From the NCBI GenBank assembly GCA_016342755.1, contig JAEINS010000006.1, positions 186,001 through 250,000 of the forward strand: DNA of 64,000 bases, in the 5' to 3' direction. Shown in pieces: positions 1 to 64,000 of the stretch (its first letter is position 1; each line of letters starts with the position of its first letter). This DNA is from Melioribacteraceae bacterium. GTDB taxonomy: Bacteria; Bacteroidota; Ignavibacteria; Ignavibacteriales; Melioribacteraceae. Under the pieces are notes generated by a model that worked only from the letters and a program-made list of their open reading frames with translations, had not been told where the DNA came from and made no database searches. The translations under genes and the position numbers were made by a program.

Positions 1-180
1 CGGATTAACTGCAATGTCTATAACTCGTCCGCCAGTAATTGCCGGACCAATACTTCTAAATTTTAATCCGGAGAGTGAAACATCTTTAATTGATTTAGGG
101 TTTTTATCTTCCTGAGCAGTTAAAGAAGAAACGAAAAAAACTAAAAGAAGTAAAAAAAATGATTGTTTTAATGTTTTCAT
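1..180 (-). CDS. N-terminus of a secreted BNR/sortilin-like repeat protein (partial)
   Basis: Only the first 60 codons are in the window; the gene runs off the left edge. They begin with a basic and hydrophobic signal peptide ending SSLTAQ. The mature start follows, with the segment FRSIGPAITGGRVIDIAV. That segment is typical of the first blade of large secreted BNR/VPS10-like (sortilin-type) beta-propeller proteins common in Bacteroidota. Those proteins are often annotated as glycosyl hydrolase or exo-sialidase-like without proven activity. The start is the ATG at 178-180. Family assignment is from this short motif only. Confidence 0.6.
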   Translation of the reverse strand, partial: MKTLKQSFFLLLLVFFVSSLTAQEDKNPKSIKDVSLSGLKFRSIGPAITGGRVIDIAVNP

Positions 181-460
181 AAGCCAGTCTTTTATTTGAT
201 TAGAAATGATTAATTATAATAAATCCCGATGTCTATTGAGTTCTAAAATTAAGGAAATTATAGTAATTAATTAAGGATTAGTTTTTTTAATATTGCAGAT
301 TATTTATGACAAGTATAAATGATAGCTTTTTAAAAAAAGAATCAAGCTCGAAAAGAAAACTCCATTTTAATTTTAAGTAAATAGAAAAACTCAAAAAATA
401 AAGTCACATCATTTTTTTCTTTAATACAGTGAGTGCGGCTAATTATTAAAAATCAACATT

Positions 461-2866
461 TTATTCTAAAGTAACCTCAACAGTATGTGTATTATCATCA
501 TTACTAATAGGAATAACGTTTCCGCTAATTATTTGGTTATCAACTTTAATCTGTTTTACACCTTTAGAAATACCATTCGGATTTTTTACAGTGATTTTAT
601 AAGTTGTGTTTCTAAAGACTCTTGTTGCAGAAAATCCTTCCCAGTTTTTTGGAATACATGGATTTATTTGAAGCCCATTATGTGCAGCCTGAATTCCAAG
701 AATGTATTTAGTTGCGGCCTGGTAAGTCCATGATGATGTTCCCGAAAGCCAGCTATTACGGGCTAATCCGAATTGCGGATGTTCATCGCCAAGTATATTT
801 TGCGGATAACAATATGGTTCACATTCAAATGTATCAATCACTTCATTTTTTGAAGCCGGATTAATTTGGTTATAATATTCATAAGCTCTGTCGCCATTAC
901 CAATCATTGTTTCGGCAATCATAACCCATGGATTTGAGTGCAAAAATATTCCGCCGTTTTCTTTAGCACCCGGAGGATAAGTTGTAACACCGCCTTTTTT
1001 AGGATCGTATCCATTATAACCGGGATAACTTAGCTTTATGCCATTTGCTGTGTTTAATTTTTTATTAACGGAATCAATCGCTATTTTTGCGCGTTCGCCG
1101 GTTGCGAAGCCGGAAAGTACAGACCACGACTGCGCATTTGTAAATATCTTACCTTCGCTGTTTTTATGCGAGCCAATTGGTTCGCCATTTTCTTCAAAAT
1201 ATCTGAGATACCATTCTCCATCCCAGCAATGTTCATTTACAATTTTTTTCATTCTGGCAAAATCATTTTTGTACTCCGCGGCCTTTTCATGTTCACCTAA
1301 ATATTCCATCAGTTCAATCATTTCATTTAGAGCAACGCCATATTGGTTAGCTATAAATACACTTTCTGCATCGCCAAGAAGATTAACCGTGTCATTCCAA
1401 TCGGCGAACCCTAAAAGGGGCAGACCATGTTTCCCAATATTATTTTTAGTGAAGTTTAAGGAACGCTGAAGATGATTTAACACAGTTCCGGATTCACGTT
1501 TTTCAATGTTAATATTTTTATCATAAAAAGTAATTTTTTCATTAAGAAAATTATAATCACCTGTTTCTTTTAAATAAGCTGAGACCGCAAAAACTATCCA
1601 GAGATGATCATCGCCATAGAAGTGTTTTTCACCATCCTCACGCGAATCACCTTCGGTAGCCTCCATTGTTAAAGGGAAAAACTGATGCATTGCCGAACCA
1701 TCCGCTTTTTGAACACTAAGAAGTTTTTTCATTAAACTTTTTCCCTCGTTAGGCATATTCGTTATAATTCCCATTACATCTTGCGAACTGTCGCGAAATC
1801 CAATTCCCCTTGCGCCCAATCCAAGCTGATAAAGTGAAAGGTAACGTGACCAGTTAAACGTTGTGTGGCATTGCCGCGGATTATGTATGTTTATCATCGA
1901 GTTAAATGCTGAATCCGGAGTTTCAAAAGATGCCTTTGATAAATAATTTTCCCAGAACTCTGATAATTCATTAAACGCCGATTCAACATTTTCAGTATTT
2001 CTGAACTCTTCAACTGTACTGTTTATTTTTTCAGGCAAATCTTGTCCCAACTGGGTAATTATTCTTTTCGATTCTCCGGGTTTTAACTCGCCAAGTTTAT
2101 GCAGTAATGCAGCTATATTATCGCCCCGTTTTGATTCATAATTGGAAAGACCAGAGTTTTGAAGTTCAAGCGGATTTTTCCATGTACCATATTCATTGTC
2201 GCCCAAAAATAATTTTCTGTCAGTCTGAAAAGAATCAACCGGGTAATTAGAAGTAAAGTAGTTTACTTCGGTTTCTTTTTTCATAAAGGCATATTGTTTT
2301 AGAATAATATTGCCGGAGCCGTTTATATCCGCATCTACAGTCATAGTCTGGGGAACCCAGTCAGCGTTGGTATACTGTTTTAGCGCGTCGAAATGTGTGA
2401 ATTCAACAACCGGAATAATATCAAGCTCAATGGGAGTATTTCCAATATTAGTGATTTTTATATCGCGCAGAACTACACTTTTATTATTCGGGACAAAGAT
2501 TGTAACTTCAGTTCTGATATTGTAAAACTCGGAAATAATTTTCTGATAAGACATTCCAACATGGCATTCGTACTTATCATATTTATCAAGCGTAGGAACA
2601 AAAAACGGAGAAAAAACTTTATAGCCATTTTTTTCTTTTATTCTTATATATAAAGTTTCACCTTTAAAATCGGAGCCGGGAAGCTGTGGAATATACTTAA
2701 CGATTCTATTTAATGCCGGATCACCTTTGCAGATAAGAGATCCGCCGGTATGATCAATTATTCCGCCAAAAGAAAGAGTACCAACATAATTAGTCCATTT
2801 AACGGGCGTTTTGGGATCTGTTATTACATATTCTTTATTTTCATCATCAAAATATCCGTAGTTCAT
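461..2866 (-). CDS. GH94 glycoside phosphorylase (cellobiose/chitobiose phosphorylase type)
   Basis: An 801-residue cytoplasmic enzyme without a signal peptide, matching the roughly 800-residue size of GH94. It opens with YGYFDDENKEYVIT and WTNYVGT, as in bacterial cellobiose and N,N'-diacetylchitobiose phosphorylases. The (alpha/alpha)6 barrel shows GFRDSSQDVMG near residue 355 and GFADWNDTVNL near 487-490, which holds the general acid Asp. The C-terminal part has the KENGGIFLHSNPW and YYNQINP segments. GH94 enzymes cleave a beta-glycosidic disaccharide with phosphate to give a sugar 1-phosphate. The exact disaccharide cannot be read from sequence; the SQD loop looks closer to cellobiose phosphorylase than to the chitobiose enzyme. 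It lies 120 nt downstream of a chemoreceptor on the same strand, with a hairpin between them. Confidence 0.88.
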   Translation of the reverse strand: MNYGYFDDENKEYVITDPKTPVKWTNYVGTLSFGGIIDHTGGSLICKGDPALNRIVKYIPQLPGSDFKGETLYIRIKEKNGYKVFSPFFVPTLDKYDKYECHVGMSYQKIISEFYNIRTEVTIFVPNNKSVVLRDIKITNIGNTPIELDIIPVVEFTHFDALKQYTNADWVPQTMTVDADINGSGNIILKQYAFMKKETEVNYFTSNYPVDSFQTDRKLFLGDNEYGTWKNPLELQNSGLSNYESKRGDNIAALLHKLGELKPGESKRIITQLGQDLPEKINSTVEEFRNTENVESAFNELSEFWENYLSKASFETPDSAFNSMINIHNPRQCHTTFNWSRYLSLYQLGLGARGIGFRDSSQDVMGIITNMPNEGKSLMKKLLSVQKADGSAMHQFFPLTMEATEGDSREDGEKHFYGDDHLWIVFAVSAYLKETGDYNFLNEKITFYDKNINIEKRESGTVLNHLQRSLNFTKNNIGKHGLPLLGFADWNDTVNLLGDAESVFIANQYGVALNEMIELMEYLGEHEKAAEYKNDFARMKKIVNEHCWDGEWYLRYFEENGEPIGSHKNSEGKIFTNAQSWSVLSGFATGERAKIAIDSVNKKLNTANGIKLSYPGYNGYDPKKGGVTTYPPGAKENGGIFLHSNPWVMIAETMIGNGDRAYEYYNQINPASKNEVIDTFECEPYCYPQNILGDEHPQFGLARNSWLSGTSSWTYQAATKYILGIQAAHNGLQINPCIPKNWEGFSATRVFRNTTYKITVKNPNGISKGVKQIKVDNQIISGNVIPISNDDNTHTVEVTLE

Positions 2867-2946
2867 AGGTTCTCCATTTTTAGAAACTTTAACTGCGAAT
2901 ATATTAAAGAAGTTGAGAAATGTGAAATGAAGTTTTTAGATGAGAG

Positions 2947-2970
2947 CCTGACATCTGAAAAGATGCCAGG
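2947..2970 (-). repeat. Hairpin between chemoreceptor and GH94 genes; copy of a dispersed palindrome
   Basis: On the minus strand this reads CCTGGCATCT-TTTC-AGATGTCAGG: a 10-bp stem with one G-U pair and a 4-nt loop. The odd pair is a wobble only in the minus-strand RNA, so it fits the transcript of the upstream chemoreceptor gene. No good U-tract follows, so it may be a processing or stabilising hairpin rather than a terminator. The core CTGACATCT recurs at 47459-47489. Confidence 0.5.
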
Positions 2971-2986
2971 TTAAAACTTAAATAAC

Positions 2987-4894
2987 TTATAATAACTGAG
3001 TGTTTTTTGAATTGCCTAATTGGAATTCATTAACCAGACTATTTAATGTTTCAGTCAACTTATTTAATTCGAGCGCGGAATGAGCAACCTGGGTAATATC
3101 ATTTGAACTTTCCTCTGTCCCTCTACGAATACCATCAAGATTCTGACTAATTATTTCAACAGCTTTTGACTGTTCCTCACCGGCTGCGGCAACCTGCGTA
3201 ATTACATCAACAACTTCATTAGAACCATCTATAATTTGGGTAAGCGATTCACCAGCCTTATCAGCAAGCAGTTTTCCCTGGTTAACTTTTTCTGTTCCCG
3301 CATTCATCGATTTTACAGCAGCAGCAGTTTCTTTCTGAATTTGCTTTATCATATCCGCAATTTCTTTTGTAGCCTTTGTTGTTCTTTCAGCTAACTTTCT
3401 TACTTCATCGGCCACAACCGCAAATCCGCGCCCTTGTTCCCCGGCTCGTGCAGCTTCAATCGCGGCATTTAATGCCAGAAGATTTGTCTGATCGGCAATG
3501 TCATCAATTACCTGAATAATCTCTCCAATCTGATCGCTATTTTTCCCTAACTCATTTACAGTTTTTGCGGCTTCTTCAACAACCAATGCAATTTCTGTCA
3601 TACCATTTACAGTTGCAGAAACTACCTTTCCTCCTTCAAGAGCAATTCTACCGGCGTTTGTCGCTTTTTCGGCAGCAGAATTTGAGTTCTCAGTTGTTTC
3701 TAAAATAGTGGATGTCATTTCTTCAACGGCACTTGCAACACTTGTTGTTTGCTCCGATTGTTCTCTTGAACCCTCTGCCAGTCTATCTGTATTTGTTGAA
3801 ATTTCATTGCTCGACTGGGAAGCGAAGATAACTAACTGAATAACTTCTGTCATTAGTTTATGAATTTTATTAACCGCTAAATTAAATCCGGAAAAAAGCC
3901 GCCCGATTTCATCATCATTTTGAACTGGTAACTTTACAGTTAAATCTCCGGCAGAAAATTTTTGCATTTCAACTAATATTTTATTTACACTTTCTGAAAG
4001 ATAATGCTGCTGAGTCTCTGCCTTTTCTTTAGATTTTTTCGCTTCTATAAAAGCTTCGTTTGCCAGTGCTTCTTTTTTTTCAATTTCGCTTATATTTTCT
4101 TTAATATTTTCAACCATTACATTAAAGTTTTTTGCAAGCTGTCCAATTTCATCAGTGGAATCAATATCAGCTTTCATATTAATATTGCCATGAGAAACAT
4201 CATCAACAGCCAGACTTAGAACTTTAACCGGTTTTAATACAAGGCGCGCTACAAAATACCCAATAATACCGGCAATAAATAAAGCTATTAATAGCGATAT
4301 ATAAATGTTAGTATTAAATGCAGAAACATTTTCGTCAACGTCTTTTAAGTAAACGCCGCTTCCTACTATCCAGCCCCATGGTTTATATAATTTTAGGAAC
4401 GAAAGTTTTGGCTGAGGTTCTTCAACACCAGGTTTCTTCTGATTATAACGAACAAAACCTTCTCCTTTTTCATTTTTACATGCCTTTACAAATTCAACAT
4501 ACATTGCCATTCCATCGGCATCTTTAAGATTGGATACATCTTTTCCTTCACGTTCCGGTCTTAATGGATGAGCCACAATTTTCACATCCGTATCATTTAT
4601 CCAGAAATAATTTTTTCCGTCATAACGCTGCGCTTTAACTAATTGTGCCGCCTGTAACTGAGCTTCTTCGAGTGTAATTTCACCGGAGTCAACTTTTTTA
4701 TCAAAGTGCTCAAGTGTGTTATACACAGCTTCTACAGTGTTTTTTGTTGCCTGATATTTGTTCTCATACCACTGACTTTCAATTTGTGGAATTATAAATG
4801 AGAAAAAGAGGAATAAAAGCGGAATAAATGAAGCGGTCATTAATATTAAAAGTTTTAGAAATAAAGGGAGATTTTTGAATCTTATTTTGTTCAT
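2987..4894 (-). CDS. Methyl-accepting chemotaxis protein with periplasmic Cache domain
   Basis: A 635-residue inner-membrane chemoreceptor. After a short cytoplasmic N-terminus there is a TM helix ([19 protein letters not shown]). A periplasmic single-Cache region follows, with [20 protein letters not shown] and the [10 protein letters not shown] end. A second TM and HAMP domain come next, then a second HAMP-like segment with [12 protein letters not shown]. The C-terminus carries the conserved signalling hairpin ([24 protein letters not shown]). It should signal to CheA/CheW, which are not in the window. I chose the ATG at 4892-4894; the open frame extends 12 codons upstream only to a TTG. 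Cache ligands are usually small organic acids or amino acids. Its place between a sugar phosphorylase and a solute symporter suggests chemotaxis to a nutrient, but that is inference. Confidence 0.92.
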
Positions 4895-5041
4895 GATTTT
4901 TTTCCAATTATCTATTATACATTTATCCAATTATCGTACAAAATCTGAACATGTTTAGATATTTGTATTCTTAAATCTTTATGAAAAGTAAAGGAAAATA
5001 GATCTGCTTTTTTTTGAGGAAAAATTTTAAGGTGGTGAAAC

Positions 5042-5085
5042 AAAAAAACCGATCCGGTTAAGCAATTATTTTAAAACCGGATCGG
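5042..5085 (-). terminator. Rho-independent terminator of the sodium:solute symporter gene
   Basis: A perfect 11-bp inverted repeat (CCGATCCGGTT at 5049-5059 and AACCGGATCGG at 5075-5085, 15-nt loop). On the minus strand it is followed at once by seven T residues (5048-5042). It sits 19 nt past the symporter stop codon. Confidence 0.85.
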
Positions 5086-5103
5086 CATAAATAAAGTTAT
5101 TAT

Positions 5104-6894
5104 TTAACTAAACTTTAGTTTATCAACTAACTTAAATAATGTAAATGTACCTGCAAGAGCAACAACACTTGTTATTACAGCAGGTATTGTATTTGCGTAA
5201 ATCCAGAATCCGGCAGAAAACAAAATTGAATAAACTGTAAATACTGCTATAAACATCATTAATATTTCGATAGGCAGATTATTTTCAATTTTCGGAGTTC
5301 CTTCTTTTTCTAATTCATCATTTATATGTTTCCACCCGGGACCACCCGGTCTTGTTAATTTTACAAAATTCTTTAGTGTCGATTTATCAGTCGGCTTAGT
5401 TAAAAACGTAACTGAGATCCAGCAAATTGTTGTAATAAAAACACCCAGTACTAATTGCCAGTGCGAAGTCTGCCACCATTGTGGATCAACTCCGTCTTTT
5501 GCCTGGGGAATAACAAATTGAAAGAATAACGCCACAATAAATGAAATTACCATTGCTGAGATTTCTGTATACGCATTTATTCTCCACCAGAACCAGCGCA
5601 GAATAAATATTAATCCTGTTCCCGCGCCAATTTGCAGTAGAATATCAAATGCCTGTTTCGCGTTTTCGAGCCAAAGCGCAACAACTGCTGCCAGAATCAT
5701 AAGCAGTACAGTTGAAAATCTTCCCATTCTAACTAATTCTTTTTCACTGGCTTTAGGATTTATAAATCGTTTATAAAAATCGTTTACTAAATAAGAAGAG
5801 CCCCAGTTTAGGTGAGTTCCAATTGTTGACATATATGCCGCAATTAATGAAGCAACCACGAGTCCGAATAATCCTTTTGGAAGCAGAGTCATCATAACTG
5901 GATAAGCAATATCATCTTTCAAATACTGATCGCTAATATTAGGGAATTGTGTATGAATATCCTGTAAAGACGGATATAGAATTAATGAAGCTAAAGCAAC
6001 AATTATCCATGGCCATGGTCTAAAAGCATAATGGGCAATGTTAAAAAATAAAGTTGCGCCAACAGCATTTCTTTCGTCTTTAGCCGAAAGCATTCTTTGG
6101 GCAATATAACCGCCGCCGCCGGGTTCGGCACCAGGATACCAAACGCTCCACCACTGAATTGCGATAGGAATTATAAAAAGCGGAATAAGTAATTCTGTAT
6201 TACTGAAATCGGGGAAAATTGATAACTTGCCAACAACAGCCGGATGACTTATCAATCCGGATAATCCTCCAACTTCCGGCTGATCTAAAGCAACAAAAGC
6301 TGCAATAATGGATCCGGCCATAGCAATTCCAAACTGGAAAAAATCTGCCCAGATAACACCTTTTAATCCGCCTAAAGTTGCGTAAAGAACAACACCAAAC
6401 GAAGCAATCATAATAGTAGTGTATTTATCTAATCCGAACATTACACCGCCAATTTTAATTGCGGCAAGTGAAACAGTTCCCATAATCATTACATTAAAAA
6501 AGAGACCCAGATAAACTGATCTAAATCCCCGGAGAAAAGAAGCCATTTTTCCGCTGTAGCGAATTTCATAAATTTCCAGATCGGTCATTACTTCAGAGCG
6601 GCGCCATAATTTTGCGTATACAAATACAGTTAACATTCCCGTAAATAAAAATGCCCACCATACCCAGTTACCAGCAACACCATTTTTGCGTACAATATCT
6701 GTTACAAGGTTTGGTGTATCGGCCGAAAAAGTACACGCAACCATAGAAACACCTAAAAGCCACCAGGGCATATTTCTTCCGGAAAGAAAAAATTCAGCAG
6801 AGTTTTTGCCGGCAGTTTTTGAAGCGACAAAGCCTATTCCAATAACTATTATGAAGAATACGGCAATTATAATTAAATCAATTGGCTGAAACAT
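5104..6894 (-). CDS. Sodium:solute symporter family transporter (SSS, sugar type)
   Basis: A 596-residue polytopic membrane protein of the solute:sodium symporter family. The N-terminus runs into TM1, then carries GRNMPWWLLGVSMVACTFSADTPN, the SSS motif around TM2 that holds sodium-site residues. At least 13 hydrophobic segments follow. A soluble loop with PGGPGWKHINDELEKEG lies near residue 520, and two more TM helices close the protein, as seen in Bacteroidota sugar and myo-inositol SSS members. The start ATG is at 6892-6894. It has its own terminator downstream, so it is probably transcribed alone. The substrate is unknown; a sugar or glycan product is likely from the neighbouring GH94, GH2 and GH130 genes. 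Confidence 0.88.
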   Translation of the reverse strand: MFQPIDLIIIAVFFIIVIGIGFVASKTAGKNSAEFFLSGRNMPWWLLGVSMVACTFSADTPNLVTDIVRKNGVAGNWVWWAFLFTGMLTVFVYAKLWRRSEVMTDLEIYEIRYSGKMASFLRGFRSVYLGLFFNVMIMGTVSLAAIKIGGVMFGLDKYTTIMIASFGVVLYATLGGLKGVIWADFFQFGIAMAGSIIAAFVALDQPEVGGLSGLISHPAVVGKLSIFPDFSNTELLIPLFIIPIAIQWWSVWYPGAEPGGGGYIAQRMLSAKDERNAVGATLFFNIAHYAFRPWPWIIVALASLILYPSLQDIHTQFPNISDQYLKDDIAYPVMMTLLPKGLFGLVVASLIAAYMSTIGTHLNWGSSYLVNDFYKRFINPKASEKELVRMGRFSTVLLMILAAVVALWLENAKQAFDILLQIGAGTGLIFILRWFWWRINAYTEISAMVISFIVALFFQFVIPQAKDGVDPQWWQTSHWQLVLGVFITTICWISVTFLTKPTDKSTLKNFVKLTRPGGPGWKHINDELEKEGTPKIENNLPIEILMMFIAVFTVYSILFSAGFWIYANTIPAVITSVVALAGTFTLFKLVDKLKFS

Positions 6895-7199
6895 ATTTTG
6901 ATCCCCATTGAGAATTAAATTATTAAATCAGATTATATAGAATCTCAATTTCGGCTTATTTTTTTTAAAAACAAAAAAATTAGTTTAAAAAGAGATTATA
7001 GCAAAAAGAATAGTTTTATCTAAATAATAAAATTTATTAAAATGATAAAAATATGTAATTCAATAATTATTTAAAATTATCCAAAACAGAGTAAATTCAA
7101 CCCTTTTCCGACTATTACTTTTGGCATTATTTATGAATTTAATTTCTACTTAACGAAAGCTGTTATTATTTACAGATTTTCTGTGATTGGGGAAATACT
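6895..7199. other. Divergent intergenic region, 305 bp
   Basis: Very AT-rich spacer between the minus-strand symporter and the plus-strand phosphatase, so it must hold both promoters. A TACTTTTG element that fits the Bacteroidota -7 consensus TAnnTTTG lies about 85 nt upstream of the phosphatase start, but I see no clear -33 TTG at the right distance. No RNA gene or repeat was recognised. Confidence 0.4.
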
Positions 7200-7886
7200 A
7201 TGCGTAACAGATTTGTATTATTGGCAATTATTTTAGTTTTTGCCGGATGTAAAAAAGTAGAAGAGCCAAAAGGCGGTTTAGAAGTCTTTTTTATAAGGCA
7301 TGCTGAAACAATTGCAAATTTAACCGGTGAACATAATGAGAAAAATTTAAAATTATTCTCGGTGGACGGACTGGATCAAATTCTAAAATTAAAAAAATCT
7401 CTTAAAGATTATAAATTTGATAATATAATTGTAAGTCCTTTATGGAGAACTCAAAAAACTATTTTACCTTTTTTAAGCGCAAATTCTTTACATGCCGAAG
7501 TCTGGCCCGAATTTACGGAATGCTGCTGGCAGGAGGAAAAGGATATTGAGGGATCTGACTCTATAAAAACGGGAGCAGTAATTGAAATAGCCGATTCGCA
7601 ATTAATAAAATACCGTGATGCAGAGAGCCATTATGAAATTTTTAATACCAATAATTATAAGGACGGAGTAAATCAGGTAAAAAAAGGATTTGAACTGTTT
7701 ATGGATAGATTTGGCAATACAAATAAAAAGGTTTTGTTAGTAGGACATTTTCATTCGGGGAGTGCCTTTTTAAAAATGCTTCTGGGTAAAGATTCCGACG
7801 AAAATCTGGAATTAGAAAATGCTAAAATTTCACATTTAATACAGAACAAAAACGGCACATTTAAAATTAATTATTTAAACAAATAG
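7200..7886 (+). CDS. Lipoprotein histidine phosphatase (phosphoglycerate mutase-like)
   Basis: A 228-residue protein with a lipoprotein signal peptide; the lipobox is LVFAGC with Cys17. The catalytic phosphohistidine motif FIRHAETIAN follows near residue 33. SPLWRTQKT near 79 gives the conserved arginine. LVGHFHSG near residue 180 carries the second active-site histidine. These are the marks of the histidine phosphatase superfamily (branch 1), here anchored on the outside of a membrane. The substrate is unknown. It has no close operon partner: the next gene starts 212 nt downstream. Confidence 0.8.
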   Translation: MRNRFVLLAIILVFAGCKKVEEPKGGLEVFFIRHAETIANLTGEHNEKNLKLFSVDGLDQILKLKKSLKDYKFDNIIVSPLWRTQKTILPFLSANSLHAEVWPEFTECCWQEEKDIEGSDSIKTGAVIEIADSQLIKYRDAESHYEIFNTNNYKDGVNQVKKGFELFMDRFGNTNKKVLLVGHFHSGSAFLKMLLGKDSDENLELENAKISHLIQNKNGTFKINYLNK

Positions 7887-8098
7887 CTCTTAAATGGAAA
7901 TATACAGCCTATCCTTAAATATCTTCTTAATTATAACAGTCTGTTTTATTAAAATATCAGTTTACCAGCCGGATCTACATAAATTTTATATTAAAAAAAT
8001 ATTAGCTGTTAAACTAATTGCTGCAAAAAGAATTACTGAAATTTAAAGAATTTCAAAAAATTGGCTAAAGAAAAAATATATATTAATTTGAGGATAAA

Positions 8099-10666
8099 GT
8101 GAAAATTTATAAAGTTATTTTTTTAGGCTTAGCTTTAATATTAAATATTGGATGTGAAAATATGAATAAACAAATTTCAAAAGTTGAGGTAGAAATATCC
8201 GATGATTGGAGGTTTAAACAGACAAATAAAGAGCAATGGCTTCCCGCAACTGTTCCGGGATGTGTTCATACAGATTTAATAAACAATAGCCTGATTGATG
8301 ATCCTTTTTATAGAACAAACGAAACCGATTTGCAATGGATTGAAAAAGAAGACTGGATTTACGAAACTACATTTAATGCACACGACCAATTATTGCAGAA
8401 GGATAAAGCTGAATTGGTTTTTGAAGGCCTGGATACTTATGCTGAAGTTTCTCTTAACGATTCCATTATTTTAAATGCTGAAAATATGTTCAGAACATGG
8501 AATGTTAATGTTAAATCAATTCTAAAAAAAGAGGGAAACAAATTATCTGTAAAATTTAAGAATGTATTCGATATTTCAATTCCTCAAATGGAACAATCTC
8601 CTTTCCAGAGAAAATCTTTTTACAATAATGATCAGGCTGAAGTGAAAGTAGGGCTTTATAACAGAAAGGCCCAATATCATTTTGGCTGGGATTGGGGACC
8701 AAGATTTGTTACCGCAGGAATTTGGCGGCCGATAAAACTTATTGGATACAATAATTATAAACTTGATGGTATTCAAATAGTTCAAAAAAATGTTAATAAG
8801 GATTTAGCCGAATTAACAGCCGTTTACGAAGTGGTTGCGGATAAAGAGCAAAATTTGGAATTCCGTGTTAAAGTAGATGAATTAAATTTAAATGAATCTG
8901 TTACTAAAAAGGTTAAAAAAGGATTTAATAAAATAGAACTTCCATTTAAAATTGATAACCCAAAACTCTGGTGGTCAAACGGATTAGGTGAAGCTTATTT
9001 ATACAATATAGTTATTGAAACCGAAAATGAGTCGGGCGATTTAGAAAGAAAAAATATCAGAACCGGAATTCGTTCTTTAGAAGTAGTAACCGAAAAAGAT
9101 GAACAGGGCAAAAGCTTTTATATAAAGCTTAATGGTGTTCCGGTGTTTATGAAAGGTGCTAATTATATACCTCAGGATAATTTCCAGAATCGTGTTAAGG
9201 AAGATCATTATAAATACATTGTAAAATCGGCTGCGGATGCAAACATGAATATGCTAAGAGTCTGGGGCGGCGGTATTTATGAAGAAGATCTTTTCTACAA
9301 TCTGTGTGATGAAAACGGAATACTGGTTTGGCAGGATTTTATATTTGCCTGTGCAATGTATCCCGGCAATCAGGAATTTTTAAATTCAGTTAGAGAAGAA
9401 GTAATAGATAATGTACGAAGAATTCGTAATCATCCTTCGCTTGCGCTTTATTGCGGCAATAACGAAAATGAAGTTGGCTGGTACCAGTGGGGCTGGCAAA
9501 CAAATTTATCGGCCAAACAGAAAAAACAGTACGAAACGGATTATGATAATCTGTTTCATAAAACTATTCCAAACGCATTAAGAGAATTTGATGAAACACG
9601 CTATTACCATTCTTCTAGTCCTATTGCCGGATTTGGCGGAAAGTCTTTAGCAGAAGGTGATTCTCACTATTGGGGAGTTTGGCACGGACACGATCCTTTC
9701 GAAAAATTTGAAGACAACATTGCCAGATTTATGAGCGAATACGGATTTCAATCTTATCCGGAAATGAACGGGATTGAAAAATTTACATTGCCTGAAGACA
9801 GAGACATGAAATCTGAAGTTATGCTTTCTCATCAGCGCTGTATGCAGGACGACGGAAAAGATAAGGCATACGGAAACCGGTTAATTGAAACATACATGAA
9901 AATGTATTTTCAGCAGCCAAAAGATTTTGAATCCTATGTTTATTTAAGTCAGGTGCAGCAGGCTTTTGGTATAGGAATGGCCTTTGATATTCACAGAAGA
10001 AATATGCCTTTTTGTATGGGAACATTATACTGGCAGATTAATGACTGCTGGCCGGTTGCTTCGTGGTCCAGTATAGATTATTACGGAAACTGGAAAGCAC
10101 TTCAATACCGTGCGCAAAAAGCGTTTGAAAGTATTGTTATTATTCCAAAACCAAACGGCGAAAATCTTGAAGTATATATAGTTTCTGATAAAATTGAAAA
10201 GGTTGAAGCTGAGATTAAGGCGGAGTCATTTACATTTACAGGTTCCAAAATTAAAGAACAAAATTTTAGTGTAACGGTCGATCCGCTTACATCAAAAAAA
10301 ATGATTGAACTTGTAAACTCTGAGTTTTTGAATGGAAATGAGAAAGAAAAAACTTTCTTAAAACTGAGTCTGGTGAAAAACGGAAAAGTTATAACAGAAA
10401 AACTTTTCTATTATGTATATCCAAAAGAGATGATCTTAACAAAACCTGTAATAGAATTTTCGGTTAAGGGAAATAAGCTTACAATTAAATCGGATGTACT
10501 TGCAAAAGATGTTTTTCTAAGCTGGCTGGGAACATCGCGTAAGGTGTTATCCGATAATTATTTTGATCTGCTTCCCGGCATTGAGAAAACAGTAACAATT
10601 GAACAGGAAGGAGAATTCAATAACAAAGATCTAAAAGTTATTTCATTATGGGATAGTTATAATTAG
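8099..10666 (+). CDS. GH2 beta-mannosidase lipoprotein
   Basis: An 855-residue exo-beta-mannosidase of GH2. The GTG start at 8099 follows GAGGAT and leads into a lipoprotein signal peptide (ALILNIGC, lipobox Cys). The N-terminal sugar-binding domain contains DWIYETTF. The catalytic TIM barrel shows MLRVWGGGIYEEDLFY, then CGNNENEVGW with the acid/base Glu456, then FMSEYGFQSYPE with the nucleophile Glu547. These sites lie close to those of Bacteroides Man2A. WQINDCWPVASWSSIDY is also typical of GH2 mannosidases. It removes terminal beta-mannose from manno-oligosaccharides or N-glycan cores outside the cytoplasm. It is the first gene of the set continuing with the GPH symporter (93 nt on) and the GH130 phosphorylase. 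Confidence 0.93.
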   Translation: MKIYKVIFLGLALILNIGCENMNKQISKVEVEISDDWRFKQTNKEQWLPATVPGCVHTDLINNSLIDDPFYRTNETDLQWIEKEDWIYETTFNAHDQLLQKDKAELVFEGLDTYAEVSLNDSIILNAENMFRTWNVNVKSILKKEGNKLSVKFKNVFDISIPQMEQSPFQRKSFYNNDQAEVKVGLYNRKAQYHFGWDWGPRFVTAGIWRPIKLIGYNNYKLDGIQIVQKNVNKDLAELTAVYEVVADKEQNLEFRVKVDELNLNESVTKKVKKGFNKIELPFKIDNPKLWWSNGLGEAYLYNIVIETENESGDLERKNIRTGIRSLEVVTEKDEQGKSFYIKLNGVPVFMKGANYIPQDNFQNRVKEDHYKYIVKSAADANMNMLRVWGGGIYEEDLFYNLCDENGILVWQDFIFACAMYPGNQEFLNSVREEVIDNVRRIRNHPSLALYCGNNENEVGWYQWGWQTNLSAKQKKQYETDYDNLFHKTIPNALREFDETRYYHSSSPIAGFGGKSLAEGDSHYWGVWHGHDPFEKFEDNIARFMSEYGFQSYPEMNGIEKFTLPEDRDMKSEVMLSHQRCMQDDGKDKAYGNRLIETYMKMYFQQPKDFESYVYLSQVQQAFGIGMAFDIHRRNMPFCMGTLYWQINDCWPVASWSSIDYYGNWKALQYRAQKAFESIVIIPKPNGENLEVYIVSDKIEKVEAEIKAESFTFTGSKIKEQNFSVTVDPLTSKKMIELVNSEFLNGNEKEKTFLKLSLVKNGKVITEKLFYYVYPKEMILTKPVIEFSVKGNKLTIKSDVLAKDVFLSWLGTSRKVLSDNYFDLLPGIEKTVTIEQEGEFNNKDLKVISLWDSYN

Positions 10667-10682
10667 AGTTGTTGAATATAAT

Positions 10683-10714
10683 TTGAAATTCACAAACATT
10701 ATTCCTTATCTTTA
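10683..10714 (+). promoter_or_regulatory. Possible Bacteroidota-type promoter for the GPH symporter gene
   Basis: TTG at 10683-10685 and TATCTTTA at 10707-10714, spaced 21 nt, match TTG/TAnnTTTG except for the last base. It lies about 45 nt upstream of the symporter ATG, so this gene and GH130 could be transcribed separately from the GH2 gene. Sequence-only prediction. Confidence 0.35.
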
Positions 10715-10759
10715 AGGTTTAAGTAAGCAAAATTGCAACTAACATAGCTGGAGAAACGG

Positions 10760-12181
10760 ATGACGGAAAGCCATCAAAAAATATCATTGAAAGAAAAGAT
10801 CTCTTTTGGATTTGGAGATTTAGCCTCGGTTTTATACTGGCAAACATTTATGCTTTATTTCACTTATTTCTACACAGATGTATTCTTAATTCCGTTAGGT
10901 GCTGCTGCCTCAATGTTTTTAATCAGTAGAATATTTGATGGAATTAACGATCCTGTTATGGGAATTATTGCTGACAGAACAGAAACAAAATGGGGTAAGT
11001 TCAGACCTTATCTGCTCTGGCTTTGTGTACCTTTTGCTGTTGCCGGAGTTTTAACATTTACAGTCCCCGATTTTGGAGAAACCGGTAAATTAATTTGGGC
11101 ATACGCAACATTCTTTTTAATAATGATGTTATACACAGCCATCAATATTCCTTATACCGCAATGCTTGGTGTTATTTCACCTGATTCAAACGAAAGAACA
11201 TCCGTTTCGTCAATTAAATTTTTGTTTGCTTTTGGAGCGGGAATAATTGTTTCAGCTACATTATTGCCTATGGTTAAAATGTTTGGCGGCGGTAATGAAG
11301 CACAAGGCTGGCAATATTCATTTATAGTTTATGGTATTGCCGCTATTATATTTTTCTTAATTGCTTTTAAAGGAACCAAAGAAAGAGTTAAACCACCTAA
11401 ATCGCAAAAAACATCTATTAAAAATGATATTAAAGATTTGCTATCAAATAAACCATGGGTAATTTTACTTTTAACAACAATTACTTTTATACTTTTTGTC
11501 GCGGTTAGAAGCAGTGTTACTGCCCATTATTTTAAGTATGTAATTGGTGAACAGTCAGTTTCTCTGCCGTTTATGAACGCCGATACATACAGTTTTGAAG
11601 CACTGGTTTCTGTTTTTAATACAATCGGGCAGGTGGCATCATTAATTGGGGTTCTTGGTGTAAGCTGGTTTGCTAAAAAAATCGGAAAGAAAAAAGCATT
11701 TATTGCATTACTTTCCATAGCAATATTTAGTACCGCCGCTTTTTATTTTCTTAGTTCAGACCAGTTAGGACTAATTTATTTTTTCCAGATAACCGGCTCA
11801 CTTTCCGGCGGCCCTGTTAGTGTTTTACTTTGGGCAATGTATGCTGATACGGCAGATTATTCAGAATGGAAAAAAGGAAGAAGAGCAACCGGACTCATTT
11901 TTTCAGCTTCTACAATGTCGCAAAAATTTGGCTGGGCAATAGGTGCTTATGTTGCGCTTACACTTATGGCTTCAGTCGGTTTTGAACCAAACGCCGAGCA
12001 AACATCCGATAGTTTAAGTGGATTACTTCTGCTCTTCAGTTTAATACCGGCTGGTCTGGGTATTATATCTATAGTACTTTGTCTGTTTTATCCGCTAAGT
12101 GATAAAGATGTTGATAAGATAGTTGAAGACCTTACGGAAAGAAGAAGAGAGCGGGAAGCTAAAGAAGAAATAGTTGTGTAA
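10760..12181 (+). CDS. GPH-family sugar:cation symporter (MFS)
   Basis: A 473-residue, 12-helix transporter of the glycoside-pentoside-hexuronide family within the major facilitator superfamily. Family marks are the N-terminal EKISFGFGDLASVLYWQ, then GINDPVMGIIADRTETKWGKFRPYLLW after TM2, and DTADYSEWKKGRRATGLIFS in the second half. GPH carriers import glycosides with Na+ or H+. The gene lies between the beta-mannosidase and the GH130 phosphorylase, only 30 nt before the latter. The most likely cargo is therefore a short beta-mannoside such as mannobiose or mannosyl-glucose/GlcNAc. Substrate is inferred from context, family from sequence. Confidence 0.9.
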   Translation: MTESHQKISLKEKISFGFGDLASVLYWQTFMLYFTYFYTDVFLIPLGAAASMFLISRIFDGINDPVMGIIADRTETKWGKFRPYLLWLCVPFAVAGVLTFTVPDFGETGKLIWAYATFFLIMMLYTAINIPYTAMLGVISPDSNERTSVSSIKFLFAFGAGIIVSATLLPMVKMFGGGNEAQGWQYSFIVYGIAAIIFFLIAFKGTKERVKPPKSQKTSIKNDIKDLLSNKPWVILLLTTITFILFVAVRSSVTAHYFKYVIGEQSVSLPFMNADTYSFEALVSVFNTIGQVASLIGVLGVSWFAKKIGKKKAFIALLSIAIFSTAAFYFLSSDQLGLIYFFQITGSLSGGPVSVLLWAMYADTADYSEWKKGRRATGLIFSASTMSQKFGWAIGAYVALTLMASVGFEPNAEQTSDSLSGLLLLFSLIPAGLGIISIVLCLFYPLSDKDVDKIVEDLTERRREREAKEEIVV

Positions 12182-12211
12182 TATTGATATTGAGATTTAC
12201 GGGAAAATAAA

Positions 12212-13204
12212 ATGAGTAATACAATAATTGGAGACGCGGTTGCAAACATACCCTGGGAAGATAAACCCGAAGGATGTATTGATGTAATGTGGCGTTTCAG
12301 CGGAAACCCAATTCTGGGATGGAATCCAATTCCAAAAGCCGCGAGAATTTATAACAGTGCTGTTGTGCCTTATAATGGCGGGTTTAGAGGAGTTTTTAGA
12401 GCCGATCAGAAAAACGGCAGAGCTACATTGTTTTTTGGAAAAAGTAAAGACGCGATTAATTGGGAAATTGGTCCGGATCCGATAGAATGGGTTGATGAAG
12501 ATGGTAATCCGAATCCAACCAGTTATGCTTACGATCCCAGACTTGTTAAGCTTGAAGATACATATTACATTATCTGGTGCGATGATATGCATGGCGCATC
12601 AATTGGAATGGGAAAAACAAGGGATTTTAATACGTTTACCAGAATGTCTAACCCTTTAATGCCGTTTAATAGGAACGGTGTTTTATTCCCCAGAAAAATT
12701 AACGGTATGTATAAATTATTCAGCCGACCAAGTGATAGCGGACATACTCCGTTTGGCGATCTGTTCCTGAGTGAAAGTCCTGACCTAAAATATTGGGGAA
12801 ATCATAAATATGTTATGGGTAAAGGCGGACAAGGCTGGTGGCAGGGAACTAAGATTGGTGCCGGTCCTATTCCTATTGAAACTAAAGATGGATGGCTTTC
12901 ATTTTATCATGGTGTTTCCGGAACTTGCAACGGTTTTGTTTACAGTATTGGAGCTGTTATTCTTGATATTGATGATCCCGCTAAAGTGTTATACAGAACC
13001 CGGGATTATCTCTTAACACCGGAAAAAGATTATGAAACAAGAGGTTTTGTTCCTAATGTCGCATTCCCCTGCGCAAATTTATATGATGCAGAAACTGGCA
13101 GAATTGCGGTCTATTACGGCGCAGCCGATACTTACACCGCTATAGCATTTACACAAGTGGATGAATTGCTGGAATATATTAAAAACAATTCCGAAGTATT
13201 TTAG
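12212..13204 (+). CDS. GH130 beta-mannoside phosphorylase
   Basis: A 330-residue cytoplasmic five-bladed propeller enzyme of GH130. The catalytic Asp is in SYAYDPRLVK (Asp108). Other family motifs are RADQKNGRATLFFGKS, IWCDDMHGASIGMG and KIGAGPIPIETKDGWLSFYHG. GH130 enzymes phosphorolyse beta-mannosyl linkages to give alpha-mannose 1-phosphate. The short length, without the N-terminal extension of GH130_1 mannosylglucose phosphorylases, suggests the subgroup acting on mannooligosaccharides or Man-beta-1,4-GlcNAc. It ends the GH2-GPH-GH130 set and is followed by a terminator. No mannobiose 2-epimerase gene is nearby, which argues weakly against the mannosylglucose route. Confidence 0.9.
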   Translation: MSNTIIGDAVANIPWEDKPEGCIDVMWRFSGNPILGWNPIPKAARIYNSAVVPYNGGFRGVFRADQKNGRATLFFGKSKDAINWEIGPDPIEWVDEDGNPNPTSYAYDPRLVKLEDTYYIIWCDDMHGASIGMGKTRDFNTFTRMSNPLMPFNRNGVLFPRKINGMYKLFSRPSDSGHTPFGDLFLSESPDLKYWGNHKYVMGKGGQGWWQGTKIGAGPIPIETKDGWLSFYHGVSGTCNGFVYSIGAVILDIDDPAKVLYRTRDYLLTPEKDYETRGFVPNVAFPCANLYDAETGRIAVYYGAADTYTAIAFTQVDELLEYIKNNSEVF

Positions 13205-13250
13205 ACGGCAGTTTAATAGTTAATAGTTTGTAGAGTAAATAGTGTAATTA

Positions 13251-13282
13251 AAGTCGGTCTAATTTTAGGTCGACTTTTTTTA
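13251..13282 (+). terminator. Terminator after the GH2-GPH-GH130 genes
   Basis: AAGTCGGTCT (13251-13260) pairs with AGGTCGACTT (13267-13276), with two G-U pairs and a 6-nt loop, followed by a T-run. It is 46 nt past the GH130 stop codon. Confidence 0.75.
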
Positions 13283-13549
13283 TATTAAAAAAAAAGATTT
13301 ATGAGAATAAAAAAGAAACAAAATAAACTTTTTAGCTGATGTGAAGAGTGATCACCGGCATTGGTTATTACCTGGTTGTTTTTATTAAAAGGCAAATTCA
13401 TAAAATTGCCTGCAATTTTATCTAAATAAAAATATATTTTTATCGATAATTCAGTTGCAAAACAATATAACTTATGTTCTAAAGAATTAATGTGAGGAAA
13501 TATTGGTAAACCTATATCAAATCAGATTCATAATTTGGGGAGTTCTAAA
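13283..13549. other. Intergenic region upstream of the octahaem cytochrome
   Basis: AT-rich spacer between the terminator and the cytochrome start. A GTGATCAC palindrome sits near 13348, but no convincing Crp/Fnr site, promoter or RNA was found. GGGGAG at 13537-13542 is the likely ribosome-binding site and decides the downstream ATG start. Confidence 0.35.
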
Positions 13550-14929
13550 ATGAAAAGGATGTTGCTATTAGCAGTATTAACATTTGCTGTGAGTCTTTAT
13601 GCTCAGGAAGACCACAAGGAACACATGACAGAAGCTTTTGCCTCGCCGCAGGCAGTTACAGAAGCATGTTTAGAATGTCATGAAACGGCGGCACAAGAAA
13701 TAATGAAAACAAATCACTGGAGTTGGTTAAACGAAGAATTTAAAAATGAAGCCGGAGAAACTGTTAGAAGAGGGAAAATTAATTTTATTAATAATTTCTG
13801 TATTGCGGTTCCGTCAAATTACGCAAGGTGCACAAGCTGTCATGTAGGTTATGGATGGAAAGATTCTTCATTCGATTTTACAATTGAAAAAAATGTTGAC
13901 TGTTTAGTCTGCCATGACCAATCAGGATTGTATAAAAAAACGCCAACGGCTGCCGGGATGCCGGATCCGGAAGTTGATCTTTTGAAAGCCGCGCAAAGCG
14001 TTGGAATGCCTAAGAGAAAAAATTGCGGTGTCTGTCATTTTGATGGCGGAGGCGGAACAGGTGTAAAACATGGTGATATGGATAATTCACTTTATAACCC
14101 GACACATGAAGTTGATGTTCACATGGGCGGTAATAAATTTGAATGTACAAAATGCCATACTACAACTGAACATAAAATCGGCGGTGCCAGTCATGGTTCC
14201 ATGGCGTCAAACAAAAATCATGTCTACTGTACAACATGCCATGAAGGAGAAGTTCATAAAAAGAAATCACTTAACAGACATACAGCTTCATTAGCCTGCG
14301 AAACATGCCATATACCTGAGTTTTCACGCGAAGAGCCGACTAAAGTATGGTGGGATTGGTCAAAGGCCGGAATGGACAGAAAAACCGAAAAAGATAAATT
14401 TGGCAAAGCTATATTTATGAAGAAAAAAGGTGAGTTTGTTTGGGATAAAAATGTTACTCCTACTTACAGATGGTACAATGGAAGTGCTGATTATGTAGCA
14501 ATAGGCGAAAAAATTGATCCTCAGACTATTGTTGCGCTTAATATACCCGGTGGAGATATAAGTGATAAAAATTCTAAACTTGCGCCATTCAAAGTTATGA
14601 AAGGTAAACAGCCTTATGATACAAAGAATAATTATTTTATAGTTCCGAAACTGTTTGGAAAAGGCGGATACTGGAAAACATTCGATTGGAACGCCGCGTC
14701 AGAGCTTGGAATGAAAGAAATAAATTTGCCGTATTCGGGTGAGTTCGATTTTGTTGAAACAGAAATGTACTGGCCTATAAATCATATGGTTGCTCCAAAA
14801 GAGAAAGCTCTTAAGTGTACAAATTGTCACGGTAAAAAAGCTGACCGCTTTGACTGGGAATTGCTAGGTTATCCCGGTGATCCTAAAAAAGAAGGCGGAA
14901 GAGTAAAAAATGAATTAGTAAAAAATTAA
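13550..14929 (+). CDS. Secreted octahaem cytochrome c, tetrathionate reductase (OTR) type
   Basis: A 459-residue periplasmic protein with a signal peptide (MLLLAVLTFAVSLYAQ). I count exactly eight CxxCH haem sites: CLECH, CTSCH, CLVCH, CGVCH, CTKCH, CTTCH, CETCH and, far downstream, CTNCH. The number, the wide gap before the last haem and motifs such as NFCIAVPSN and CLVCHDQSG fit the octahaem tetrathionate reductase family of Shewanella. Those enzymes reduce tetrathionate, nitrite or hydroxylamine in vitro; the physiological substrate is unsettled. The open frame starts at a TTG five codons upstream, but the ATG at 13550 has GGGGAG seven bases before it. No partner quinol dehydrogenase or cytochrome b lies next to it. 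Confidence 0.88.
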   Translation: MKRMLLLAVLTFAVSLYAQEDHKEHMTEAFASPQAVTEACLECHETAAQEIMKTNHWSWLNEEFKNEAGETVRRGKINFINNFCIAVPSNYARCTSCHVGYGWKDSSFDFTIEKNVDCLVCHDQSGLYKKTPTAAGMPDPEVDLLKAAQSVGMPKRKNCGVCHFDGGGGTGVKHGDMDNSLYNPTHEVDVHMGGNKFECTKCHTTTEHKIGGASHGSMASNKNHVYCTTCHEGEVHKKKSLNRHTASLACETCHIPEFSREEPTKVWWDWSKAGMDRKTEKDKFGKAIFMKKKGEFVWDKNVTPTYRWYNGSADYVAIGEKIDPQTIVALNIPGGDISDKNSKLAPFKVMKGKQPYDTKNNYFIVPKLFGKGGYWKTFDWNAASELGMKEINLPYSGEFDFVETEMYWPINHMVAPKEKALKCTNCHGKKADRFDWELLGYPGDPKKEGGRVKNELVKN

Positions 14930-14952
14930 ATTCTATTACATAAAAATTCAAT

Positions 14953-14978
14953 GTTGTTGGGGATTCTTCCTCAACAAC
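14953..14978 (+). terminator. Hairpin after the octahaem cytochrome gene
   Basis: GTTGTTGGGG and CCTCAACAAC form a 10-bp stem with one G-U pair and a 6-nt loop. It lies 23 nt after the stop. Only a weak T-rich stretch follows, so termination efficiency is uncertain. Confidence 0.55.
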
Positions 14979-14997
14979 AGATTTAGTATATTAAAAT

Positions 14998-16029
14998 ATG
15001 AAATGGCGGATTACAATATTATCCTTTCTTTTTTCAACTTTTATAATTGGACAGCAATTTAACTGTACGTCATTTGTGTATAAAAACGGAATTGTATATC
15101 TAGCTAAAAATTTAGACTGGGCAATAGGCAACGGTCTAATTCTTTTTAATAAATCCGGTAAAGTTAAAAAAAGCATATATTCCAAGGGTGAAAATAAATC
15201 GTGGATATCAAGATACAGCAGTATAACCTTTAATCACTTTGGTTTAAATAATCCATTAGGCGGAATGAATGAGAAAGGATTAACTGTTGAAGAATTATCA
15301 ACATGGCCGGTTGATTATCCCTTCAATGAAAACCAATTAGTGCTAAGTGAATTCGAGTGGATTCAATATCAGCTTGATAGCTATTCAACAGTTGCTGAAG
15401 TGATTACTAAAATTGATAGTATTTCAGTGAAGGAATTTTATTTTGATATTCACTACATAATTGCTGATAGCTCAGGTGATGTTGCTGTTATAGAGTTTAT
15501 GGATGGAAACCCCATAATTTATAGGGGTGTCAGATTGCCACATAGTATATTGACCAATAATAATTACAGTGACCTGACTAAATATATTAAATTGAGACCA
15601 GAAGCGAACATCCATAAACTGGAAGTGAATTCTTCGCAAGACAGATTTTTAAAAACAATAGAGTTAATTGATAGCTATCATTCAGGCAAAGAGAAAAAAA
15701 GTGAGTTAGGAATAATGAATATACTTGATTCAGTTAAAGTTGCAGATACTAAATGGTCTATTGTTTATAATTTGTCAGCAAAAAAGATTTCATTCAGGAT
15801 CGCGCCTAATTTTGAAATTAGAAAAATTGATTTTCCAATCGAACAATTTTCAGAGAATAAATATGTTCCAATAAATTCTGAAGCTTCATTTGAGTTTAGA
15901 GCTTTTTCTGGGAAGGAAAATATTGAATACTTAAAAAATCTTCAGATCGATTTACTAAATAATAAAGAATTTGATGCAGATGACTTAGCTGATAAATTAA
16001 ACCTTTTAATCGATAATTCCGAAAAATAA
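14998..16029 (+). CDS. Secreted linear amide C-N hydrolase (choloylglycine hydrolase/penicillin acylase family)
   Basis: A 343-residue Ntn-hydrolase. A signal peptide ends in GQQFN and is followed by Cys23 in NCTSFV. Cleavage before Cys23 would expose the N-terminal cysteine nucleophile of this family. NLDWAIGNG and the NNPLGGMNEKGLTVEEL segment match the conserved Asp and Asn regions of bile-salt hydrolases and penicillin V acylases. The family hydrolyses amide bonds of conjugated bile acids, penicillin V or N-acyl homoserine lactones; in an environmental bacterium an acyl-amide or signal-degrading role is more likely. It starts 69 nt after the cytochrome gene and converges on the AraC gene with only 5 nt between stops. 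Confidence 0.8.
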   Translation: MKWRITILSFLFSTFIIGQQFNCTSFVYKNGIVYLAKNLDWAIGNGLILFNKSGKVKKSIYSKGENKSWISRYSSITFNHFGLNNPLGGMNEKGLTVEELSTWPVDYPFNENQLVLSEFEWIQYQLDSYSTVAEVITKIDSISVKEFYFDIHYIIADSSGDVAVIEFMDGNPIIYRGVRLPHSILTNNNYSDLTKYIKLRPEANIHKLEVNSSQDRFLKTIELIDSYHSGKEKKSELGIMNILDSVKVADTKWSIVYNLSAKKISFRIAPNFEIRKIDFPIEQFSENKYVPINSEASFEFRAFSGKENIEYLKNLQIDLLNNKEFDADDLADKLNLLIDNSEK

Positions 16030-16034
16030 TATCT

Positions 16035-16877
16035 CTAAAACTGAATCCTATTTCTTTTCCTATAATTAGCAGGCGAAAGTCCGAACTTCTCTTTGAACAG
16101 CTTCATAAAGTGAGAAACATTATTAAATCCGGCATCAAACATTATATCAGTAATTGATAGATCGCTATTCAACAAAAGGTTTACAGCTTCATTAAGCCGA
16201 AGCGAGTTTATATAAGCGGTTGGAGTAATGTTAAAATGTTTTTTCATTGTGCGGGTAAGGTGCTCCTGCGTCTTCCCGGAAAGTTTTATCAGGCAATTTA
16301 ATCCTTTAACAAAATTTTCTGACTTGTGAATTTGTCTTAGCGCATTAGTCAGCCATTCAGGAGTATCAGGTTTCTGATTATGGTTCTCATCAACAAATTG
16401 CATTAGTACATCAATCAACAAGCTTTTGAATAATAGTGATTTTTTATTTAAAAATGAATCAAACCCTTTGGCACGGAGTAAATCTATTTTAGTTTTTATG
16501 ATATTTATAAACAGAGGCTCTAACAATACAAAACTTTTTTTTAAAGTCAGATTCTGCATTCCGCCGCTGAGCAAATAGTTTTTTGCTTCAAGATAAAGTT
16601 CCTCCTTAAACGCAACATTCATCATTATTACATCCTCGGAATTTTCTGATTTCTGAAAAGAGTGTTTATCTTTGGCATTTATAAAACAGAGTGAACCGGG
16701 AGTTAGAGAATATTTTTTGTCGTTCAAATAATGAATCAGCTCGCCCGTTTCAATAAAGAAAAACTCGCAGAAATCATGGTTATGCTCGTATGATTTTTTA
16801 GTGTCCTCAAATATTGTAGCCCCAATATGAATTGGGGAATTAGCGGCAAATATGTTTTTTGAATGTAGCTTTATCAT
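16035..16877 (-). CDS. AraC-family transcriptional regulator
   Basis: A 280-residue regulator. The N-terminal cupin-type sensing domain has HNHDFCEFFFIETGELIHYLN and PGSLCFINAKDKHSF. The C-terminal double helix-turn-helix has SITDIMFDAGFNNVSHFMKLF and the end motif FGLSPANYRKR. The gene is divergent from the glycyl-radical activase/enzyme pair with a 212-nt spacer, so it very likely controls that pair. The effector is unknown. Confidence 0.9.
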   Translation of the reverse strand: MIKLHSKNIFAANSPIHIGATIFEDTKKSYEHNHDFCEFFFIETGELIHYLNDKKYSLTPGSLCFINAKDKHSFQKSENSEDVIMMNVAFKEELYLEAKNYLLSGGMQNLTLKKSFVLLEPLFINIIKTKIDLLRAKGFDSFLNKKSLLFKSLLIDVLMQFVDENHNQKPDTPEWLTNALRQIHKSENFVKGLNCLIKLSGKTQEHLTRTMKKHFNITPTAYINSLRLNEAVNLLLNSDLSITDIMFDAGFNNVSHFMKLFKEKFGLSPANYRKRNRIQF

Positions 16878-16935
16878 ATCAATATAGTGTTTGTTGTAAG
16901 ATTAAATGTTCCCCGGAATTAGTTTATTCACTATG

Positions 16936-16954
16936 AGTTCTGTTTTATAGAACT
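16936..16954. promoter_or_regulatory. Inverted repeat in the AraC/glycyl-radical intergenic region
   Basis: AGTTCT-N7-AGAACT, a perfect 6-bp dyad, lies in the only regulatory space between the AraC gene and the glycyl-radical genes. It could be an operator or a chance dyad in AT-rich DNA; AraC proteins usually bind direct rather than inverted repeats. Confidence 0.25.
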
Positions 16955-17089
16955 GAAATCTTTTATGTTATAAGAATGTAAGATCAATATACCATAATTA
17001 GAATCAATATTTAAGAAGTTTTTTTTTCATGATATCGTTATACTTTATAAGTGATATTTCATAAATATGTTATTAAGTATGTAGTGACC

Positions 17090-17989
17090 ATGAACGGAAT
17101 AATATTCGATATACAAAAATTTGCGCTGCACGACGGACCTGGAATCAGGACAACTGTTTTTTTAAAAGGGTGTCCGCTTAAATGTGTCTGGTGCTGCAAT
17201 CCTGAATCATTATCGCTTAAACCAGAGCTGGCATTTAATAATGATAAATGTACAAATTGTATGAAATGCATTCCTGTATGTGAAACCGGAGCTTTAATAA
17301 ATGCCGCTGGTAAGTTAGAAGTTCAGTTTGATAAGTGTACAGCGTGCGGAGATTGCATAGATGTATGTGTAGATGAGGCTTTATCAATTTACGGATATGA
17401 AACAGATGTAGAATCGATAATTTCTGAAGTTGAAAAAGACAAAAGCTATTTTACTAAATCAGGTGGAGGACTTACACTTTCCGGAGGAGATGCGTTGTTG
17501 CAATTCGATTTTGCAATGACTCTGTTAAAGTCAGCTAAGGCAAAGGGAATTTCAACATGTTTGCAGACAGAAGGATTTGGAGCAAGAGATAAGTTTGAAA
17601 AGATTAGTCCGTATGTTGATCAATTTCTATTTGATTATAAAATAAGCAACGAAGAAGATCACATAAAATATACTGGTGTTTCGGGGAATCAGATTATTGA
17701 AAACCTGGAGTTTCTAAATAGGATTAATGCTGAAATTATTTTGAGGTGTATTATTCTCCCCGGTATAAACGATAATGAAGAACACTTTGCTAAAATAGCT
17801 AAGCTATATAAGGACTATAAAAGCATTGAAAAAATTGAACTTATGGCTTATCACAATTACGGCGAGAACAAATATAAATTATTAGGCAAGGAATATTCAC
17901 TTGATATAAAATCAGTTGACAATAAAACAGTTAATGGCTGGCTTGAAATATTGAGAACAAAAGGTGTTAATAAAGTTATAAAAGGATAA
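17090..17989 (+). CDS. Glycyl-radical enzyme activating protein (radical SAM)
   Basis: A 299-residue activase that installs the glycyl radical on the enzyme encoded next. It starts MNGIIFDIQKFALHDGPGIR, the usual N-terminus of the family. The radical SAM cluster motif CPLKCVWC follows, then two ferredoxin-like sets (CTNCMKCIPVC and CTACGDCIDVC) that mark activases of the non-PFL glycyl-radical enzymes. SGGDALLQ supplies the SAM-binding GGE-like element. The open frame extends upstream to a GTG at 17051, but the ATG at 17090 gives the conserved start. Its stop codon overlaps the first possible ATG of the downstream gene, so the two are translationally coupled. Confidence 0.92.
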   Translation: MNGIIFDIQKFALHDGPGIRTTVFLKGCPLKCVWCCNPESLSLKPELAFNNDKCTNCMKCIPVCETGALINAAGKLEVQFDKCTACGDCIDVCVDEALSIYGYETDVESIISEVEKDKSYFTKSGGGLTLSGGDALLQFDFAMTLLKSAKAKGISTCLQTEGFGARDKFEKISPYVDQFLFDYKISNEEDHIKYTGVSGNQIIENLEFLNRINAEIILRCIILPGINDNEEHFAKIAKLYKDYKSIEKIELMAYHNYGENKYKLLGKEYSLDIKSVDNKTVNGWLEILRTKGVNKVIKG

Positions 17990-20265
17990 TGGGGAATTTA
18001 GAAATGTTGAAAAAAAAAACTTTGCCGCAAAATATAAACGAAACTGTTGAACTTCTTGAAGAGTACACATCAATTCATAAAATGTATGCCGAAGATATAA
18101 ATCAGCGTGAAGCCCGGTGTTTTAAGGTACTATGGAGATTAATGTTTAAAGACATTCAAGCGGATGATCTTTTTGCGGGAAGAGTTCAGTTTCCAATATT
18201 CGGATTTTCACCTCAGCCGCCAGAAGTTATTGTAGGTTATTTCATAAGAGAGAATGCGCTGCTGGAAGCGTATAATGATGTAAATCTTGTTGATGAAAAT
18301 AGAAGAAAACTGAAAAGGATGGCTGATTACTGGCGAAGGGAAAGTACTGTTACTAAAGCGAAAGCCGCGTTCCCGGAGGAAATGAAAAAGACAGTCGGCA
18401 GCGATAATTATATTAATGAGTCTGGAATTGCTTTTTCATTATGGCGTATGTCTGGAACCCAGCTTGATTACGATAAACTTCTTAGGCTGGGAATTCCCGG
18501 CTTACGAGAAGAGATTGTAAATCATAAAAGTAAAGTGAACAAAAGTGATAGTTCATATTTGCTTTACACTGCAATGGAAGAATCGCTAAACACATTTTGT
18601 GATGTTTGTAATTACTTTGCTGAAAGTATATCAGGTTTATTAGAAAGCGAAAAAGATTTTAGCCGGATTAAAGATTTGGAAGAAATGAGAATGATATTTC
18701 GCTCAATTCCAGACTCAAAACCAGATTCATTTCGCGCGGCAGCTCAGATTATGTACTTATACTCGGCTATTTCCGGTTCGCTAAATTATGGTAGAATAGA
18801 TGAGTATCTCGGCGATTTTTATATCCACGATCTTGAAACAAGAAAGATAGATGAAGATGAAGCTCTCCGACTTTTGTCTAATCTGTGGAAGATAATGGAC
18901 GAAAGAGGTCATCGCTACGATACACGTATGACTATTGGCGGAAAGGGCAGACGGAACGAAAACAACGCTGATAAACTTGCTCTGCTTATCATGGAAACAA
19001 GCAGACTTGTAAAACGAATAACACCTCAGTTAACCTTACGTTTTGATAAAGAACAGAATCATGAGCTTTATCAAAAGGGTCTTGATGTAATTGCCGACGG
19101 AACAACATATCCTCTTTTATACAATGATGATGTGAATATTCCGGCTGTTCAAAAAGCATTTGAAGTATCTTATGATGATGCTGTGCAATATATTCCCTTT
19201 GGATGCGGAGAATATACACTTTACCACAGAAGTGTTGGTACGCCAAGCGGAGTTATAAATTTACTGCATGCATTATCTGTCACTCTTCACAAAGGAATTG
19301 ATCCAGTCTCTGGAAAGCCAATGGGATTGCCGGACGAAGAGTTTGGAGATTTTAATTCATTTGAAGAACTCTTTAATGCATACAAGAAACAAGTCGGGTA
19401 TTACTTGCGAAATCTTGCTCAGCATGAGGAACTTGAATATAAAGTGTGCGGAGAAGAAGCTCCATATCTTTTTTTAAGTTTGTTATATGATGATTGTATA
19501 AAAACCGGGAAAGGAATTTTCTCAGGCGGTGTTCAGCATTTAGGCGGAACAATGGAGGCATACGGCAATACAAATACAGCGGATAGCTTATATGCAATTA
19601 AAAAGGCAGTCTACGACGATAAACTATTTACACTTGATGAACTTATTAAAATGCTGGATGCGGATTTTATAGGTTATGAAAGAGAAAGAAAAATATTACT
19701 CAATCTTCCAAAGTATGGAAATGATATATATGAAGTTGATGAGATGATGAAGGAAGTTCATAATCATGTCTGCAACTATACAAAAGATCAAAAAAATCAT
19801 ACATGTCTGGATTCCTATTTAGTTGTTATAATAAATAATGATACTCACGTTTACATGGGAGAAAACACCGCTGCTTCAGCCGATGGACGAAAGGCCGGTG
19901 AATATATGGCTAATGGGAATTCGCCGATGGATAGTATGGATAAAAACGGAGTGACAGCATTTTTAAATTCAATTGTTAAACCCGATCCTACAATACATGC
20001 CGGTGCGGTTCAGAATATGAAATTTTCCAAAGAGATGTTTACAAAGTATCGTGATAAACTGGAAATACTTTTGGAAACTTATTTTGAAAATGGCGGCGCA
20101 CAGGCTATGATAACTGTTGTTGATAAAGGTGAGCTGGAAGACGCAATAAAAAATCCCGAAAAATATCCAAACCTGATAGTCAGAGTTGGTGGTTTCAGTA
20201 TTAAGTTTGTTGATCTTCCGCCTCACACTCAAAGAGAAATTTTGGAACGGACTCTGCACGGATAA
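17989..20265 (+). CDS. Glycyl-radical enzyme of unassigned substrate (PFL-like family)
   Basis: A 758-residue glycyl-radical enzyme. The active-site cysteine loop is FGCGEYTLYHRS with Cys406 and Glu408. The Cys-x-Glu pair is the dehydratase/lyase/decarboxylase pattern and differs from the CC of pyruvate formate-lyase. The C-terminal glycyl-radical site is RVGGFSIKF with Gly735, about 23 residues from the end. The loop reads GCGE, where glycerol dehydratase and choline lyase have GCVE, so I cannot place it in a characterised subgroup. Strict oxygen sensitivity is expected. No microcompartment shell, aldehyde dehydrogenase or transporter genes accompany it. The frame opens at an ATG overlapping the activase stop; an ATG at 18004, preceded by GGGGAA, is an equally good start. 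Confidence 0.88.
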   Translation: MGNLEMLKKKTLPQNINETVELLEEYTSIHKMYAEDINQREARCFKVLWRLMFKDIQADDLFAGRVQFPIFGFSPQPPEVIVGYFIRENALLEAYNDVNLVDENRRKLKRMADYWRRESTVTKAKAAFPEEMKKTVGSDNYINESGIAFSLWRMSGTQLDYDKLLRLGIPGLREEIVNHKSKVNKSDSSYLLYTAMEESLNTFCDVCNYFAESISGLLESEKDFSRIKDLEEMRMIFRSIPDSKPDSFRAAAQIMYLYSAISGSLNYGRIDEYLGDFYIHDLETRKIDEDEALRLLSNLWKIMDERGHRYDTRMTIGGKGRRNENNADKLALLIMETSRLVKRITPQLTLRFDKEQNHELYQKGLDVIADGTTYPLLYNDDVNIPAVQKAFEVSYDDAVQYIPFGCGEYTLYHRSVGTPSGVINLLHALSVTLHKGIDPVSGKPMGLPDEEFGDFNSFEELFNAYKKQVGYYLRNLAQHEELEYKVCGEEAPYLFLSLLYDDCIKTGKGIFSGGVQHLGGTMEAYGNTNTADSLYAIKKAVYDDKLFTLDELIKMLDADFIGYERERKILLNLPKYGNDIYEVDEMMKEVHNHVCNYTKDQKNHTCLDSYLVVIINNDTHVYMGENTAASADGRKAGEYMANGNSPMDSMDKNGVTAFLNSIVKPDPTIHAGAVQNMKFSKEMFTKYRDKLEILLETYFENGGAQAMITVVDKGELEDAIKNPEKYPNLIVRVGGFSIKFVDLPPHTQREILERTLHG

Positions 20266-20405
20266 CTTATGGAATAAATATTGCACCTCCTTATAGTTAG
20301 GTTCGATCAAATTGTTATACATGAGCTATCTGCCTAATAGCAGTACTTATTTTTTATCTAATTGATAATTAAAGTTTATCATAATAATAAAACCAAAGAG
20401 GAATT

Positions 20406-21515
20406 ATGAAATTTAAAGTATTTGTATTTAGTCTTTTAGTTGGAGTTTTATTAATTAGCTGTACTCAAAAAACAGAGAAGGAAGTTAAAGTGTCTGAAGG
20501 ATTTGTAATTGAAAAAGGTTTAAATGCCAGTCATTGGATTTCACAATCGGAAAAGCGCGGTGAAGAGCGTGAAAATTATATGACAGAAAAAGATTTTAAG
20601 ATAATTGCCGACTTAGGATTTGACCATGTTCGTCTGCCGATTGATGAAGAGCAGATGTGGAATGAAGCCGGTGAAAAGGAAGCCGATGCGTTTCAGCTAA
20701 TGCACAACGCAATTGAGTGGTCTTTTAAACATAATCTAAGAGTTATTGTTGATCTTCATGTCCTCCGCTCACATCATTTTAATAATCCGGATAACAGACA
20801 GCTTTGGGAAGATAAAACCGCGCAGGAAGGGTTTATAAAATTCTGGAAAGAACTTTCCGCTGAATTAAAAAAATATCCCAATAATAAATTAGCTTATGAG
20901 CCTTTGAATGAAGCTGTATCTGATAATCCGGAAGATTGGAATAATCTTATTAACTGGGTTATTTCTGAAATTAGAAAGCTTGAGCCTGAACGTACGATTA
21001 TAATGGGATCGAATAACTGGCAGACAGTCGGGTCTTTCAAAGATTTACGGGTTCCGGAAAATGATAAAAATATAATCTTGAGTTTTCACTATTATGAGCC
21101 GTTTTTATTAACTCATTATCAGGCTGGCTGGACACCGTTAAAAGATTTAAATGTTCCGGTAAATTATCCCGGTACACTTATAAAAAAAGATGATTATAAA
21201 AAAATGGATAAGGATTTAGCTGAAAAAGTTAAAACTTATAATCAGGTTTTTGATAAAGAGGCTATTGAAAAAGAAATTTTACAGGCGGTTGTAGTTGCTA
21301 AGAAATTCGACTTAAAATTATTCTGCGGTGAGTTTGGCTGTTTCCCGTCGTCTGATATTTCTATAAGACATTTGTGGTATAAAGATATAATCGCTGTTTT
21401 TGAAAAACACAATATTGCATGGTCGCACTGGAATTATAAAAATGATTTTCCGGTTGTTGATAAAGAGATGAAACCTATTTCTGAAATAATTGATGTAATG
21501 ATACCAAAGAAATAA
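20406..21515 (+). CDS. GH5 glycoside hydrolase lipoprotein (endoglucanase/mannanase type)
   Basis: A 369-residue surface or periplasmic lipoprotein; the lipobox is VLLISC. The TIM-barrel domain of clan GH-A shows GFDHVRLPIDEEQMW near residue 75 and VIVDLHVLRSHHF near 117. YEPLNEA holds the acid/base Glu169, and FCGEFGCF the nucleophile Glu309. WSHWNYKNDF closes the barrel. GH5 includes endo-beta-glucanases, mannanases and several exo-acting subfamilies; sequence alone does not settle which. It stands alone on the plus strand after the glycyl-radical gene (141-nt gap) and ends at a bidirectional terminator. Confidence 0.85.
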   Translation: MKFKVFVFSLLVGVLLISCTQKTEKEVKVSEGFVIEKGLNASHWISQSEKRGEERENYMTEKDFKIIADLGFDHVRLPIDEEQMWNEAGEKEADAFQLMHNAIEWSFKHNLRVIVDLHVLRSHHFNNPDNRQLWEDKTAQEGFIKFWKELSAELKKYPNNKLAYEPLNEAVSDNPEDWNNLINWVISEIRKLEPERTIIMGSNNWQTVGSFKDLRVPENDKNIILSFHYYEPFLLTHYQAGWTPLKDLNVPVNYPGTLIKKDDYKKMDKDLAEKVKTYNQVFDKEAIEKEILQAVVVAKKFDLKLFCGEFGCFPSSDISIRHLWYKDIIAVFEKHNIAWSHWNYKNDFPVVDKEMKPISEIIDVMIPKK

Positions 21516-21537
21516 CAGGCAGTTTTAAATTAAAGTT

Positions 21538-21571
21538 ACCCGGTATTGCTAATTATTAGTGAATACCGGGT
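21538..21571. terminator. Bidirectional terminator between convergent genes
   Basis: ACCCGGTATT (21538-21547) and AATACCGGGT (21562-21571) form a perfect 10-bp stem with a 14-nt loop. It lies between the GH5 stop and the epimerase stop, 20 nt or more from each. U-tracts are weak on both strands. Confidence 0.65.
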
Positions 21572-21591
21572 GATATAAAATTGTTGTTCCG

Positions 21592-22659
21592 CTAAAACTG
21601 CATATCTGTTATTCCAATTCCCGGAATTTGTAAAGGGCTTAGTATTCCTTTTTCCAGAGTAAATAAATTTTTAAACGGATCGCCTAACAAATCTAAATGC
21701 CCGTCTAAATCGGCAAATTCTATATTGGGTCTGCTTAACGCAAAATGCAGTCCGGCAGCAATTCCAAGTTCGCATTCATCAATACAGCCAATCATAACCT
21801 CCATATTTGCGGCTTTTGCAACAGAATTAATATGGGTTGCTTCCAATATGCCGCCCACTTTCATTAGTTTTATATTTATCATATCAATTCTATTATGCTT
21901 AACAAAACGATAAACATCCTTAAGAGATTTAAGGCTTTCATCGGCCATTACCGGTATTGATATTTGTCGGCTGACTTCTCCCATTTGTATTTCATTCTCA
22001 ATACTAATCGGCTGTTCAAAAATTTCAATTTCAGCAGATTTAGTAGATTCGTAGAAATAAACAGATTCATCGATAGAGTAGCCTTGATTACCATCAAATC
22101 TTAATATTATTTTAGGATAAGTTTTTTTAAGTGTTAATATCTTTTCAATATCCTCGTCAACATTTAATCCGCCCTTAAGCTTTATAATAAAAAAACCATT
22201 CTTAACATATTGTTCAGCTTGTTTTAAAGTTTCCTTTAAGGATAAAATACCAATAGTAATGCTTGTAGGAATTGATTCTCGAAAACCGCCTAAAAATTGA
22301 TAAAGAGGTACACCGGCTTTTTTTGATATAAGATCGAACAAAGCCATATCGGCCATAGCCAAAGAGGAAGATCGTTTTCCTAATTCATTTTTAAGTTCGT
22401 GCAGAATACGAAAATAATGGAAAGGATTGCTGTTAGTTAAACAGGGAATTATAATATCATTAATTGCTTTTTCAACATCTTCCGGTTCTTCGTTAGTTAC
22501 AACAATATCCGGAGCTGAGCAGCCAAAACCCGCTAGTCCGTTGTCGGTTTCACATCTAAGTATATAATTAGTTGTTTTAGACACAGTTTCATAAGCAATT
22601 GTATATGGCTGACTTAAATCCAGTTCAAGTTTCTTGAACGATATATTTGAAATTTTCAT
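21592..22659 (-). CDS. Dipeptide-epimerase-like enolase-superfamily protein (DgcA/YcjG type)
   Basis: A 355-residue protein of the mandelate racemase/muconate-lactonising enzyme group. The first catalytic lysine is in FFIIKLKGG near residue 160. Metal ligands are in LRFDGNQGY, IFEQP and VMADES. The second catalytic lysine is in NIKLMKVGG. The late motifs GCIDECELGIAAGLHFA and ADLDGHLDL are typical of L-Ala-D/L-Glu epimerases, whose DxDG element binds the substrate amine. Close relatives named DgcA racemise N-acetyl-glutamate in the D-glutamate pathway. The gene is the last of five on this strand and overlaps the creatininase-like stop by one base. Substrate is inferred to be an acidic dipeptide or N-acyl amino acid. 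Confidence 0.82.
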   Translation of the reverse strand: MKISNISFKKLELDLSQPYTIAYETVSKTTNYILRCETDNGLAGFGCSAPDIVVTNEEPEDVEKAINDIIIPCLTNSNPFHYFRILHELKNELGKRSSSLAMADMALFDLISKKAGVPLYQFLGGFRESIPTSITIGILSLKETLKQAEQYVKNGFFIIKLKGGLNVDEDIEKILTLKKTYPKIILRFDGNQGYSIDESVYFYESTKSAEIEIFEQPISIENEIQMGEVSRQISIPVMADESLKSLKDVYRFVKHNRIDMINIKLMKVGGILEATHINSVAKAANMEVMIGCIDECELGIAAGLHFALSRPNIEFADLDGHLDLLGDPFKNLFTLEKGILSPLQIPGIGITDMQF

Positions 22660-23459
22660 TAGTAGCGCTTCTGATATAAGTTTGATACCTGGGTTACTTT
22701 AATAAACTCTACAAATTTGGTTAACTGTTTAATCATAATGTCCCACATTGCTTCCCCTTTTTCAACAGTAGCTTTTGTAGCATCTCCCATAACTCCGCTG
22801 TCTGATATTTTACTGGTTCTTACATACCAGTTAACACCGCGTTCATTATCAAAATTTAAAAATTTATTTTTAAATTCCATTGTTTCATTAATGGCTCTAT
22901 CCATTTTTACTAAACCCGGACGCAAAGCTAAAGTAGTACTGGTCTCAATTTCTCCGGCATGAACATCGTTTGGTGTATCTGTCATTGCATATAAGTCAAC
23001 ATCGCTGGTCTCACCCGTTTCAACACAGACAAATATTTTGGCATCTCTATTTATCATTTGAGCCGCATAATTTAGTGTAGGCGCATTATCACCATGTCCG
23101 TTTATAATTATTATTTTTTTAATTCCGTTTTTAGCCAGACTCATTCCAATATCATAAATCATTAACGATAACGCATTGTTTGTAACACTAATAGTTCCTT
23201 TAAAATCATCGTGATGATAGGAAACACCATAAGGAATTACAGGAAGTACCAGAGGTTTTGGATCTGTGCAATTTTCAGCAACTTTTTTTGCCAGATAGTC
23301 AGCGTCAAAATAGTCAATATCCAAAGGCAGATGCGGACCATGCTGTTCAACAGCACCACAGGGTAAAAGAACAGTATCAGTTTTTTCTAAATATTTTTCT
23401 ACTTCTTCCCAAGTCATTTCTGCCCATAAATAATCTTTCTTTTCATAGTCAAGTTTCAT
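22659..23459 (-). CDS. Creatininase-family metal-dependent amidohydrolase
   Basis: A 266-residue protein of the creatinine amidohydrolase fold. Metal-binding and active-site motifs are LPCGAVEQHGPHLPLDIDY, VSYHHDDFKGT, IINGHGDNAP and DVHAGEIETS. The family includes creatininase, FAPy deformylase (ArfB) and mycofactocin MftE, all of which cleave amide or related C-N bonds. The open frame reaches a GTG 12 nt upstream, but GAGGAA lies just before the ATG at 23459, one base after the preceding stop, so I chose the ATG. Fourth gene of the five-gene set; in this context it may remove an acyl or peptide group from the product of its neighbours. Confidence 0.85.
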   Translation of the reverse strand: MKLDYEKKDYLWAEMTWEEVEKYLEKTDTVLLPCGAVEQHGPHLPLDIDYFDADYLAKKVAENCTDPKPLVLPVIPYGVSYHHDDFKGTISVTNNALSLMIYDIGMSLAKNGIKKIIIINGHGDNAPTLNYAAQMINRDAKIFVCVETGETSDVDLYAMTDTPNDVHAGEIETSTTLALRPGLVKMDRAINETMEFKNKFLNFDNERGVNWYVRTSKISDSGVMGDATKATVEKGEAMWDIMIKQLTKFVEFIKVTQVSNLYQKRY

Positions 23460-23460
23460 T

Positions 23461-24969
23461 TTATTCCTCACTTAAAAAATAGGGTATATCAGTATCGACT
23501 TCATTAAAATCGAATTGAACCCATTTACGATTCTGTAATTTATAAGATCCTACTGCATACAACTTTAGTATATCAAATAATTTTTTTCTTATTTCTACTG
23601 GTAAATCGCTTAGCATGCTCCGTTCATTATCAAAGCGTAAACCCATAATTTGCGGATTTGGTTTTGCCATTTTTTTAATCTCGCTGTTAGAGTTAATTAT
23701 TCCCTTTGTGTTAAGCAGATAAAAAAGATGCTGTGCGTCTGAACCAATTTGTTTAACTTTTTTTGTTTCAAGTGCTTTTAAACATTTACTGATCTTAGCT
23801 TCATCATAACCGCATCTCTCAGGATTTTCATCAAGTACTTTTAACATCCCCACAATCCTACGGCATTTTTCACATTTGCCGCATGGTTTCATTATGTCGT
23901 TTTCTTTGTGAGAGGCATGACATGATATTTGATGTTCCTGCAGTTCAGGATATCTTTTTACAAGAGTTTTAAGAATAAGCAGTTCTGATAAACTTCTTAA
24001 AATTGAAAACTGATAAAACCCCCAGCCCTTTTTTTTATAATAGCGGGTTAACGCATTGTCAAAATATTTGCTCTGGTCGTATAAAGCAGCATAATGAGTT
24101 ATTCCATTATAATTAAGTTTTAATGTTGTATCGTATTCATTACCAATAATTATATTACGGATATTTCTTTTTCTGGCTACCGGAAGTACACCGAATAAAA
24201 ATATTGCTACGGTCCACAATCTTATTGGATAAATATCAGCCCTAATATCCTGAAAGTTACTTTTAATAAATGGCATCTGTTTAACCATCCAGTTAAAGAT
24301 CCTGTCGCTATTACACCAGGGTTTAACGGTATTTGGTTCATGTTCCTTAAAATAAAGATATGAGTTGTAGGCAGTAAACCAGTGTCTGCCCGATTCGTTT
24401 ATAAATACCGGATGTGTTTCATATAGTTCGTTTAAAATACCGTAGCTAAGCAGACTGTCTTTACCGCCGCTGCTGAGGATTACAAATTTTTCACTATCGG
24501 GTTTGGAAGATTCCTTTTTAAGAACTGTATTCTGATAGTCGTTATTTTCAAAGATAATTTCAGCTCCGGTATATTTATGTTTCTGCTCAGGTTCAATCTT
24601 ATCGAACGGGGGAGATAAAAATTCGTTTGGCATAAGGAACTTGTTTACAAATATTTCGCGCGAAGTATTTTCTGTCATGTCTTTTATAAATCGTTTATCC
24701 GCTTCATCGTAAAGCCCGTCGAATACAATTTTTTTACAAAACAGACCATAGTTAATTGCGGCTTGTGCTGCCATAACAGAGGCTAAATTTATATCACCGG
24801 CATTTTTAACATCAAAAAAGTTCTCTTTATAAGAATAGATAAATTCATTGCTTACTGTTTCATTATTTGCTTTTTCTAGTGTGTAAACTGATATAACTCT
24901 TTTAGGTTCAACTTTAATTTTATGAACTTTCAAACATTCAAAAACAATTAAATCTGCAATCTTTGCCAT
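23461..24969 (-). CDS. PP-loop ATP-pyrophosphatase, resembling MurL-type glutamate epimerases
   Basis: A 502-residue protein. The N-terminal 150 residues form a beta-rich region with a helical NLASVMAAQAAINYGLF segment. The nucleotide-binding PP-loop follows as FVILSSGGKDSLLSYGI, at about residues 160-176. Next are NIIIGNEYDTT and a metal-type cysteine set, CGKCEKCRR, with an upstream ISCHASH. PP-loop enzymes adenylate a substrate and release pyrophosphate. The order of a beta-rich N-domain followed by a GGKDS domain recalls MurL, which uses ATP to epimerise L-Glu in UDP-MurNAc-L-Ala-L-Glu; I rate that as plausible, not shown. QueC- and asparagine-synthase-like roles are alternatives. It lies 3 nt after the DUF1611 gene. 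Confidence 0.6.
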   Translation of the reverse strand: MAKIADLIVFECLKVHKIKVEPKRVISVYTLEKANNETVSNEFIYSYKENFFDVKNAGDINLASVMAAQAAINYGLFCKKIVFDGLYDEADKRFIKDMTENTSREIFVNKFLMPNEFLSPPFDKIEPEQKHKYTGAEIIFENNDYQNTVLKKESSKPDSEKFVILSSGGKDSLLSYGILNELYETHPVFINESGRHWFTAYNSYLYFKEHEPNTVKPWCNSDRIFNWMVKQMPFIKSNFQDIRADIYPIRLWTVAIFLFGVLPVARKRNIRNIIIGNEYDTTLKLNYNGITHYAALYDQSKYFDNALTRYYKKKGWGFYQFSILRSLSELLILKTLVKRYPELQEHQISCHASHKENDIMKPCGKCEKCRRIVGMLKVLDENPERCGYDEAKISKCLKALETKKVKQIGSDAQHLFYLLNTKGIINSNSEIKKMAKPNPQIMGLRFDNERSMLSDLPVEIRKKLFDILKLYAVGSYKLQNRKWVQFDFNEVDTDIPYFLSEE

Positions 24970-24972
24970 TGT

Positions 24973-26049
24973 TTATACTTTAAGTTTAGTTATCAATAAA
25001 TTGTTAAGTTCTTTTGTTCCATATTTTAGAACATCAAAACAGGGAAGTCCGGTTTGTTCAGTTATTAATTTACAAGCCGGAAGAATTTCTTCTTCGCTCA
25101 TATCTTCATGGTTTAGAGTAACGGCTATAACATCTTTACCCGAAATAACTTTAATAGCGTTTATCTGTTCATCCAGCGTATGAAGTCTATAGCCGGGAAA
25201 TCCATCATATTCAAGTCTTTTAGGTGCATGCTGTAGAATTACAAAATCGGGTCTTCCGGCAGCCAGTATCTCAAAACCTCCGGGATATGCGGGATTCATT
25301 AAACTTCCCTGTCCTTCAATTATAATAATATCCGGATTTTCATTTTTCCAGGCGCTTACTACCGCATATTCAATTTCACCAGCTACAAAATCATTAATAC
25401 AGCTATCCATTATCATATTATATTTTGTTCCCTGCATCCAGGCTGTCTGACCGGTTCCAATCATTTCGGCTTTATAATTAGCTTCAGTTAAGCCGTTTAC
25501 TATTAGTCTTGCGGTTGTTCTTTTTCCTATGGCCGAATCGGTACCCAAAACCGCAAGTTTAAGGCAATTTACTTTTTCAATATCTCCTGTAAAAAAGTGT
25601 AGTTTATCTCTATCAGGAGTTTTTCGTATATCTCTGATTTTACAGTTTTTTTCTTCGGCTAATTTTACAAATTCCATATCATTCGATATAAAATCGTGAA
25701 GACCGGAATCTACATTTAATCCATAAGACAAAGCCTTATAAATTTCTGTTTTTGCTGAGTGTGGAAGTCTTCCTCCATCGGGTGCTAATCCGATTACAAA
25801 ATGTGTTGGCGTAATACCTTTTTCGGATAAAGCCTGATAAGCGGAATCCAAATCACTATAGATTTGAATACCGTTGTTTTTTTTATCAAGTACAAATCCG
25901 CTGTCAGCTCCGGTATACTTTTTATCGATAACAGCAGTTACTTCATATCTCTTAGTAAAACGGACTAATCCATGCGCGGTTTTTCCGTTTGGTGTATTAA
26001 ATGCATCCTGGCAATATACAATTGCCTTTCCATCAATTTTTGTTTTCAT
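24973..26049 (-). CDS. DUF1611-family P-loop protein (DgcN-like N-acyltransferase)
   Basis: A 358-residue cytoplasmic protein of the DUF1611 family. It has a Rossmann-like N-terminal half with FVIGLAPDGGRLP near residue 90. A P-loop-type C-terminal half begins LAVLGTDSAIGKRTTARLIVNGL near residue 166 and carries MIGTGQTAWMQG, IIIEGQGSLMNPAYPGG and QHAPKRLEYDGFP. DgcN proteins of this family acetylate D-glutamate and work with DgcA, which is annotated as a dipeptide epimerase; a DgcA-like gene ends this cluster. Acyl-transfer to an acidic amino acid is therefore the best guess. It starts 20 nt after the PLP gene. Confidence 0.75.
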   Translation of the reverse strand: MKTKIDGKAIVYCQDAFNTPNGKTAHGLVRFTKRYEVTAVIDKKYTGADSGFVLDKKNNGIQIYSDLDSAYQALSEKGITPTHFVIGLAPDGGRLPHSAKTEIYKALSYGLNVDSGLHDFISNDMEFVKLAEEKNCKIRDIRKTPDRDKLHFFTGDIEKVNCLKLAVLGTDSAIGKRTTARLIVNGLTEANYKAEMIGTGQTAWMQGTKYNMIMDSCINDFVAGEIEYAVVSAWKNENPDIIIIEGQGSLMNPAYPGGFEILAAGRPDFVILQHAPKRLEYDGFPGYRLHTLDEQINAIKVISGKDVIAVTLNHEDMSEEEILPACKLITEQTGLPCFDVLKYGTKELNNLLITKLKV

Positions 26050-26069
26050 TTTTACCTGTATTAATTTAA

Positions 26070-27131
26070 TTAGTATTTAGCTGTTAACACAGCAACATAT
26101 CTATCCGGTTCTAACCGTTCTTTTTCATGAAGTCTTAAAAGAGCAATTAGTCCGGCTGTAGAAGCAGGAAGCACACGTATACCTTCTTTTTTACTTAAGA
26201 ACGCATACATATCTTTCATGCTTTTATCACTAATATTATATGCGGCTCCTTCACTTTTATGTAAAGCGTACAATGCTTCTTCTCCATCAAAACTGTGCCA
26301 GTTAATTAAAGGTTCATTAAGTTTTGTCTCTTTAATTAATTCAGGTTTTAAATCTTCGCAGGTTTCATATTTTTTTAAAAATGAATTTACAATCGGATTT
26401 TTATCAACTGATGAGGCAGCTATCATTTTTGGTATTCTTGATGTACGGCCTCTTTTATAAAGAGACACAAATCCCCTGTAAATTCCCGCAAGTAAAGTCC
26501 CGTTAGAAACTGGTACAGCGCAGTATTTAGGCGCATCACGTAATTCTTCGTATATCTCAATTGCTATATGAGAATAGGAAATAATTTGAAGAGGAGTATT
26601 TAAGCCGCCCGGATTTGCGTCATACCATTCATTGCTTAAAGCCACTCCACTGCTGTGTTTTACAGCATCTTCATAACTGCCGTCAGTTCTGTGTATTGTT
26701 GCTCCCAGTTCACTCATTTCATCAAGTCTGTCTGAATGGTAATTATCGGGAATATAAATATGGCATTTTATACCCGAAAGTTTTGAAGCAAGTGCCATTG
26801 AAACACCGTAATTTCCGCATGTTGCCAGACCTACTTCATCATAACCCCGTCGTAAAGCGTCAAAAATCTGGGCAAATGCTATTCTGTCTTTTTGGGTCCC
26901 GGTTGGATTGTCTCCTTCAAACTTTATGTATAACTGCCTTAGTTCGTACTCTCTTTCAATAGTTTTAGTTCGCTTTAAAGTAGTATCGCCAACCTCAATG
27001 TTAATGATATCTTCAAAAGCTTCAAGCCTGTCAATAAGATTATATGACTTATCTTTTACAGCATCACTTAATACTTTAACATCCCCCGAAATTTTATTAT
27101 CCGAGGTTCTTACTGAATCTCTTATGTTCAT
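26070..27131 (-). CDS. Fold-type II PLP enzyme (threonine synthase/cysteate synthase-like)
   Basis: A 353-residue PLP enzyme of the tryptophan synthase beta fold. The Schiff-base lysine is in EGDNPTGTQKDR near residue 83, equivalent to NPTGSFKDR of threonine synthase. The substrate loop is LATCGNYGVSMA, and VPVSNGTLLAGIYRG corresponds to the phosphate-binding glycine loop. Members do beta- or gamma-replacement or elimination on phospho- or acyl-amino acids. It lacks the zinc ribbon of some cysteate synthases and the long N-terminal domain of threonine synthases. It is the promoter-proximal gene of the five-gene minus-strand cluster and probably makes or breaks the amino-acid building block used by the rest. 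Confidence 0.8.
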   Translation of the reverse strand: MNIRDSVRTSDNKISGDVKVLSDAVKDKSYNLIDRLEAFEDIINIEVGDTTLKRTKTIEREYELRQLYIKFEGDNPTGTQKDRIAFAQIFDALRRGYDEVGLATCGNYGVSMALASKLSGIKCHIYIPDNYHSDRLDEMSELGATIHRTDGSYEDAVKHSSGVALSNEWYDANPGGLNTPLQIISYSHIAIEIYEELRDAPKYCAVPVSNGTLLAGIYRGFVSLYKRGRTSRIPKMIAASSVDKNPIVNSFLKKYETCEDLKPELIKETKLNEPLINWHSFDGEEALYALHKSEGAAYNISDKSMKDMYAFLSKKEGIRVLPASTAGLIALLRLHEKERLEPDRYVAVLTAKY

Positions 27132-27439
27132 TTTCTCTTCACATAATTAAAATTAAAAGAATCTGTTATCTCTAGATAGCAAGTAATAATGGTACTATTA
27201 GAGAATTGTTAAAACCATTATTTCAGTTCAACAATAGTTTATAACATATCTATTTGGCATATATATAGCAACAAAAATTATTAGGGGAAATAGATATTTT
27301 GAATTAAAAATTCAAAAAATATATTATGTTTGAATTGTTTTTTATTAGCCATAATGTTTCTTCATTAATATATTTAAAGTTTTATATAATAAAGAATAAA
27401 AAATCCGATAATAACTAAACGTAATTTTTAAGGAATAAT
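27132..27439. other. Divergent intergenic region, 308 bp
   Basis: AT-rich space between the five-gene cluster (minus) and the TPR histidine kinase (plus); it must hold both promoters. AAGGA just before 27440 is the kinase ribosome-binding site. No clear operator, RNA or repeat was seen. Confidence 0.35.
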
Positions 27440-29755
27440 ATGCAAAAGCGATTAACCATCTTATTTTTAATAATATATTCTATTTCCTGTTCGGTATTTT
27501 TTTCTCAGTCTATAGATGATCTTAAGATATCTATTAGTGAGAAGAATGGACGCGAAAAAGTTAAGCTTCAAATAGAATTGGCAAAAAAGTATTTTGACCG
27601 CTCTGATTTTGTAAAAGGATTGAAAAACGCAAATGAAGCCTTAGAGCAAAGTAAATTATTAAAAGATAAAGGGCTTATAATAAGGGCTAATGCAATTATT
27701 GCAAAAGGTTCTATTATTGTAGGTAATTTACCCGAAGCTTCAAAAACAATTAATAAAGTTGATAGTCTTGCCAGAGAAATAAATGATGTGTACGGGTTGG
27801 GAATATCCTGCCAGATTAGAGGACAGGTAAATATTTATCAGGGGAAAACGGAGCTGGGATTAAATCAGCTTGACAGCAGTCTTATTTTCTTAAATACTGA
27901 AGAGTTTCTAGCTGAAAAAGGAGTCACACTCCAAACCAAAGCAGCCATTTTAGGCATGATGGGAAATGTTGATTCATGTTTAGCGTTATTTGATAAATCA
28001 GTAGCTATTTTTCGTTCAATAAAAGATGATTATAAATATGCTACGGCACTGTTAAATAAAAGTCTTGCACAGAGTTCAATTTCTGGCAAAATAGAAGGTG
28101 CCATAAGTAATACTTTAATAGCACTTACATACTTCGAAAATCTTAAAGACACACTTAAAATTGCTACTTCAAATAACGTAATTGGATCCTGTTACGATTT
28201 AATAGGAAACTACGATAAATCGATTGAATATTATCAGAAAGCAATTGAACTTGCCGCGATGAAACAGAACTCAATACTTCTTTCAAATTTTTATAATAAT
28301 TTAGGCGAAGTATACAAACACAAGTCTGATTTTAAGACCGCGATGGAATATTATAAAAAAAGTCTGCAAATTTTTACAGAGTATCAAATTATTGAAGGTA
28401 TAACAGTTACAGAAAATAATATTGGAGAATGTCTGTTTGCGCTTGAAAATAATTCAGAAGCGTTAATATATTTCAACAGGTCGTTAAATAATGTGATTAA
28501 TTCTAATGATAATTATAAACTCACTATTATTTATAATAATATTGGCAAGGTTTACCTTTCTGAAAATAAGAACCGTTCTGCAATCGATTATTTTAAAAAG
28601 GCTCTTTTGTTTGGCGAAGGTGTAGCCCAGATTGAAGAGGTTTTTCCTATTCATGAAAATCTGGCTAAAGCTTATAAGAGTACAGGTTCTTCTAAAATGG
28701 CGTTAAAACATTTAGAAAAATTTGTGGAAATGAAAAACGAGTACACTAAAAAAAATAACGCGGAACGTTTAACAGAAATTGAAACCAAATATCAAACTGA
28801 GAGAAAAGAAAAAGAGATACAATTATTAACCAAATCGAAAGAGATTAACGAACTGAAAATTGCTGCCCAGACTAAAATTTCTTTTGCGCTAATTGTAATT
28901 ATAGTTTTAGGCGCAATCTTAGTCTTAATTTTTATAAAGAGATACAAGGATAAAAAACGGCATAACGAACTATTATCAGAACAGAATCAATTAATTGAGA
29001 ATCAGGCTAATGAATTAAAATTAGCGAACGAACAGCTTTTGAATTCTGAGAAAAACCTGAAAGAATTAAATGCTACGAAGGATAAGTTTTTTTCAATAAT
29101 AGCGCATGATTTAAAAGGTCCGTTTACGTCGCTCTTAGGTTTATCCGAAATTATGAAAGAAAATATTTTTGAGTTTAGCCGCGAAGAAATTAAAGACATG
29201 AGTTCGGGTATTAATAATGCGCTAAAAAAAGTTTTCTCTCTTGTTGAAAATTTATTGGAATGGTCTAAAACCCAGCTTGGAATAATTCAAATTAATAAAC
29301 AGGAATTCGATTTTAACTTATTAGTTGTTGAAAATGAAAAGCTTTATAAAAATCAGCTTGAGAAAAAAAATATTTCCATTTCAAAAGAATTAAATTCTTA
29401 TTCAAAAATATTAGCTGATAAAGACATGATTAATTTTGTTCTAAGAAATCTGTTGAACAATGCAATTAAATTTACAGAGCCAAACGGGAAAATAAATATA
29501 GATAGCAGTGTAAAAGAAAAGAAACTTTTTGTTAATGTAAGTGATAACGGTATTGGTATTCCGGAAGAGAATATTAAACAGCTTTTTAAGATTGATTCTA
29601 CTTTTTCTACCATAGGTACGCAGCAAGAAGCGGGAACAGGATTGGGACTTATTTTAGTGAAAGAATTTTTAGAGAAAAACGGCGGTTCAATTTCTGTTGA
29701 AAGTAAAGTGAACCAGGGAACAAAATTTACTTTTTCAGTTCCCTGTTCAAATTAA
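27440..29755 (+). CDS. TPR-containing sensor histidine kinase
   Basis: A 771-residue membrane kinase. After a signal peptide (SCSVFFSQ) come many tetratricopeptide repeats, from about residue 30 to 430, for example NVIGSCYDLIGNYDKSIEYYQKA. A TM helix follows (KISFALIVIIVLGAILVLIFI), then a coiled coil. The HisKA domain has the phospho-acceptor His556 in FFSIIAHDLKGPF. The HATPase domain shows NLLNNAIKF (N box), VSDNGIGIP (G1) and GTGLGLILVKEF (G2). No receiver domain is fused and no response regulator lies next to it, so it is an orphan sensor. It is divergent from the five-gene cluster and might control it. It converges with the next gene with a 3-nt gap. Confidence 0.92.
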   Translation: MQKRLTILFLIIYSISCSVFFSQSIDDLKISISEKNGREKVKLQIELAKKYFDRSDFVKGLKNANEALEQSKLLKDKGLIIRANAIIAKGSIIVGNLPEASKTINKVDSLAREINDVYGLGISCQIRGQVNIYQGKTELGLNQLDSSLIFLNTEEFLAEKGVTLQTKAAILGMMGNVDSCLALFDKSVAIFRSIKDDYKYATALLNKSLAQSSISGKIEGAISNTLIALTYFENLKDTLKIATSNNVIGSCYDLIGNYDKSIEYYQKAIELAAMKQNSILLSNFYNNLGEVYKHKSDFKTAMEYYKKSLQIFTEYQIIEGITVTENNIGECLFALENNSEALIYFNRSLNNVINSNDNYKLTIIYNNIGKVYLSENKNRSAIDYFKKALLFGEGVAQIEEVFPIHENLAKAYKSTGSSKMALKHLEKFVEMKNEYTKKNNAERLTEIETKYQTERKEKEIQLLTKSKEINELKIAAQTKISFALIVIIVLGAILVLIFIKRYKDKKRHNELLSEQNQLIENQANELKLANEQLLNSEKNLKELNATKDKFFSIIAHDLKGPFTSLLGLSEIMKENIFEFSREEIKDMSSGINNALKKVFSLVENLLEWSKTQLGIIQINKQEFDFNLLVVENEKLYKNQLEKKNISISKELNSYSKILADKDMINFVLRNLLNNAIKFTEPNGKINIDSSVKEKKLFVNVSDNGIGIPEENIKQLFKIDSTFSTIGTQQEAGTGLGLILVKEFLEKNGGSISVESKVNQGTKFTFSVPCSN

Positions 29756-29758
29756 AAA

Positions 29759-31279
29759 TTATATTTTTTTTAGTTCATAAATATCGGTGCGGCGATCTTT
29801 TAAGTTACGCACAGTTCCAAACTGATTTAGTTCTCTTAATAAATCAATATCAACATCCGCAATTAAAATCATTTCGGTGTTTGGAGTTGCCTCCGCTTTT
29901 ATTCCGTTTGCTGGAAATGAAAAATCGCACGGAGTAAAAACCATTGACTGTGAATACTGTATATCCATATTATGTACTTTAGGAAGATTGCCAACGCTTC
30001 CGGCAATTGCAACATAACATTCGTTTTCAATTGCTCTGGCCTGGGCACAGTGCCTGACACGCGAATATCCGTTCTGGGTATCAGTTAGATATGGAACAAA
30101 CAAAATATCCATTCCCTGATTTGCAAGTAATCTGCTTACCTCGGGAAACTCAATGTCGTAACAAATTAAAACTCCAATCTTACCGCAGTCAGTATCAAAA
30201 GCTTTTATTCCTTTTCCGCCCTGTAATCCCCAAACCTTTACTTCATCGGGTGTAACGTGAAGTTTTTCAAATCTTTCAACAGCGCCGTCCCGTTTGCATA
30301 AATAGCCTACGTTAAATAAATCAAGGTCTTTTAATTCAGGCATACTGCCGGTAATTATATTTATATTATATGATATTGCCAGTTCTGAAAATTTTAGTAC
30401 TAATGATTCTGTGTGTTTGGCAAGTTCTCTAATTGCTTCAGGCTCCGATAAATGATTATTTTCTGCCATTAAAGGTGCATTAAAAAATTCCGGGAAAAGC
30501 GCAAAATCAGCTCTGTATCCTGAAACCGCGTCAATAAAATATTCAGCCTGCTGCATAAGTTCATCAATGTTATTGTACAGACGCATCTGCCATTGTATTA
30601 AACCCAGACGAATTACTTTTTTTACGGTGTGGGCTTTTTTATTTGGTTTTTCATAATAAATATTATCCCATTCCAGCAAAACCGCATAATCGTTAGATTC
30701 TTTATCACCTTCTAAATAGCCGGTTAAAATTTTTGCCGGATGAAAATCATTAGACATCTGAAAATCAAGAACAGGATCATGAATTTCCTTGTTCCTTACT
30801 TTTTCTATATACTGTTTAGGAGTTAATTCTTTTGAATATTTATGATAATTTGGAATCCGTCCGCCAAAAGCTATTCCCTTTAAATTAAGCTTTTCGCAAA
30901 GTTCTTTTCTGTAATCGTATAAACGCCGTCCTAAACGGAGTCCTCTAAATTCGGGACGTATAAATATATCTATTCCGTATATCATATCTCCATTTGGATC
31001 GTGTGTATTAAAAGAATAATTCCCGATTACTTCATTATATGTATGCCTGTAATCGAACTTTTCATAATCAACAATTATTGAAAGCGCGCATCCGGCAAAT
31101 TTGTTATTTACTTTAATTACAATCTGACCTTCTTTAAATTTTGAAATTAAAGTTTCAATATCCTTACGCTTCCAATAGGATTCTGGCATTTGTTCGTATG
31201 ATTCAATCATTGATTCTTTCATTTCATCGTAATCATCCGGACTTAGATAGGTTAATTCTATGTTCTCAATATCATGCAT
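29759..31279 (-). CDS. GNAT acetyltransferase-nitrilase superfamily fusion (YhcX-like)
   Basis: A 506-residue two-domain protein. Residues 1-220 form a GNAT domain, with FIRPEFRGLRLGRRLYDYR as the acetyl-CoA loop. Residues 225-506 form a carbon-nitrogen hydrolase domain. Its catalytic triad is Glu in LFPEFFNAP, Lys in FEKLHVTPDE and Cys in VLICYDIEFPE. The same arrangement is known in Bacillus YhcX and many Bacteroidota. The substrate is unknown; amidase or deamidase work on an acetylated amine or acylated peptide is plausible. The gene stands alone between convergent and upstream non-coding borders. Confidence 0.85.
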   Translation of the reverse strand: MHDIENIELTYLSPDDYDEMKESMIESYEQMPESYWKRKDIETLISKFKEGQIVIKVNNKFAGCALSIIVDYEKFDYRHTYNEVIGNYSFNTHDPNGDMIYGIDIFIRPEFRGLRLGRRLYDYRKELCEKLNLKGIAFGGRIPNYHKYSKELTPKQYIEKVRNKEIHDPVLDFQMSNDFHPAKILTGYLEGDKESNDYAVLLEWDNIYYEKPNKKAHTVKKVIRLGLIQWQMRLYNNIDELMQQAEYFIDAVSGYRADFALFPEFFNAPLMAENNHLSEPEAIRELAKHTESLVLKFSELAISYNINIITGSMPELKDLDLFNVGYLCKRDGAVERFEKLHVTPDEVKVWGLQGGKGIKAFDTDCGKIGVLICYDIEFPEVSRLLANQGMDILFVPYLTDTQNGYSRVRHCAQARAIENECYVAIAGSVGNLPKVHNMDIQYSQSMVFTPCDFSFPANGIKAEATPNTEMILIADVDIDLLRELNQFGTVRNLKDRRTDIYELKKI

Positions 31280-31444
31280 TGCAGACTCTTAAAATCTTGT
31301 TTTAAATTTTAATGAACAGTAAATATATACATTAAAATTTCATTTTAAATAATTATTCTAAACAGAATTTATAACTTTTTAGATTCTAAATTTTTTTTTG
31401 AATTTTTTAAGAGGATCAAAAAAAACAATTCAACTGATTTAATT

Positions 31445-31927
31445 TTATTTATTGGAATCTTCTCTTAATGCCCTGCGGGAAGCTTTATCGACTAATGTAA
31501 AAATATTGTCGATTTCATTTTTTGTAACTTTTTTTTGATGCCCGGCTACTTTAATAAATTCACAGTCCAGTTTATCTGTTAACCTATAAAACTCCTTATA
31601 TAACTCATGATTTTTAAGCAGCTTGTTGTTTTTTGAATAATAACTGTTCTTTTCTAACCGGGAACGTCTTTGTTCTAAACCAATAATATTTTGAGAATCA
31701 GTATAGATTATAATTTTAAGATTTCCATTTGGAATATCTCTTAAAGCCCATAGTAAAGTTTCAATCTCAAGTTTTGTTGATGATGTATCTTCAAACCGTT
31801 TTGTCAGTACTTTCACTTTTACTGATTCTGAACATAATTCAGTTTTAAAAACAATTATTCTTGCCCCGTATCCAACCTTGGTTTTTGTATTAACACTGCC
31901 GTCAGTAAATAGTAATAACTCTTTCAT
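31445..31927 (-). CDS. Ribonuclease H-like protein
   Basis: A 160-residue RNase H fold protein. Acidic catalytic residues are visible as LFTDGS (Asp9), STKLEIETL, IYTDSQN and a C-terminal VDKASR. It lacks the usual type 1 RNA-hybrid basic protrusion and has GHQKK near the end. It probably cleaves RNA in RNA-DNA hybrids, but it could be one of the RNase H relatives with a changed substrate. The frame opens at a TTG directly followed by ATG; I use the ATG at 31927. It is 3 nt downstream of the YwbE gene, so the two are co-transcribed. Confidence 0.75.
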   Translation of the reverse strand: MKELLLFTDGSVNTKTKVGYGARIIVFKTELCSESVKVKVLTKRFEDTSSTKLEIETLLWALRDIPNGNLKIIIYTDSQNIIGLEQRRSRLEKNSYYSKNNKLLKNHELYKEFYRLTDKLDCEFIKVAGHQKKVTKNEIDNIFTLVDKASRRALREDSNK

Positions 31928-31930
31928 CAA

Positions 31931-32140
31931 TTAATCTAAAATATTTTTCACACGACCTACTTCGCCTGTTTCTAGCTGAACCTTTATTCCATGAGGATGA
32001 TTTGCTGATTTTGTGAGGATTTTTTTAACATAGCCTTCTGTTAATTCGCCGCTTCGCTGATCCTTTTTCTGAACAATTTCAACATTCTTACCAACTTCTA
32101 TATTTTTTCTATTATTTCCGTCTGATTCGTTATTATCCAT
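31931..32140 (-). CDS. YwbE-family small protein (DUF2196)
   Basis: A 69-residue protein with IEVGKNVEIVQKKDQRSGELTEG and SANHPHGIKVQLETGEVGRV, the full signature of the YwbE family. It is a small KOW-like beta-barrel of unknown function. It heads a two-gene unit with the RNase H-like protein, which suggests an RNA-related role. Confidence 0.85.
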   Translation of the reverse strand: MDNNESDGNNRKNIEVGKNVEIVQKKDQRSGELTEGYVKKILTKSANHPHGIKVQLETGEVGRVKNILD

Positions 32141-32301
32141 AAACTCTTTTCCTTTAGTTTTGCATACAAATTATTACTTACGCAAAGAAAAGACAAGAAT
32201 ATTAAAATTACAAATTATCTGTTTTATTTTAGCGCGGTTTTTCCAAAGGAATGCCTTGCAGCAAATGTTATATGTGCTATTGTGTTACTTAAAATAATGT
32301 A

Positions 32302-32327
32302 AATAAAATCAGCTGCCAGGCAGCTGA
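32302..32327 (-). terminator. Terminator of the 38-residue basic protein gene
   Basis: TCAGCTG (32309-32315) and CAGCTGA (32321-32327) pair around CCAGG. On the minus strand the hairpin is followed by ATTTTATTT. It lies just past the small gene's stop. Confidence 0.65.
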
Positions 32328-32331
32328 ATAA

Positions 32332-32448
32332 TTAGCTTTTACTGCCTTTATCTTTACGTTTTGCTGCTTTGGCAGCTCTTTTTTCTTTTAAGTTTTTTGT
32401 AGCCGGTTTTTTTCCCGATTTTTCTTTTTTTTCAATTCCCTTAGCCAT
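32332..32448 (-). CDS. Small, highly basic 38-residue protein
   Basis: An ATG-started frame of 38 codons beginning MAKGIEKKEKSGKKPATKN and ending in an alanine- and lysine-rich helix (KEKRAAKAAKRK). About 15 of 38 residues are lysine or arginine and no hydrophobic core is present. It has a terminator directly downstream, which supports a real transcript. I recall similar MAKGIEKK-type small proteins in related bacteria, but no function is known; nucleic-acid or ribosome binding is a guess from charge. Confidence 0.6.
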   Translation of the reverse strand: MAKGIEKKEKSGKKPATKNLKEKRAAKAAKRKDKGSKS

Positions 32449-32690
32449 TTCTACACTTCCTTATAATAGTTTTTTTCTGTTACTTTACGGAATAACCACT
32501 CTGCTTTTTTACTCTTGCAAAACGCTTTATAGAATAAGTGATTTGAGAACTTGTTTAATCTAAAATATTGACACACAAAAAGATAGAGCCTGGACTTCTA
32601 AAATGTTATGTAAATATAAAAATAATTTATTTACTTTTTCAATAATATTAGTTTATACCTTTAACAGAAGGCAAAAATCTCTATAAAATA

Positions 32691-33575
32691 CTAGTGTATT
32701 ACAAGTATGTTTTTTTCTTTTAACTTTTCAATCTGTTTTTGGGGAACCGGATTTCCTATTAGATTAACAAACTCAAGTTTTTCAAGTTCAAAAAGGGGAG
32801 ATATATCATCTATTTCGTTTTCTGATAGATCAACTATTCGTAATTCTTGTAAGCCGTTTAGCGAGTCAATATAACCAATATCATTATTAGCTAAATACAA
32901 TTCTTCCAGTTTACTTAAACAAATTAGCTCAGAAATATCGGTTAAATAGTTGCCCGTTAAATCGAGCGTAATTACATGTATGCAGTATTGAATTCCGTCA
33001 AGAGTTTCCATTTCGCAGCCGGCCATTTCAAAGTCTTCAAAATCTTCTAAATAGTAAGGCGGAAACTCTACGTTTAATTTTCCGTACAATCGTAATTTTA
33101 ATTCGTTATAAAAGGACTTTTCAAAATTCTCGAAATCGTAATATTCTTCATTTTCAATTTCATCTTCATCATAAAAAAAGTCTCCTTCAGTCCGCTCATT
33201 TTCCCAGACAGATTCCGACTGATAATCAACATTGGTATCATCTTTTGAGACACAAATATTTTCTATATCTTTTAACAAAAATATGTGTGAATATTTGTTA
33301 AGTGCTTCAATATTATTTGCGGAGTAATGTTTGTCAAGTTCTTCGCGGAAGGTTTCGCCTTTATCCGGATGATAAAGTACAATCAGTTTTGAAAAACATT
33401 TAGAGTCTTTCTCTTCATCAATATAAACGTATTCCGAAATTGTACTAGCGATTGATCTTATTTCCTGAAAGTTTCTGTTCTGGTATAATTCAATAATTTT
33501 TCCCGTAATCTTATTCAAATTTTCATTTTCGTAAGCGGATGTTAAATTGTTATATAACTCATCTATGGTTTTCAT
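32691..33575 (-). CDS. J-domain-like and leucine-rich-repeat protein
   Basis: A 294-residue soluble protein. The N-terminal 110 residues are helical and contain LIVLYHPDKGETFREEL, with the HPD tripeptide of DnaJ J-domains in the right helical setting. A very acidic segment follows (DEDEIENEEYYDFENFEK). The C-terminal 100 residues are leucine-rich repeats of the SDS22-like type: ITLDLTGNYLTDIS, LEELYLANNDIGYID, LRIVDLSENEIDDIS and LEFVNLIGNPV. A J-like domain would recruit Hsp70 while the repeats bind a client, but I cannot confirm the J fold. No chaperone genes are adjacent. Confidence 0.65.
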   Translation of the reverse strand: MKTIDELYNNLTSAYENENLNKITGKIIELYQNRNFQEIRSIASTISEYVYIDEEKDSKCFSKLIVLYHPDKGETFREELDKHYSANNIEALNKYSHIFLLKDIENICVSKDDTNVDYQSESVWENERTEGDFFYDEDEIENEEYYDFENFEKSFYNELKLRLYGKLNVEFPPYYLEDFEDFEMAGCEMETLDGIQYCIHVITLDLTGNYLTDISELICLSKLEELYLANNDIGYIDSLNGLQELRIVDLSENEIDDISPLFELEKLEFVNLIGNPVPQKQIEKLKEKNILVIH

Positions 33576-33588
33576 TTAATCTTTCAGT

Positions 33589-34037
33589 CTATAATATCTT
33601 TTCGAAACAGACACTTGTTTTTACTTCTGCGTATTGTCCATAATTTGGAATGACATTGTAACAATTCTTTTTATAAAGTCCAATTGCTTCCGGCTGCTTT
33701 ATACCGGTTGCAAGAATACATTTATTATAGCCTGATTCAGATGCCCGTTTTTCTAACTCAGCTAAAACTTTTGAGCAATACCTTTTCCTCGTCCGTTAGG
33801 AACAGTAAACATTCGTTTAATTTCCATTGTATCCAAATCATATTCTTTAATAGAACCGCATCCCAACGGAGTCTCGTTTTCGTAAGCTATAACTACGTAT
33901 TTTAAGGCATCAGTTTTATTGAATTGCGCATAGAAGGAATGATCTTCACCGTCACGGATTTTTAAGTCCGCATCCAGAAAATTAACCAGTTTAGAAAAAT
34001 CGCGGTTATCAGAATTTGTTCTTATTGTTGTTACCAT
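33589..34037 (-). pseudogene. GNAT acetyltransferase with a one-base frameshift
   Basis: The frame from the ATG at 34037 encodes a GNAT domain up to the acetyl-CoA loop NGRGKGIAQK, then meets TAG at once (stop at 33762). One base over, the frame continues as VLAELEKRASESGYNKCILATG and KQPEAIGLYKKN to a stop at 33589, which is the missing C-terminal half of a normal GNAT. The break is at a run of four A (plus-strand T at 33769-33772), where five would restore the frame. Either the gene is newly inactivated or the run was miscalled. Its start overlaps the end of the upstream gene by 29 nt. Confidence 0.8.
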
Positions 34038-34475
34038 TTTCTCTTTTTTGTATATAGGAAAATCCTTTCCCGTTATTTCCGCCTACTGATACTTCAATTT
34101 TCTCATCGCTTATGTTTTTATACCGAATTTTATTGGGGAAATCGTGTGTGTTGTTTTCGAATGATAAACATGAATCAATTTCAGAATTTAAAATGAATTG
34201 AATTGTTTTCCCTTCATTCTGATTAGGAACAGTAGCTTCATAAACAATTTGTGAATCGTATATTTTGATTGAAAGAGTTTCCAGAATTATTTTTTTGTGA
34301 TTAATTAATTTATATGAATAACCGGCTAGATTGTTGTTTGTCTTTTTCTCCCAAACCTCAAACTGTTCTTTCCCTTCAATTTTCCAGGTTCCAATTAAAG
34401 TATCAAGTTTAGAAAATTTATTTTCCGAACAGGAGATTGTGATTATAGTCAGAAATACTAGGACTGATTTTTCAT
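34009..34475 (-). pseudogene. DUF6265-like lipoprotein with an apparent frameshift in its signal peptide
   Basis: An uninterrupted frame runs from a TTG at 34530 to 34009. It has SCSENKFSKLDTLIGTWKIEG, then EQFEVWEKKTNN, VYEATVPNQNEG and HDFPNKIRY, the signature of DUF6265-type small secreted proteins. The natural start looks like the ATG at 34473-34475, which reads MKN then stops. Adding one A to the run of five that follows (34468-34472) gives MKKSVLVFLTIITISC, a perfect lipoprotein signal peptide in frame with the rest. The C-terminal tail NGNNNKNKF overlaps the GNAT start and may also be out of frame. It is broken as given; a sequencing error is possible. Confidence 0.65.
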
Positions 34476-34576
34476 AAAATATATAATACCTATTTAAGAA
34501 AAAGAAGAAAAACTTAATTAAGAAAACCAATATTAAAGAATTTCGAGGAAATCTTAATTAGAATATTATTTTTTAA

Positions 34577-35512
34577 TTAATCGGGTAATTGATAAAAAAC
34601 GCCTCTCTCTTGTTTGATAGTTGTAATTTTATTTTCTGCCTCTAAGACATCAAGGTATTTATTAATTTCACTTATATGAAGACCCAGAATTTGTGTCAGG
34701 TCTTCTAAAGTGCAGGGTCTTCTTTCTATGGTTTCCAGTATAGCCGTTTCTGTATCACTTCTGTAAGATTGTACCTTTTTTCTCTCTGGCGAAGCGGCTA
34801 TAATTTCAGCGTTTTCAAAATTGAAAAAGTTCATAATATTTTGTAACTGATCTCTTGTAGCTCCATGCAAATTTGAAATTGTTCCGGGGCGATCAAGCGT
34901 ATTTATCTGTATAGAATCCGGGTTTATTTGTTTTACGGCATTTTTAAGCGCGGTTAGTTCTTCTTCATTATCGTTATAAGTTGGCAGAATAAAAATTTCC
35001 AGCCAGATTTTGCCCTCGAATTCTTTTCTAAAATCAATTAAACCTTTAATGTATTTATCGATTGAAAAATTTTCTGGCGGACGGTTTATTTTCCGAAAGC
35101 CATTTTCTGTCGCCGCGTCTAAAGAGGGAAGAATCAGATCGGCATTACTAATTTCATCTCTTACCTTTTTATCAAACAAGAGAGTTCCATTTGTTAAAAC
35201 GGCAATAGGAATTTTCGGTTTACTCTCTTTTATAAAATCAATAATTTCACCAATTTTATTATTCAGAGTCGGTTCACCGGAGCCTGAAAAGGTTATATAA
35301 TCGGGATCAGGATTGTTCTGGAAATAATTTGTTAGTTCATTAATTACTTTATCATATTTAATATATTCTTTTCTTTCAAGAGTAAGCTTTGTCGTTTTGC
35401 CAACTTCGCAATAAACACAATCGAGCGAGCAAACTTTTTTGGGAACCAGATCAACTCCCAAAGACATTCCCAAACGCCTTGACGGCACTGGTCCAAATAG
35501 ATACTTGTACAT
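34577..35512 (-). CDS. Radical SAM protein with C-terminal winged helix
   Basis: A 311-residue enzyme. It begins YLFGPVPSRRLGMSLGVDLVP, the signature of the COG0731-like radical SAM group. The iron-sulfur motif is CSLDCVYC (Cys28, Cys32, Cys35), and FSGSGEPTLN supplies the SAM-binding GEP element. The last 70 residues look like a winged helix (ILETIERRPCTLEDLTQILG). The reaction is unknown. The CGGC-domain gene lies 9 nt upstream (stop at 35522) and the lipoprotein GH95 gene precedes that; the radical SAM and CGGC genes look co-transcribed and may share a metal or redox role. Confidence 0.85.
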   Translation of the reverse strand: MYKYLFGPVPSRRLGMSLGVDLVPKKVCSLDCVYCEVGKTTKLTLERKEYIKYDKVINELTNYFQNNPDPDYITFSGSGEPTLNNKIGEIIDFIKESKPKIPIAVLTNGTLLFDKKVRDEISNADLILPSLDAATENGFRKINRPPENFSIDKYIKGLIDFRKEFEGKIWLEIFILPTYNDNEEELTALKNAVKQINPDSIQINTLDRPGTISNLHGATRDQLQNIMNFFNFENAEIIAASPERKKVQSYRSDTETAILETIERRPCTLEDLTQILGLHISEINKYLDVLEAENKITTIKQERGVFYQLPD

Positions 35513-35521
35513 TTTTAATCC

Positions 35522-35959
35522 TTAATCATATTTAAGTCTTAATTCTTTATTAACTAAAGTTGGAGAAATTAAATCTTTCCACTCCTTGGTATTCCATGTA
35601 TCAATGTTTTTGTGCGTTAAAAAATATTTTTGCGGAATGGGATGTGTTCCAACTACAACGGGAATTTTATACTTGTCTTCTATAAACTTTTTAAATTGGA
35701 GAATGTACGGACAAGGTGGATAACCTACAACAAATCCGGTTGCAAAATGTATTGCGCTGGTTCCGTTTTTAATCATTTCTTCAGGAGAGTATTCAATATT
35801 TCCGCCGGGACAACCGCCGCAGCTAGTATATCCAACAATTTCCAAAGGTTCTTCTTTCGAATAAATATCAAACGCGCCTTCTCTGTTTTTCATAGCTTTA
35901 AAACATTTTCCGCCTGCGCATGTTTTATACCTGTCACAAATTATTATACTTAGTTTCAT
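35522..35959 (-). CDS. CGGC domain-containing protein
   Basis: A 145-residue cytoplasmic protein with IIICDRYKTCAGGKCFKAM at the start and VGYTSCGGCPGGNIE near residue 50. The conserved cysteine sets of the CGGC domain are predicted to bind metal. The frame extends to an ATG at 35974, but GGAG sits 9 nt before the ATG at 35959 and the family normally starts at this point. It is the upstream partner of the radical SAM gene. Confidence 0.85.
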   Translation of the reverse strand: MKLSIIICDRYKTCAGGKCFKAMKNREGAFDIYSKEEPLEIVGYTSCGGCPGGNIEYSPEEMIKNGTSAIHFATGFVVGYPPCPYILQFKKFIEDKYKIPVVVGTHPIPQKYFLTHKNIDTWNTKEWKDLISPTLVNKELRLKYD

Positions 35960-35988
35960 TTCAAGTATCTCCATTTTATATTCTATAA

Positions 35989-38400
35989 TTAGTTTATGTG
36001 TTTAGTTTCTCCCCGATTTAATTTAACTTGTAATTCTTTTCCATTAAAGAACACATTCGTTTTACCGACTTTTTTAGAAGAGATTTCACACTTTGTAATT
36101 TTTTTATTTTCCCATTCAAACGAAAGTTCAAATCCGCCGCGGGCGCAAACGCCTGAAAGTTTTCCAGAACTCCAGGCATCGGGTAATGCCGGAAGAAGTT
36201 CGATCTTAAATTCTGTAGACTGTATGAGCATTTCCAGCACTCCGGCAGCTCCGCCAAAATTTCCGTCAATCTGAAAAGGAGGATGAGCATCAAGCAAGTT
36301 TGGATAAGTTCCGCCGCCTTTGCTGTAATTAGTTTCCATACCGGTCGGATCAACATACGATAATAGTTCCTGATATAATTTATACGCTCTGTTTCCGTCT
36401 TTTAATCTCGCCCATAAATTGATTCTCCATCCTTGTGACCAGCCGGTACTTTTATCACCCTTAATATTCAGGGTAGTTTTACAGGCTTCCGCAAATTCGG
36501 GAGTTTTTTCCGGTGTAATATGATGCCCGGGATAGAGACCAAAAAGATGCGACTGATGACGATGCTGAGGATCCTGATCTTCCCAGTCATAATACCATTC
36601 CTGAAGATTACCGTTTTTCCCGACTTTATACGGATACATTTTATTTAGAATTGGGACTAGTGTTAAAATAAACTCTTCATCAATATTTAATATTTGAGCT
36701 GCTCTAAGAGTCTGGATTAATAATTCTTTAATCATTGCCAGATCAGCCGTGGCTCCGTATAATGTTGCTCCGGTATAACCGTCATGTTTGTATAAGTTTT
36801 CCGGAGAAGTTGACGGAGCTGTAACAAGGTTTCCGTTTTTATCTTCAACTAACCAGTTTAAACAGAAGTCAGCCGCTCCTTTCATAAGCGGATAGGCTTC
36901 ATTTTTTAGAAATTCTTTATCTTTTGTAAATATGTAATGTTCCCATAAATGTGTGCTTAACCAGGCTCCGCCCATAGTCCAATTAGCCCAGACTGGATCT
37001 CCTTTTCCAAAATCGCCAACAGGATTACTCATTGCCCAAATGTCCGAATTGTGCGCAACGGTCCAGCCTTTATCAACTCCGTAAAAAGTTTTTGCGGTAA
37101 TTTTCCCAGTTTCAGAAACGTTTTTTATAAATCCTAAAAGCGGTTTATGAAGCTCTGATAAATTTGCGGTTTCAGCCAGCCAGTAATTTTCTTCAACATT
37201 AATGTTTGTTGTGTAATTGCTGCTCCAGGGCGGTCGCATATACGGATTCCAAATTCCCTGTAAGTTTATTGGAACGTTTGGAGTTCTTGAACTTGAAATA
37301 AGCAGATATCTTCCAAAATGGAAATAGAGTTCCTCCAATCCTTTATCAGATTTACCGGATGTATAATATTTCTTTAACCGTTCGTCTGTTGGCAAAGAAA
37401 CTGTCTCTTTCTCCTGAAGCTGAAATGTTAAACGGTCGAAGTAAGAATGGTAATCTTTTTGATGAGCAAATTTTAATTCATTAAAAGATTTAACATTTGT
37501 TTTTTCTAACTGCTCTTTTGCAATCGCATAATTATCAAGTCCGTCTTTTGCGGGATCTTTGTCGTAGCCGTTAAAACTTGTCGCGACCGAAACTATAATT
37601 TCGGCGGCGGATGCTTCCGATATACTTAAAGTGGAATCATTTTCTAAAACGTTTCCATCAGTTGATTTAATTTTTATGATTGCTGTAAATCTAATTCCTC
37701 TGTTTTTATCAAATTTAACAGCATCCGGAAGATCGCCTCTATAACTTGGTTCAGTATGATAAGGGGCATATCCGTTAATTATAATTGAGTTATCACGAGT
37801 TTCGTTTTTATACTTTAGCAAACTGGTAAAATTCAAATCAAAGTTCATCACTTTATCTGTATCACTTTTTAATCTGATAACCATTACCTGATCCGGATTT
37901 GATACAAAATATTCTTTTGAGAATTTAGCGTTATCACATTTATAATTTACTAATGCTTCGGCGTCACTAATATTCAATTCACGGTAGTAATTCTCTATGT
38001 TTGCAGAGTGTTTATGTTCAATCAATAAATTACCAAGCGGCACAAATGATTGTGAAAATGATCCCTGAATATTTTTGTATAACTGATCTGCTTTTTTATA
38101 ATCCTCTTCAAAAAGAGCTTCGCGTATTTTAGGAATATATTTGTGCGCATTCGGATTCATATTCGGATCAACCGGTTCACCGGACCAAAGTGTCGCGTCG
38201 TTCAAATAAATTATATCGGTTTCCGTTCCGCCAAAAACTGTTGCTCCCATTTTACCATTTCCCAGAACCAGAGCTTCTTCAAAATGTTCACCGGGATTAT
38301 TATACCACAATTTGTATTTGGTTTTAATATCCGATTGATTCTGGCATGAGATTAAAATTATTGAAGCTATTATTCCCATTGTAAATTGGAGTTTTTTCAT
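35989..38400 (-). CDS. GH95 alpha-L-fucosidase lipoprotein
   Basis: An 803-residue exported enzyme; the lipobox is ASIILISC. The N-terminal GH95 domain starts LWYNNPGEHFEEALVLGNGKMGATVFGG and has NDATLWSGEP, two family hallmarks. The (alpha/alpha)6 barrel contains NVEENYWLAETANLSEL with the catalytic acid region, SPENLYKHDGYTG, HRHQSHLFGLYPGHHI and PFQIDGNFGGAAGVLEML, where the conserved Asp lies. GH95 enzymes invert terminal alpha-1,2-fucose, or alpha-galactose in some members, from xyloglucan or host-type glycans. The start is the ATG at 38398-38400; a TTG two codons earlier is unlikely. It stands apart from the mannoside genes. Confidence 0.92.
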   Translation of the reverse strand: MKKLQFTMGIIASIILISCQNQSDIKTKYKLWYNNPGEHFEEALVLGNGKMGATVFGGTETDIIYLNDATLWSGEPVDPNMNPNAHKYIPKIREALFEEDYKKADQLYKNIQGSFSQSFVPLGNLLIEHKHSANIENYYRELNISDAEALVNYKCDNAKFSKEYFVSNPDQVMVIRLKSDTDKVMNFDLNFTSLLKYKNETRDNSIIINGYAPYHTEPSYRGDLPDAVKFDKNRGIRFTAIIKIKSTDGNVLENDSTLSISEASAAEIIVSVATSFNGYDKDPAKDGLDNYAIAKEQLEKTNVKSFNELKFAHQKDYHSYFDRLTFQLQEKETVSLPTDERLKKYYTSGKSDKGLEELYFHFGRYLLISSSRTPNVPINLQGIWNPYMRPPWSSNYTTNINVEENYWLAETANLSELHKPLLGFIKNVSETGKITAKTFYGVDKGWTVAHNSDIWAMSNPVGDFGKGDPVWANWTMGGAWLSTHLWEHYIFTKDKEFLKNEAYPLMKGAADFCLNWLVEDKNGNLVTAPSTSPENLYKHDGYTGATLYGATADLAMIKELLIQTLRAAQILNIDEEFILTLVPILNKMYPYKVGKNGNLQEWYYDWEDQDPQHRHQSHLFGLYPGHHITPEKTPEFAEACKTTLNIKGDKSTGWSQGWRINLWARLKDGNRAYKLYQELLSYVDPTGMETNYSKGGGTYPNLLDAHPPFQIDGNFGGAAGVLEMLIQSTEFKIELLPALPDAWSSGKLSGVCARGGFELSFEWENKKITKCEISSKKVGKTNVFFNGKELQVKLNRGETKHIN

Positions 38401-38454
38401 ATACAACTCTTTTTTTTAAGTGACTATGATACCTTGTTAACAATCAGCAGTATT

Positions 38455-39312
38455 TTAATTACAAATATCTTTAAGTTCTTTTATCAGCCGGTCAACTTTC
38501 TGTTTACTCAGTTCTAATGATGATAAACTGCTTTGATCCTGCAAAAGCTGGGAACAGGTTACAATACCTTGTTCCAGCAGATTTTGTTTTTCTTCTTTTT
38601 TAAGCTGACTAAGAATTGTAATGGGATAAACCTTAAGCTTTGCAATTATATCTTTTAGTCCGTTTCCGGCGGGAAAATCCCATGCCAGTAAACGCAAACC
38701 GCTGCATGTTCCAAATTTTATTGAATCAGATGAAAAACGGGTATTTGTAACTACCCATCCAATAAAACTCAGGTCTTTATATTCCAACATTTCCTTTCGT
38801 TTTTTAATTATATCATTAACGCGTGAACGAACGTATAATGGCACCTGAACACTTACCTGTTTACCCTGGTCTTTGTGATACTTGCATTCCATAAGATGCT
38901 GAGTGTTATTTTGTGTAGCAATTACATCCATTTCATGGGTAACACAATTGCCGTCAACAACAACCCCTACATCAATAGAAAAGCCCTGTTTCTCAAAAAT
39001 TTTTCCAATAAATTTTTCGAATGGATAACCTGTAGGACCAAGTTCAAGTATAGCGCGTTTTAATTTGTATTTTAACGCGGCGGTAGTTTTTTCGCGGCGA
39101 AGAAAGGAAAATGCGTGAGTGTAAATCTTTTTAGTAGTTACACCACTGTAAATCCAGCATTCAATATCCAAAATAATTTTTGAAATAGTTTCGCTATTTG
39201 CGCCGGCACTTAATAAGGAACGTTTAAGTTTTTCCGTATCAAAGGGTTCTTCCTCACCGGAGGCTTTTTTTACAAGAATATCTTTTCTGTTTTGTGAGGT
39301 TATTGTTTCCAT
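38455..39312 (-). CDS. ATP-cone and Mrr-like endonuclease domain protein
   Basis: A 285-residue protein. Residues 12-90 form an ATP-cone domain (LVKKASGEEEPFDTEKLKRSLLSAGA), better known as the nucleotide sensor of ribonucleotide reductase and NrdR. Residues 95-215 form a PD-(D/E)xK nuclease-like domain of the Mrr/restriction-endonuclease type: GYPFEKFIGKIFEKQGF, then HEMDVIATQNNTQHLMECKYH with the Asp and Glu-x-Lys residues. The end resembles a helix-hairpin-helix region (LLEQGIVTCSQLL). A nucleotide-gated DNA nuclease is a fair inference, perhaps for defence or repair. No methyltransferase partner of the restriction type lies near it. Confidence 0.75.
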   Translation of the reverse strand: METITSQNRKDILVKKASGEEEPFDTEKLKRSLLSAGANSETISKIILDIECWIYSGVTTKKIYTHAFSFLRREKTTAALKYKLKRAILELGPTGYPFEKFIGKIFEKQGFSIDVGVVVDGNCVTHEMDVIATQNNTQHLMECKYHKDQGKQVSVQVPLYVRSRVNDIIKKRKEMLEYKDLSFIGWVVTNTRFSSDSIKFGTCSGLRLLAWDFPAGNGLKDIIAKLKVYPITILSQLKKEEKQNLLEQGIVTCSQLLQDQSSLSSLELSKQKVDRLIKELKDICN

Positions 39313-39343
39313 AGTGTTCTTTCTTCGTGTTTTTATTTTATAA

Positions 39344-40609
39344 TTATTGTTGTAATAAAATTTTTATACTGTAATGGTTAACATCGTAAGTAATTTTTTT
39401 AATTAATTCACTAAGTTCAGCAAGGGAAATATTAATTTGCCGCTGGTTCTTATAGGCAATAAAACCTAAATTAACCGGAAGCTTTTCATCTCTGAAACAG
39501 TAATTAAAAACAGTATAACTTTTGTATCCGGCAGCTTTAAGAAGTTCATTTAAAGTGTCCGTATCAAAAATTGCTTTGTGAAGCTGTTCAAGTTTCCAGC
39601 TATTTTCACTTTGTTCCGGCGAACCGTGTGTTAACCGGTAAGCCTGCAACAGATCAAATTTTTCTGAAGTAAGACCTTCTTTTTTATTTATATATGCATC
39701 GGCAATAATTTTGAAATCAGGAAGCCCTAAAAATAAAACTTTACCATTTTCATTAAGTATTCTATTGATATCTTTTAAACATGATAATTCTTGATCCGCC
39801 CAGAGATGTTCAAAAAAAGCGTGACTATAAACTAATGAAAAATGTGAATCGGGGAAATTTTTAAAGTTTGAACAATCATTAATTAAATCAGTTGCCGGAG
39901 TCGGACGGGCATCCATGTTTATAAATCCCTTAAATTTTTGATTACCGCATCCGACATGTAATTTTTTGAAACGCTGCTCTTCGGGTAATTCTTCCAAAGC
40001 CGATTTTAAAGGTTCCCATTCAATAATGCCAATTCCGCTGGTTGATCCAAACGCGGATAGATCAAATTTTGGCTGATCAATATTATCCCAGAGATTTTTA
40101 ATTTTTTCATTATAAATATTATTAATAATCATTTTGGGATAACCGGTAAACTGTACGGAAGAAAAATTTTCTAACAGCATTTTACATTCATCGTAATCGG
40201 GACTGTTAATATATATTAAATCCGCGTGCTGAAATATTTCGTTATACTTTTCAAAAGTTGAAGTTTTTGTAATATCATTAATAAACTGTTTAATTTGTCC
40301 ATCTTCAAAACCTTTTTCAGACAAACTCCCAAAACCGTTATTCCGTCTGTCATGAGAATTGAAAGTTATAATCTTGCCGTTTTCTAAATACATTTGTAAT
40401 GCCAGGGCTGAACTTTGGCTATTTGTATTAATTTCAATTATAATTTGCGGAGTGTAAGTTTTTACATATCCGGCGAGCAGATAATTTTCTATATCAGAAA
40501 AACATGGTTTTTTACTAAGCTGATTGTCGCTTAAAAGATTTGCGGCACTATTAAATATCTTAATGGACATCTCTAAAATGTAGTCAGAAAAACTGATTTT
40601 AGCCGGCAT
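39344..40609 (-). CDS. Two-part SAM-dependent methyltransferase
   Basis: A 421-residue protein. The C-terminal part is a class I methyltransferase with KLHVGCGNQKFKGFINMDA (motif I), FSLVYSHAFFEHL and LNENGKVLFLGLPDF, about residues 210-400. The N-terminal 200 residues look like a second Rossmann-type fold: IIIEINTNSQSSALALQMYLENGKIITF then DLIYINSPDYDECKMLL. It lacks a clear SAM-binding glycine loop and may be an inactive relative. Such two-part proteins often act on surface sugars, but the substrate cannot be told here. The gene precedes the ATP-cone nuclease by 31 nt on the same strand. Confidence 0.72.
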   Translation of the reverse strand: MPAKISFSDYILEMSIKIFNSAANLLSDNQLSKKPCFSDIENYLLAGYVKTYTPQIIIEINTNSQSSALALQMYLENGKIITFNSHDRRNNGFGSLSEKGFEDGQIKQFINDITKTSTFEKYNEIFQHADLIYINSPDYDECKMLLENFSSVQFTGYPKMIINNIYNEKIKNLWDNIDQPKFDLSAFGSTSGIGIIEWEPLKSALEELPEEQRFKKLHVGCGNQKFKGFINMDARPTPATDLINDCSNFKNFPDSHFSLVYSHAFFEHLWADQELSCLKDINRILNENGKVLFLGLPDFKIIADAYINKKEGLTSEKFDLLQAYRLTHGSPEQSENSWKLEQLHKAIFDTDTLNELLKAAGYKSYTVFNYCFRDEKLPVNLGFIAYKNQRQINISLAELSELIKKITYDVNHYSIKILLQQ

Positions 40610-40683
40610 TGTTTTCCTAATTTGTTTAGATAAATATAAAAAAAACGGTGTAATTATATTTTACTTTTATTTGCCGGGTTTAT

Positions 40684-40710
40684 AACATGGCAGCTCTTAA
40701 ATTACAATTC
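40684..40710 (+). repeat. Copy 1 of a 27-nt intergenic repeat
   Basis: Begins AACATGGCAGCTCTTAAATT and matches 24 of 27 positions with the copy at 42306-42332 in the same orientation. It lies in the 261-nt spacer between the methyltransferase start and the PNPOx-like gene end. No coding sense in any frame. Confidence 0.6.
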
Positions 40711-40870
40711 AATTAATTTGGATATTAAAGGAGAGGATTAAAAGTGTCTGTTAACCAGTGAGGATACTTTGCGATATTTTGTATAAAAATAACTTCCGAA
40801 TATAAAAAAGAATAGTTTGCGTAATTAATTACTAACACAAACTATTCTTAAGAAGGGTTATAGTTTTATA

Positions 40871-41257
40871 TTATAACATTTGTTTTGCATTATCTACAGT
40901 AATTTCCAAAACTCTGTTTAAAAATGAAAACTTATCTTTCATCATGTTGTACTCTTCACCCGATTCAATATAAGAGGCAGTTCCTTCAATAAGAAATCCC
41001 GTACCCGGATAGTCTTTATATCCTAAAACATCTTTGCTGCCTAAAGTTATTTTTACATTATTGTTTACATCTACATTTTTTTTGGTTTTTCTAAATCCAT
41101 ATGCCGGAATTAAAATACGTTCATCTTCAGTAACAACCAGAAACGAATTCCAGGTATTTACCAAGTGAGGTTCAACACCCCATGACATTATAGATACAAC
41201 ACCTTCATGTTTTATTACTTCAAAAAACTTAGCACTTAATTTATCTTCATTGTTCAT
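40871..41257 (-). CDS. Pyridoxamine 5'-phosphate oxidase-like FMN-binding protein
   Basis: A 128-residue split-barrel flavin protein. VVSIMSWGVEPHLVNTWNSFL, ILIPAYGFRKTKKNV and GTGFLIEGTASYI follow the order of the PNPOx-like fold, and the small size fits a general-stress or FMN-reductase-like member rather than true PdxH. Substrate unknown. It lies directly downstream of the small winged-helix gene, 51 nt on, and the two may be one transcript. Confidence 0.75.
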   Translation of the reverse strand: MNNEDKLSAKFFEVIKHEGVVSIMSWGVEPHLVNTWNSFLVVTEDERILIPAYGFRKTKKNVDVNNNVKITLGSKDVLGYKDYPGTGFLIEGTASYIESGEEYNMMKDKFSFLNRVLEITVDNAKQML

Positions 41258-41308
41258 ATTCTTTCCTTATCATTTTAATAGTATACAAATTGTAAAAAAG
41301 GTAGTTTA

Positions 41309-41485
41309 TTACTTTGGCTGCCAGAAACATCTTTTAGGAGATATAATTGAACCATCCTTTTTTAATTGTGCCATTGCTTTGTCAACTACTTTGCGGTCAA
41401 GACCTGTTAATTCAGCAATTTTCCCCGCATTTAAAGGTATGTTTTCCTTATTCATTATCTCTAATATTTGTGTTGTTGCTTCCAT
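41309..41485 (-). CDS. Small winged-helix DNA-binding protein (58 residues)
   Basis: An ATG-started frame of 58 codons: MEATTQILEIMNKENIPLN, then AGKIAELTGLDRKVVDKAMAQ, then LKKDGSIISPKRCFWQPK. The middle is a clear helix-turn-helix (KIAELTGLDRKVVDKAM) and the end forms the wing. Similar single-domain proteins are annotated as MarR-like or putative regulators. It lies between the Crp/Fnr gene and the PNPOx-like gene, and may regulate the latter. Confidence 0.75.
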   Translation of the reverse strand: MEATTQILEIMNKENIPLNAGKIAELTGLDRKVVDKAMAQLKKDGSIISPKRCFWQPK

Positions 41486-41584
41486 ATTTCTGCTCCCTAA
41501 AAGTTAGTATTATAATTTCATTTTGTAAGACTAAAGTAAGCATTAAATGATTCTTAAAAATTAAACTGGTTTAAGAAATTAAAA

Positions 41585-42166
41585 TTATAAGTTCTTTTTT
41601 CTCAGTTCACTCAAATATTCCGGGGTAAGACCAAGGTAAGATGCTATCATATATTGAGGTACACGCTGCATAAATTCTGGAAATGAGGAATTAAAATGCA
41701 CATAAAACTCCTCTTTAGACATTTCGTACAGCAGTTTTGTTTTTAGCTGAGAGGCGGCAAGTGTCTTCTGCGTCATTATTCTAAAATATTTTTCTAACCT
41801 GGGAAATTCTCTAAGCATCTCGTTAAACTTGTGTTTATCAACCGATACTATTTCAGAGGCTTCAATTGCCTGAATATAATATTCCGAGGGTGTGTTATTC
41901 ATAAAACTGGAATAGTCTGTAATCCACCATCCTTCTAAAGCAAACTGAACAATCTGCTCAACAGATTTTTTATTTAGAAAGTACATCCGCAAACATCCTT
42001 TTTCAACAAAGAATAGGTCTTTGCAAACGCTGCTCTCCCGTAATAAGAGTTCCTTCTTTTTTAATTTATGCGTTCTAAAATACTTCTTTAAAACTGACAA
42101 ATCACTTTCATTTAAATCGCTAAATTTTTTTAGATGTTGCTCAAGACTAATATGCACTTTTAACAC
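41585..42166 (-). CDS. Crp/Fnr-family transcriptional regulator
   Basis: A 193-residue protein with an N-terminal cyclic-nucleotide-binding-type domain: LLLRESSVCKDLFFVEKGCLRMYFLNK and WWITDYSSFMNN. The C-terminal helix-turn-helix has YMIASYLGLTPEYLSELRKKN. This is the common Bacteroidota form and has no Fnr iron-sulfur cysteine set. The start is GTG; another GTG three codons in is possible. The effector could be cAMP, since a class III nucleotide cyclase is encoded in this window, but a direct link is not shown. Confidence 0.88.
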   Translation of the reverse strand: MLKVHISLEQHLKKFSDLNESDLSVLKKYFRTHKLKKKELLLRESSVCKDLFFVEKGCLRMYFLNKKSVEQIVQFALEGWWITDYSSFMNNTPSEYYIQAIEASEIVSVDKHKFNEMLREFPRLEKYFRIMTQKTLAASQLKTKLLYEMSKEEFYVHFNSSFPEFMQRVPQYMIASYLGLTPEYLSELRKKNL

Positions 42167-42305
42167 TTATTTTACTTTTTGGGAAAATGATTTAGAGTTA
42201 ATTGTACTTCTTTGTAATTTGAATGAAATTTTCTCTTCACTAATTTTTTTTTGTTAAAATATTGTTAGCAAAAAAGGAAAGTAGTTTTTTATATCTAAAA
42301 AAACA

Positions 42306-42332
42306 AACATGGCAGTTCTTAAATTGCAATCC
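42306..42332 (+). repeat. Copy 2 of a 27-nt intergenic repeat
   Basis: Begins AACATGGCAGTTCTTAAATT; three mismatches to the copy at 40684-40710, same orientation, 1.6 kb apart. Confidence 0.6.
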
Positions 42333-42402
42333 GAAATATTCAATATTTTTTCCCCAAGAGAGGGGTATAATTTAATTAGCCGGGATATTCAGAAAAGGTA
42401 TT

Positions 42403-42428
42403 AAAAGCACCTCTTTGCTTAGATGCTT
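42403..42428 (-). terminator. Terminator of the HEPN/MNT pair; near copy of the YchF terminator
   Basis: On the minus strand a GCATCT...AGGTGC stem followed by TTTT, about 80 nt past the MNT stop. It matches the repeat at 43342-43367 in 25 of 26 bases; the single change (T for G) removes one stem pair. Confidence 0.65.
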
Positions 42429-42510
42429 CAGATTGTTGCAAAATTCTTCGAAATATGTCACCATTAGTTCTTACTCAATTTCAACAACCTTAATCACAAA
42501 TTATGTTTTA

Positions 42511-42852
42511 CTATATAATCAGATTATTAAAATTTTCCCTTTCAAACAGAACAATCCCGACTTTATTAATATGCTCTAATAGTGCATGTTCTTTTATTCT
42601 GTCGCAAATAACAAAATCAAATTTATAAGGTAATAATAGGTTTTCAACTTCAATGGAAATATCGAGGATATCATTAAGAATAATTCCGTTTCCTTTCAAA
42701 GCAAGATCAACATCAGAACCATTAAGAAAATTTCCTTTTGCCCTGGAGCCAAACAAGATTACTTTTTCAATTTTACTGTTCTTTTCAATAATGGAAATAA
42801 TTTGGCTTATTTCCGATTCTGTAAGACCATATTTTTCTTTAGAAATATCCAA
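42511..42852 (-). CDS. MNT-type nucleotidyltransferase (antitoxin-like)
   Basis: A 113-residue minimal nucleotidyltransferase. The fold-defining motif GSRAKGNFLNGSDVDLAL (GSx10DxD) is near residue 36, and YKFDFVICD holds the third acidic residue. These proteins pair with HEPN proteins as toxin-antitoxin modules, where the MNT partner can AMPylate and silence the HEPN ribonuclease. The start is a TTG, the only start codon in frame, 5 nt after the HEPN stop. The pair fits a HEPN/MNT module well. Confidence 0.82.
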   Translation of the reverse strand: MDISKEKYGLTESEISQIISIIEKNSKIEKVILFGSRAKGNFLNGSDVDLALKGNGIILNDILDISIEVENLLLPYKFDFVICDRIKEHALLEHINKVGIVLFERENFNNLII

Positions 42853-42857
42853 AACTA

Positions 42858-43259
42858 TTATTTAGTACTTTCTAATTTATCACGTAAATCATTTAGAAGA
42901 GAAAAATATTCTGCGCGAATACTTTTTATAATTTCTTCGGCAGTTTGTTCATCATAGGTATGACTGGTAAGATTACGGCTTTTATGCATCCGCATCCAGC
43001 CGGTTCCATCGGTAATATAGCCGTCTTGAAAACTTTGCTCAATAACTGGTTTAGGACCAAGAATCCCGATATATCCTTTTTCTTTAAGAAAATCCTGCAG
43101 AGTTTTCCAGCTTAATTCATATGTATATTCAAAAGCCTTTATTAAACCTTGCTGTTCCATTTCATTAAGTTCTTCAACTTTAATAAATCTTTCAAGTTGT
43201 TTAAAAGCTTTATTAAAATTTGCAAATCTTTGTTCCCAGCGGATATCTTGGTTTGTCAT
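42858..43259 (-). CDS. HEPN-domain protein, HI0074 family (toxin-like)
   Basis: A 133-residue all-helical protein of the nucleotidyltransferase substrate-binding (HI0074) family. The HEPN active-site motif RNLTSH (Rx4H) is near the middle of the last third, in HKSRNLTSHTYDEQ. The frame reaches an ATG at 43274, but AGGGAAGA directly before the ATG at 43259 decides for that start. It is the first gene of the pair with MNT. Confidence 0.83.
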   Translation of the reverse strand: MTNQDIRWEQRFANFNKAFKQLERFIKVEELNEMEQQGLIKAFEYTYELSWKTLQDFLKEKGYIGILGPKPVIEQSFQDGYITDGTGWMRMHKSRNLTSHTYDEQTAEEIIKSIRAEYFSLLNDLRDKLESTK

Positions 43260-43339
43260 TTCTTCCCTGTACATAATTTTAGATACAAATATAATCTTAA
43301 TTCAACTATAATTCATATCATTTATATAAGGCGGGCAAT

Positions 43340-43371
43340 AAAAAAGCACCTCTTTGCTGAGATGCTTTTAC
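43340..43371 (-). terminator. Terminator of ychF
   Basis: On the minus strand AAAAGCATCTC-AGCAAA-GAGGTGCTTTTTT, an 11-bp stem with one G-U pair and a six-T tail, 25 nt after the ychF stop. A 26-nt core is repeated at 42403-42428. Confidence 0.8.
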
Positions 43372-43395
43372 GAAATTATTTACATAAAAATTCTA

Positions 43396-44496
43396 CTAAA
43401 CATTAAATCTAAAGTGCATTACATCACCATCTTGAACAATATATTCTTTACCTTCAACTCTCATTTTACCCGCATCTTTAGCACCTTGCTCACCCTGGTT
43501 TAAAGTGAAATCATTATAACTAATAACCTCAGCACGGATAAAACCTTTTTCAAAATCGTTATGAATAACCGACGCGGATTTTGGAGCTTTCCAGCCGTTT
43601 TTAATTGTCCAGGCTCTAACTTCCTGCACACCGGCAGTAAAATAACTTAAGAGTCCAAGTTTTTCGAATGATCTTCTGATGATAACATCGAGTCCGGATT
43701 CCAGGATGCCAAGCTCAGATAAAAACTCTTCACGTTCATCTTCTTCTAAGCCAGCTAACTCTTCTTCAATTTTTGCGCATTGCTTTATTAACGGAATGTC
43801 GTTTAATACTGCGTGAGAAGCCAATTGCTGTACATATTCATTATCAATCAATAAGCCGTCTTCATCAACATTAGCGCCATATAACATTGCTTTATTCGAT
43901 AAAAACCGCATTTCTCTATCTAAAGTGATAAACAGATCATTCTCTTTATCATGATATTTACTCGCCGGATTACCTTCTTCCATAAACTCAAAAAGATCTT
44001 TTGCCAATTCATACATTGCAGCAGCTTCTTTATCAATTCTAGTTTGTTTTGAAAGTTTTTCAACTTTTTTATTTAAAGATTCCAGATCGGCAAAAAGCAG
44101 TTCATCTTCAATAATTTTTACATCTCTAACAGGATCAATTGAGTTTTCAACGTGAGTTATATTTTCATCATCAAAACACCTTACCAAATGCAAAATAATT
44201 TCACATTCGCGAATATTTGATAAAAACTGGTTCCCTAATCCTTCACCTTTACTGGCTCCTCTTACAAGTCCGGCTATATCAACAAAATCTATTGTTGAAT
44301 TTTGAATTCTTTTTGGATTTACTATTTCAGCTAATTTGTCCAGTCTGTAATCCGGTACCGGTACAACAGCTTTATTCGGTTCAATTGTGCAAAAAGGATA
44401 ATTAGCACTTTCAGCATTTTGCGCTTTTGTTAAAGCATTAAAAGTTGTTGACTTTCCAACATTCGGTAATCCTACTATTCCTACACCTAATCCCAT
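43396..44496 (-). CDS. ychF: Redox-regulated P-loop ATPase YchF (Obg-like)
   Basis: A 366-residue protein of full family length. The P-loop is GLPNVGKSTTFNALTKA (residues 8-24). FVDIAGLVRGASKGEGLGNQFLSNI gives switch II with the hydrophobic replacement of the usual catalytic residue. A coiled-coil follows, then the C-terminal TGS-like domain with YFTAGVQEVRAWTI and GKMRVEGKEYIVQDGDVMHFRF. YchF binds ribosomes and ATP and acts in stress and translation quality control. Monocistronic here, with its own terminator. Confidence 0.97.
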   Translation of the reverse strand: MGLGVGIVGLPNVGKSTTFNALTKAQNAESANYPFCTIEPNKAVVPVPDYRLDKLAEIVNPKRIQNSTIDFVDIAGLVRGASKGEGLGNQFLSNIRECEIILHLVRCFDDENITHVENSIDPVRDVKIIEDELLFADLESLNKKVEKLSKQTRIDKEAAAMYELAKDLFEFMEEGNPASKYHDKENDLFITLDREMRFLSNKAMLYGANVDEDGLLIDNEYVQQLASHAVLNDIPLIKQCAKIEEELAGLEEDEREEFLSELGILESGLDVIIRRSFEKLGLLSYFTAGVQEVRAWTIKNGWKAPKSASVIHNDFEKGFIRAEVISYNDFTLNQGEQGAKDAGKMRVEGKEYIVQDGDVMHFRFNV

Positions 44497-44810
44497 AATA
44501 TCTCACTTATATTTAAATATTTATTCTATTTCCCAATTAAAAAACGGCATAAAAAAACCTTCTTTTTTTGAGAAGGATTTTTGAAAATTAAAACGCCAAA
44601 TATACGGAAAGTTTTTGAAATATTAACATGGTATTTTCAGAAGGCTAAGAGCCGGAAAATTAAAATGACAGGATTTATCTTTAATGGTCAAACCGGGTTA
44701 TTCAGTCTACTAATATTATCTTAAAAAAAACTCAAATCTCAGGCAACATTTTTTTGTATCGTGAGTCTAAAACAATATCGAAATTGAAAAGATATAAGGT
44801 TTAGAAAATT
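44497..44810. other. Divergent intergenic region, 314 bp
   Basis: Spacer between ychF (minus) and the DUF5916 gene (plus). It contains a minus-strand terminator-like hairpin at 44551-44576, described separately. No coding frame or known RNA was recognised. Confidence 0.4.
44551..44576 (-). terminator. Minus-strand terminator-like hairpin in the ychF leader region
   Basis: On the minus strand CCTTCT-CAAAAAA-AGAAGG followed by seven T. It sits 55-80 nt upstream of the ychF ATG on the same strand, yet no gene lies upstream on that strand before the divergent DUF5916 gene. It may end a short leader RNA or guard ychF from read-through. Confidence 0.6.
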
Positions 44811-47444
44811 ATGAAGAAAGTGTTACTGATTTTATTTTTAATTCCTCTTATAATTACAACAACAATGGCAAAAGGGCAGGCTCCCAAAGAAAAAGAATTT
44901 AAGGCATCAAAAGTTTTATCAAAAATTAATGTTGATGGTAAACTTGATGAACAGGTCTGGAAAAAAATGCCCGTAAGCGGATTTACACAGCGTGATCCGG
45001 AAGAAGGAAAACCAGCATCAGAAAAAACAGAAGTCTGGGTAGCGTACGATGAAGCAAACATTTATGTTGCCGCAAAAATGTATGATGTAGATCCGGATAA
45101 AATTGATAGAAGTTTAGCAAGGCGGGATAGCTGGATGGAATCTGACTGGTTTTTCTTTGAAGTTGATCCGTATCTTGATAGAAGAACGGGGTACTTTTTT
45201 GCAGTGAATCCGGGGGGATCGCTGCTTGACGGTACTTTTTTTAATGACGGCTGGGATGATGATTCATGGGATGGTATTTGGGATGTAAAGACGAATATTG
45301 ATAGTGAAGGCTGGACTGTTGAAATGAAAATTCCTTTTGCCCAGCTTCGATTCAATAAATCGGAGGACATGACGTGGGGAGTAAATTTTGTTCGTAAGAT
45401 TAAAAGGAAAAAGGAGAATTCGTTTTACGTAATGGTTCCCAAAAAAGAGAGCGGATATATTTCGCACTTTGCTGAAATGAATAATTTAACAGGAATTGAA
45501 CCAAAGCAGAGATTAGAAGTTCTTCCGTATTATGTGCAAAAAGCCCAATATTTGGTACATGATATTGAAGATCCATTTTACGAAGGTAATCAGTATAAAA
45601 ATTCATTTGGTGCTGATCTTAAAGTAGGAATCGGGAGTAATCTTAATCTGGATATGACGATAAACCCCGATTTTGGTCAGGTGGAAGTTGATCCGGCAGA
45701 ATTAAATTTAACTGCGTTCGAAACATTCTTCCAGGAAAAAAGACCGTTTTTTATAGAAGGACAGAATATATTTATGTTTGGTCATGGAGGAGCAAATAAT
45801 AATTGGGGATTTAACTTTAGCATACCAGATATATTTTATTCGAGAAGAATAGGGCGAAGTCCGCAGGGCGAAAATGAACATGAAGGTTATTCAGACAGAC
45901 CTTCTGAAACCAGAATTCTGGGTGCTGCTAAGTTAACGGGAAAGATAGCGGAAAACTGGTCGGTTGGAGCTTTAAGCGCGGTAACAGAAAGAACCTTTTC
46001 AATTACCGATTCAAGCGGCGTACGTTTTAAAGACCAGATAGAACCATTTACACATTATGGCGTTTTTAGAACAAGAGGCGAATTTAATAAGGGTAAACAG
46101 GCTTTAGGGTTTATAGCAACAGCGGTAAACCGCGATCTTAATTCAGATAATTTATCATCGTTTTTAACAAAAGAAGCCTATACTTTTGGTATGGACGGCT
46201 GGACTTTTCTGGATGAAGACGAAGAATATGTAATTACCGGAAATATTATAGGATCTTATGTATCAGGTTCTAAAGAAGCAATTACAAATCTTCAGGAAAG
46301 ATCTTATAGATATATGCAAAGACCTGATGCAACTTATGCAATTTTAGATGAGAACAGAACAAATTTAAGCGGATGGTTTTCAAGAATAATGTTTAATAAG
46401 CAAAAGGGAAATATAAGAATAAATGCGGCTCTGGGTGCGGCATCGCCAACTTTTGAAAATAATGATTTGGGTTTTCAATGGCTGGCCGACAGGTTAAACG
46501 GGCATGTTGTTTTTACGTACCGGTGGTTTGAACCTGACAGCACTTTATTCCGAAGTAAAACTCTTAATCTTGCGTATAATCAGAGCAGAGATTTTGAAGG
46601 TAATATACAAAGGAACGGATTATATTTTAGCGGTTACGGACAATTTCTAAATTATTACAGCAGCGAATTTAGTTTTAGTTATAATGCCGAATCTTTCAGT
46701 AAAACTTTAGCCAGAGGCGGTCCGCTTGTTAAAATGCCGTCAAATATAAATGCGAGATTGGGATTTTATTCTGATTCCCGTGAGAAATTTATTGCTTCTA
46801 TTGAAGGTTTTCATTGGAATGATTTTGAAGGAAGCAAAGATTACGGACTTGAGTTTGGTCTGGAATGGAAACCTAATACACAATTAAATGTTAGTATTAG
46901 CCCAGAATATAGTTATGAATACGCGACTTATCAGTGGGTTGGCAATTTTGAAGACGCGGTTTCTACAACTTACGGAAACAGATATGTTTTTGGTGAAATG
47001 AAAAGAGAAACCTATTCTGCTAATATCAGAGTTAACTGGACCTTCACTTCAAAGTTAAGTTTACAGGCCTTTATTCAGCCGTTTTTATCAGTCGGGCATT
47101 ATTCAGATTTCCATGAGTTAGCGGAAGCAAGCACGTTTAATTTTAATAATTTTACCGATGTTTCTTTTGATTCGGAAAATGAAGAATATACAATAAATCC
47201 GGAAGATGGCGGATCTGAGTTTACATTTTCTAATCCCGATTTTAATTTTAAGTCCTTTAGGGCAAATGTAGTTTTACGCTGGGAAGTTTTGCCAGGTTCG
47301 GTTTTCTATTTTGCATGGACTCATGATCAGATGAACTTTGATGATCCCGGACGTATGGATTTCAAAAACGATTTTAGCAATTTATTTCGTGAAGAAGCAG
47401 ACGATGTTTTCTTAGTTAAATTTTCTTACTGGTGGGATTATTAA
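44811..47444 (+). CDS. CBM9-like domain and DUF5916 outer-membrane barrel protein
   Basis: An 877-residue exported protein with a signal peptide (IITTTMAKGQA). Residues 35-215 are a CBM9-like beta-sandwich: INVDGKLDEQVWKKM and VWVAYDEANIYVAAKMYD. From about residue 230 the DUF5916 part starts, with LNLDMTINPDFGQVEVDPAELNL and FFQEKRPFFIEG. The rest is alternating beta-strand and aromatic-rich, like an outer-membrane barrel, and ends with an aromatic WDY. The function of the family is unknown. It stands alone with a palindrome 15 nt after the stop. Confidence 0.85.
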   Translation: MKKVLLILFLIPLIITTTMAKGQAPKEKEFKASKVLSKINVDGKLDEQVWKKMPVSGFTQRDPEEGKPASEKTEVWVAYDEANIYVAAKMYDVDPDKIDRSLARRDSWMESDWFFFEVDPYLDRRTGYFFAVNPGGSLLDGTFFNDGWDDDSWDGIWDVKTNIDSEGWTVEMKIPFAQLRFNKSEDMTWGVNFVRKIKRKKENSFYVMVPKKESGYISHFAEMNNLTGIEPKQRLEVLPYYVQKAQYLVHDIEDPFYEGNQYKNSFGADLKVGIGSNLNLDMTINPDFGQVEVDPAELNLTAFETFFQEKRPFFIEGQNIFMFGHGGANNNWGFNFSIPDIFYSRRIGRSPQGENEHEGYSDRPSETRILGAAKLTGKIAENWSVGALSAVTERTFSITDSSGVRFKDQIEPFTHYGVFRTRGEFNKGKQALGFIATAVNRDLNSDNLSSFLTKEAYTFGMDGWTFLDEDEEYVITGNIIGSYVSGSKEAITNLQERSYRYMQRPDATYAILDENRTNLSGWFSRIMFNKQKGNIRINAALGAASPTFENNDLGFQWLADRLNGHVVFTYRWFEPDSTLFRSKTLNLAYNQSRDFEGNIQRNGLYFSGYGQFLNYYSSEFSFSYNAESFSKTLARGGPLVKMPSNINARLGFYSDSREKFIASIEGFHWNDFEGSKDYGLEFGLEWKPNTQLNVSISPEYSYEYATYQWVGNFEDAVSTTYGNRYVFGEMKRETYSANIRVNWTFTSKLSLQAFIQPFLSVGHYSDFHELAEASTFNFNNFTDVSFDSENEEYTINPEDGGSEFTFSNPDFNFKSFRANVVLRWEVLPGSVFYFAWTHDQMNFDDPGRMDFKNDFSNLFREEADDVFLVKFSYWWDY

Positions 47445-47458
47445 AAAAAGATTAAGGA

Positions 47459-47489
47459 TAGCTGACATCTTTTGAAAAGATGTCAGCTA
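47459..47489. repeat. Perfect 15-bp palindrome after the DUF5916 gene
   Basis: TAGCTGACATCTTTT (47459-47473) and AAAAGATGTCAGCTA (47475-47489) are perfect inverted repeats around one G. The central CTGACATCT/AGATGTCAG is shared with the hairpin at 2947-2970. No U-tract follows on either strand, so it is more a dispersed palindromic element than a classic terminator. Confidence 0.65.
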
Positions 47490-47616
47490 TAAAAGCAAAA
47501 TTATGTAGTTGTGGATTATTTAGGCTGTTTTAAAACTCCCAAAAGTTGTGATTTAGAGGAGTGAAGTGACAAATAATACTTTTAAGATATCCTTATTGTT
47601 CTCCGGCAATAAACAT

Positions 47617-47925
47617 TTATTTTGGAATTCCTTTAAAAGGCACTTTTTTATTACACGCCGGACAAAAAAGATATTTCTCATTTATCCCGATATTCATTCC
47701 TTTAATATTTTGCCACATGCTTAACTCAATAATATTACTGCACTTTGTACATTTCCAATTATAGCTAATTGTACTCCAATGTATTAACATTACTGCTCCG
47801 GCAATTAACATCAGCAAACATAAATTTGAAATTAAAAGTGAATTAATTACAGCAAAAAAGAATGTGCCGGTAACACTTAAAACTAAAAGAGTAATCGAAG
47901 CTATAAAGTATTTTTTGTTGGGCAT
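47617..47925 (-). CDS. Small membrane protein with C-terminal zinc-ribbon cysteines
   Basis: A 102-residue protein. It has two TM helices (FIASITLLVLSVTGTFFFAVI and LLISNLCLLMLIAGAVMLI), then a soluble tail with WKCTKCSNIIEL and YLFCPACNKKVP, two CxxC pairs that form a zinc ribbon. The frame extends upstream to a GTG at 47988, but the first ATG at 47925 gives a normal membrane-protein start. Function unknown. Confidence 0.65.
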   Translation of the reverse strand: MPNKKYFIASITLLVLSVTGTFFFAVINSLLISNLCLLMLIAGAVMLIHWSTISYNWKCTKCSNIIELSMWQNIKGMNIGINEKYLFCPACNKKVPFKGIPK

Positions 47926-48009
47926 ATATAAATCCAAAATTTTAAATAAAACGAAAGATTGAAATAGACTAAAGCTAGAAAATCTCACTTATGTGATGAG
48001 TTTGTTTAA

Positions 48010-48429
48010 TCATCTTGTTTTTATAATTCCTTTTGAATTAATTGAAAGTAAATATTCCAATTCTACAATTTCCATAATACTTAATATTGGAATCCAGTAA
48101 TATAGATCAACAGAATTTCCGTTTTTAAAAATACATCCAAACTCTTCCAAACTTTTTTTTATTTCTAAGTTAGATACTCTTAATTTTAGAAGTGCTCTTA
48201 ATGAAGAGTCAACAGGCATATAATCTTTTGAGTATTTATTTATTAGATCTTCGTTAGTTCCCTTTTTAAGTCTAGCGTCTTTATAAAAATTTAATAAGTT
48301 TGTTTTAATACTTGAGCTAACTTTTAAATCGAAAGAATCTGATACTTCAATAATATATTCTCTGTCGCAACTAACAACAAAAAGTAATGCTAAAAAACAT
48401 ATAAAAATTGTTTTGATTGGTTTTTTCAT
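48010..48429 (-). CDS. Hypothetical lipoprotein, 139 residues
   Basis: A short secreted protein. The signal peptide MKKPIKTIFICFLALLFVVSC ends in a clear lipobox with Cys21. The mature part is mostly predicted helical with one further cysteine. I do not recognise a family. It lies 85 nt upstream of the small zinc-ribbon membrane protein on the same strand; a shared transcript is possible. Confidence 0.65.
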   Translation of the reverse strand: MKKPIKTIFICFLALLFVVSCDREYIIEVSDSFDLKVSSSIKTNLLNFYKDARLKKGTNEDLINKYSKDYMPVDSSLRALLKLRVSNLEIKKSLEEFGCIFKNGNSVDLYYWIPILSIMEIVELEYLLSINSKGIIKTR

Positions 48430-48584
48430 ATTTAATCTTTCCTGTTTACCCTGGTGAATTAAACTTAATAAATTGAAAAGTGTAATTCAATAAAAGAAAA
48501 ATGCAATATAGTTACTTTTGAGATGCGGCAACAAGGAATATTTGATATAAACAATATTCTTAGTCTCTTAAGGATAGATAACAT

Positions 48585-49928
48585 CTACAATAAATTACTT
48601 GCTAATTCTGATAACTCGGATCGTTCACCTTTTTCAAGATTAATATGAGAATAAAGTTTTTGTCCTTTAAATCGGTCTATAAGATAAGTTAACCCGTTTG
48701 ACTGTGAATCTAAGTAAGGATGATCAATCTGATAAATATCACCGGTTAAAACTATCTTTGCTCCGCCGCCTGCTCTTGTAATAATTGTTTTAACTTCGTG
48801 CGGAGTTAAATTCTGTGCTTCATCAACAATAAAAAAGATGCGCTGCAAACTTCTTCCGCGGATGTAGCTTAAAGGTTCAATAACCAGCTTATTCTCTTTT
48901 GTAAGCTGATTAAGAAGCTGAAAGTGTTTATCAGACTCCTTATACTGATCCTGAATCACTTTAAGATTGTCCCAAAGCGGCTGCATGTATGGTCCAATTT
49001 TGCTTTCAACATCGCCGGGTAAAAACCCAATATCTTTATTACTTAATGGTACAATCGGGCGTGCTATATAAATTTGCCTATAATTTTTTCTGGAAGCAAT
49101 TGCGCTTGCAAGAGCCAGAAGTGTTTTTCCCGTTCCGGCTTTACCAGTTAATGTAACAAGAGGTATATTATCATTTGTTAAAGCGTTTAGAGCAAAGGTC
49201 TGCTCGGCATTTCTTGGTGTAATTCCAAAAACATTTTCTTTATCAACCTTGTGAAACTTTTCTTTATTCTGATCTAACACAGAAAGAACTGATCTATTAT
49301 AACTACGCATTATGAAAAATTTATTGGGAATTAATTCTGCCTTAGTTTCAGATGCAATTTCCTCAAATGGAACTTCGAATGGTACTTTGTAAAATTTCTG
49401 AAGTATATTGTCGTTAAAATCATCAATAATTTCTTTTCCGCTATACAATTCTTCAACGTTTCTAATTCTATCGGTTGAGTAGTCTTCAGCCAATATACCA
49501 ATAGCTTTAGCCTTCATTCTTAGGTTAACATCTTTAGTAACTAAAATAACTTTCTTCTTATTAGCTTTTGTTGCCTTATTAAAAATCTCGTATGCTGTGC
49601 TCAATACCCTGTGATCGGGAGTATCGTCTTTAAAAGATTCTTTAATATGTGGCGACAAACCTTTTGTAATGTGAATGCGCACTTTCCCTTTTCCCTCACC
49701 AATTGAAACACCGCCGTTAAAAATAGCGTTCCCGGTAAGTGAATCAAGTGTTCGTACAAATTCACGGGCGTTAAGATTTATAACCTGATTGCCGCGTTTA
49801 AAATGATCAAGCTCTTCAATGGTTACCAGTGGGATTATTACGTTGTGTTCGTCAAATTGAGTAATACAGGTGGGATCGTGCAAAATAACATTTGTGTCTA
49901 AAATAAAACTTTTAGGTGTTTTAGCCAT
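48585..49928 (-). CDS. PhoH-family protein with N-terminal PIN domain
   Basis: A 447-residue protein of the PhoH2-type. Residues 1-150 form a PIN ribonuclease domain (FILDTNVILHDPTC, with acidic residues in VTIEELDHFKRG). Residues 225-447 form the PhoH ATPase: Walker A is TLTGKAGTGKTLLALASA, Walker B FFIVDEAQNLTPHEV, and ILTGDIYQIDHPYLD-like sensor residues follow. Such fusions act as RNA helicase-nucleases. It stands alone. Confidence 0.95.
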   Translation of the reverse strand: MAKTPKSFILDTNVILHDPTCITQFDEHNVIIPLVTIEELDHFKRGNQVINLNAREFVRTLDSLTGNAIFNGGVSIGEGKGKVRIHITKGLSPHIKESFKDDTPDHRVLSTAYEIFNKATKANKKKVILVTKDVNLRMKAKAIGILAEDYSTDRIRNVEELYSGKEIIDDFNDNILQKFYKVPFEVPFEEIASETKAELIPNKFFIMRSYNRSVLSVLDQNKEKFHKVDKENVFGITPRNAEQTFALNALTNDNIPLVTLTGKAGTGKTLLALASAIASRKNYRQIYIARPIVPLSNKDIGFLPGDVESKIGPYMQPLWDNLKVIQDQYKESDKHFQLLNQLTKENKLVIEPLSYIRGRSLQRIFFIVDEAQNLTPHEVKTIITRAGGGAKIVLTGDIYQIDHPYLDSQSNGLTYLIDRFKGQKLYSHINLEKGERSELSELASNLL

Positions 49929-50200
49929 ACTAAACCCGATTTGTAATTAGTAATAGTATAAGGTCAATATAAAAATTAAAACTAAAAAATAAAGACACAT
50001 AAGGGGGAGTAATTAATATTCTTTTTATGTAACTTTAATGACTTCTAAAATCTATAACTTAGATACCATTAGCTATAACTGATTATTAAGATTCTGTTAA
50101 TTTATACGCTAAACAAAAGGAACCAGGCATTGTTTTGTATAATCTTATTAAATATATAATATTTTGATTAAACTGATATACGCAAGGCGTGTCTTGGGAT
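49929..50200. other. Intergenic region left of the cassette-like array
   Basis: AT-rich spacer upstream of the first GTTGGCGGTA junction. I looked for an integrase gene, attI or the left arm of an attC site and saw none. It may hold the promoter reading into the DUF6884 gene. Confidence 0.35.
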
Positions 50201-50226
50201 GTTGGCGGTAAGGCAAAAAAATCAAA

Positions 50227-50646
50227 ATGAAACAAATAGTTTTAATATCATGTGTAAGCAAAAAACTTGAAAACAAATCAAAGGCAAAAGATTTGTATAT
50301 AAGTCCACTATTTAAGAAAAATCTAGAATATGCGTTATCCTTAAATCCTGATCACATTTTTATTCTTTCTGCTAAATATGGTTTAACCGGACTTAACAAG
50401 GAAGTTGAACCTTACGACAAAACACTTAACAAAATGAGTTCCATCGAAATAAAAGATTGGGCAAAATCAACATTAAACCAACTAAGAGAAATTACAAATT
50501 TAGAAAATGATGAATTTATATTTCTAGCTGGAAATAATTATAGAAAGTATTTACTCCCAGAAATTAAAAATTACAAAGTTCCTATGAAAGGTTTGCCCAT
50601 AGGAAAACAACTTCAATGGTTAACCATCAAGAATAAGAATGAGTAA
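50227..50646 (+). CDS. DUF6884-family protein
   Basis: A 139-residue protein beginning IVLISCVSKKLENKSKAKDLY, with HIFILSAKYGLTGLNKEVEPYDKTL near residue 45 and FLAGNNYRKYLLPEI near 97. These are the marks of DUF6884, distantly like YaaA-type proteins. DUF6884 genes are often found in mobile or defence islands, and a nucleic-acid-related role is a guess. It begins 16 nt after a cassette-type junction and overlaps the GIY-YIG gene by 8 nt. Confidence 0.75.
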   Translation: MKQIVLISCVSKKLENKSKAKDLYISPLFKKNLEYALSLNPDHIFILSAKYGLTGLNKEVEPYDKTLNKMSSIEIKDWAKSTLNQLREITNLENDEFIFLAGNNYRKYLLPEIKNYKVPMKGLPIGKQLQWLTIKNKNE

Positions 50647-51280
50647 AAACTGTAATACTTTACATCAATGGTTTAGCGGAATGAGAAAATTTTCATTCCC
50701 GTTTGATAAACAAGAAATACCTGAAAATGGAATCTATATTTTATTTGAAAAAGGAGAATTTGGTCACTCGGGAAATAGGATTGTAAGAATTGGAACCCAT
50801 ACTGGTGAGAATCAATTGCGCTCTCGACTAAATCAGCATTTCACTAGAGAAAATAAGGACAGAAGTATATTTAGAAAAAATATAGGAAGAGCATTATTGA
50901 ATAAAGACAATGATTCATTTCTTGAAAAATGGGAGATTGATTTAACTACAAAAAATGCAAAAGAAAAACTTTCACATTTAATTGATTTTGAAAAACAAAA
51001 AGAGATTGAGATGAAAGTAACTAAGTTTATACAAGATAATTTTTGGTTTGTTGTTTTTCAGGTTGAAAAAAAAACTGACAGACTTGACTTGGAGGGAAAA
51101 ATAATATCAACAATATCACTTTGTGAATATTGTAAACCATCTGAAAACTGGTTAGGTGATTTCTCTCCAAAAGAAAAAATTAGAAGATGTGGACTTTGGT
51201 TAGTGAATGAATTATGGAAGACACCATTATCTGAAAATGAAATGGAAAAATTAGGACAAATTTTAAAACAAAATAAATAA
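50639..51280 (+). CDS. GIY-YIG-like nuclease-family protein
   Basis: A 213-residue protein. The N-terminal 100 residues have ENGIYILFEKGEFG (GIY position), IVRIGTHTG (YIG position) and LRSRLNQHF with the conserved arginine, as in GIY-YIG endonuclease-like proteins. The C-terminal half contains CEYCKPSENWLG and a helical tail. The glutamate expected late in the domain is not clear to me, so activity is uncertain. It is translationally coupled to the DUF6884 gene and directly followed by the attC-like site. Confidence 0.7.
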   Translation: MSKNCNTLHQWFSGMRKFSFPFDKQEIPENGIYILFEKGEFGHSGNRIVRIGTHTGENQLRSRLNQHFTRENKDRSIFRKNIGRALLNKDNDSFLEKWEIDLTTKNAKEKLSHLIDFEKQKEIEMKVTKFIQDNFWFVVFQVEKKTDRLDLEGKIISTISLCEYCKPSENWLGDFSPKEKIRRCGLWLVNELWKTPLSENEMEKLGQILKQNK

Positions 51281-51282
51281 CC

Positions 51283-51420
51283 TGCCCATAACAAAGGCTC
51301 CTAAAACATGGCAAATTCGTACTCGGTGGAAACGTGGGCAATTCGTTCACACTTCACTTTCCTGTGGAAAGTAAAGTGCTCCGAAATTTTGCCACGTTTC
51401 ATAGCCAGACCGTTGGCGGT
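51283..51420 (+). other. attC-like recombination site (long imperfect palindrome)
   Basis: The spacer between the GIY-YIG stop and the next gene is one imperfect palindrome of about 138 nt. Outer arms are GCCCATAAC on the left and GTTGGCGG on the right. Next come GGCT with ATGGCAAA on the left and TTTGCCA with AGCC on the right. At the apex CACTTCACTTTCC and GGAAAGTAAAGTG pair around TGT with one mismatch. AAC and GTT at the ends match the general attC core, though the rest of the core differs from the classic consensus. Confidence 0.6.
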
Positions 51421-51430
51421 AATTAGATAA

Positions 51431-52195
51431 ATGCAGAACATAATCGAAAAACTGAAAGAATTAAGTAACCAAGTTGACTTGAAAAAAAGATTTGATTTCA
51501 GCTTTGACTTTTCCGATAAAATATTCAATTCGGTAGAAACTAAACGACTGAAAACTCATCAAAATCCGTTTGAACAAAATGTTGAATTGAAATGGATTCT
51601 AAACAAAAAATACAAATCTAATTCTGAACAGAGTTTTATAGATTTTTGGATTATTAATGTTTGGGGAGGAATTCGTGGATTTAAACCAACCGAAAAAAAT
51701 ATTGACAAAATATTCCGTTTTAAAAAACAGCTTGAAAAAGGCAGACTATCATTAGATTGCTTTAGTACAATTTCATCACTGTCAAAAATTTCATCTTTTT
51801 TACATCCAGAAAAATTTGTGATCTATAATTCAAGAGTTATTTACACCCTAAATTGGTTGATTTTGACTTGCGAAAATCAAAACGGATTGACTGAAAAATA
51901 TTATCCTATGCCAAGTGGTAGAAATAGAATAATTGCAGATTTTGATATGAATACAATTGTTAATGTTTCTCACATTTCGGAATATATAGACAAAGTAGAA
52001 TTGTTTGTATCGCAACAGCAAGCATATTTAAATTTTTGCAATTTTATCAGAAAAGCAACGAAAGAAATTTATGGAATAAATGCAAAACCATATGAACTTG
52101 AAATGTTATTATTTACATTAGCAGATAAAGAAATATTTAAAGATTTAAAAGATCGAATAAAAATAACTACTAGAAACAAAAACTGTAAGCAATAG
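51431..52195 (+). CDS. Hypothetical cassette protein, 254 residues
   Basis: Starts 19 nt after the GTTGGCGGTAA junction. It has no signal peptide or TM helix. Visible features are FWIINVWGGIRGFKP near residue 73, RLSLDCFSTISSLSKISSFLHPEKF near 103 and VIYNSRVIYTLNWLIL near 130. The middle has the helical look of a DNA-glycosylase-type helix-hairpin region, but I do not recognise a family. It is very AT-rich and lysine-rich like the other cassette genes. No second attC-like palindrome is evident after its stop. Confidence 0.6.
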   Translation: MQNIIEKLKELSNQVDLKKRFDFSFDFSDKIFNSVETKRLKTHQNPFEQNVELKWILNKKYKSNSEQSFIDFWIINVWGGIRGFKPTEKNIDKIFRFKKQLEKGRLSLDCFSTISSLSKISSFLHPEKFVIYNSRVIYTLNWLILTCENQNGLTEKYYPMPSGRNRIIADFDMNTIVNVSHISEYIDKVELFVSQQQAYLNFCNFIRKATKEIYGINAKPYELEMLLFTLADKEIFKDLKDRIKITTRNKNCKQ

Positions 52196-52331
52196 CAAAA
52201 CACGTAACTCTTCATACCGTCAACCCTTGCTAAAACCTATTAAAACAGATGTTTTCTCACATCTCTAAAAGTTTGCACTGACTGTACCCGGCATGACAAT
52301 CTTAAATGCTTTTTATTGAGAAGTGAAATCT

Positions 52332-52928
52332 CTAAACTTTTCTGCCAACAAATTTAATAACACTTGCAACACCTTTATGATGATTCCCTTCGTTCAATTC
52401 AATTTCAACTTTTTCAAATTTAATAAGATCAAGATCCTGAAAGTCGGTATAGATTTGTTCAAGTGTGTAGAGATAATCAAGTTTTTTTGGTCCGCCGGAA
52501 TTATACTTTAACTGATCTTCACTGAAACATTGCAGAATAACAGTTCCCCCGATTTTTAAACTATTCATAACATTTTTATGAATTTTAATACGAAGTTCTT
52601 CGCCCACATGAAGATAAAACAAACCAACTGCATCAAAGTAATCCGTTTTAGGAACATAATGGCTTAAATCTTCTACATGATAATTTATAGTTACATTATT
52701 TTCTCCGGCTAATTTTAAAGCTTTCTTTTTTGCTTCTTCGCTAAAATCTATAGCGTCAGTTTCCCAGCCTTTTTGGGCAGCAAAGACAGAATTTTTTCCT
52801 TCACCTTCACCAAGCAGAAGAATTTTTCCAGCGGTAAGTTCTTCTAATATTTCCTTAAAAAACGGAGTTGGTTCAGTTCCGTAAAAATATTCATCATGTG
52901 CAAATCTTTCGTCCCATGCTTCTTTCAT
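52332..52928 (-). CDS. Class I SAM-dependent methyltransferase (TehB/thiopurine-like)
   Basis: A 198-residue methyltransferase beginning WDERFAHDEYFYGTEPTPF, then KILLLGEGEGKNSVFAAQKGW as the SAM-binding motif, TDAIDFSEEA with the acidic ribose ligand, and DYFDAVGLFYLHV. This is the small TehB-like group, often linked to detoxification of metalloid or thiol compounds. Substrate not known. Divergent from the GroES-like gene. Confidence 0.85.
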   Translation of the reverse strand: MKEAWDERFAHDEYFYGTEPTPFFKEILEELTAGKILLLGEGEGKNSVFAAQKGWETDAIDFSEEAKKKALKLAGENNVTINYHVEDLSHYVPKTDYFDAVGLFYLHVGEELRIKIHKNVMNSLKIGGTVILQCFSEDQLKYNSGGPKKLDYLYTLEQIYTDFQDLDLIKFEKVEIELNEGNHHKGVASVIKFVGRKV

Positions 52929-52955
52929 TTTTTATCCTCATCCAAATTTTCTATT

Positions 52956-52987
52956 TTGATAAAAATAGTTATTATTTAGTAATTTTG
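52956..52987 (+). promoter_or_regulatory. Bacteroidota-type promoter for the GroES-like/tatA unit
   Basis: TTG at 52956-52958 and TAATTTTG at 52980-52987, spaced 21 nt, fit the TTG/TAnnTTTG consensus of the Bacteroidota sigma factor. The ATG lies 33 nt downstream. Confidence 0.55.
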
Positions 52988-53019
52988 TAGTTATAATTAT
53001 TAATCAATGTAAAGGAAAT

Positions 53020-53382
53020 ATGGTAAGTACAAAAAATATAATTGTTGTAGGCGATAGAGTTCTAATTAAGCCTGAAGATGATCTTGAAAAAACTAACAGC
53101 GGATTATATCTGCCTCCCGGAGTAAAGCAAAAGGAAAAAGTTCAGGGCGGCTATATAATTAAAGTTGGTCCCGGATATCCTGTTGCGCCTGAAAGTGAAG
53201 ACGAAACCTGGAAGGAAAAAGGAAGCCAAAAGTATATTTCGCTTCAGGCTAAAGAAGGCGATTTTGCATTGTACTTAAGAAAAGAAGCTGTTGAACTTGA
53301 ACTTGATGGTCAGCAGTTAATTATAGTACCGCAGAATGCTATTTTATTGCTTCATAGAGATGAAGATCTTTTAAATTTTTAG
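53020..53382 (+). CDS. GroES-family co-chaperonin-like protein
   Basis: A 120-residue Cpn10-fold protein: VVGDRVLIKPEDDLEKTNSGLYLPPG, the core and mobile-loop region, then GDFALYLRKEAVELELDGQQLIIVPQNAILL. It is longer than canonical GroES (about 95 residues), with an insert around residues 57-75, and no groEL gene is next to it. This separate family is common in Bacteroidota and may not serve GroEL. It is followed by tatA after 16 nt. Confidence 0.85.
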   Translation: MVSTKNIIVVGDRVLIKPEDDLEKTNSGLYLPPGVKQKEKVQGGYIIKVGPGYPVAPESEDETWKEKGSQKYISLQAKEGDFALYLRKEAVELELDGQQLIIVPQNAILLLHRDEDLLNF

Positions 53383-53398
53383 ATTTTAGGAGTTTTAT

Positions 53399-53629
53399 AT
53401 GTTTGCAAATCTTGGCTGGCCTGAAATGCTATTAATCGGAATTGTATTTATAATTCTTTTCGGTTCAAAAAAATTGCCTGAAGTAGCACGTAATATGGGC
53501 AAAGGAATAAAAGAGTTTAAGAAAACTGTTGATGATGTGAAAGAAGAGTTTGATGTAACAAAAGAAATAAGAGAATCGGTTGATAAGGTGAAAGACCAGG
53601 TAGATATAACAAAGGATTTTAAGTTATAG
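53399..53629 (+). CDS. tatA: Twin-arginine translocase subunit TatA/TatE
   Basis: A 76-residue protein with a short periplasmic N-terminus, one TM helix (MLLIGIVFIILFG), the conserved FGSKKLPEVARNMGKGIKEFKK amphipathic helix with the Phe-Gly hinge, and an acidic C-terminal tail. It forms the pore part of the Tat export system. The tatC gene is not in this window. Co-transcribed with the GroES-like gene. Confidence 0.92.
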   Translation: MFANLGWPEMLLIGIVFIILFGSKKLPEVARNMGKGIKEFKKTVDDVKEEFDVTKEIRESVDKVKDQVDITKDFKL

Positions 53630-53697
53630 ATATCCCTCGGCAATGTTAAACAGTTTTGGAATTGAAATACAGAAATAAATATGGAGTGGTTTTTTTT

Positions 53698-55479
53698 ATG
53701 AGAAAGTTTATAATTCTGCTTCTTTTTATTTCGGTCACAATTATTTTTTCACAATCAGAAAAAAACAAAATTCCCGGATTTTATATAAGTCCGTATTTTA
53801 ACGAACAGGTTGTAAGCTTTAACTATTCCCCGGAAATAGAAATCACCATAAATGCGCCATCACTAGAAAAATTCAATTCTGAAAAACCAGTATCAATAAT
53901 ATTATATGCGCTTCCAAACGGTAATACAACGGAGCAGACAATTGGTAAGGATATGGAAGAAGGCGATGACTGGCATTTTAATATCCAGCACATTGGGGCG
54001 CAGACGCGTTTTTTAAGAGAACTGAAAACAGATGAGAATATTGTTGTTGTATATCTTGAAAATGAATTAAAAAGCTGGCCAGCCTGGAAAGCTAAATATC
54101 AGCAGCATGATAAAATCATTAAAGAACTAGTTAATTATATCCGCGAAATATTTAGTCCATACAAAAATAGTATTGTTATTACTGGTCACAGTGGCGGCGG
54201 CAGATTTACATTTAGTTTTATAGACGCTTACAAAAACATTCCGGATTTTGTGAAAAGGATTTCATTCTTAGATAGTAATTATGGTTATGAAACTAAGTAT
54301 GGTGAAAAGCTTGTCACTTGGCTGAACAGCAATAATGAAAATTATCTATCCACTTTTGCTTACAACGACAGTATTGCTCTTTACAAAGGGAAGCGGTTTG
54401 TCAGTGATACTGGCGGAACCTGGTATAGAACTAAAATGATGCAGAAGTTTTTAGCGGAAAGTTTAAAGTTTAAATCAACCGAAGATACATCATTTATAAA
54501 ACATGAATCTTTAGAAGGAAGAGTAAAACTAATTTTAAAGAAAAATCCGGATAGAAAAATTCTGCACACTGTCCAGGTAGAACTAAACGGCTTTATACAC
54601 GCAATGTTAACAGGTACAGAATATGAGAACAGAGGTTATGAATATTATGGAGAAAGAGCGTATACAAAATGGATTCAGAAAGAGAAAGAATTTATTCGTC
54701 CGTTAAAAATTCCGCCAAGATTAAATAACGCGATTTCAGGAAGCGGATTTATGAACTCGATTTCCAATCTAGATTTTGAGGCGAGAGAAAAAAGAATTTT
54801 AAAAGAAATTTCGGAAGGAAATATTCCTGACTTCTTAAGAAAATTAAGTTGTATAGAATCTGAATTCAAAGACGCGGATGGAAATATTCATTCTGTAAAA
54901 TATAAGGTTATGCCTGATTATTTGGCAATTGGCTCAGATGAAGATTTTTGCAGAATTCCCATGGGTCCAATAATCGCTCAGAAAATCGCGGATCTTTTTG
55001 GTGCATCGTTACCAACTCCGAAGTTCGTTGATGATATTTACAAACATGCTGATGTTAAACTTGAACCTCAGTTTTATACTCCAGTTGAAAATCAGAATGA
55101 ATTAGTTTCAAAATTTATTTTACATAATAGAGATATTGAAGCTCAACGAAAAAAGAGAAAATGTAATTTAGGTCAGCTTACATCAGGAATCAAAAAAGAT
55201 ATTGTTATATGCAGCAAACTTTCTGATACAACAAGAACACATCATGTAACAATTTATGGTTGGCACAAATTGGAAGACGGAAAACGAATTCAGCCAGTGT
55301 ATAACGGGCATATAGATTCTTACGTTGATTATAGCCATGGAATTAGATTAATAAAATCAGAAGTAGTAATAGATTCTAAAATAATGCAAATAGGAGAAGT
55401 GTTAAGAGATAGTATTCTTTATAAAGTTTTTAGTAATGAAGATAAACCGCTTAATATGATTAAATATAAAATTAAATAA
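53698..55479 (+). CDS. Exported two-domain protein with alpha/beta-hydrolase-like N-terminus
   Basis: A 593-residue secreted protein; the signal peptide ends IIFSQ. The first 330 residues look like an alpha/beta hydrolase: VSIILYALPNGN, then IVITGHSGGGRFTFSFI as a GxSxGG nucleophile elbow. The C-terminal 200 residues belong to a domain found alone in many bacteria, with DYLAIGSDEDFCRIPMGP, FGASLPTPKFVDDIYKHA, TIYGWHKLEDGKRIQPV and VDYSHGIRLI. The role of that domain is unknown to me. The open frame starts at a TTG at 53656, but the ATG at 53698 with GGAG upstream gives the signal peptide. A secreted esterase or amidase is plausible. Confidence 0.7.
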   Translation: MRKFIILLLFISVTIIFSQSEKNKIPGFYISPYFNEQVVSFNYSPEIEITINAPSLEKFNSEKPVSIILYALPNGNTTEQTIGKDMEEGDDWHFNIQHIGAQTRFLRELKTDENIVVVYLENELKSWPAWKAKYQQHDKIIKELVNYIREIFSPYKNSIVITGHSGGGRFTFSFIDAYKNIPDFVKRISFLDSNYGYETKYGEKLVTWLNSNNENYLSTFAYNDSIALYKGKRFVSDTGGTWYRTKMMQKFLAESLKFKSTEDTSFIKHESLEGRVKLILKKNPDRKILHTVQVELNGFIHAMLTGTEYENRGYEYYGERAYTKWIQKEKEFIRPLKIPPRLNNAISGSGFMNSISNLDFEAREKRILKEISEGNIPDFLRKLSCIESEFKDADGNIHSVKYKVMPDYLAIGSDEDFCRIPMGPIIAQKIADLFGASLPTPKFVDDIYKHADVKLEPQFYTPVENQNELVSKFILHNRDIEAQRKKRKCNLGQLTSGIKKDIVICSKLSDTTRTHHVTIYGWHKLEDGKRIQPVYNGHIDSYVDYSHGIRLIKSEVVIDSKIMQIGEVLRDSILYKVFSNEDKPLNMIKYKIK

Positions 55480-55500
55480 TTTAAACTATTGGAAATAATT

Positions 55501-57186
55501 ATGATGAAAAAGTTTTTTGTATTATTGATAATTTTGGCAGTTAATAATAGTGCACAGGATAGATTAACTGGACAAAACTTTGCAACAAGATCTGAAGTGA
55601 TTGCAAAAAATGGAATGGCTTGTACAAGTCAGCCACTCGCTACCCAGGCCGCAATAGATATTCTTAAAAAAGGGGGAAATGCTATAGATGCAGCTATTGC
55701 TGCAAATGCTGTAAACACAGTTGTTGAGCCAATGAGCTGTGGAATTGGTGGTGATTTATTTGCTATTGTTTGGTCGGCAAAAGATAAAAAACTGCATGGT
55801 TTAAATGCCAGTGGTCGTTCTCCAAAATCCTTGACTCTAAAAAAACTAAAGGAAATGGGATTAGAAAAAATTCCAGTTCTTGGAGCATTGCCAGTTTCAG
55901 TTCCTGGTTGTGTCGATGGTTGGTTCGAACTCCACAAAAAATTTGGTAAACTTCCAATGAGAGAAATCCTTGAACCAGCAATTTATTATGCAGAGAATGG
56001 ATTTCCAGTTACAGAAGTTATTGCATATTATTGGAAAAGTGATGCCAATAGCCTTCATGATTCACCAGGATTTAAAGATGTATTTATGCCAAATGGAAAA
56101 TCGCCGCAAAAAGGTGAAGTCTTTAAGAATCAAGCACTTGCGGATGTATTAAAAATGATTGCTGAAGAAGGCAGAGATGTTTTTTATAACGGAATAATAG
56201 CAAAAGAGATTGAAGATTTTTTAAATAGCTATGATGGATTTTTAAAAGCTTCGGATCTGGCAGAACATAAATCAGAATGGATTGAACCAGTTTCTACAAA
56301 TTATAGAGGATATGATGTTTGGGAACTACCACCAAATGGACAAGGGATAGCTGCTCTCCAAATGTTAAATATATTAGAAGGTTATGATCTTACCAAAATG
56401 GGCTTTGGAAGTACAGAATATTTACATCTATTAATAGAAGCTAAAAAATTAGCTTATGAGGATAGGGCAAAATTTTATGGAGATCCAGAGTTTAATAAAA
56501 TTCCAGTTGAGGAGTTAATTTCTAAAAAATATGCTAATGAAAGAAGAAAGTTAATTGAACTAAATAAATCCGCTTCTAGATATGAACCAGGTGACTTAGA
56601 GGATGGAGATACTATTTATTTAACTGTATCTGATAAAGATGGAAATATGGTAAGTTTAATTCAAAGTCTTTATTGGGGTTTTGGTTCTGGACTAGTTCCA
56701 CCAAAACTTGGATTTCCTTTACAAAACAGAGGAGAACTTTTTACATTTGAAGATGGACATTTTAATCAATATGAACCTAGTAAAAGACCTTTCCACACAA
56801 TTATTCCAGCATTTGTAACAAAAGATGGTAAACCGTTTTTAAGTTTTGGAGTTATGGGAGGATCAATGCAGCCTCAAGGACATGTCCAAGTTTTAGTTAA
56901 TTTAATCGATTTTAAAATGGGATTACAAGAAGCTGGAGACGCTCCTAGAGTTAGACATGGAGGATCTTCTCAACCTACTGGTTCAAAAATGTTAACAGGT
57001 GGTTATGTTAATTTTGAATCGGGATTTAATTCTGAGACTATTAGAGATTTAACAAAAATGAATCATAGTATGAGAAAAACAGTTGGTGGATTTGGAGGTT
57101 ATCAGGCAATAATGTTTGATGAAATAAACAAAGTTTATTATGGTGCTTCTGAATCAAGGAAAGATGGTCAGGCATCGGGATATTAA
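55501..57186 (+). CDS. Gamma-glutamyltransferase family protein
   Basis: A 561-residue exported Ntn-hydrolase precursor. Family motifs run in order: GMACTSQPLATQAA, GGNAIDAAIAANAVNTVVEP, GIGGDLFAIVW, NASGRSPK and ALPVSVPGCVDGW. GDTIYLTVSDKDGNMVSL contains the threonine at which the precursor splits and which acts as nucleophile. The last part has FGVMGGSMQPQGHVQVL. It cleaves gamma-glutamyl amides such as glutathione, or acts as a related acylase. Proline codons here are nearly all CCA or CCT, with only two CCG, unlike many neighbouring genes; this hints at a different origin. Starts considered are TTG 55489 and ATG 55501; I use the ATG. Confidence 0.88.
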   Translation: MMKKFFVLLIILAVNNSAQDRLTGQNFATRSEVIAKNGMACTSQPLATQAAIDILKKGGNAIDAAIAANAVNTVVEPMSCGIGGDLFAIVWSAKDKKLHGLNASGRSPKSLTLKKLKEMGLEKIPVLGALPVSVPGCVDGWFELHKKFGKLPMREILEPAIYYAENGFPVTEVIAYYWKSDANSLHDSPGFKDVFMPNGKSPQKGEVFKNQALADVLKMIAEEGRDVFYNGIIAKEIEDFLNSYDGFLKASDLAEHKSEWIEPVSTNYRGYDVWELPPNGQGIAALQMLNILEGYDLTKMGFGSTEYLHLLIEAKKLAYEDRAKFYGDPEFNKIPVEELISKKYANERRKLIELNKSASRYEPGDLEDGDTIYLTVSDKDGNMVSLIQSLYWGFGSGLVPPKLGFPLQNRGELFTFEDGHFNQYEPSKRPFHTIIPAFVTKDGKPFLSFGVMGGSMQPQGHVQVLVNLIDFKMGLQEAGDAPRVRHGGSSQPTGSKMLTGGYVNFESGFNSETIRDLTKMNHSMRKTVGGFGGYQAIMFDEINKVYYGASESRKDGQASGY

Positions 57187-57206
57187 ATTTTATGGAAGAA
57201 AATGAA

Positions 57207-57656
57207 ATGAAGTTTTATATAGACGGAGATGCGTTCCCAAATTTACTGAAGCCGATAATATTTCGGGCGATAGAAAAATACGCCATCCCGACTTTAGTGA
57301 TTTCTAATAAGCGTATAAGTATCGGGAATTCAAAAAATGTGGAGTATGTAATAGTCAGTGCCGGACCGGATGAAGCTGATAACCGCATTGTGGAAATGGT
57401 TTGCGGTGGCGATCTTGTTATTACATCCGATATTCCGCTGGCTGATCAGGTAATAGAAAAAAATGCTTTTGTAATAAATCATTCCGGAAAATTTTATAAC
57501 GAGGATAACATAAAACAGGCTCTGGCTATTAGAGATTTAATGCAGTCAATTAGAGACAGCGGTGAACAAACCAAAGGACCGGCTCCGCTTAACGAAAAAA
57601 ATGTTCGTGAGTTTGCTAATAAACTAAATCAGTTTTTGAACAGAAGAAATAAATAA
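57207..57656 (+). CDS. YaiI/YqxD family protein (DUF188)
   Basis: A 149-residue protein of the YaiI/YqxD family, a PIN-like nuclease fold. It starts MKFYIDGDAFPNLLKPII and has VSAGPDEADNRIVEM and DLVITSDIPLADQVIEKNAF, the conserved acidic motifs, then RDSGEQTKGPAPLNEKNVREF. Activity is unproven in the family. An ATG five codons upstream (57192) is also open; GGAAGAAA just before 57207 and the usual family start favour the later one. Confidence 0.88.
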   Translation: MKFYIDGDAFPNLLKPIIFRAIEKYAIPTLVISNKRISIGNSKNVEYVIVSAGPDEADNRIVEMVCGGDLVITSDIPLADQVIEKNAFVINHSGKFYNEDNIKQALAIRDLMQSIRDSGEQTKGPAPLNEKNVREFANKLNQFLNRRNK

Positions 57657-57735
57657 TAGTAATCGGATTATTAAAATATTGAAGTTTTTTTTGTAAATTT
57701 TGAATATTATAGTAATTTCAGAAAGGATTATATAT

Positions 57736-58134
57736 ATGGACTATATAAAGTGGGATGATTCTTACAGTGTCGGGATTAATTTAATTGATAATCAGCACAA
57801 AAAATTAATTAGAATTTTAAACAAAGTTATAGAACACAGTGAAATGGATGTAAGATCCAAAGTTGTTGCTGAGGTTTTAACAGAAATGACAAGTTACGCT
57901 TCTTATCATTTTGAAAGCGAGGAAAAGTATCTTGTAAAACTTGGTAAAGAGGAGTTAGATCTGCATAGAAAAGAACATCAGTTTTTTTTGAAAGAAACTG
58001 CGGAGTTTTGTTTTGAAACAATGAACAACAAACAAACTTTACCCAAAGAAGTTAAAGTGTTTTTACGGAGGTGGTTACTCAACCATATTCTTAAATCGGA
58101 TATGAAGTTAAAAAATCTTAAGATTGATGAATAA
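57736..58134 (+). CDS. Bacteriohaemerythrin
   Basis: A 132-residue four-helix di-iron oxygen-binding protein. Ligand motifs are INLIDNQHKKLI, YHFESEEKYL (HxxxE), LHRKEHQFF and NHILKSD. It starts at the ATG preceded by AAAGGA; the frame upstream of it has no good start. Bacteriohaemerythrins carry or sense O2. It heads a tight run with a small membrane protein (18 nt on) and a class III nucleotide cyclase. Confidence 0.92.
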   Translation: MDYIKWDDSYSVGINLIDNQHKKLIRILNKVIEHSEMDVRSKVVAEVLTEMTSYASYHFESEEKYLVKLGKEELDLHRKEHQFFLKETAEFCFETMNNKQTLPKEVKVFLRRWLLNHILKSDMKLKNLKIDE

Positions 58135-58152
58135 TGTATAGGCAGATTTAAA

Positions 58153-58398
58153 TTGAATGAGGGTAAAAAAATCTGGTTTGTAAAAGTGAGTTATAACTTA
58201 TGGATTCCGGTTTCATGGGAAGGCTGGTTAACTTTAAGTATGTTTTCACTAGTTCTATTGTTAGTATATAAACTAAATAATGTTTCAGATGATGTTGTCT
58301 TTAGCTTTAAAGAGCATTGGCATATTTTGTTAGAGTTTGTAATACCGACCATTATGTTTTATTTGATAACCCGCGGAAGAACTGATAAAAGAACCTGA
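58153..58398 (+). CDS. Small membrane protein, 81 residues
   Basis: A small protein with two TM helices (LTLSMFSLVLLLVYKLN and ILLEFVIPTIMFYLITRG) separated by about 20 residues and ending in a basic tail. The start is a TTG at 58153; no ATG is in frame before the first helix. It sits between bacteriohaemerythrin and the cyclase, 2 nt before the latter, so a role with the cyclase is likely. No family recognised. Confidence 0.6.
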   Translation: MNEGKKIWFVKVSYNLWIPVSWEGWLTLSMFSLVLLLVYKLNNVSDDVVFSFKEHWHILLEFVIPTIMFYLITRGRTDKRT

Positions 58399-58400
58399 TA

Positions 58401-59699
58401 ATGAAATATAACATGGGAAAAAATCAATTTGAAAAAGAGATATCAAAAGAAATACTAAAGAATGAAAAATTTCGTCTTCAGGTTTTAATAGGTATCTTAG
58501 CGGTATTAATTCCTATTTCTGTATTTAGTACTTTTCTTTTTGAAAGCAGATTTAAATTAATTTTTAAAAATCCCGACTATTTTTTATTTGCAGTGGGGAT
58601 AATTTTTTTAATTATTACAAGATCTTATTTCATTAGAAACAGAATCGGGAAGTGGCAAAAATCAAAATTTCAGGTACCAGAAACTTTTCGCTACATAAAT
58701 GCGTTTATAGAAGTTAGTATTCTTTCGGCGGCAATTCTTTTAATGTCTTATGATATGCAGTCCGTTCAGGCGCTTGTTACACCGGTTGTATTCTTATATT
58801 TTATCTTTATTATCCTTTCGGCACTGGAACTTAATTTTAAGCTTTCGGTCTTTACAGGTTTTGTGGCTGCTTCTGAATTTCTGATTTTAGCAATCTATTT
58901 GCTAAATAATTTTCCCGGCACGCCTGATTCACCATTACTGAATTTTATTGTACCCTATATAGCTAAAAGTGTTATAATCTTTTTATCGGGCGTTGTAGCC
59001 GGCATTGTAGCGGTTAGAATTAAAAAATATATGATAAATTCTTACGAACGGTTGGATGAACGAAATCATATAGAAAAAATATTTGGTCAGCAGGTTTCCC
59101 CGCGCGTTGTTGATGAACTTGTTAAATCAAAACAAGAAATAGGCAGTCGCAGAAGGTTTGTTTGTATTATGTTTCTAGATATCCGCGGATTTACAACTTT
59201 CTCTGAAAATAAATCACCTGAGGAAATTGTTGAATATCAAAATAATGTATTCTCATTTATGATTAATCGTGTTACGGAAAACAACGGTATAATTAACCAG
59301 TTTATGGGTGACGGTTTTATGGCAACGTTTGGTGCGCCTGTTTCTCATGAGAATGATTGTCAGAACGCGGTTGATGCGGCCGTTGGAATAATAGAAGATA
59401 TTAAAACAAAAAATGAGAATGGTGAAATCCCATTTACTAAGATTGGCATTGGAATTCATGCAGGAGAAGTTGTTACCGGTAATGTGGGAACTTCTGTAAG
59501 GAAACAATATTCTATTACCGGCAACGTTGTAATTTTAGCTTCACGACTTGAACAGCTTAACAAGGAGTTTAATTCGCAATTATTAATTTCTAAAGAAGTT
59601 TTAGATAAAGTTGATTCTGCTAAAATTAGTCTGGTAGAACATGGATTATCTGATATAAAAGGTCGAACTGAGCCATTGGAGATTTTTGAAATAAAATAA
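58401..59699 (+). CDS. Membrane-anchored class III adenylate/guanylate cyclase
   Basis: A 432-residue protein. The N-terminal half has about six TM helices. The cyclase domain occupies residues 225-432 and begins with the linker IFGQQVSPRVVDELV. FLDIRGFTTFSE gives the first metal Asp, QFMGDGFMATFGAP the second, and GIGIHAGEVVTGNVGT the transition-state region. ATP is the likely substrate for lack of a guanylyl signature I could confirm. It ends the bacteriohaemerythrin run, which hints at oxygen- or redox-linked cAMP signalling. Confidence 0.9.
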   Translation: MKYNMGKNQFEKEISKEILKNEKFRLQVLIGILAVLIPISVFSTFLFESRFKLIFKNPDYFLFAVGIIFLIITRSYFIRNRIGKWQKSKFQVPETFRYINAFIEVSILSAAILLMSYDMQSVQALVTPVVFLYFIFIILSALELNFKLSVFTGFVAASEFLILAIYLLNNFPGTPDSPLLNFIVPYIAKSVIIFLSGVVAGIVAVRIKKYMINSYERLDERNHIEKIFGQQVSPRVVDELVKSKQEIGSRRRFVCIMFLDIRGFTTFSENKSPEEIVEYQNNVFSFMINRVTENNGIINQFMGDGFMATFGAPVSHENDCQNAVDAAVGIIEDIKTKNENGEIPFTKIGIGIHAGEVVTGNVGTSVRKQYSITGNVVILASRLEQLNKEFNSQLLISKEVLDKVDSAKISLVEHGLSDIKGRTEPLEIFEIK

Positions 59700-60117
59700 T
59701 TTGGAGGGTAATATGAGATTAGATTCGTTCTAGAAAGAAAACATTTCATTTTTTCTTCTTTGTTTTATTGCCGTTCTTTTATGTCAACTCATAGGTTCTG
59801 AATTTACACTACAGATTCCATCTTTGGTACGTCCTTCATTTCACACACGTTTTAAGAAACAGATTTGCAGAAATAAAAACAAATAGGAATGCAATGAAAA
59901 ATTCCTGAATCGATTTCATAAAAAAACAATCTTATATAATTCAAATTAGTGATAACTAATTATAACCGTATTAAGTAATTATGAATTATAATATAGAGAT
60001 AAAAATCACTGACCTTTTATTTATGAATATTAAATAATACTTACTACCTTTTTGAATTGATTTTTTTAATTTGGTAAGAGAAGGTAAAAATAAAATTTCT
60101 TTAGATGAGGTAATAGA
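59700..60117. other. Intergenic region before isocitrate dehydrogenase, 418 bp
   Basis: Contains an interrupted small frame (59713-59886, described separately) and then about 230 nt of AT-rich DNA. A TACCTTTT element near 60047 could be part of the isocitrate dehydrogenase promoter, but no -33 TTG was placed. No RNA gene recognised. Confidence 0.4.
59713..59886 (+). pseudogene. Small amber-interrupted reading frame
   Basis: A strong ribosome-binding site (TTGGAGGG) precedes an ATG that reads MRLDSF and then meets TAG at 59731. The same frame continues for 50 codons with a hydrophobic helix (FFLLCFIAVLLCQLIG) and a basic tail before the next stop. It resembles a small membrane protein gene killed by one stop codon, 13 nt after the cyclase stop. 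It might equally be chance. Confidence 0.3.
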
Positions 60118-62343
60118 ATGACGAACAAAATAATTTGGACAAAAATTGATGAAGCTCCGGCATTAGCAACTTATAGTTTGCTCCCGATAGTTAAATCATT
60201 TACAAAAGGAACAGGCGTTGAAGTTGAGACAAAAGATATTTCACTAGCCGGCAGAATTATTGCAAACTTTCCTGATAACTTAACAGAAGAACAAAGGATT
60301 TCAGATTACTTAACTGAACTTGGTAATTTGGCAAAAACTCCTGACGGCAATATAATTAAGCTTCCGAACATTAGTGCTTCTATACCACAGTTACAGGCTG
60401 CAATTAAAGAGCTTCAGGAAAAAGGTTATGATATTCCAAATTATCCTGAAGAGGCTATAACAGATGAAGAAAAAAAATTGCAAAAAAGATTTTCGAAAGT
60501 GCTTGGCTCGGCTGTAAATCCTGTACTTCGCGAAGGTAACTCTGATAGGCGCGCTGCATTGTCGGTAAAAAAGTTTGCTCAAAAACATCCGCATAGAATG
60601 ATGAAAGACTGGCCAAAAGAAGGATCAAAATCCCGTGTAGCTCACATGACAGAAAACGATTTTTACGGAAGTGAGAAATCGACAACTATAAAAGAAGATT
60701 GTGATGTTAGTATTGAATTTAAGAGTAAAACCGGGACGAAAAAAGTTTTAAAGGAAAAATTATCATTATTGAAAGATGAAGTAATTGATACTTCTGTAAT
60801 GAATGTAAAATCATTAAGACAATTTTACGCTGAACAAATTGAAGAAGCTAAGAAAGATAATGTGCTTCTATCATTACATTTGAAAGCAACAATGATGAAA
60901 GTTTCTGATCCTATTATGTTTGGGCATTGTGTTTCTGTTTATTATAAAGATGCTTTAGATAAACACGCGGATACTCTAAAAGAGATTGGAGTCAATGTTA
61001 ATAATGGTTTAGCGGATGTGCTATTAAAATTAGATAAATTGCCCGCTGATAAAAAAGCTGAGATTGAAGCTGATATAAACAAGGTTTATGAAACCAGACC
61101 GGCACTTGCAATGGTTGATTCCCGAAAGGGTAAAACAAATCTCCACGTTCCAAACGATGTTATTGTTGATGCATCGATGCCGAATGTTGTACGGGACGGC
61201 GGTAGAATGTGGAATAACGATGATGAGCTTCAAGACTGTATTGCAATGGTTCCAGACCGCTGTTACGGAACTATGTACAGAGAAATAATTGAAGACGCTA
61301 AAGTAAATGGTCAGTTTAATCCGGCAACAATGGGTTCAGTATCAAATGTTGGACTGATGGCAAAAAAAGCCGAAGAGTATGGATCGCATGATAAAACTTT
61401 TGAATCGCCGGAGAGCGGGAAGATAAGTGTAATTAGTAGTTCTGGCGAAGTGCTTCTTGAACAGTCGGTAGAAACCGGTGATATCTTTAGAATGTGCCAG
61501 ACAAAAGATGTTGCTATTAAAGACTGGGTAAAACTTGCCGTTAGAAGAGCTAAAGCTTCAGGTTCACCAACTATATTCTGGTTGGATGAAAAACGCGGGC
61601 ATGATTCAGAAATTATAAAAAAAGTAAAAACATATTTACCGGAGTATGATACAGCTGAATTAGAAATAAAAATTCTTAACTCAGTTGACGCAATGAAGTA
61701 CACTCTGAAAAGAGTTCGCAAAGGTGAAAATACAATTTCAGTTACAGGAAATGTTCTTCGCGATTACCTTACAGATTTATTTCCAATACTTGAACTTGGT
61801 ACAAGTGCCAGAATGCTTTCTATAGTTCCCTTATTAAACGGCGGCGGATTATTTGAAACCGGAGCCGGCGGGTCAGCTCCAAAACATGTTGAGCAGCTGC
61901 TAAAGGAAAATCACATTCGCTGGGATTCATTAGGTGAATACTGTGCGCTGGTTCCTTCTCTTGAATTGGCCGCGGAAAAATCAGGCAATCAAAAGGCTTC
62001 GGTATTAGCAGAAACTTTAGATGCCGCGATTGGTGATTATCTTGAAAATGGAAAGATGCCTTCGCGCAAAGTAAATGAACTGGATAACAGAGGCAGTTCT
62101 TTTTATCTGGCGTTATATTGGGCAAAAGCATTAGCTGCTCAGGATAAAGATGCCGGGTTAAAATCGAGATTCGAAAAAATAGCAAATGAACTTGAAGCAA
62201 ATGAATCTAAAATTGCTGAAGAGTTATTAGCTGTTCAGGGTGTAACGGTTGATTTAGACGGTTATTTTATGCCGAATGAAGAAATAACTAGTAAGGTTAT
62301 GAGACCAAGTGAAACGTTTAATAATATAATTGACAATATTTAA
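60118..62343 (+). CDS. icd: Monomeric NADP-dependent isocitrate dehydrogenase
   Basis: A 741-residue enzyme of the monomeric IDH-II family. It opens with [21 protein letters not shown] and has [33 protein letters not shown] (substrate-binding), [39 protein letters not shown] and [30 protein letters not shown]. It oxidises isocitrate to 2-oxoglutarate with NADP+ in the TCA cycle. Monocistronic with a strong terminator. Confidence 0.97.
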
Positions 62344-62362
62344 ATCAGAGATAAATTTTTAG

Positions 62363-62390
62363 TGCCATTGAATTTCCAATGGCATTTTTT
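62363..62390 (+). terminator. Terminator of isocitrate dehydrogenase
   Basis: TGCCATTG and CAATGGCA form a perfect 8-bp stem around a 6-nt loop, followed by six T. Confidence 0.9.
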
Positions 62391-62452
62391 ATCTATAATT
62401 AAATTGTGGTTCATTATATAAATGATTATTAATAATTAGCGGTGTTGGTTTT

Positions 62453-62833
62453 ATGAGTTCAATACTTAACATGACTTATGAGGGTGATCATATTTGTGTG
62501 GGAATGACAGGCAAAAGCAGTAACCAAAACAGCATGGAATTATGGCAAAAAATAAACGATTTTTGTAAAAATTATAATTGTTATAATATATTGGGTATTT
62601 CAGAAATGGAAACTCCCCTAAATATTGAAGATGCTTATAATTACTGGCAAGTATTTGAAAAAGCCGGAATTGATACAGGGAAATATAGAATTGCCTGGGT
62701 AGAAAAAAATCTTAGCACAAAAGAAGTTACTAAAATTGTTGAATCGGTAGTAAAAAACCGTGAAATGGTTTCCGGATATATTTTTAATAATGTAGCTGAT
62801 GCAAAAAAATGGTTATTAAATAAAAATGGTTAG
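62453..62833 (+). CDS. Hypothetical protein, 126 residues (STAS/SpoIIAA-like look)
   Basis: A soluble alpha/beta protein: ILNMTYEGDHICVGMTGKSS at the start, NILGISEMETPLNIEDAYNYW near residue 47 and KYRIAWVEKNLSTKEVTKIV near 77. It has the alternating pattern of SpoIIAA/STAS-like folds, but I do not recognise a named family. It is 18 nt upstream of the antiporter gene and probably co-transcribed with it; a regulatory role for the transporter is possible. Confidence 0.55.
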   Translation: MSSILNMTYEGDHICVGMTGKSSNQNSMELWQKINDFCKNYNCYNILGISEMETPLNIEDAYNYWQVFEKAGIDTGKYRIAWVEKNLSTKEVTKIVESVVKNREMVSGYIFNNVADAKKWLLNKNG

Positions 62834-62851
62834 ATAAATCAAAAGTTTAAT

Positions 62852-64000
62852 ATGAATGTAGATAGTATAATTTTTGAAATATGTATTATAATTGTCGGGT
62901 CGGCAATTCTTGGTACTTTATTTTTATACGCAAAACAGCCAATTATTATTGCTTATATATTAATAGGGATTGCTATTGGTCCGTATGGATTTGGTCTTAT
63001 TAAAAAAACGGGGCATATAGAACAGATATCTCACTTTGGTGTTATACTTTTGCTGTTTTTAATAGGATTAAATCTACAGCCTGTTAAATTATTAAAATTA
63101 TTTAGAAAAGTATCTTTACTTACTTTATCAACTTCCTTGGTTTTTGGGTTGTTGTCTTTTGTCTTTTCTATAAGTATAGGATTTAATCTGATAGATTCTA
63201 TCATTGTTGGATCGGCAATGATGTTTTCAAGTACAGTTGTTAGTTTAAAATTGCTGCCAACCACATCACTGCACAATAGACATATTGGTGAGATGATGAC
63301 CAGTATTCTTGTAATTCAGGATGTATTAGCCATTCTTATTATATTATTTATACAGGGTGAAAGGGGTGATAATGTATTAATTACATTTATTATTTTAGCC
63401 CTGAAATTTATTGTTGTATTATTGCTGGCTTTTCTTGGAGTAAAGTTTATTGTTATTCCGCTTCTAACAAAATTTGATATGGTTCAGGAATATACTTTTG
63501 TTGTTACTTTAGCCTGGTGTTTATTATTTGCAGAAGGAGCATATATTCTTGGATTATCTTATGAAATGGGAGCTTTTGTTGCGGGACTTTCTATTGCTTC
63601 CTTTAAAGTTGCGGAAGCTATTGCTGAGCATTTAAAACCACTTAGAGAATTTTTTCTGATTTTATTTTTCTTTGCAATCGGGTCTAAACTAAATTTAGAT
63701 ATTGATATCTATATACTATTATCCGCTCTTTTATTCGGAATCATTTTAGTTCCGGTAAAAGCTTTTATTTACAAATACGCATTTCATAAAAGCGGTGAAT
63801 CAAAAGACCTTTCTAAACGGCTTGGAGTGCGTCTTGGTCAGTCAAGTGAGTTTTCTTTACTAGTAACTTTTTCGGCAATTTCAATAGGTCTGATTTCTAC
63901 GAACGCGGCAATGTTTATACAAATAACCACAATAATAACTTTTATAATTTCAACTTACTGGGTAGTTAAAAAATATCCAAATCCAATTGCCGACAATTCA
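62852..64000 (+). CDS. CPA2-type cation:proton antiporter (partial, 3' end outside window)
   Basis: At least 383 codons run to the window edge without a stop. About 12 TM helices are visible. LGTLFLYAKQPIIIAYILIG and GPYGFGLIKKTGHIEQISHFG are typical of the KefB/KefC-like monovalent cation:proton antiporter-2 N-terminus. SSTVVSLKLL and LVIQDVLAIL correspond to the conserved central helices with the ion-binding Asp. LGQSSEFSLLV follows later. Whether a C-terminal TrkA-N domain is present cannot be seen. Co-transcribed with the upstream 126-residue gene. Confidence 0.88.
   Translation, partial: MNVDSIIFEICIIIVGSAILGTLFLYAKQPIIIAYILIGIAIGPYGFGLIKKTGHIEQISHFGVILLLFLIGLNLQPVKLLKLFRKVSLLTLSTSLVFGLLSFVFSISIGFNLIDSIIVGSAMMFSSTVVSLKLLPTTSLHNRHIGEMMTSILVIQDVLAILIILFIQGERGDNVLITFIILALKFIVVLLLAFLGVKFIVIPLLTKFDMVQEYTFVVTLAWCLLFAEGAYILGLSYEMGAFVAGLSIASFKVAEAIAEHLKPLREFFLILFFFAIGSKLNLDIDIYILLSALLFGIILVPVKAFIYKYAFHKSGESKDLSKRLGVRLGQSSEFSLLVTFSAISIGLISTNAAMFIQITTIITFIISTYWVVKKYPNPIADNS

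Follow-up and report, generated by a model that had tools for sequence, protein, structure and literature searches.

Amide hydrolases joined to PP-loop synthetases are familiar from AsnB, GMP synthetase and NAD synthetase, in which the hydrolase is a glutaminase domain. A second point of comparison is the DgcN/DgcA pathway, which is not known to have a partner from the fold-type-II PLP enzymes of the threonine-synthase group (PALP), the PP-loop enzymes or the creatininases. This pathway (NF041892 and NF042940) pairs a DUF1611 protein with a racemase of the enolase superfamily. A third is provided by QueC-type enzymes, Cap9 included, which use ATP to activate a carboxylate that is then attacked by ammonia or an amine to yield an amide, as described in the available part of a published account (PMC13279940). 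The available part of a survey of this family from July 2026 lists clusters for QueC, QatC, LarE, nucleoside-salvage enzymes, N-sugar amidotransferases, GMP synthetase and Cap9; no creatininase-linked cluster is seen in that part, and three archaeal clusters stayed unanalysed in the survey (PMC13329287).

The window, by which we mean the whole 64,000-nucleotide stretch of Melioribacteraceae DNA that was analysed, carries an operon of five genes (Table 1). Proceeding from PALP through DUF1611, PPL and CRE to MLE, the intergenic gaps read from the sequence are 20, 3, 1 and -1 nt, and both the coordinates and the spacing match those of five minus-strand genes reported in an earlier sequence-only reading of the same DNA. 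The flanking genes lie on the plus strand, one encoding a GH5 cellulase-like protein and the other a TPR histidine kinase, and the hairpin at its 3′ end is a possible terminator. The longest CRE frame begins at the GTG at position 23471, and the tabulated length assumes the ATG start. A riboswitch that might name the ligand was also considered, and only a chance-level mir-16 match is present upstream of the operon in the window.

Table 1. Features of the five-gene operon and its surroundings, with positions numbered from the first nucleotide of the window.
Feature	Coordinates	Strand	Length or remark
PALP (fold-type-II PLP enzyme, threonine-synthase group)	26070..27131	-	353 aa
DUF1611 protein, distant relative of N-acetyltransferase DgcN	24973..26049	-	358 aa
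PPL (PP-loop enzyme of predicted QueC/QatC fold, new family)	23461..24969	-	502 aa
CRE (creatininase-family amidohydrolase)	22659..23459	-	266 aa counted from ATG
MLE (enolase-superfamily dipeptide-epimerase-like protein)	21592..22659	-	355 aa
Perfect 10-bp hairpin, 14-nt loop	21538..21571	-	directly 3′ of MLE, read by eye
GNAT-nitrilase fusion protein	29759..31279	-	loosely linked accessory candidate, not core

Genomes of named species were scanned with an alignment of PPL, and the best 80 of 152 relatives were kept along with two more, giving 82 loci. Judged by their titles, metagenome bins ('MAG') make up over half of these 80 records, and therefore some of the phylum labels given below, which were taken from the same titles, may be misassigned. 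Within this collection of the best 80 of 152 relatives plus two, all five families occur within 6 kb at 55 of the 67 loci that have room on both sides, and the exact gene order on one strand is found at 58 of the 82 loci, as judged by crude ORF calling with contig-cut loci included. The 55 complete loci carry eleven phylum labels, which are Bacteroidota (26 loci), Myxococcota (5), Thermodesulfobacteriota (3), Ignavibacteriota (3), Acidobacteriota (2) and six labels with one locus each, while 10 loci are unlabelled. Named strains among the hosts belong to Bacteroidota and Desulfosarcina. A creatininase is encoded within 6 kb of PPL or fused to it at 81 of the 82 loci (again the best 80 of 152 plus two), with L060 as the exception. 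Among the 67 rows of the PPL tree, from which L060 and L096 are excluded, PPL and CRE are fused in 41 and separate in 26.

PPL is present in 8 of 97 whole genomes of relatives (the window genome included), and a close PALP homologue (E<=1e-50) is found in the same eight, in one copy each. DUF1611 proteins in general are spread more widely, occurring in 20 of the 97 relatives, where their neighbours can differ and include, for example, a PLP racemase-like gene. Because the set recurs with its gene order unchanged in bacteria that are only very distantly related, the five genes almost certainly run one small-molecule pathway. Conserved co-occurrence was the check proposed by the sequence-only reading, and it came out clearly positive in both the 55 complete loci and the eight genomes that have PPL and PALP together. 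The same reading had called the pathway a candidate undescribed one, which agrees with our finding no description of the set in the literature searched. That literature also yielded no report of DUF1611, a dipeptide epimerase and a creatininase together; two papers that share two of five related terms are unrelated by title, and the literature deals with DUF1611 only in connection with other matters, judged by title.

The PPL tree places the window protein in a branch made up mostly of Bacteroidota, separate from the other seven proteins of its family, and a tree that holds the eight family members together is rejected (AU p 4.3e-78, for a group named after seeing identities). For PALP, DUF1611 and MLE, too, the trees show rows from Bacteroidota as nearest to the window proteins. 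The window's copy of the operon came from this mostly-Bacteroidota branch and, given that the PPL, PALP, DUF1611 and MLE trees all point to Bacteroidota, its genes seem to have been transferred together.

Outside the five genes, no gene holds one fixed place in all loci, and no transporter or regulator is found at a fixed place (82 loci, the best 80 of 152 plus two). Flanking families were clustered, with Pfam checks on samples, and the raw counts, which carry no background rate, are 9 of the 82 loci for beta-lactamase-like proteins, 8 for CorA-like proteins, 6 each for sigma-54 regulators and ECF sigma factors, and 4 for MscS-like proteins. DUF2179 membrane proteins, which are of two kinds with either a DUF5698 or a YitT part, are encoded next to the operon and in its orientation at 8 of the 82 loci (L064, L070, L077, L083, L085, L086, L088 and L089), and on the opposite strand at L093. 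Because DUF2179 genes adjoin these eight loci and other families recur in the flanks, an internal product cannot be claimed and we have dropped that proposal. The GNAT-nitrilase gene was considered as a sixth core member and rejected, since it lies elsewhere in the genome in G009, G031, G032 and G046. It occurs in the flanks of 6 of the 82 loci (best 80 of 152 plus two) as well as in the window and in G014, and it is present in 26 of the 97 relatives, including 7 of the 8 PPL genomes (p 3e-4, with kinship ignored).

The sequence-only reading had assigned the proteins to PLP enzymes, DUF1611, PP-loop enzymes, creatininases and dipeptide-epimerase-like proteins, and these calls held, four being named by Pfam or NCBIfam models and PPL by its predicted fold. 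PALP matches PF00291 at 185.7 bits and the NCBIfam threonine synthase model PRK06381 at 403.8 bits, above the cut-off of 266, a family placement by sequence that leaves the activity predicted; K81, located in the motif NPTGTQKDR, is invariant in 56 rows. The DUF1611 protein matches both the N- and C-terminal DUF1611 domains of Pfam, and combines a Rossmann-like N domain with a P-loop C domain that carries GTDSAxGKRTT. CRE matches PF02633 over the entire profile (1-238 of 238) at 244 bits, above the Pfam cut-off of 31.3, and is below the equivalog cut-offs for creatininase (123.4 versus 235) and MftE (150.3 versus 172).

MLE matches the C and N domains of MR_MLE, and aligns over its full length with the dipeptide epimerases 1jpm, 3jva and 3rit, with which it shares the catalytic lysine pair, the metal ligands and the DLD motif. 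Residues K160, K162, D189, E215, D240 and K264, corresponding to the KxK motif, the metal ligands and the second lysine, are invariant in 55 rows, as is the motif D317-L-D319, a DxD motif that in this subgroup presumably binds the ammonium group of a dipeptide. However, MLE differs from these three epimerases in forming its own subfamily under the NCBIfam equivalog cut-offs, including that of the L-Ala-D/L-Glu epimerase model (234.9 versus 500). In addition, of the 55 rows, 52 have Glu at residue 24, two have Gln and one has Asp, compared with Arg in the Bacillus subtilis L-Ala-D/L-Glu epimerase 1jpm, where we take this Arg to read the Glu side chain.

PPL has no Pfam or NCBIfam match at E<=0.001, and a search of its sequence against solved structures gave nothing useful. 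An AlphaFold model made from 69 sequences (pLDDT 92, pTM 0.91) has QatC as its best solved fold (Foldseek E 6.3e-5, Z 13.6, rmsd 4.8 over 317 residues, model residues 9-429), and the model also resembles QueC (Z 13.1) and Cap9 (Z 11.9), with 9 to 18 percent identity to the QatC, Cap9 and QueC structures. This predicted fold agrees with weak Pfam QueC matches for 38 of 69 PPL members (best E 7e-4). Weak matches to DUF6395, a family not found in the literature searched, are seen for 42 of the 69. PPL shares with QatC, Cap9 and QueC the predicted PP-loop fold, an SGGxDS loop and a putative CGxCxxC-type motif, and with QatC, according to the model, an N-terminal extension on the QueC core. Residues S166-S-G-G-K170, S172 and four Cys are invariant in 69 rows; the SGGxDS ATP loop of QueC is thereby kept as S167-G-G-K-D-S172, with D171 replaced by Glu in 3 of the 69 rows. 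The four Cys are spaced C-x12-CGxCxxCRR in the window PPL versus C(x)8CxxCxxC in the zinc motif of QueC.

These resemblances do not extend to the substrate-loop motifs, which differ between PPL and the QatC, Cap9 and QueC enzymes, nor to the gene context. PPL is fused to or located beside a creatininase, and its operon contains PALP, DUF1611, creatininase and MLE genes instead of the qatA, qatB and qatD genes that accompany QatC. Likewise, no QatB or CD-NTase partner was seen near PPL when flanking genes were clustered and samples were profiled. As modelled, PPL is a new QueC/QatC-fold enzyme family, and given this fold it probably activates a carboxylate by adenylation, yielding an amide. The proposal in the sequence-only reading that the operon may encode two epimerases is not supported, the predicted fold of the PP-loop protein being that of QueC/QatC in a comparison with solved structures.

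With these characteristics in mind, the reading we favour, at slightly less than an even chance, is that the operon constitutes a single pathway, spread by horizontal transfer, for making or remodelling an amide derived from an amino acid or dipeptide. Such a pathway probably acylates, epimerises and amidates an amino acid or dipeptide. PALP would make or modify an amino acid by replacement chemistry, and the DUF1611 protein would N-acylate an amino acid in a DgcN-like manner. MLE would then use its two lysines for proton transfer and so epimerise the acylated compound, whether amino acid or dipeptide, PPL would use ATP to adenylate a carboxylate and couple ammonia or an amine to it, and CRE would hydrolyse an amide, thereby either feeding an amine to PPL or removing the acyl group. 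We infer these reactions, the order of the steps and the product, and set them beside what was computed, namely the set, its order, the fusion, the conserved residues, the predicted PPL fold and the pattern of a second epimerase described below.

The fusion of PPL to CRE invites a more specific proposal, which we offer by analogy and consider rather unlikely. PPL-CRE might be a new amidotransferase, in which CRE would release ammonia or an amine that the QueC-like adenylating PPL would take over, giving an undescribed amide that is perhaps a solute or a cofactor. As in AsnB, GMP synthetase and NAD synthetase, an amide hydrolase is joined to a PP-loop synthetase, but the hydrolase here is a creatininase and the transfer of ammonia is predicted. 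The model of the fused PPL-CRE protein has a pTM of 0.65.

Genomes were also searched for the 12 loci that lack all five genes nearby. PALP is present in all 12, and the complete set of five is present in the genomes of L028, L033 and L036, with about 8 kb of other genes between DUF1611 and PPL in L028. In G098, G111 and G112 the sole DUF1611 protein is a divergent one (40-42 percent), and none was found in G110. The operonic MLE is absent in nine genomes, and a divergent protein, MLE2, is encoded in seven of these, adjoining a second DUF1611 gene in five of the seven. By comparison, MLE2 was found in none of the 32 searched genomes that have the operonic MLE, as judged by the lack of matches of at least 40 percent outside the operon, with the sole 45-percent fragment being the other half of a split operonic MLE gene (7/9 versus 0/32, Fisher p 1.6e-6, with the kinship of the genomes ignored). 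G098 carries a phylum label unlike that of most of the other genomes in this search. Judging from these sequences, MLE2 apparently replaces the operonic MLE in trans, which would mean that the epimerase step is needed. G110 and G119, for which the genome search gave neither an operonic MLE nor an identified MLE2, either misfit this replacement pattern or are incomplete.

MLE2 is closest to 3rit, which we take to be a cationic-dipeptide epimerase, and its residue 24 is Lys in five of seven cases, versus Glu in MLE. Thus, either position 24 is uninformative or MLE and MLE2 are not equivalent. A cationic dipeptide substrate had been considered on the basis of Glu24 in MLE, and this proposal is weakened by Lys24 in MLE2. 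If anything, an acidic substrate is disfavoured.

The extended D-glutamate route entertained in the sequence-only reading is not supported. Under catabolism of D-glutamate or other D-amino acids of the DgcN/DgcA kind, the DUF1611 protein would acetylate, MLE would racemise and CRE would deacylate, while PALP and PPL would process the product. The pairing of DUF1611 with MLE does resemble DgcN/DgcA, separate DUF1611-MLE2 pairs occur, and many hosts belong, by record title, to marine genera. However, the DUF1611 protein scores 144 bits against the DgcN model, whose NCBIfam equivalog cut-off is 480, and MLE scores 127.1 against the DgcA model, whose cut-off is 400, such that both are far below the thresholds and MLE scores higher with the dipeptide-epimerase model. 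Position 24 of MLE is Glu rather than Arg, and an ATP-using amide former and PALP are unneeded for catabolism. The lack of a transporter or regulator at a fixed place speaks in the same direction, yet CorA-like proteins are present in the flanks of 8 of the 82 loci, and DUF2179 proteins likewise adjoin eight. We judge this explanation to be unlikely.

The predicted PPL fold raises a different possibility, which we regard as improbable, that PPL is part of a QueC/QatC/Cap9-type system in which 7-carboxy-7-deazaguanine is attached to a protein or other molecule, perhaps as a defence against phages. Its fold and Cys motif, along with a patchy distribution, fit such a role, but full-length canonical QueC is absent in 7 of 21 PPL genomes, and deazaguanine is therefore unlikely as a general substrate. 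Three of the seven (G098, G101 and G102) also have no full-length QueE match, a weak result, since the one gammaproteobacterial model used is of limited reach and also finds none in G108, which has QueC. PADLOC gave no match for the window PPL, and its QueC matches to other PPL members are weak and cover 13 of 69; no partner substrate protein was seen near PPL. Moreover, the QueC substrate motifs YxQxHxxE and YPDC, as given in the available part of the survey (PMC13329287), are absent in PPL, which has NESGRHWFT and [YF]DQS instead in an alignment of eight compared by eye.

It is very improbable that the operon offers an alternative supply of D-glutamate for peptidoglycan, in which PPL would be an ATP-dependent epimerase like MurL. 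According to the available part of PMC8788868, MurL consumes ATP, releases AMP and probably adenylates its substrate. Such a reaction is feasible for a PP-loop enzyme, and both proteins could plausibly use ATP to act on the carboxylate of a peptide. Nevertheless, the glutamate racemase MurI is above its cut-off in 19 of 21 PPL genomes, which makes peptidoglycan D-Glu an unlikely purpose, and no counterpart of the MurL partner MurD2 is among the five genes. Finally, each named family has housekeeping relatives, but the conserved order under many phylum labels, the gene fusion and the joint transfer leave a negligible chance that these are unrelated housekeeping genes in accidental proximity.

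Returning to the favoured reading of one mobile pathway, a set whose order is preserved across eleven phylum labels, which moved as a block and in which a lost part is apparently made good in trans, suggests a metabolite of real value, and one that apparently has no name so far in the literature searched. The set includes an unassigned QueC-fold family, as predicted, and we found no described counterpart for its PP-loop/creatininase fusion. If the amidotransferase proposal were true, bacteria of many phyla would have in common an amide that is so far undescribed and derives from an amino acid or dipeptide after its epimerisation. Cultured hosts of the operon include Maribacter, Aquimarina, Flexithrix, Lewinella and Desulfosarcina alkanivorans, and the product should thus be findable.

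The genome that holds the window has another DUF1611 gene, a divergent one (40 percent), which overlaps a gene with the alanine-racemase fold; this pair is followed by a gene of the D-Ala-D-Ala dipeptidase (M15) family. The DUF1611-racemase pairing recurs at three other loci (L120, L122 and L128). At L130, a single 651-aa protein carries a subtilisin domain in front and a DUF1611 domain behind, and its gene adjoins both an adenylyltransferase family gene and, as judged by eye, a small acyl-carrier-like gene. This group looks like a natural-product cluster.

The operon is split in a Eudoraea isolate, where DUF1611 and the PP-loop gene (PPL) lie approximately 8 kb apart and the intervening genes include a beta-lactamase-family member. 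Similar beta-lactamase-like genes were found in the flanks of nine loci. The GNAT-nitrilase fusion gene is located approximately 2.6 kb upstream of the operon in the window, immediately downstream in L028, L033 and L036 (76-77 percent identity), and immediately upstream in L129.

A full-length QueE-like match is present in genomes G104-G107 (loci L020, L023, L034 and L038), and a search of these same genomes found no full-length QueC. They possibly carry a 7-carboxy-7-deazaguanine synthase without the usual next enzyme.

Adjacent CorA-like and MscS-like genes are found near the operon at three loci bearing different phylum labels. At L070, L083, L085, L086, L088 and L089, genes for DUF2179-domain membrane proteins, representing two different families, immediately adjoin the operon on the same strand, and these proteins are possible transport or sensing partners of the operon in the non-Bacteroidota branch.

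Coordinates of genes associated with the operon or its families
Feature	Locus	Positions
Second DUF1611, alanine-racemase-fold and M15 genes	L018 (contig C25)	5913-8731
Subtilisin-DUF1611 fusion locus	L130 (genome G015)	2278-6924
Genes between DUF1611 and PPL	L164 (Eudoraea isolate Ww469)	4915-13148
GNAT-nitrilase fusion gene	window	29759-31279
CorA-like/MscS-like pair	L044	11761-13752
CorA-like/MscS-like pair	L070	12138-14392
CorA-like/MscS-like pair	L071	46-2019
DUF2179 membrane protein	L070	11521-12108
DUF2179 membrane protein	L083	4633-5226
DUF2179 membrane protein	L085	4529-5134
DUF2179 membrane protein	L086	11398-12255
DUF2179 membrane protein	L088	11511-12368
DUF2179 membrane protein	L089	11437-12333
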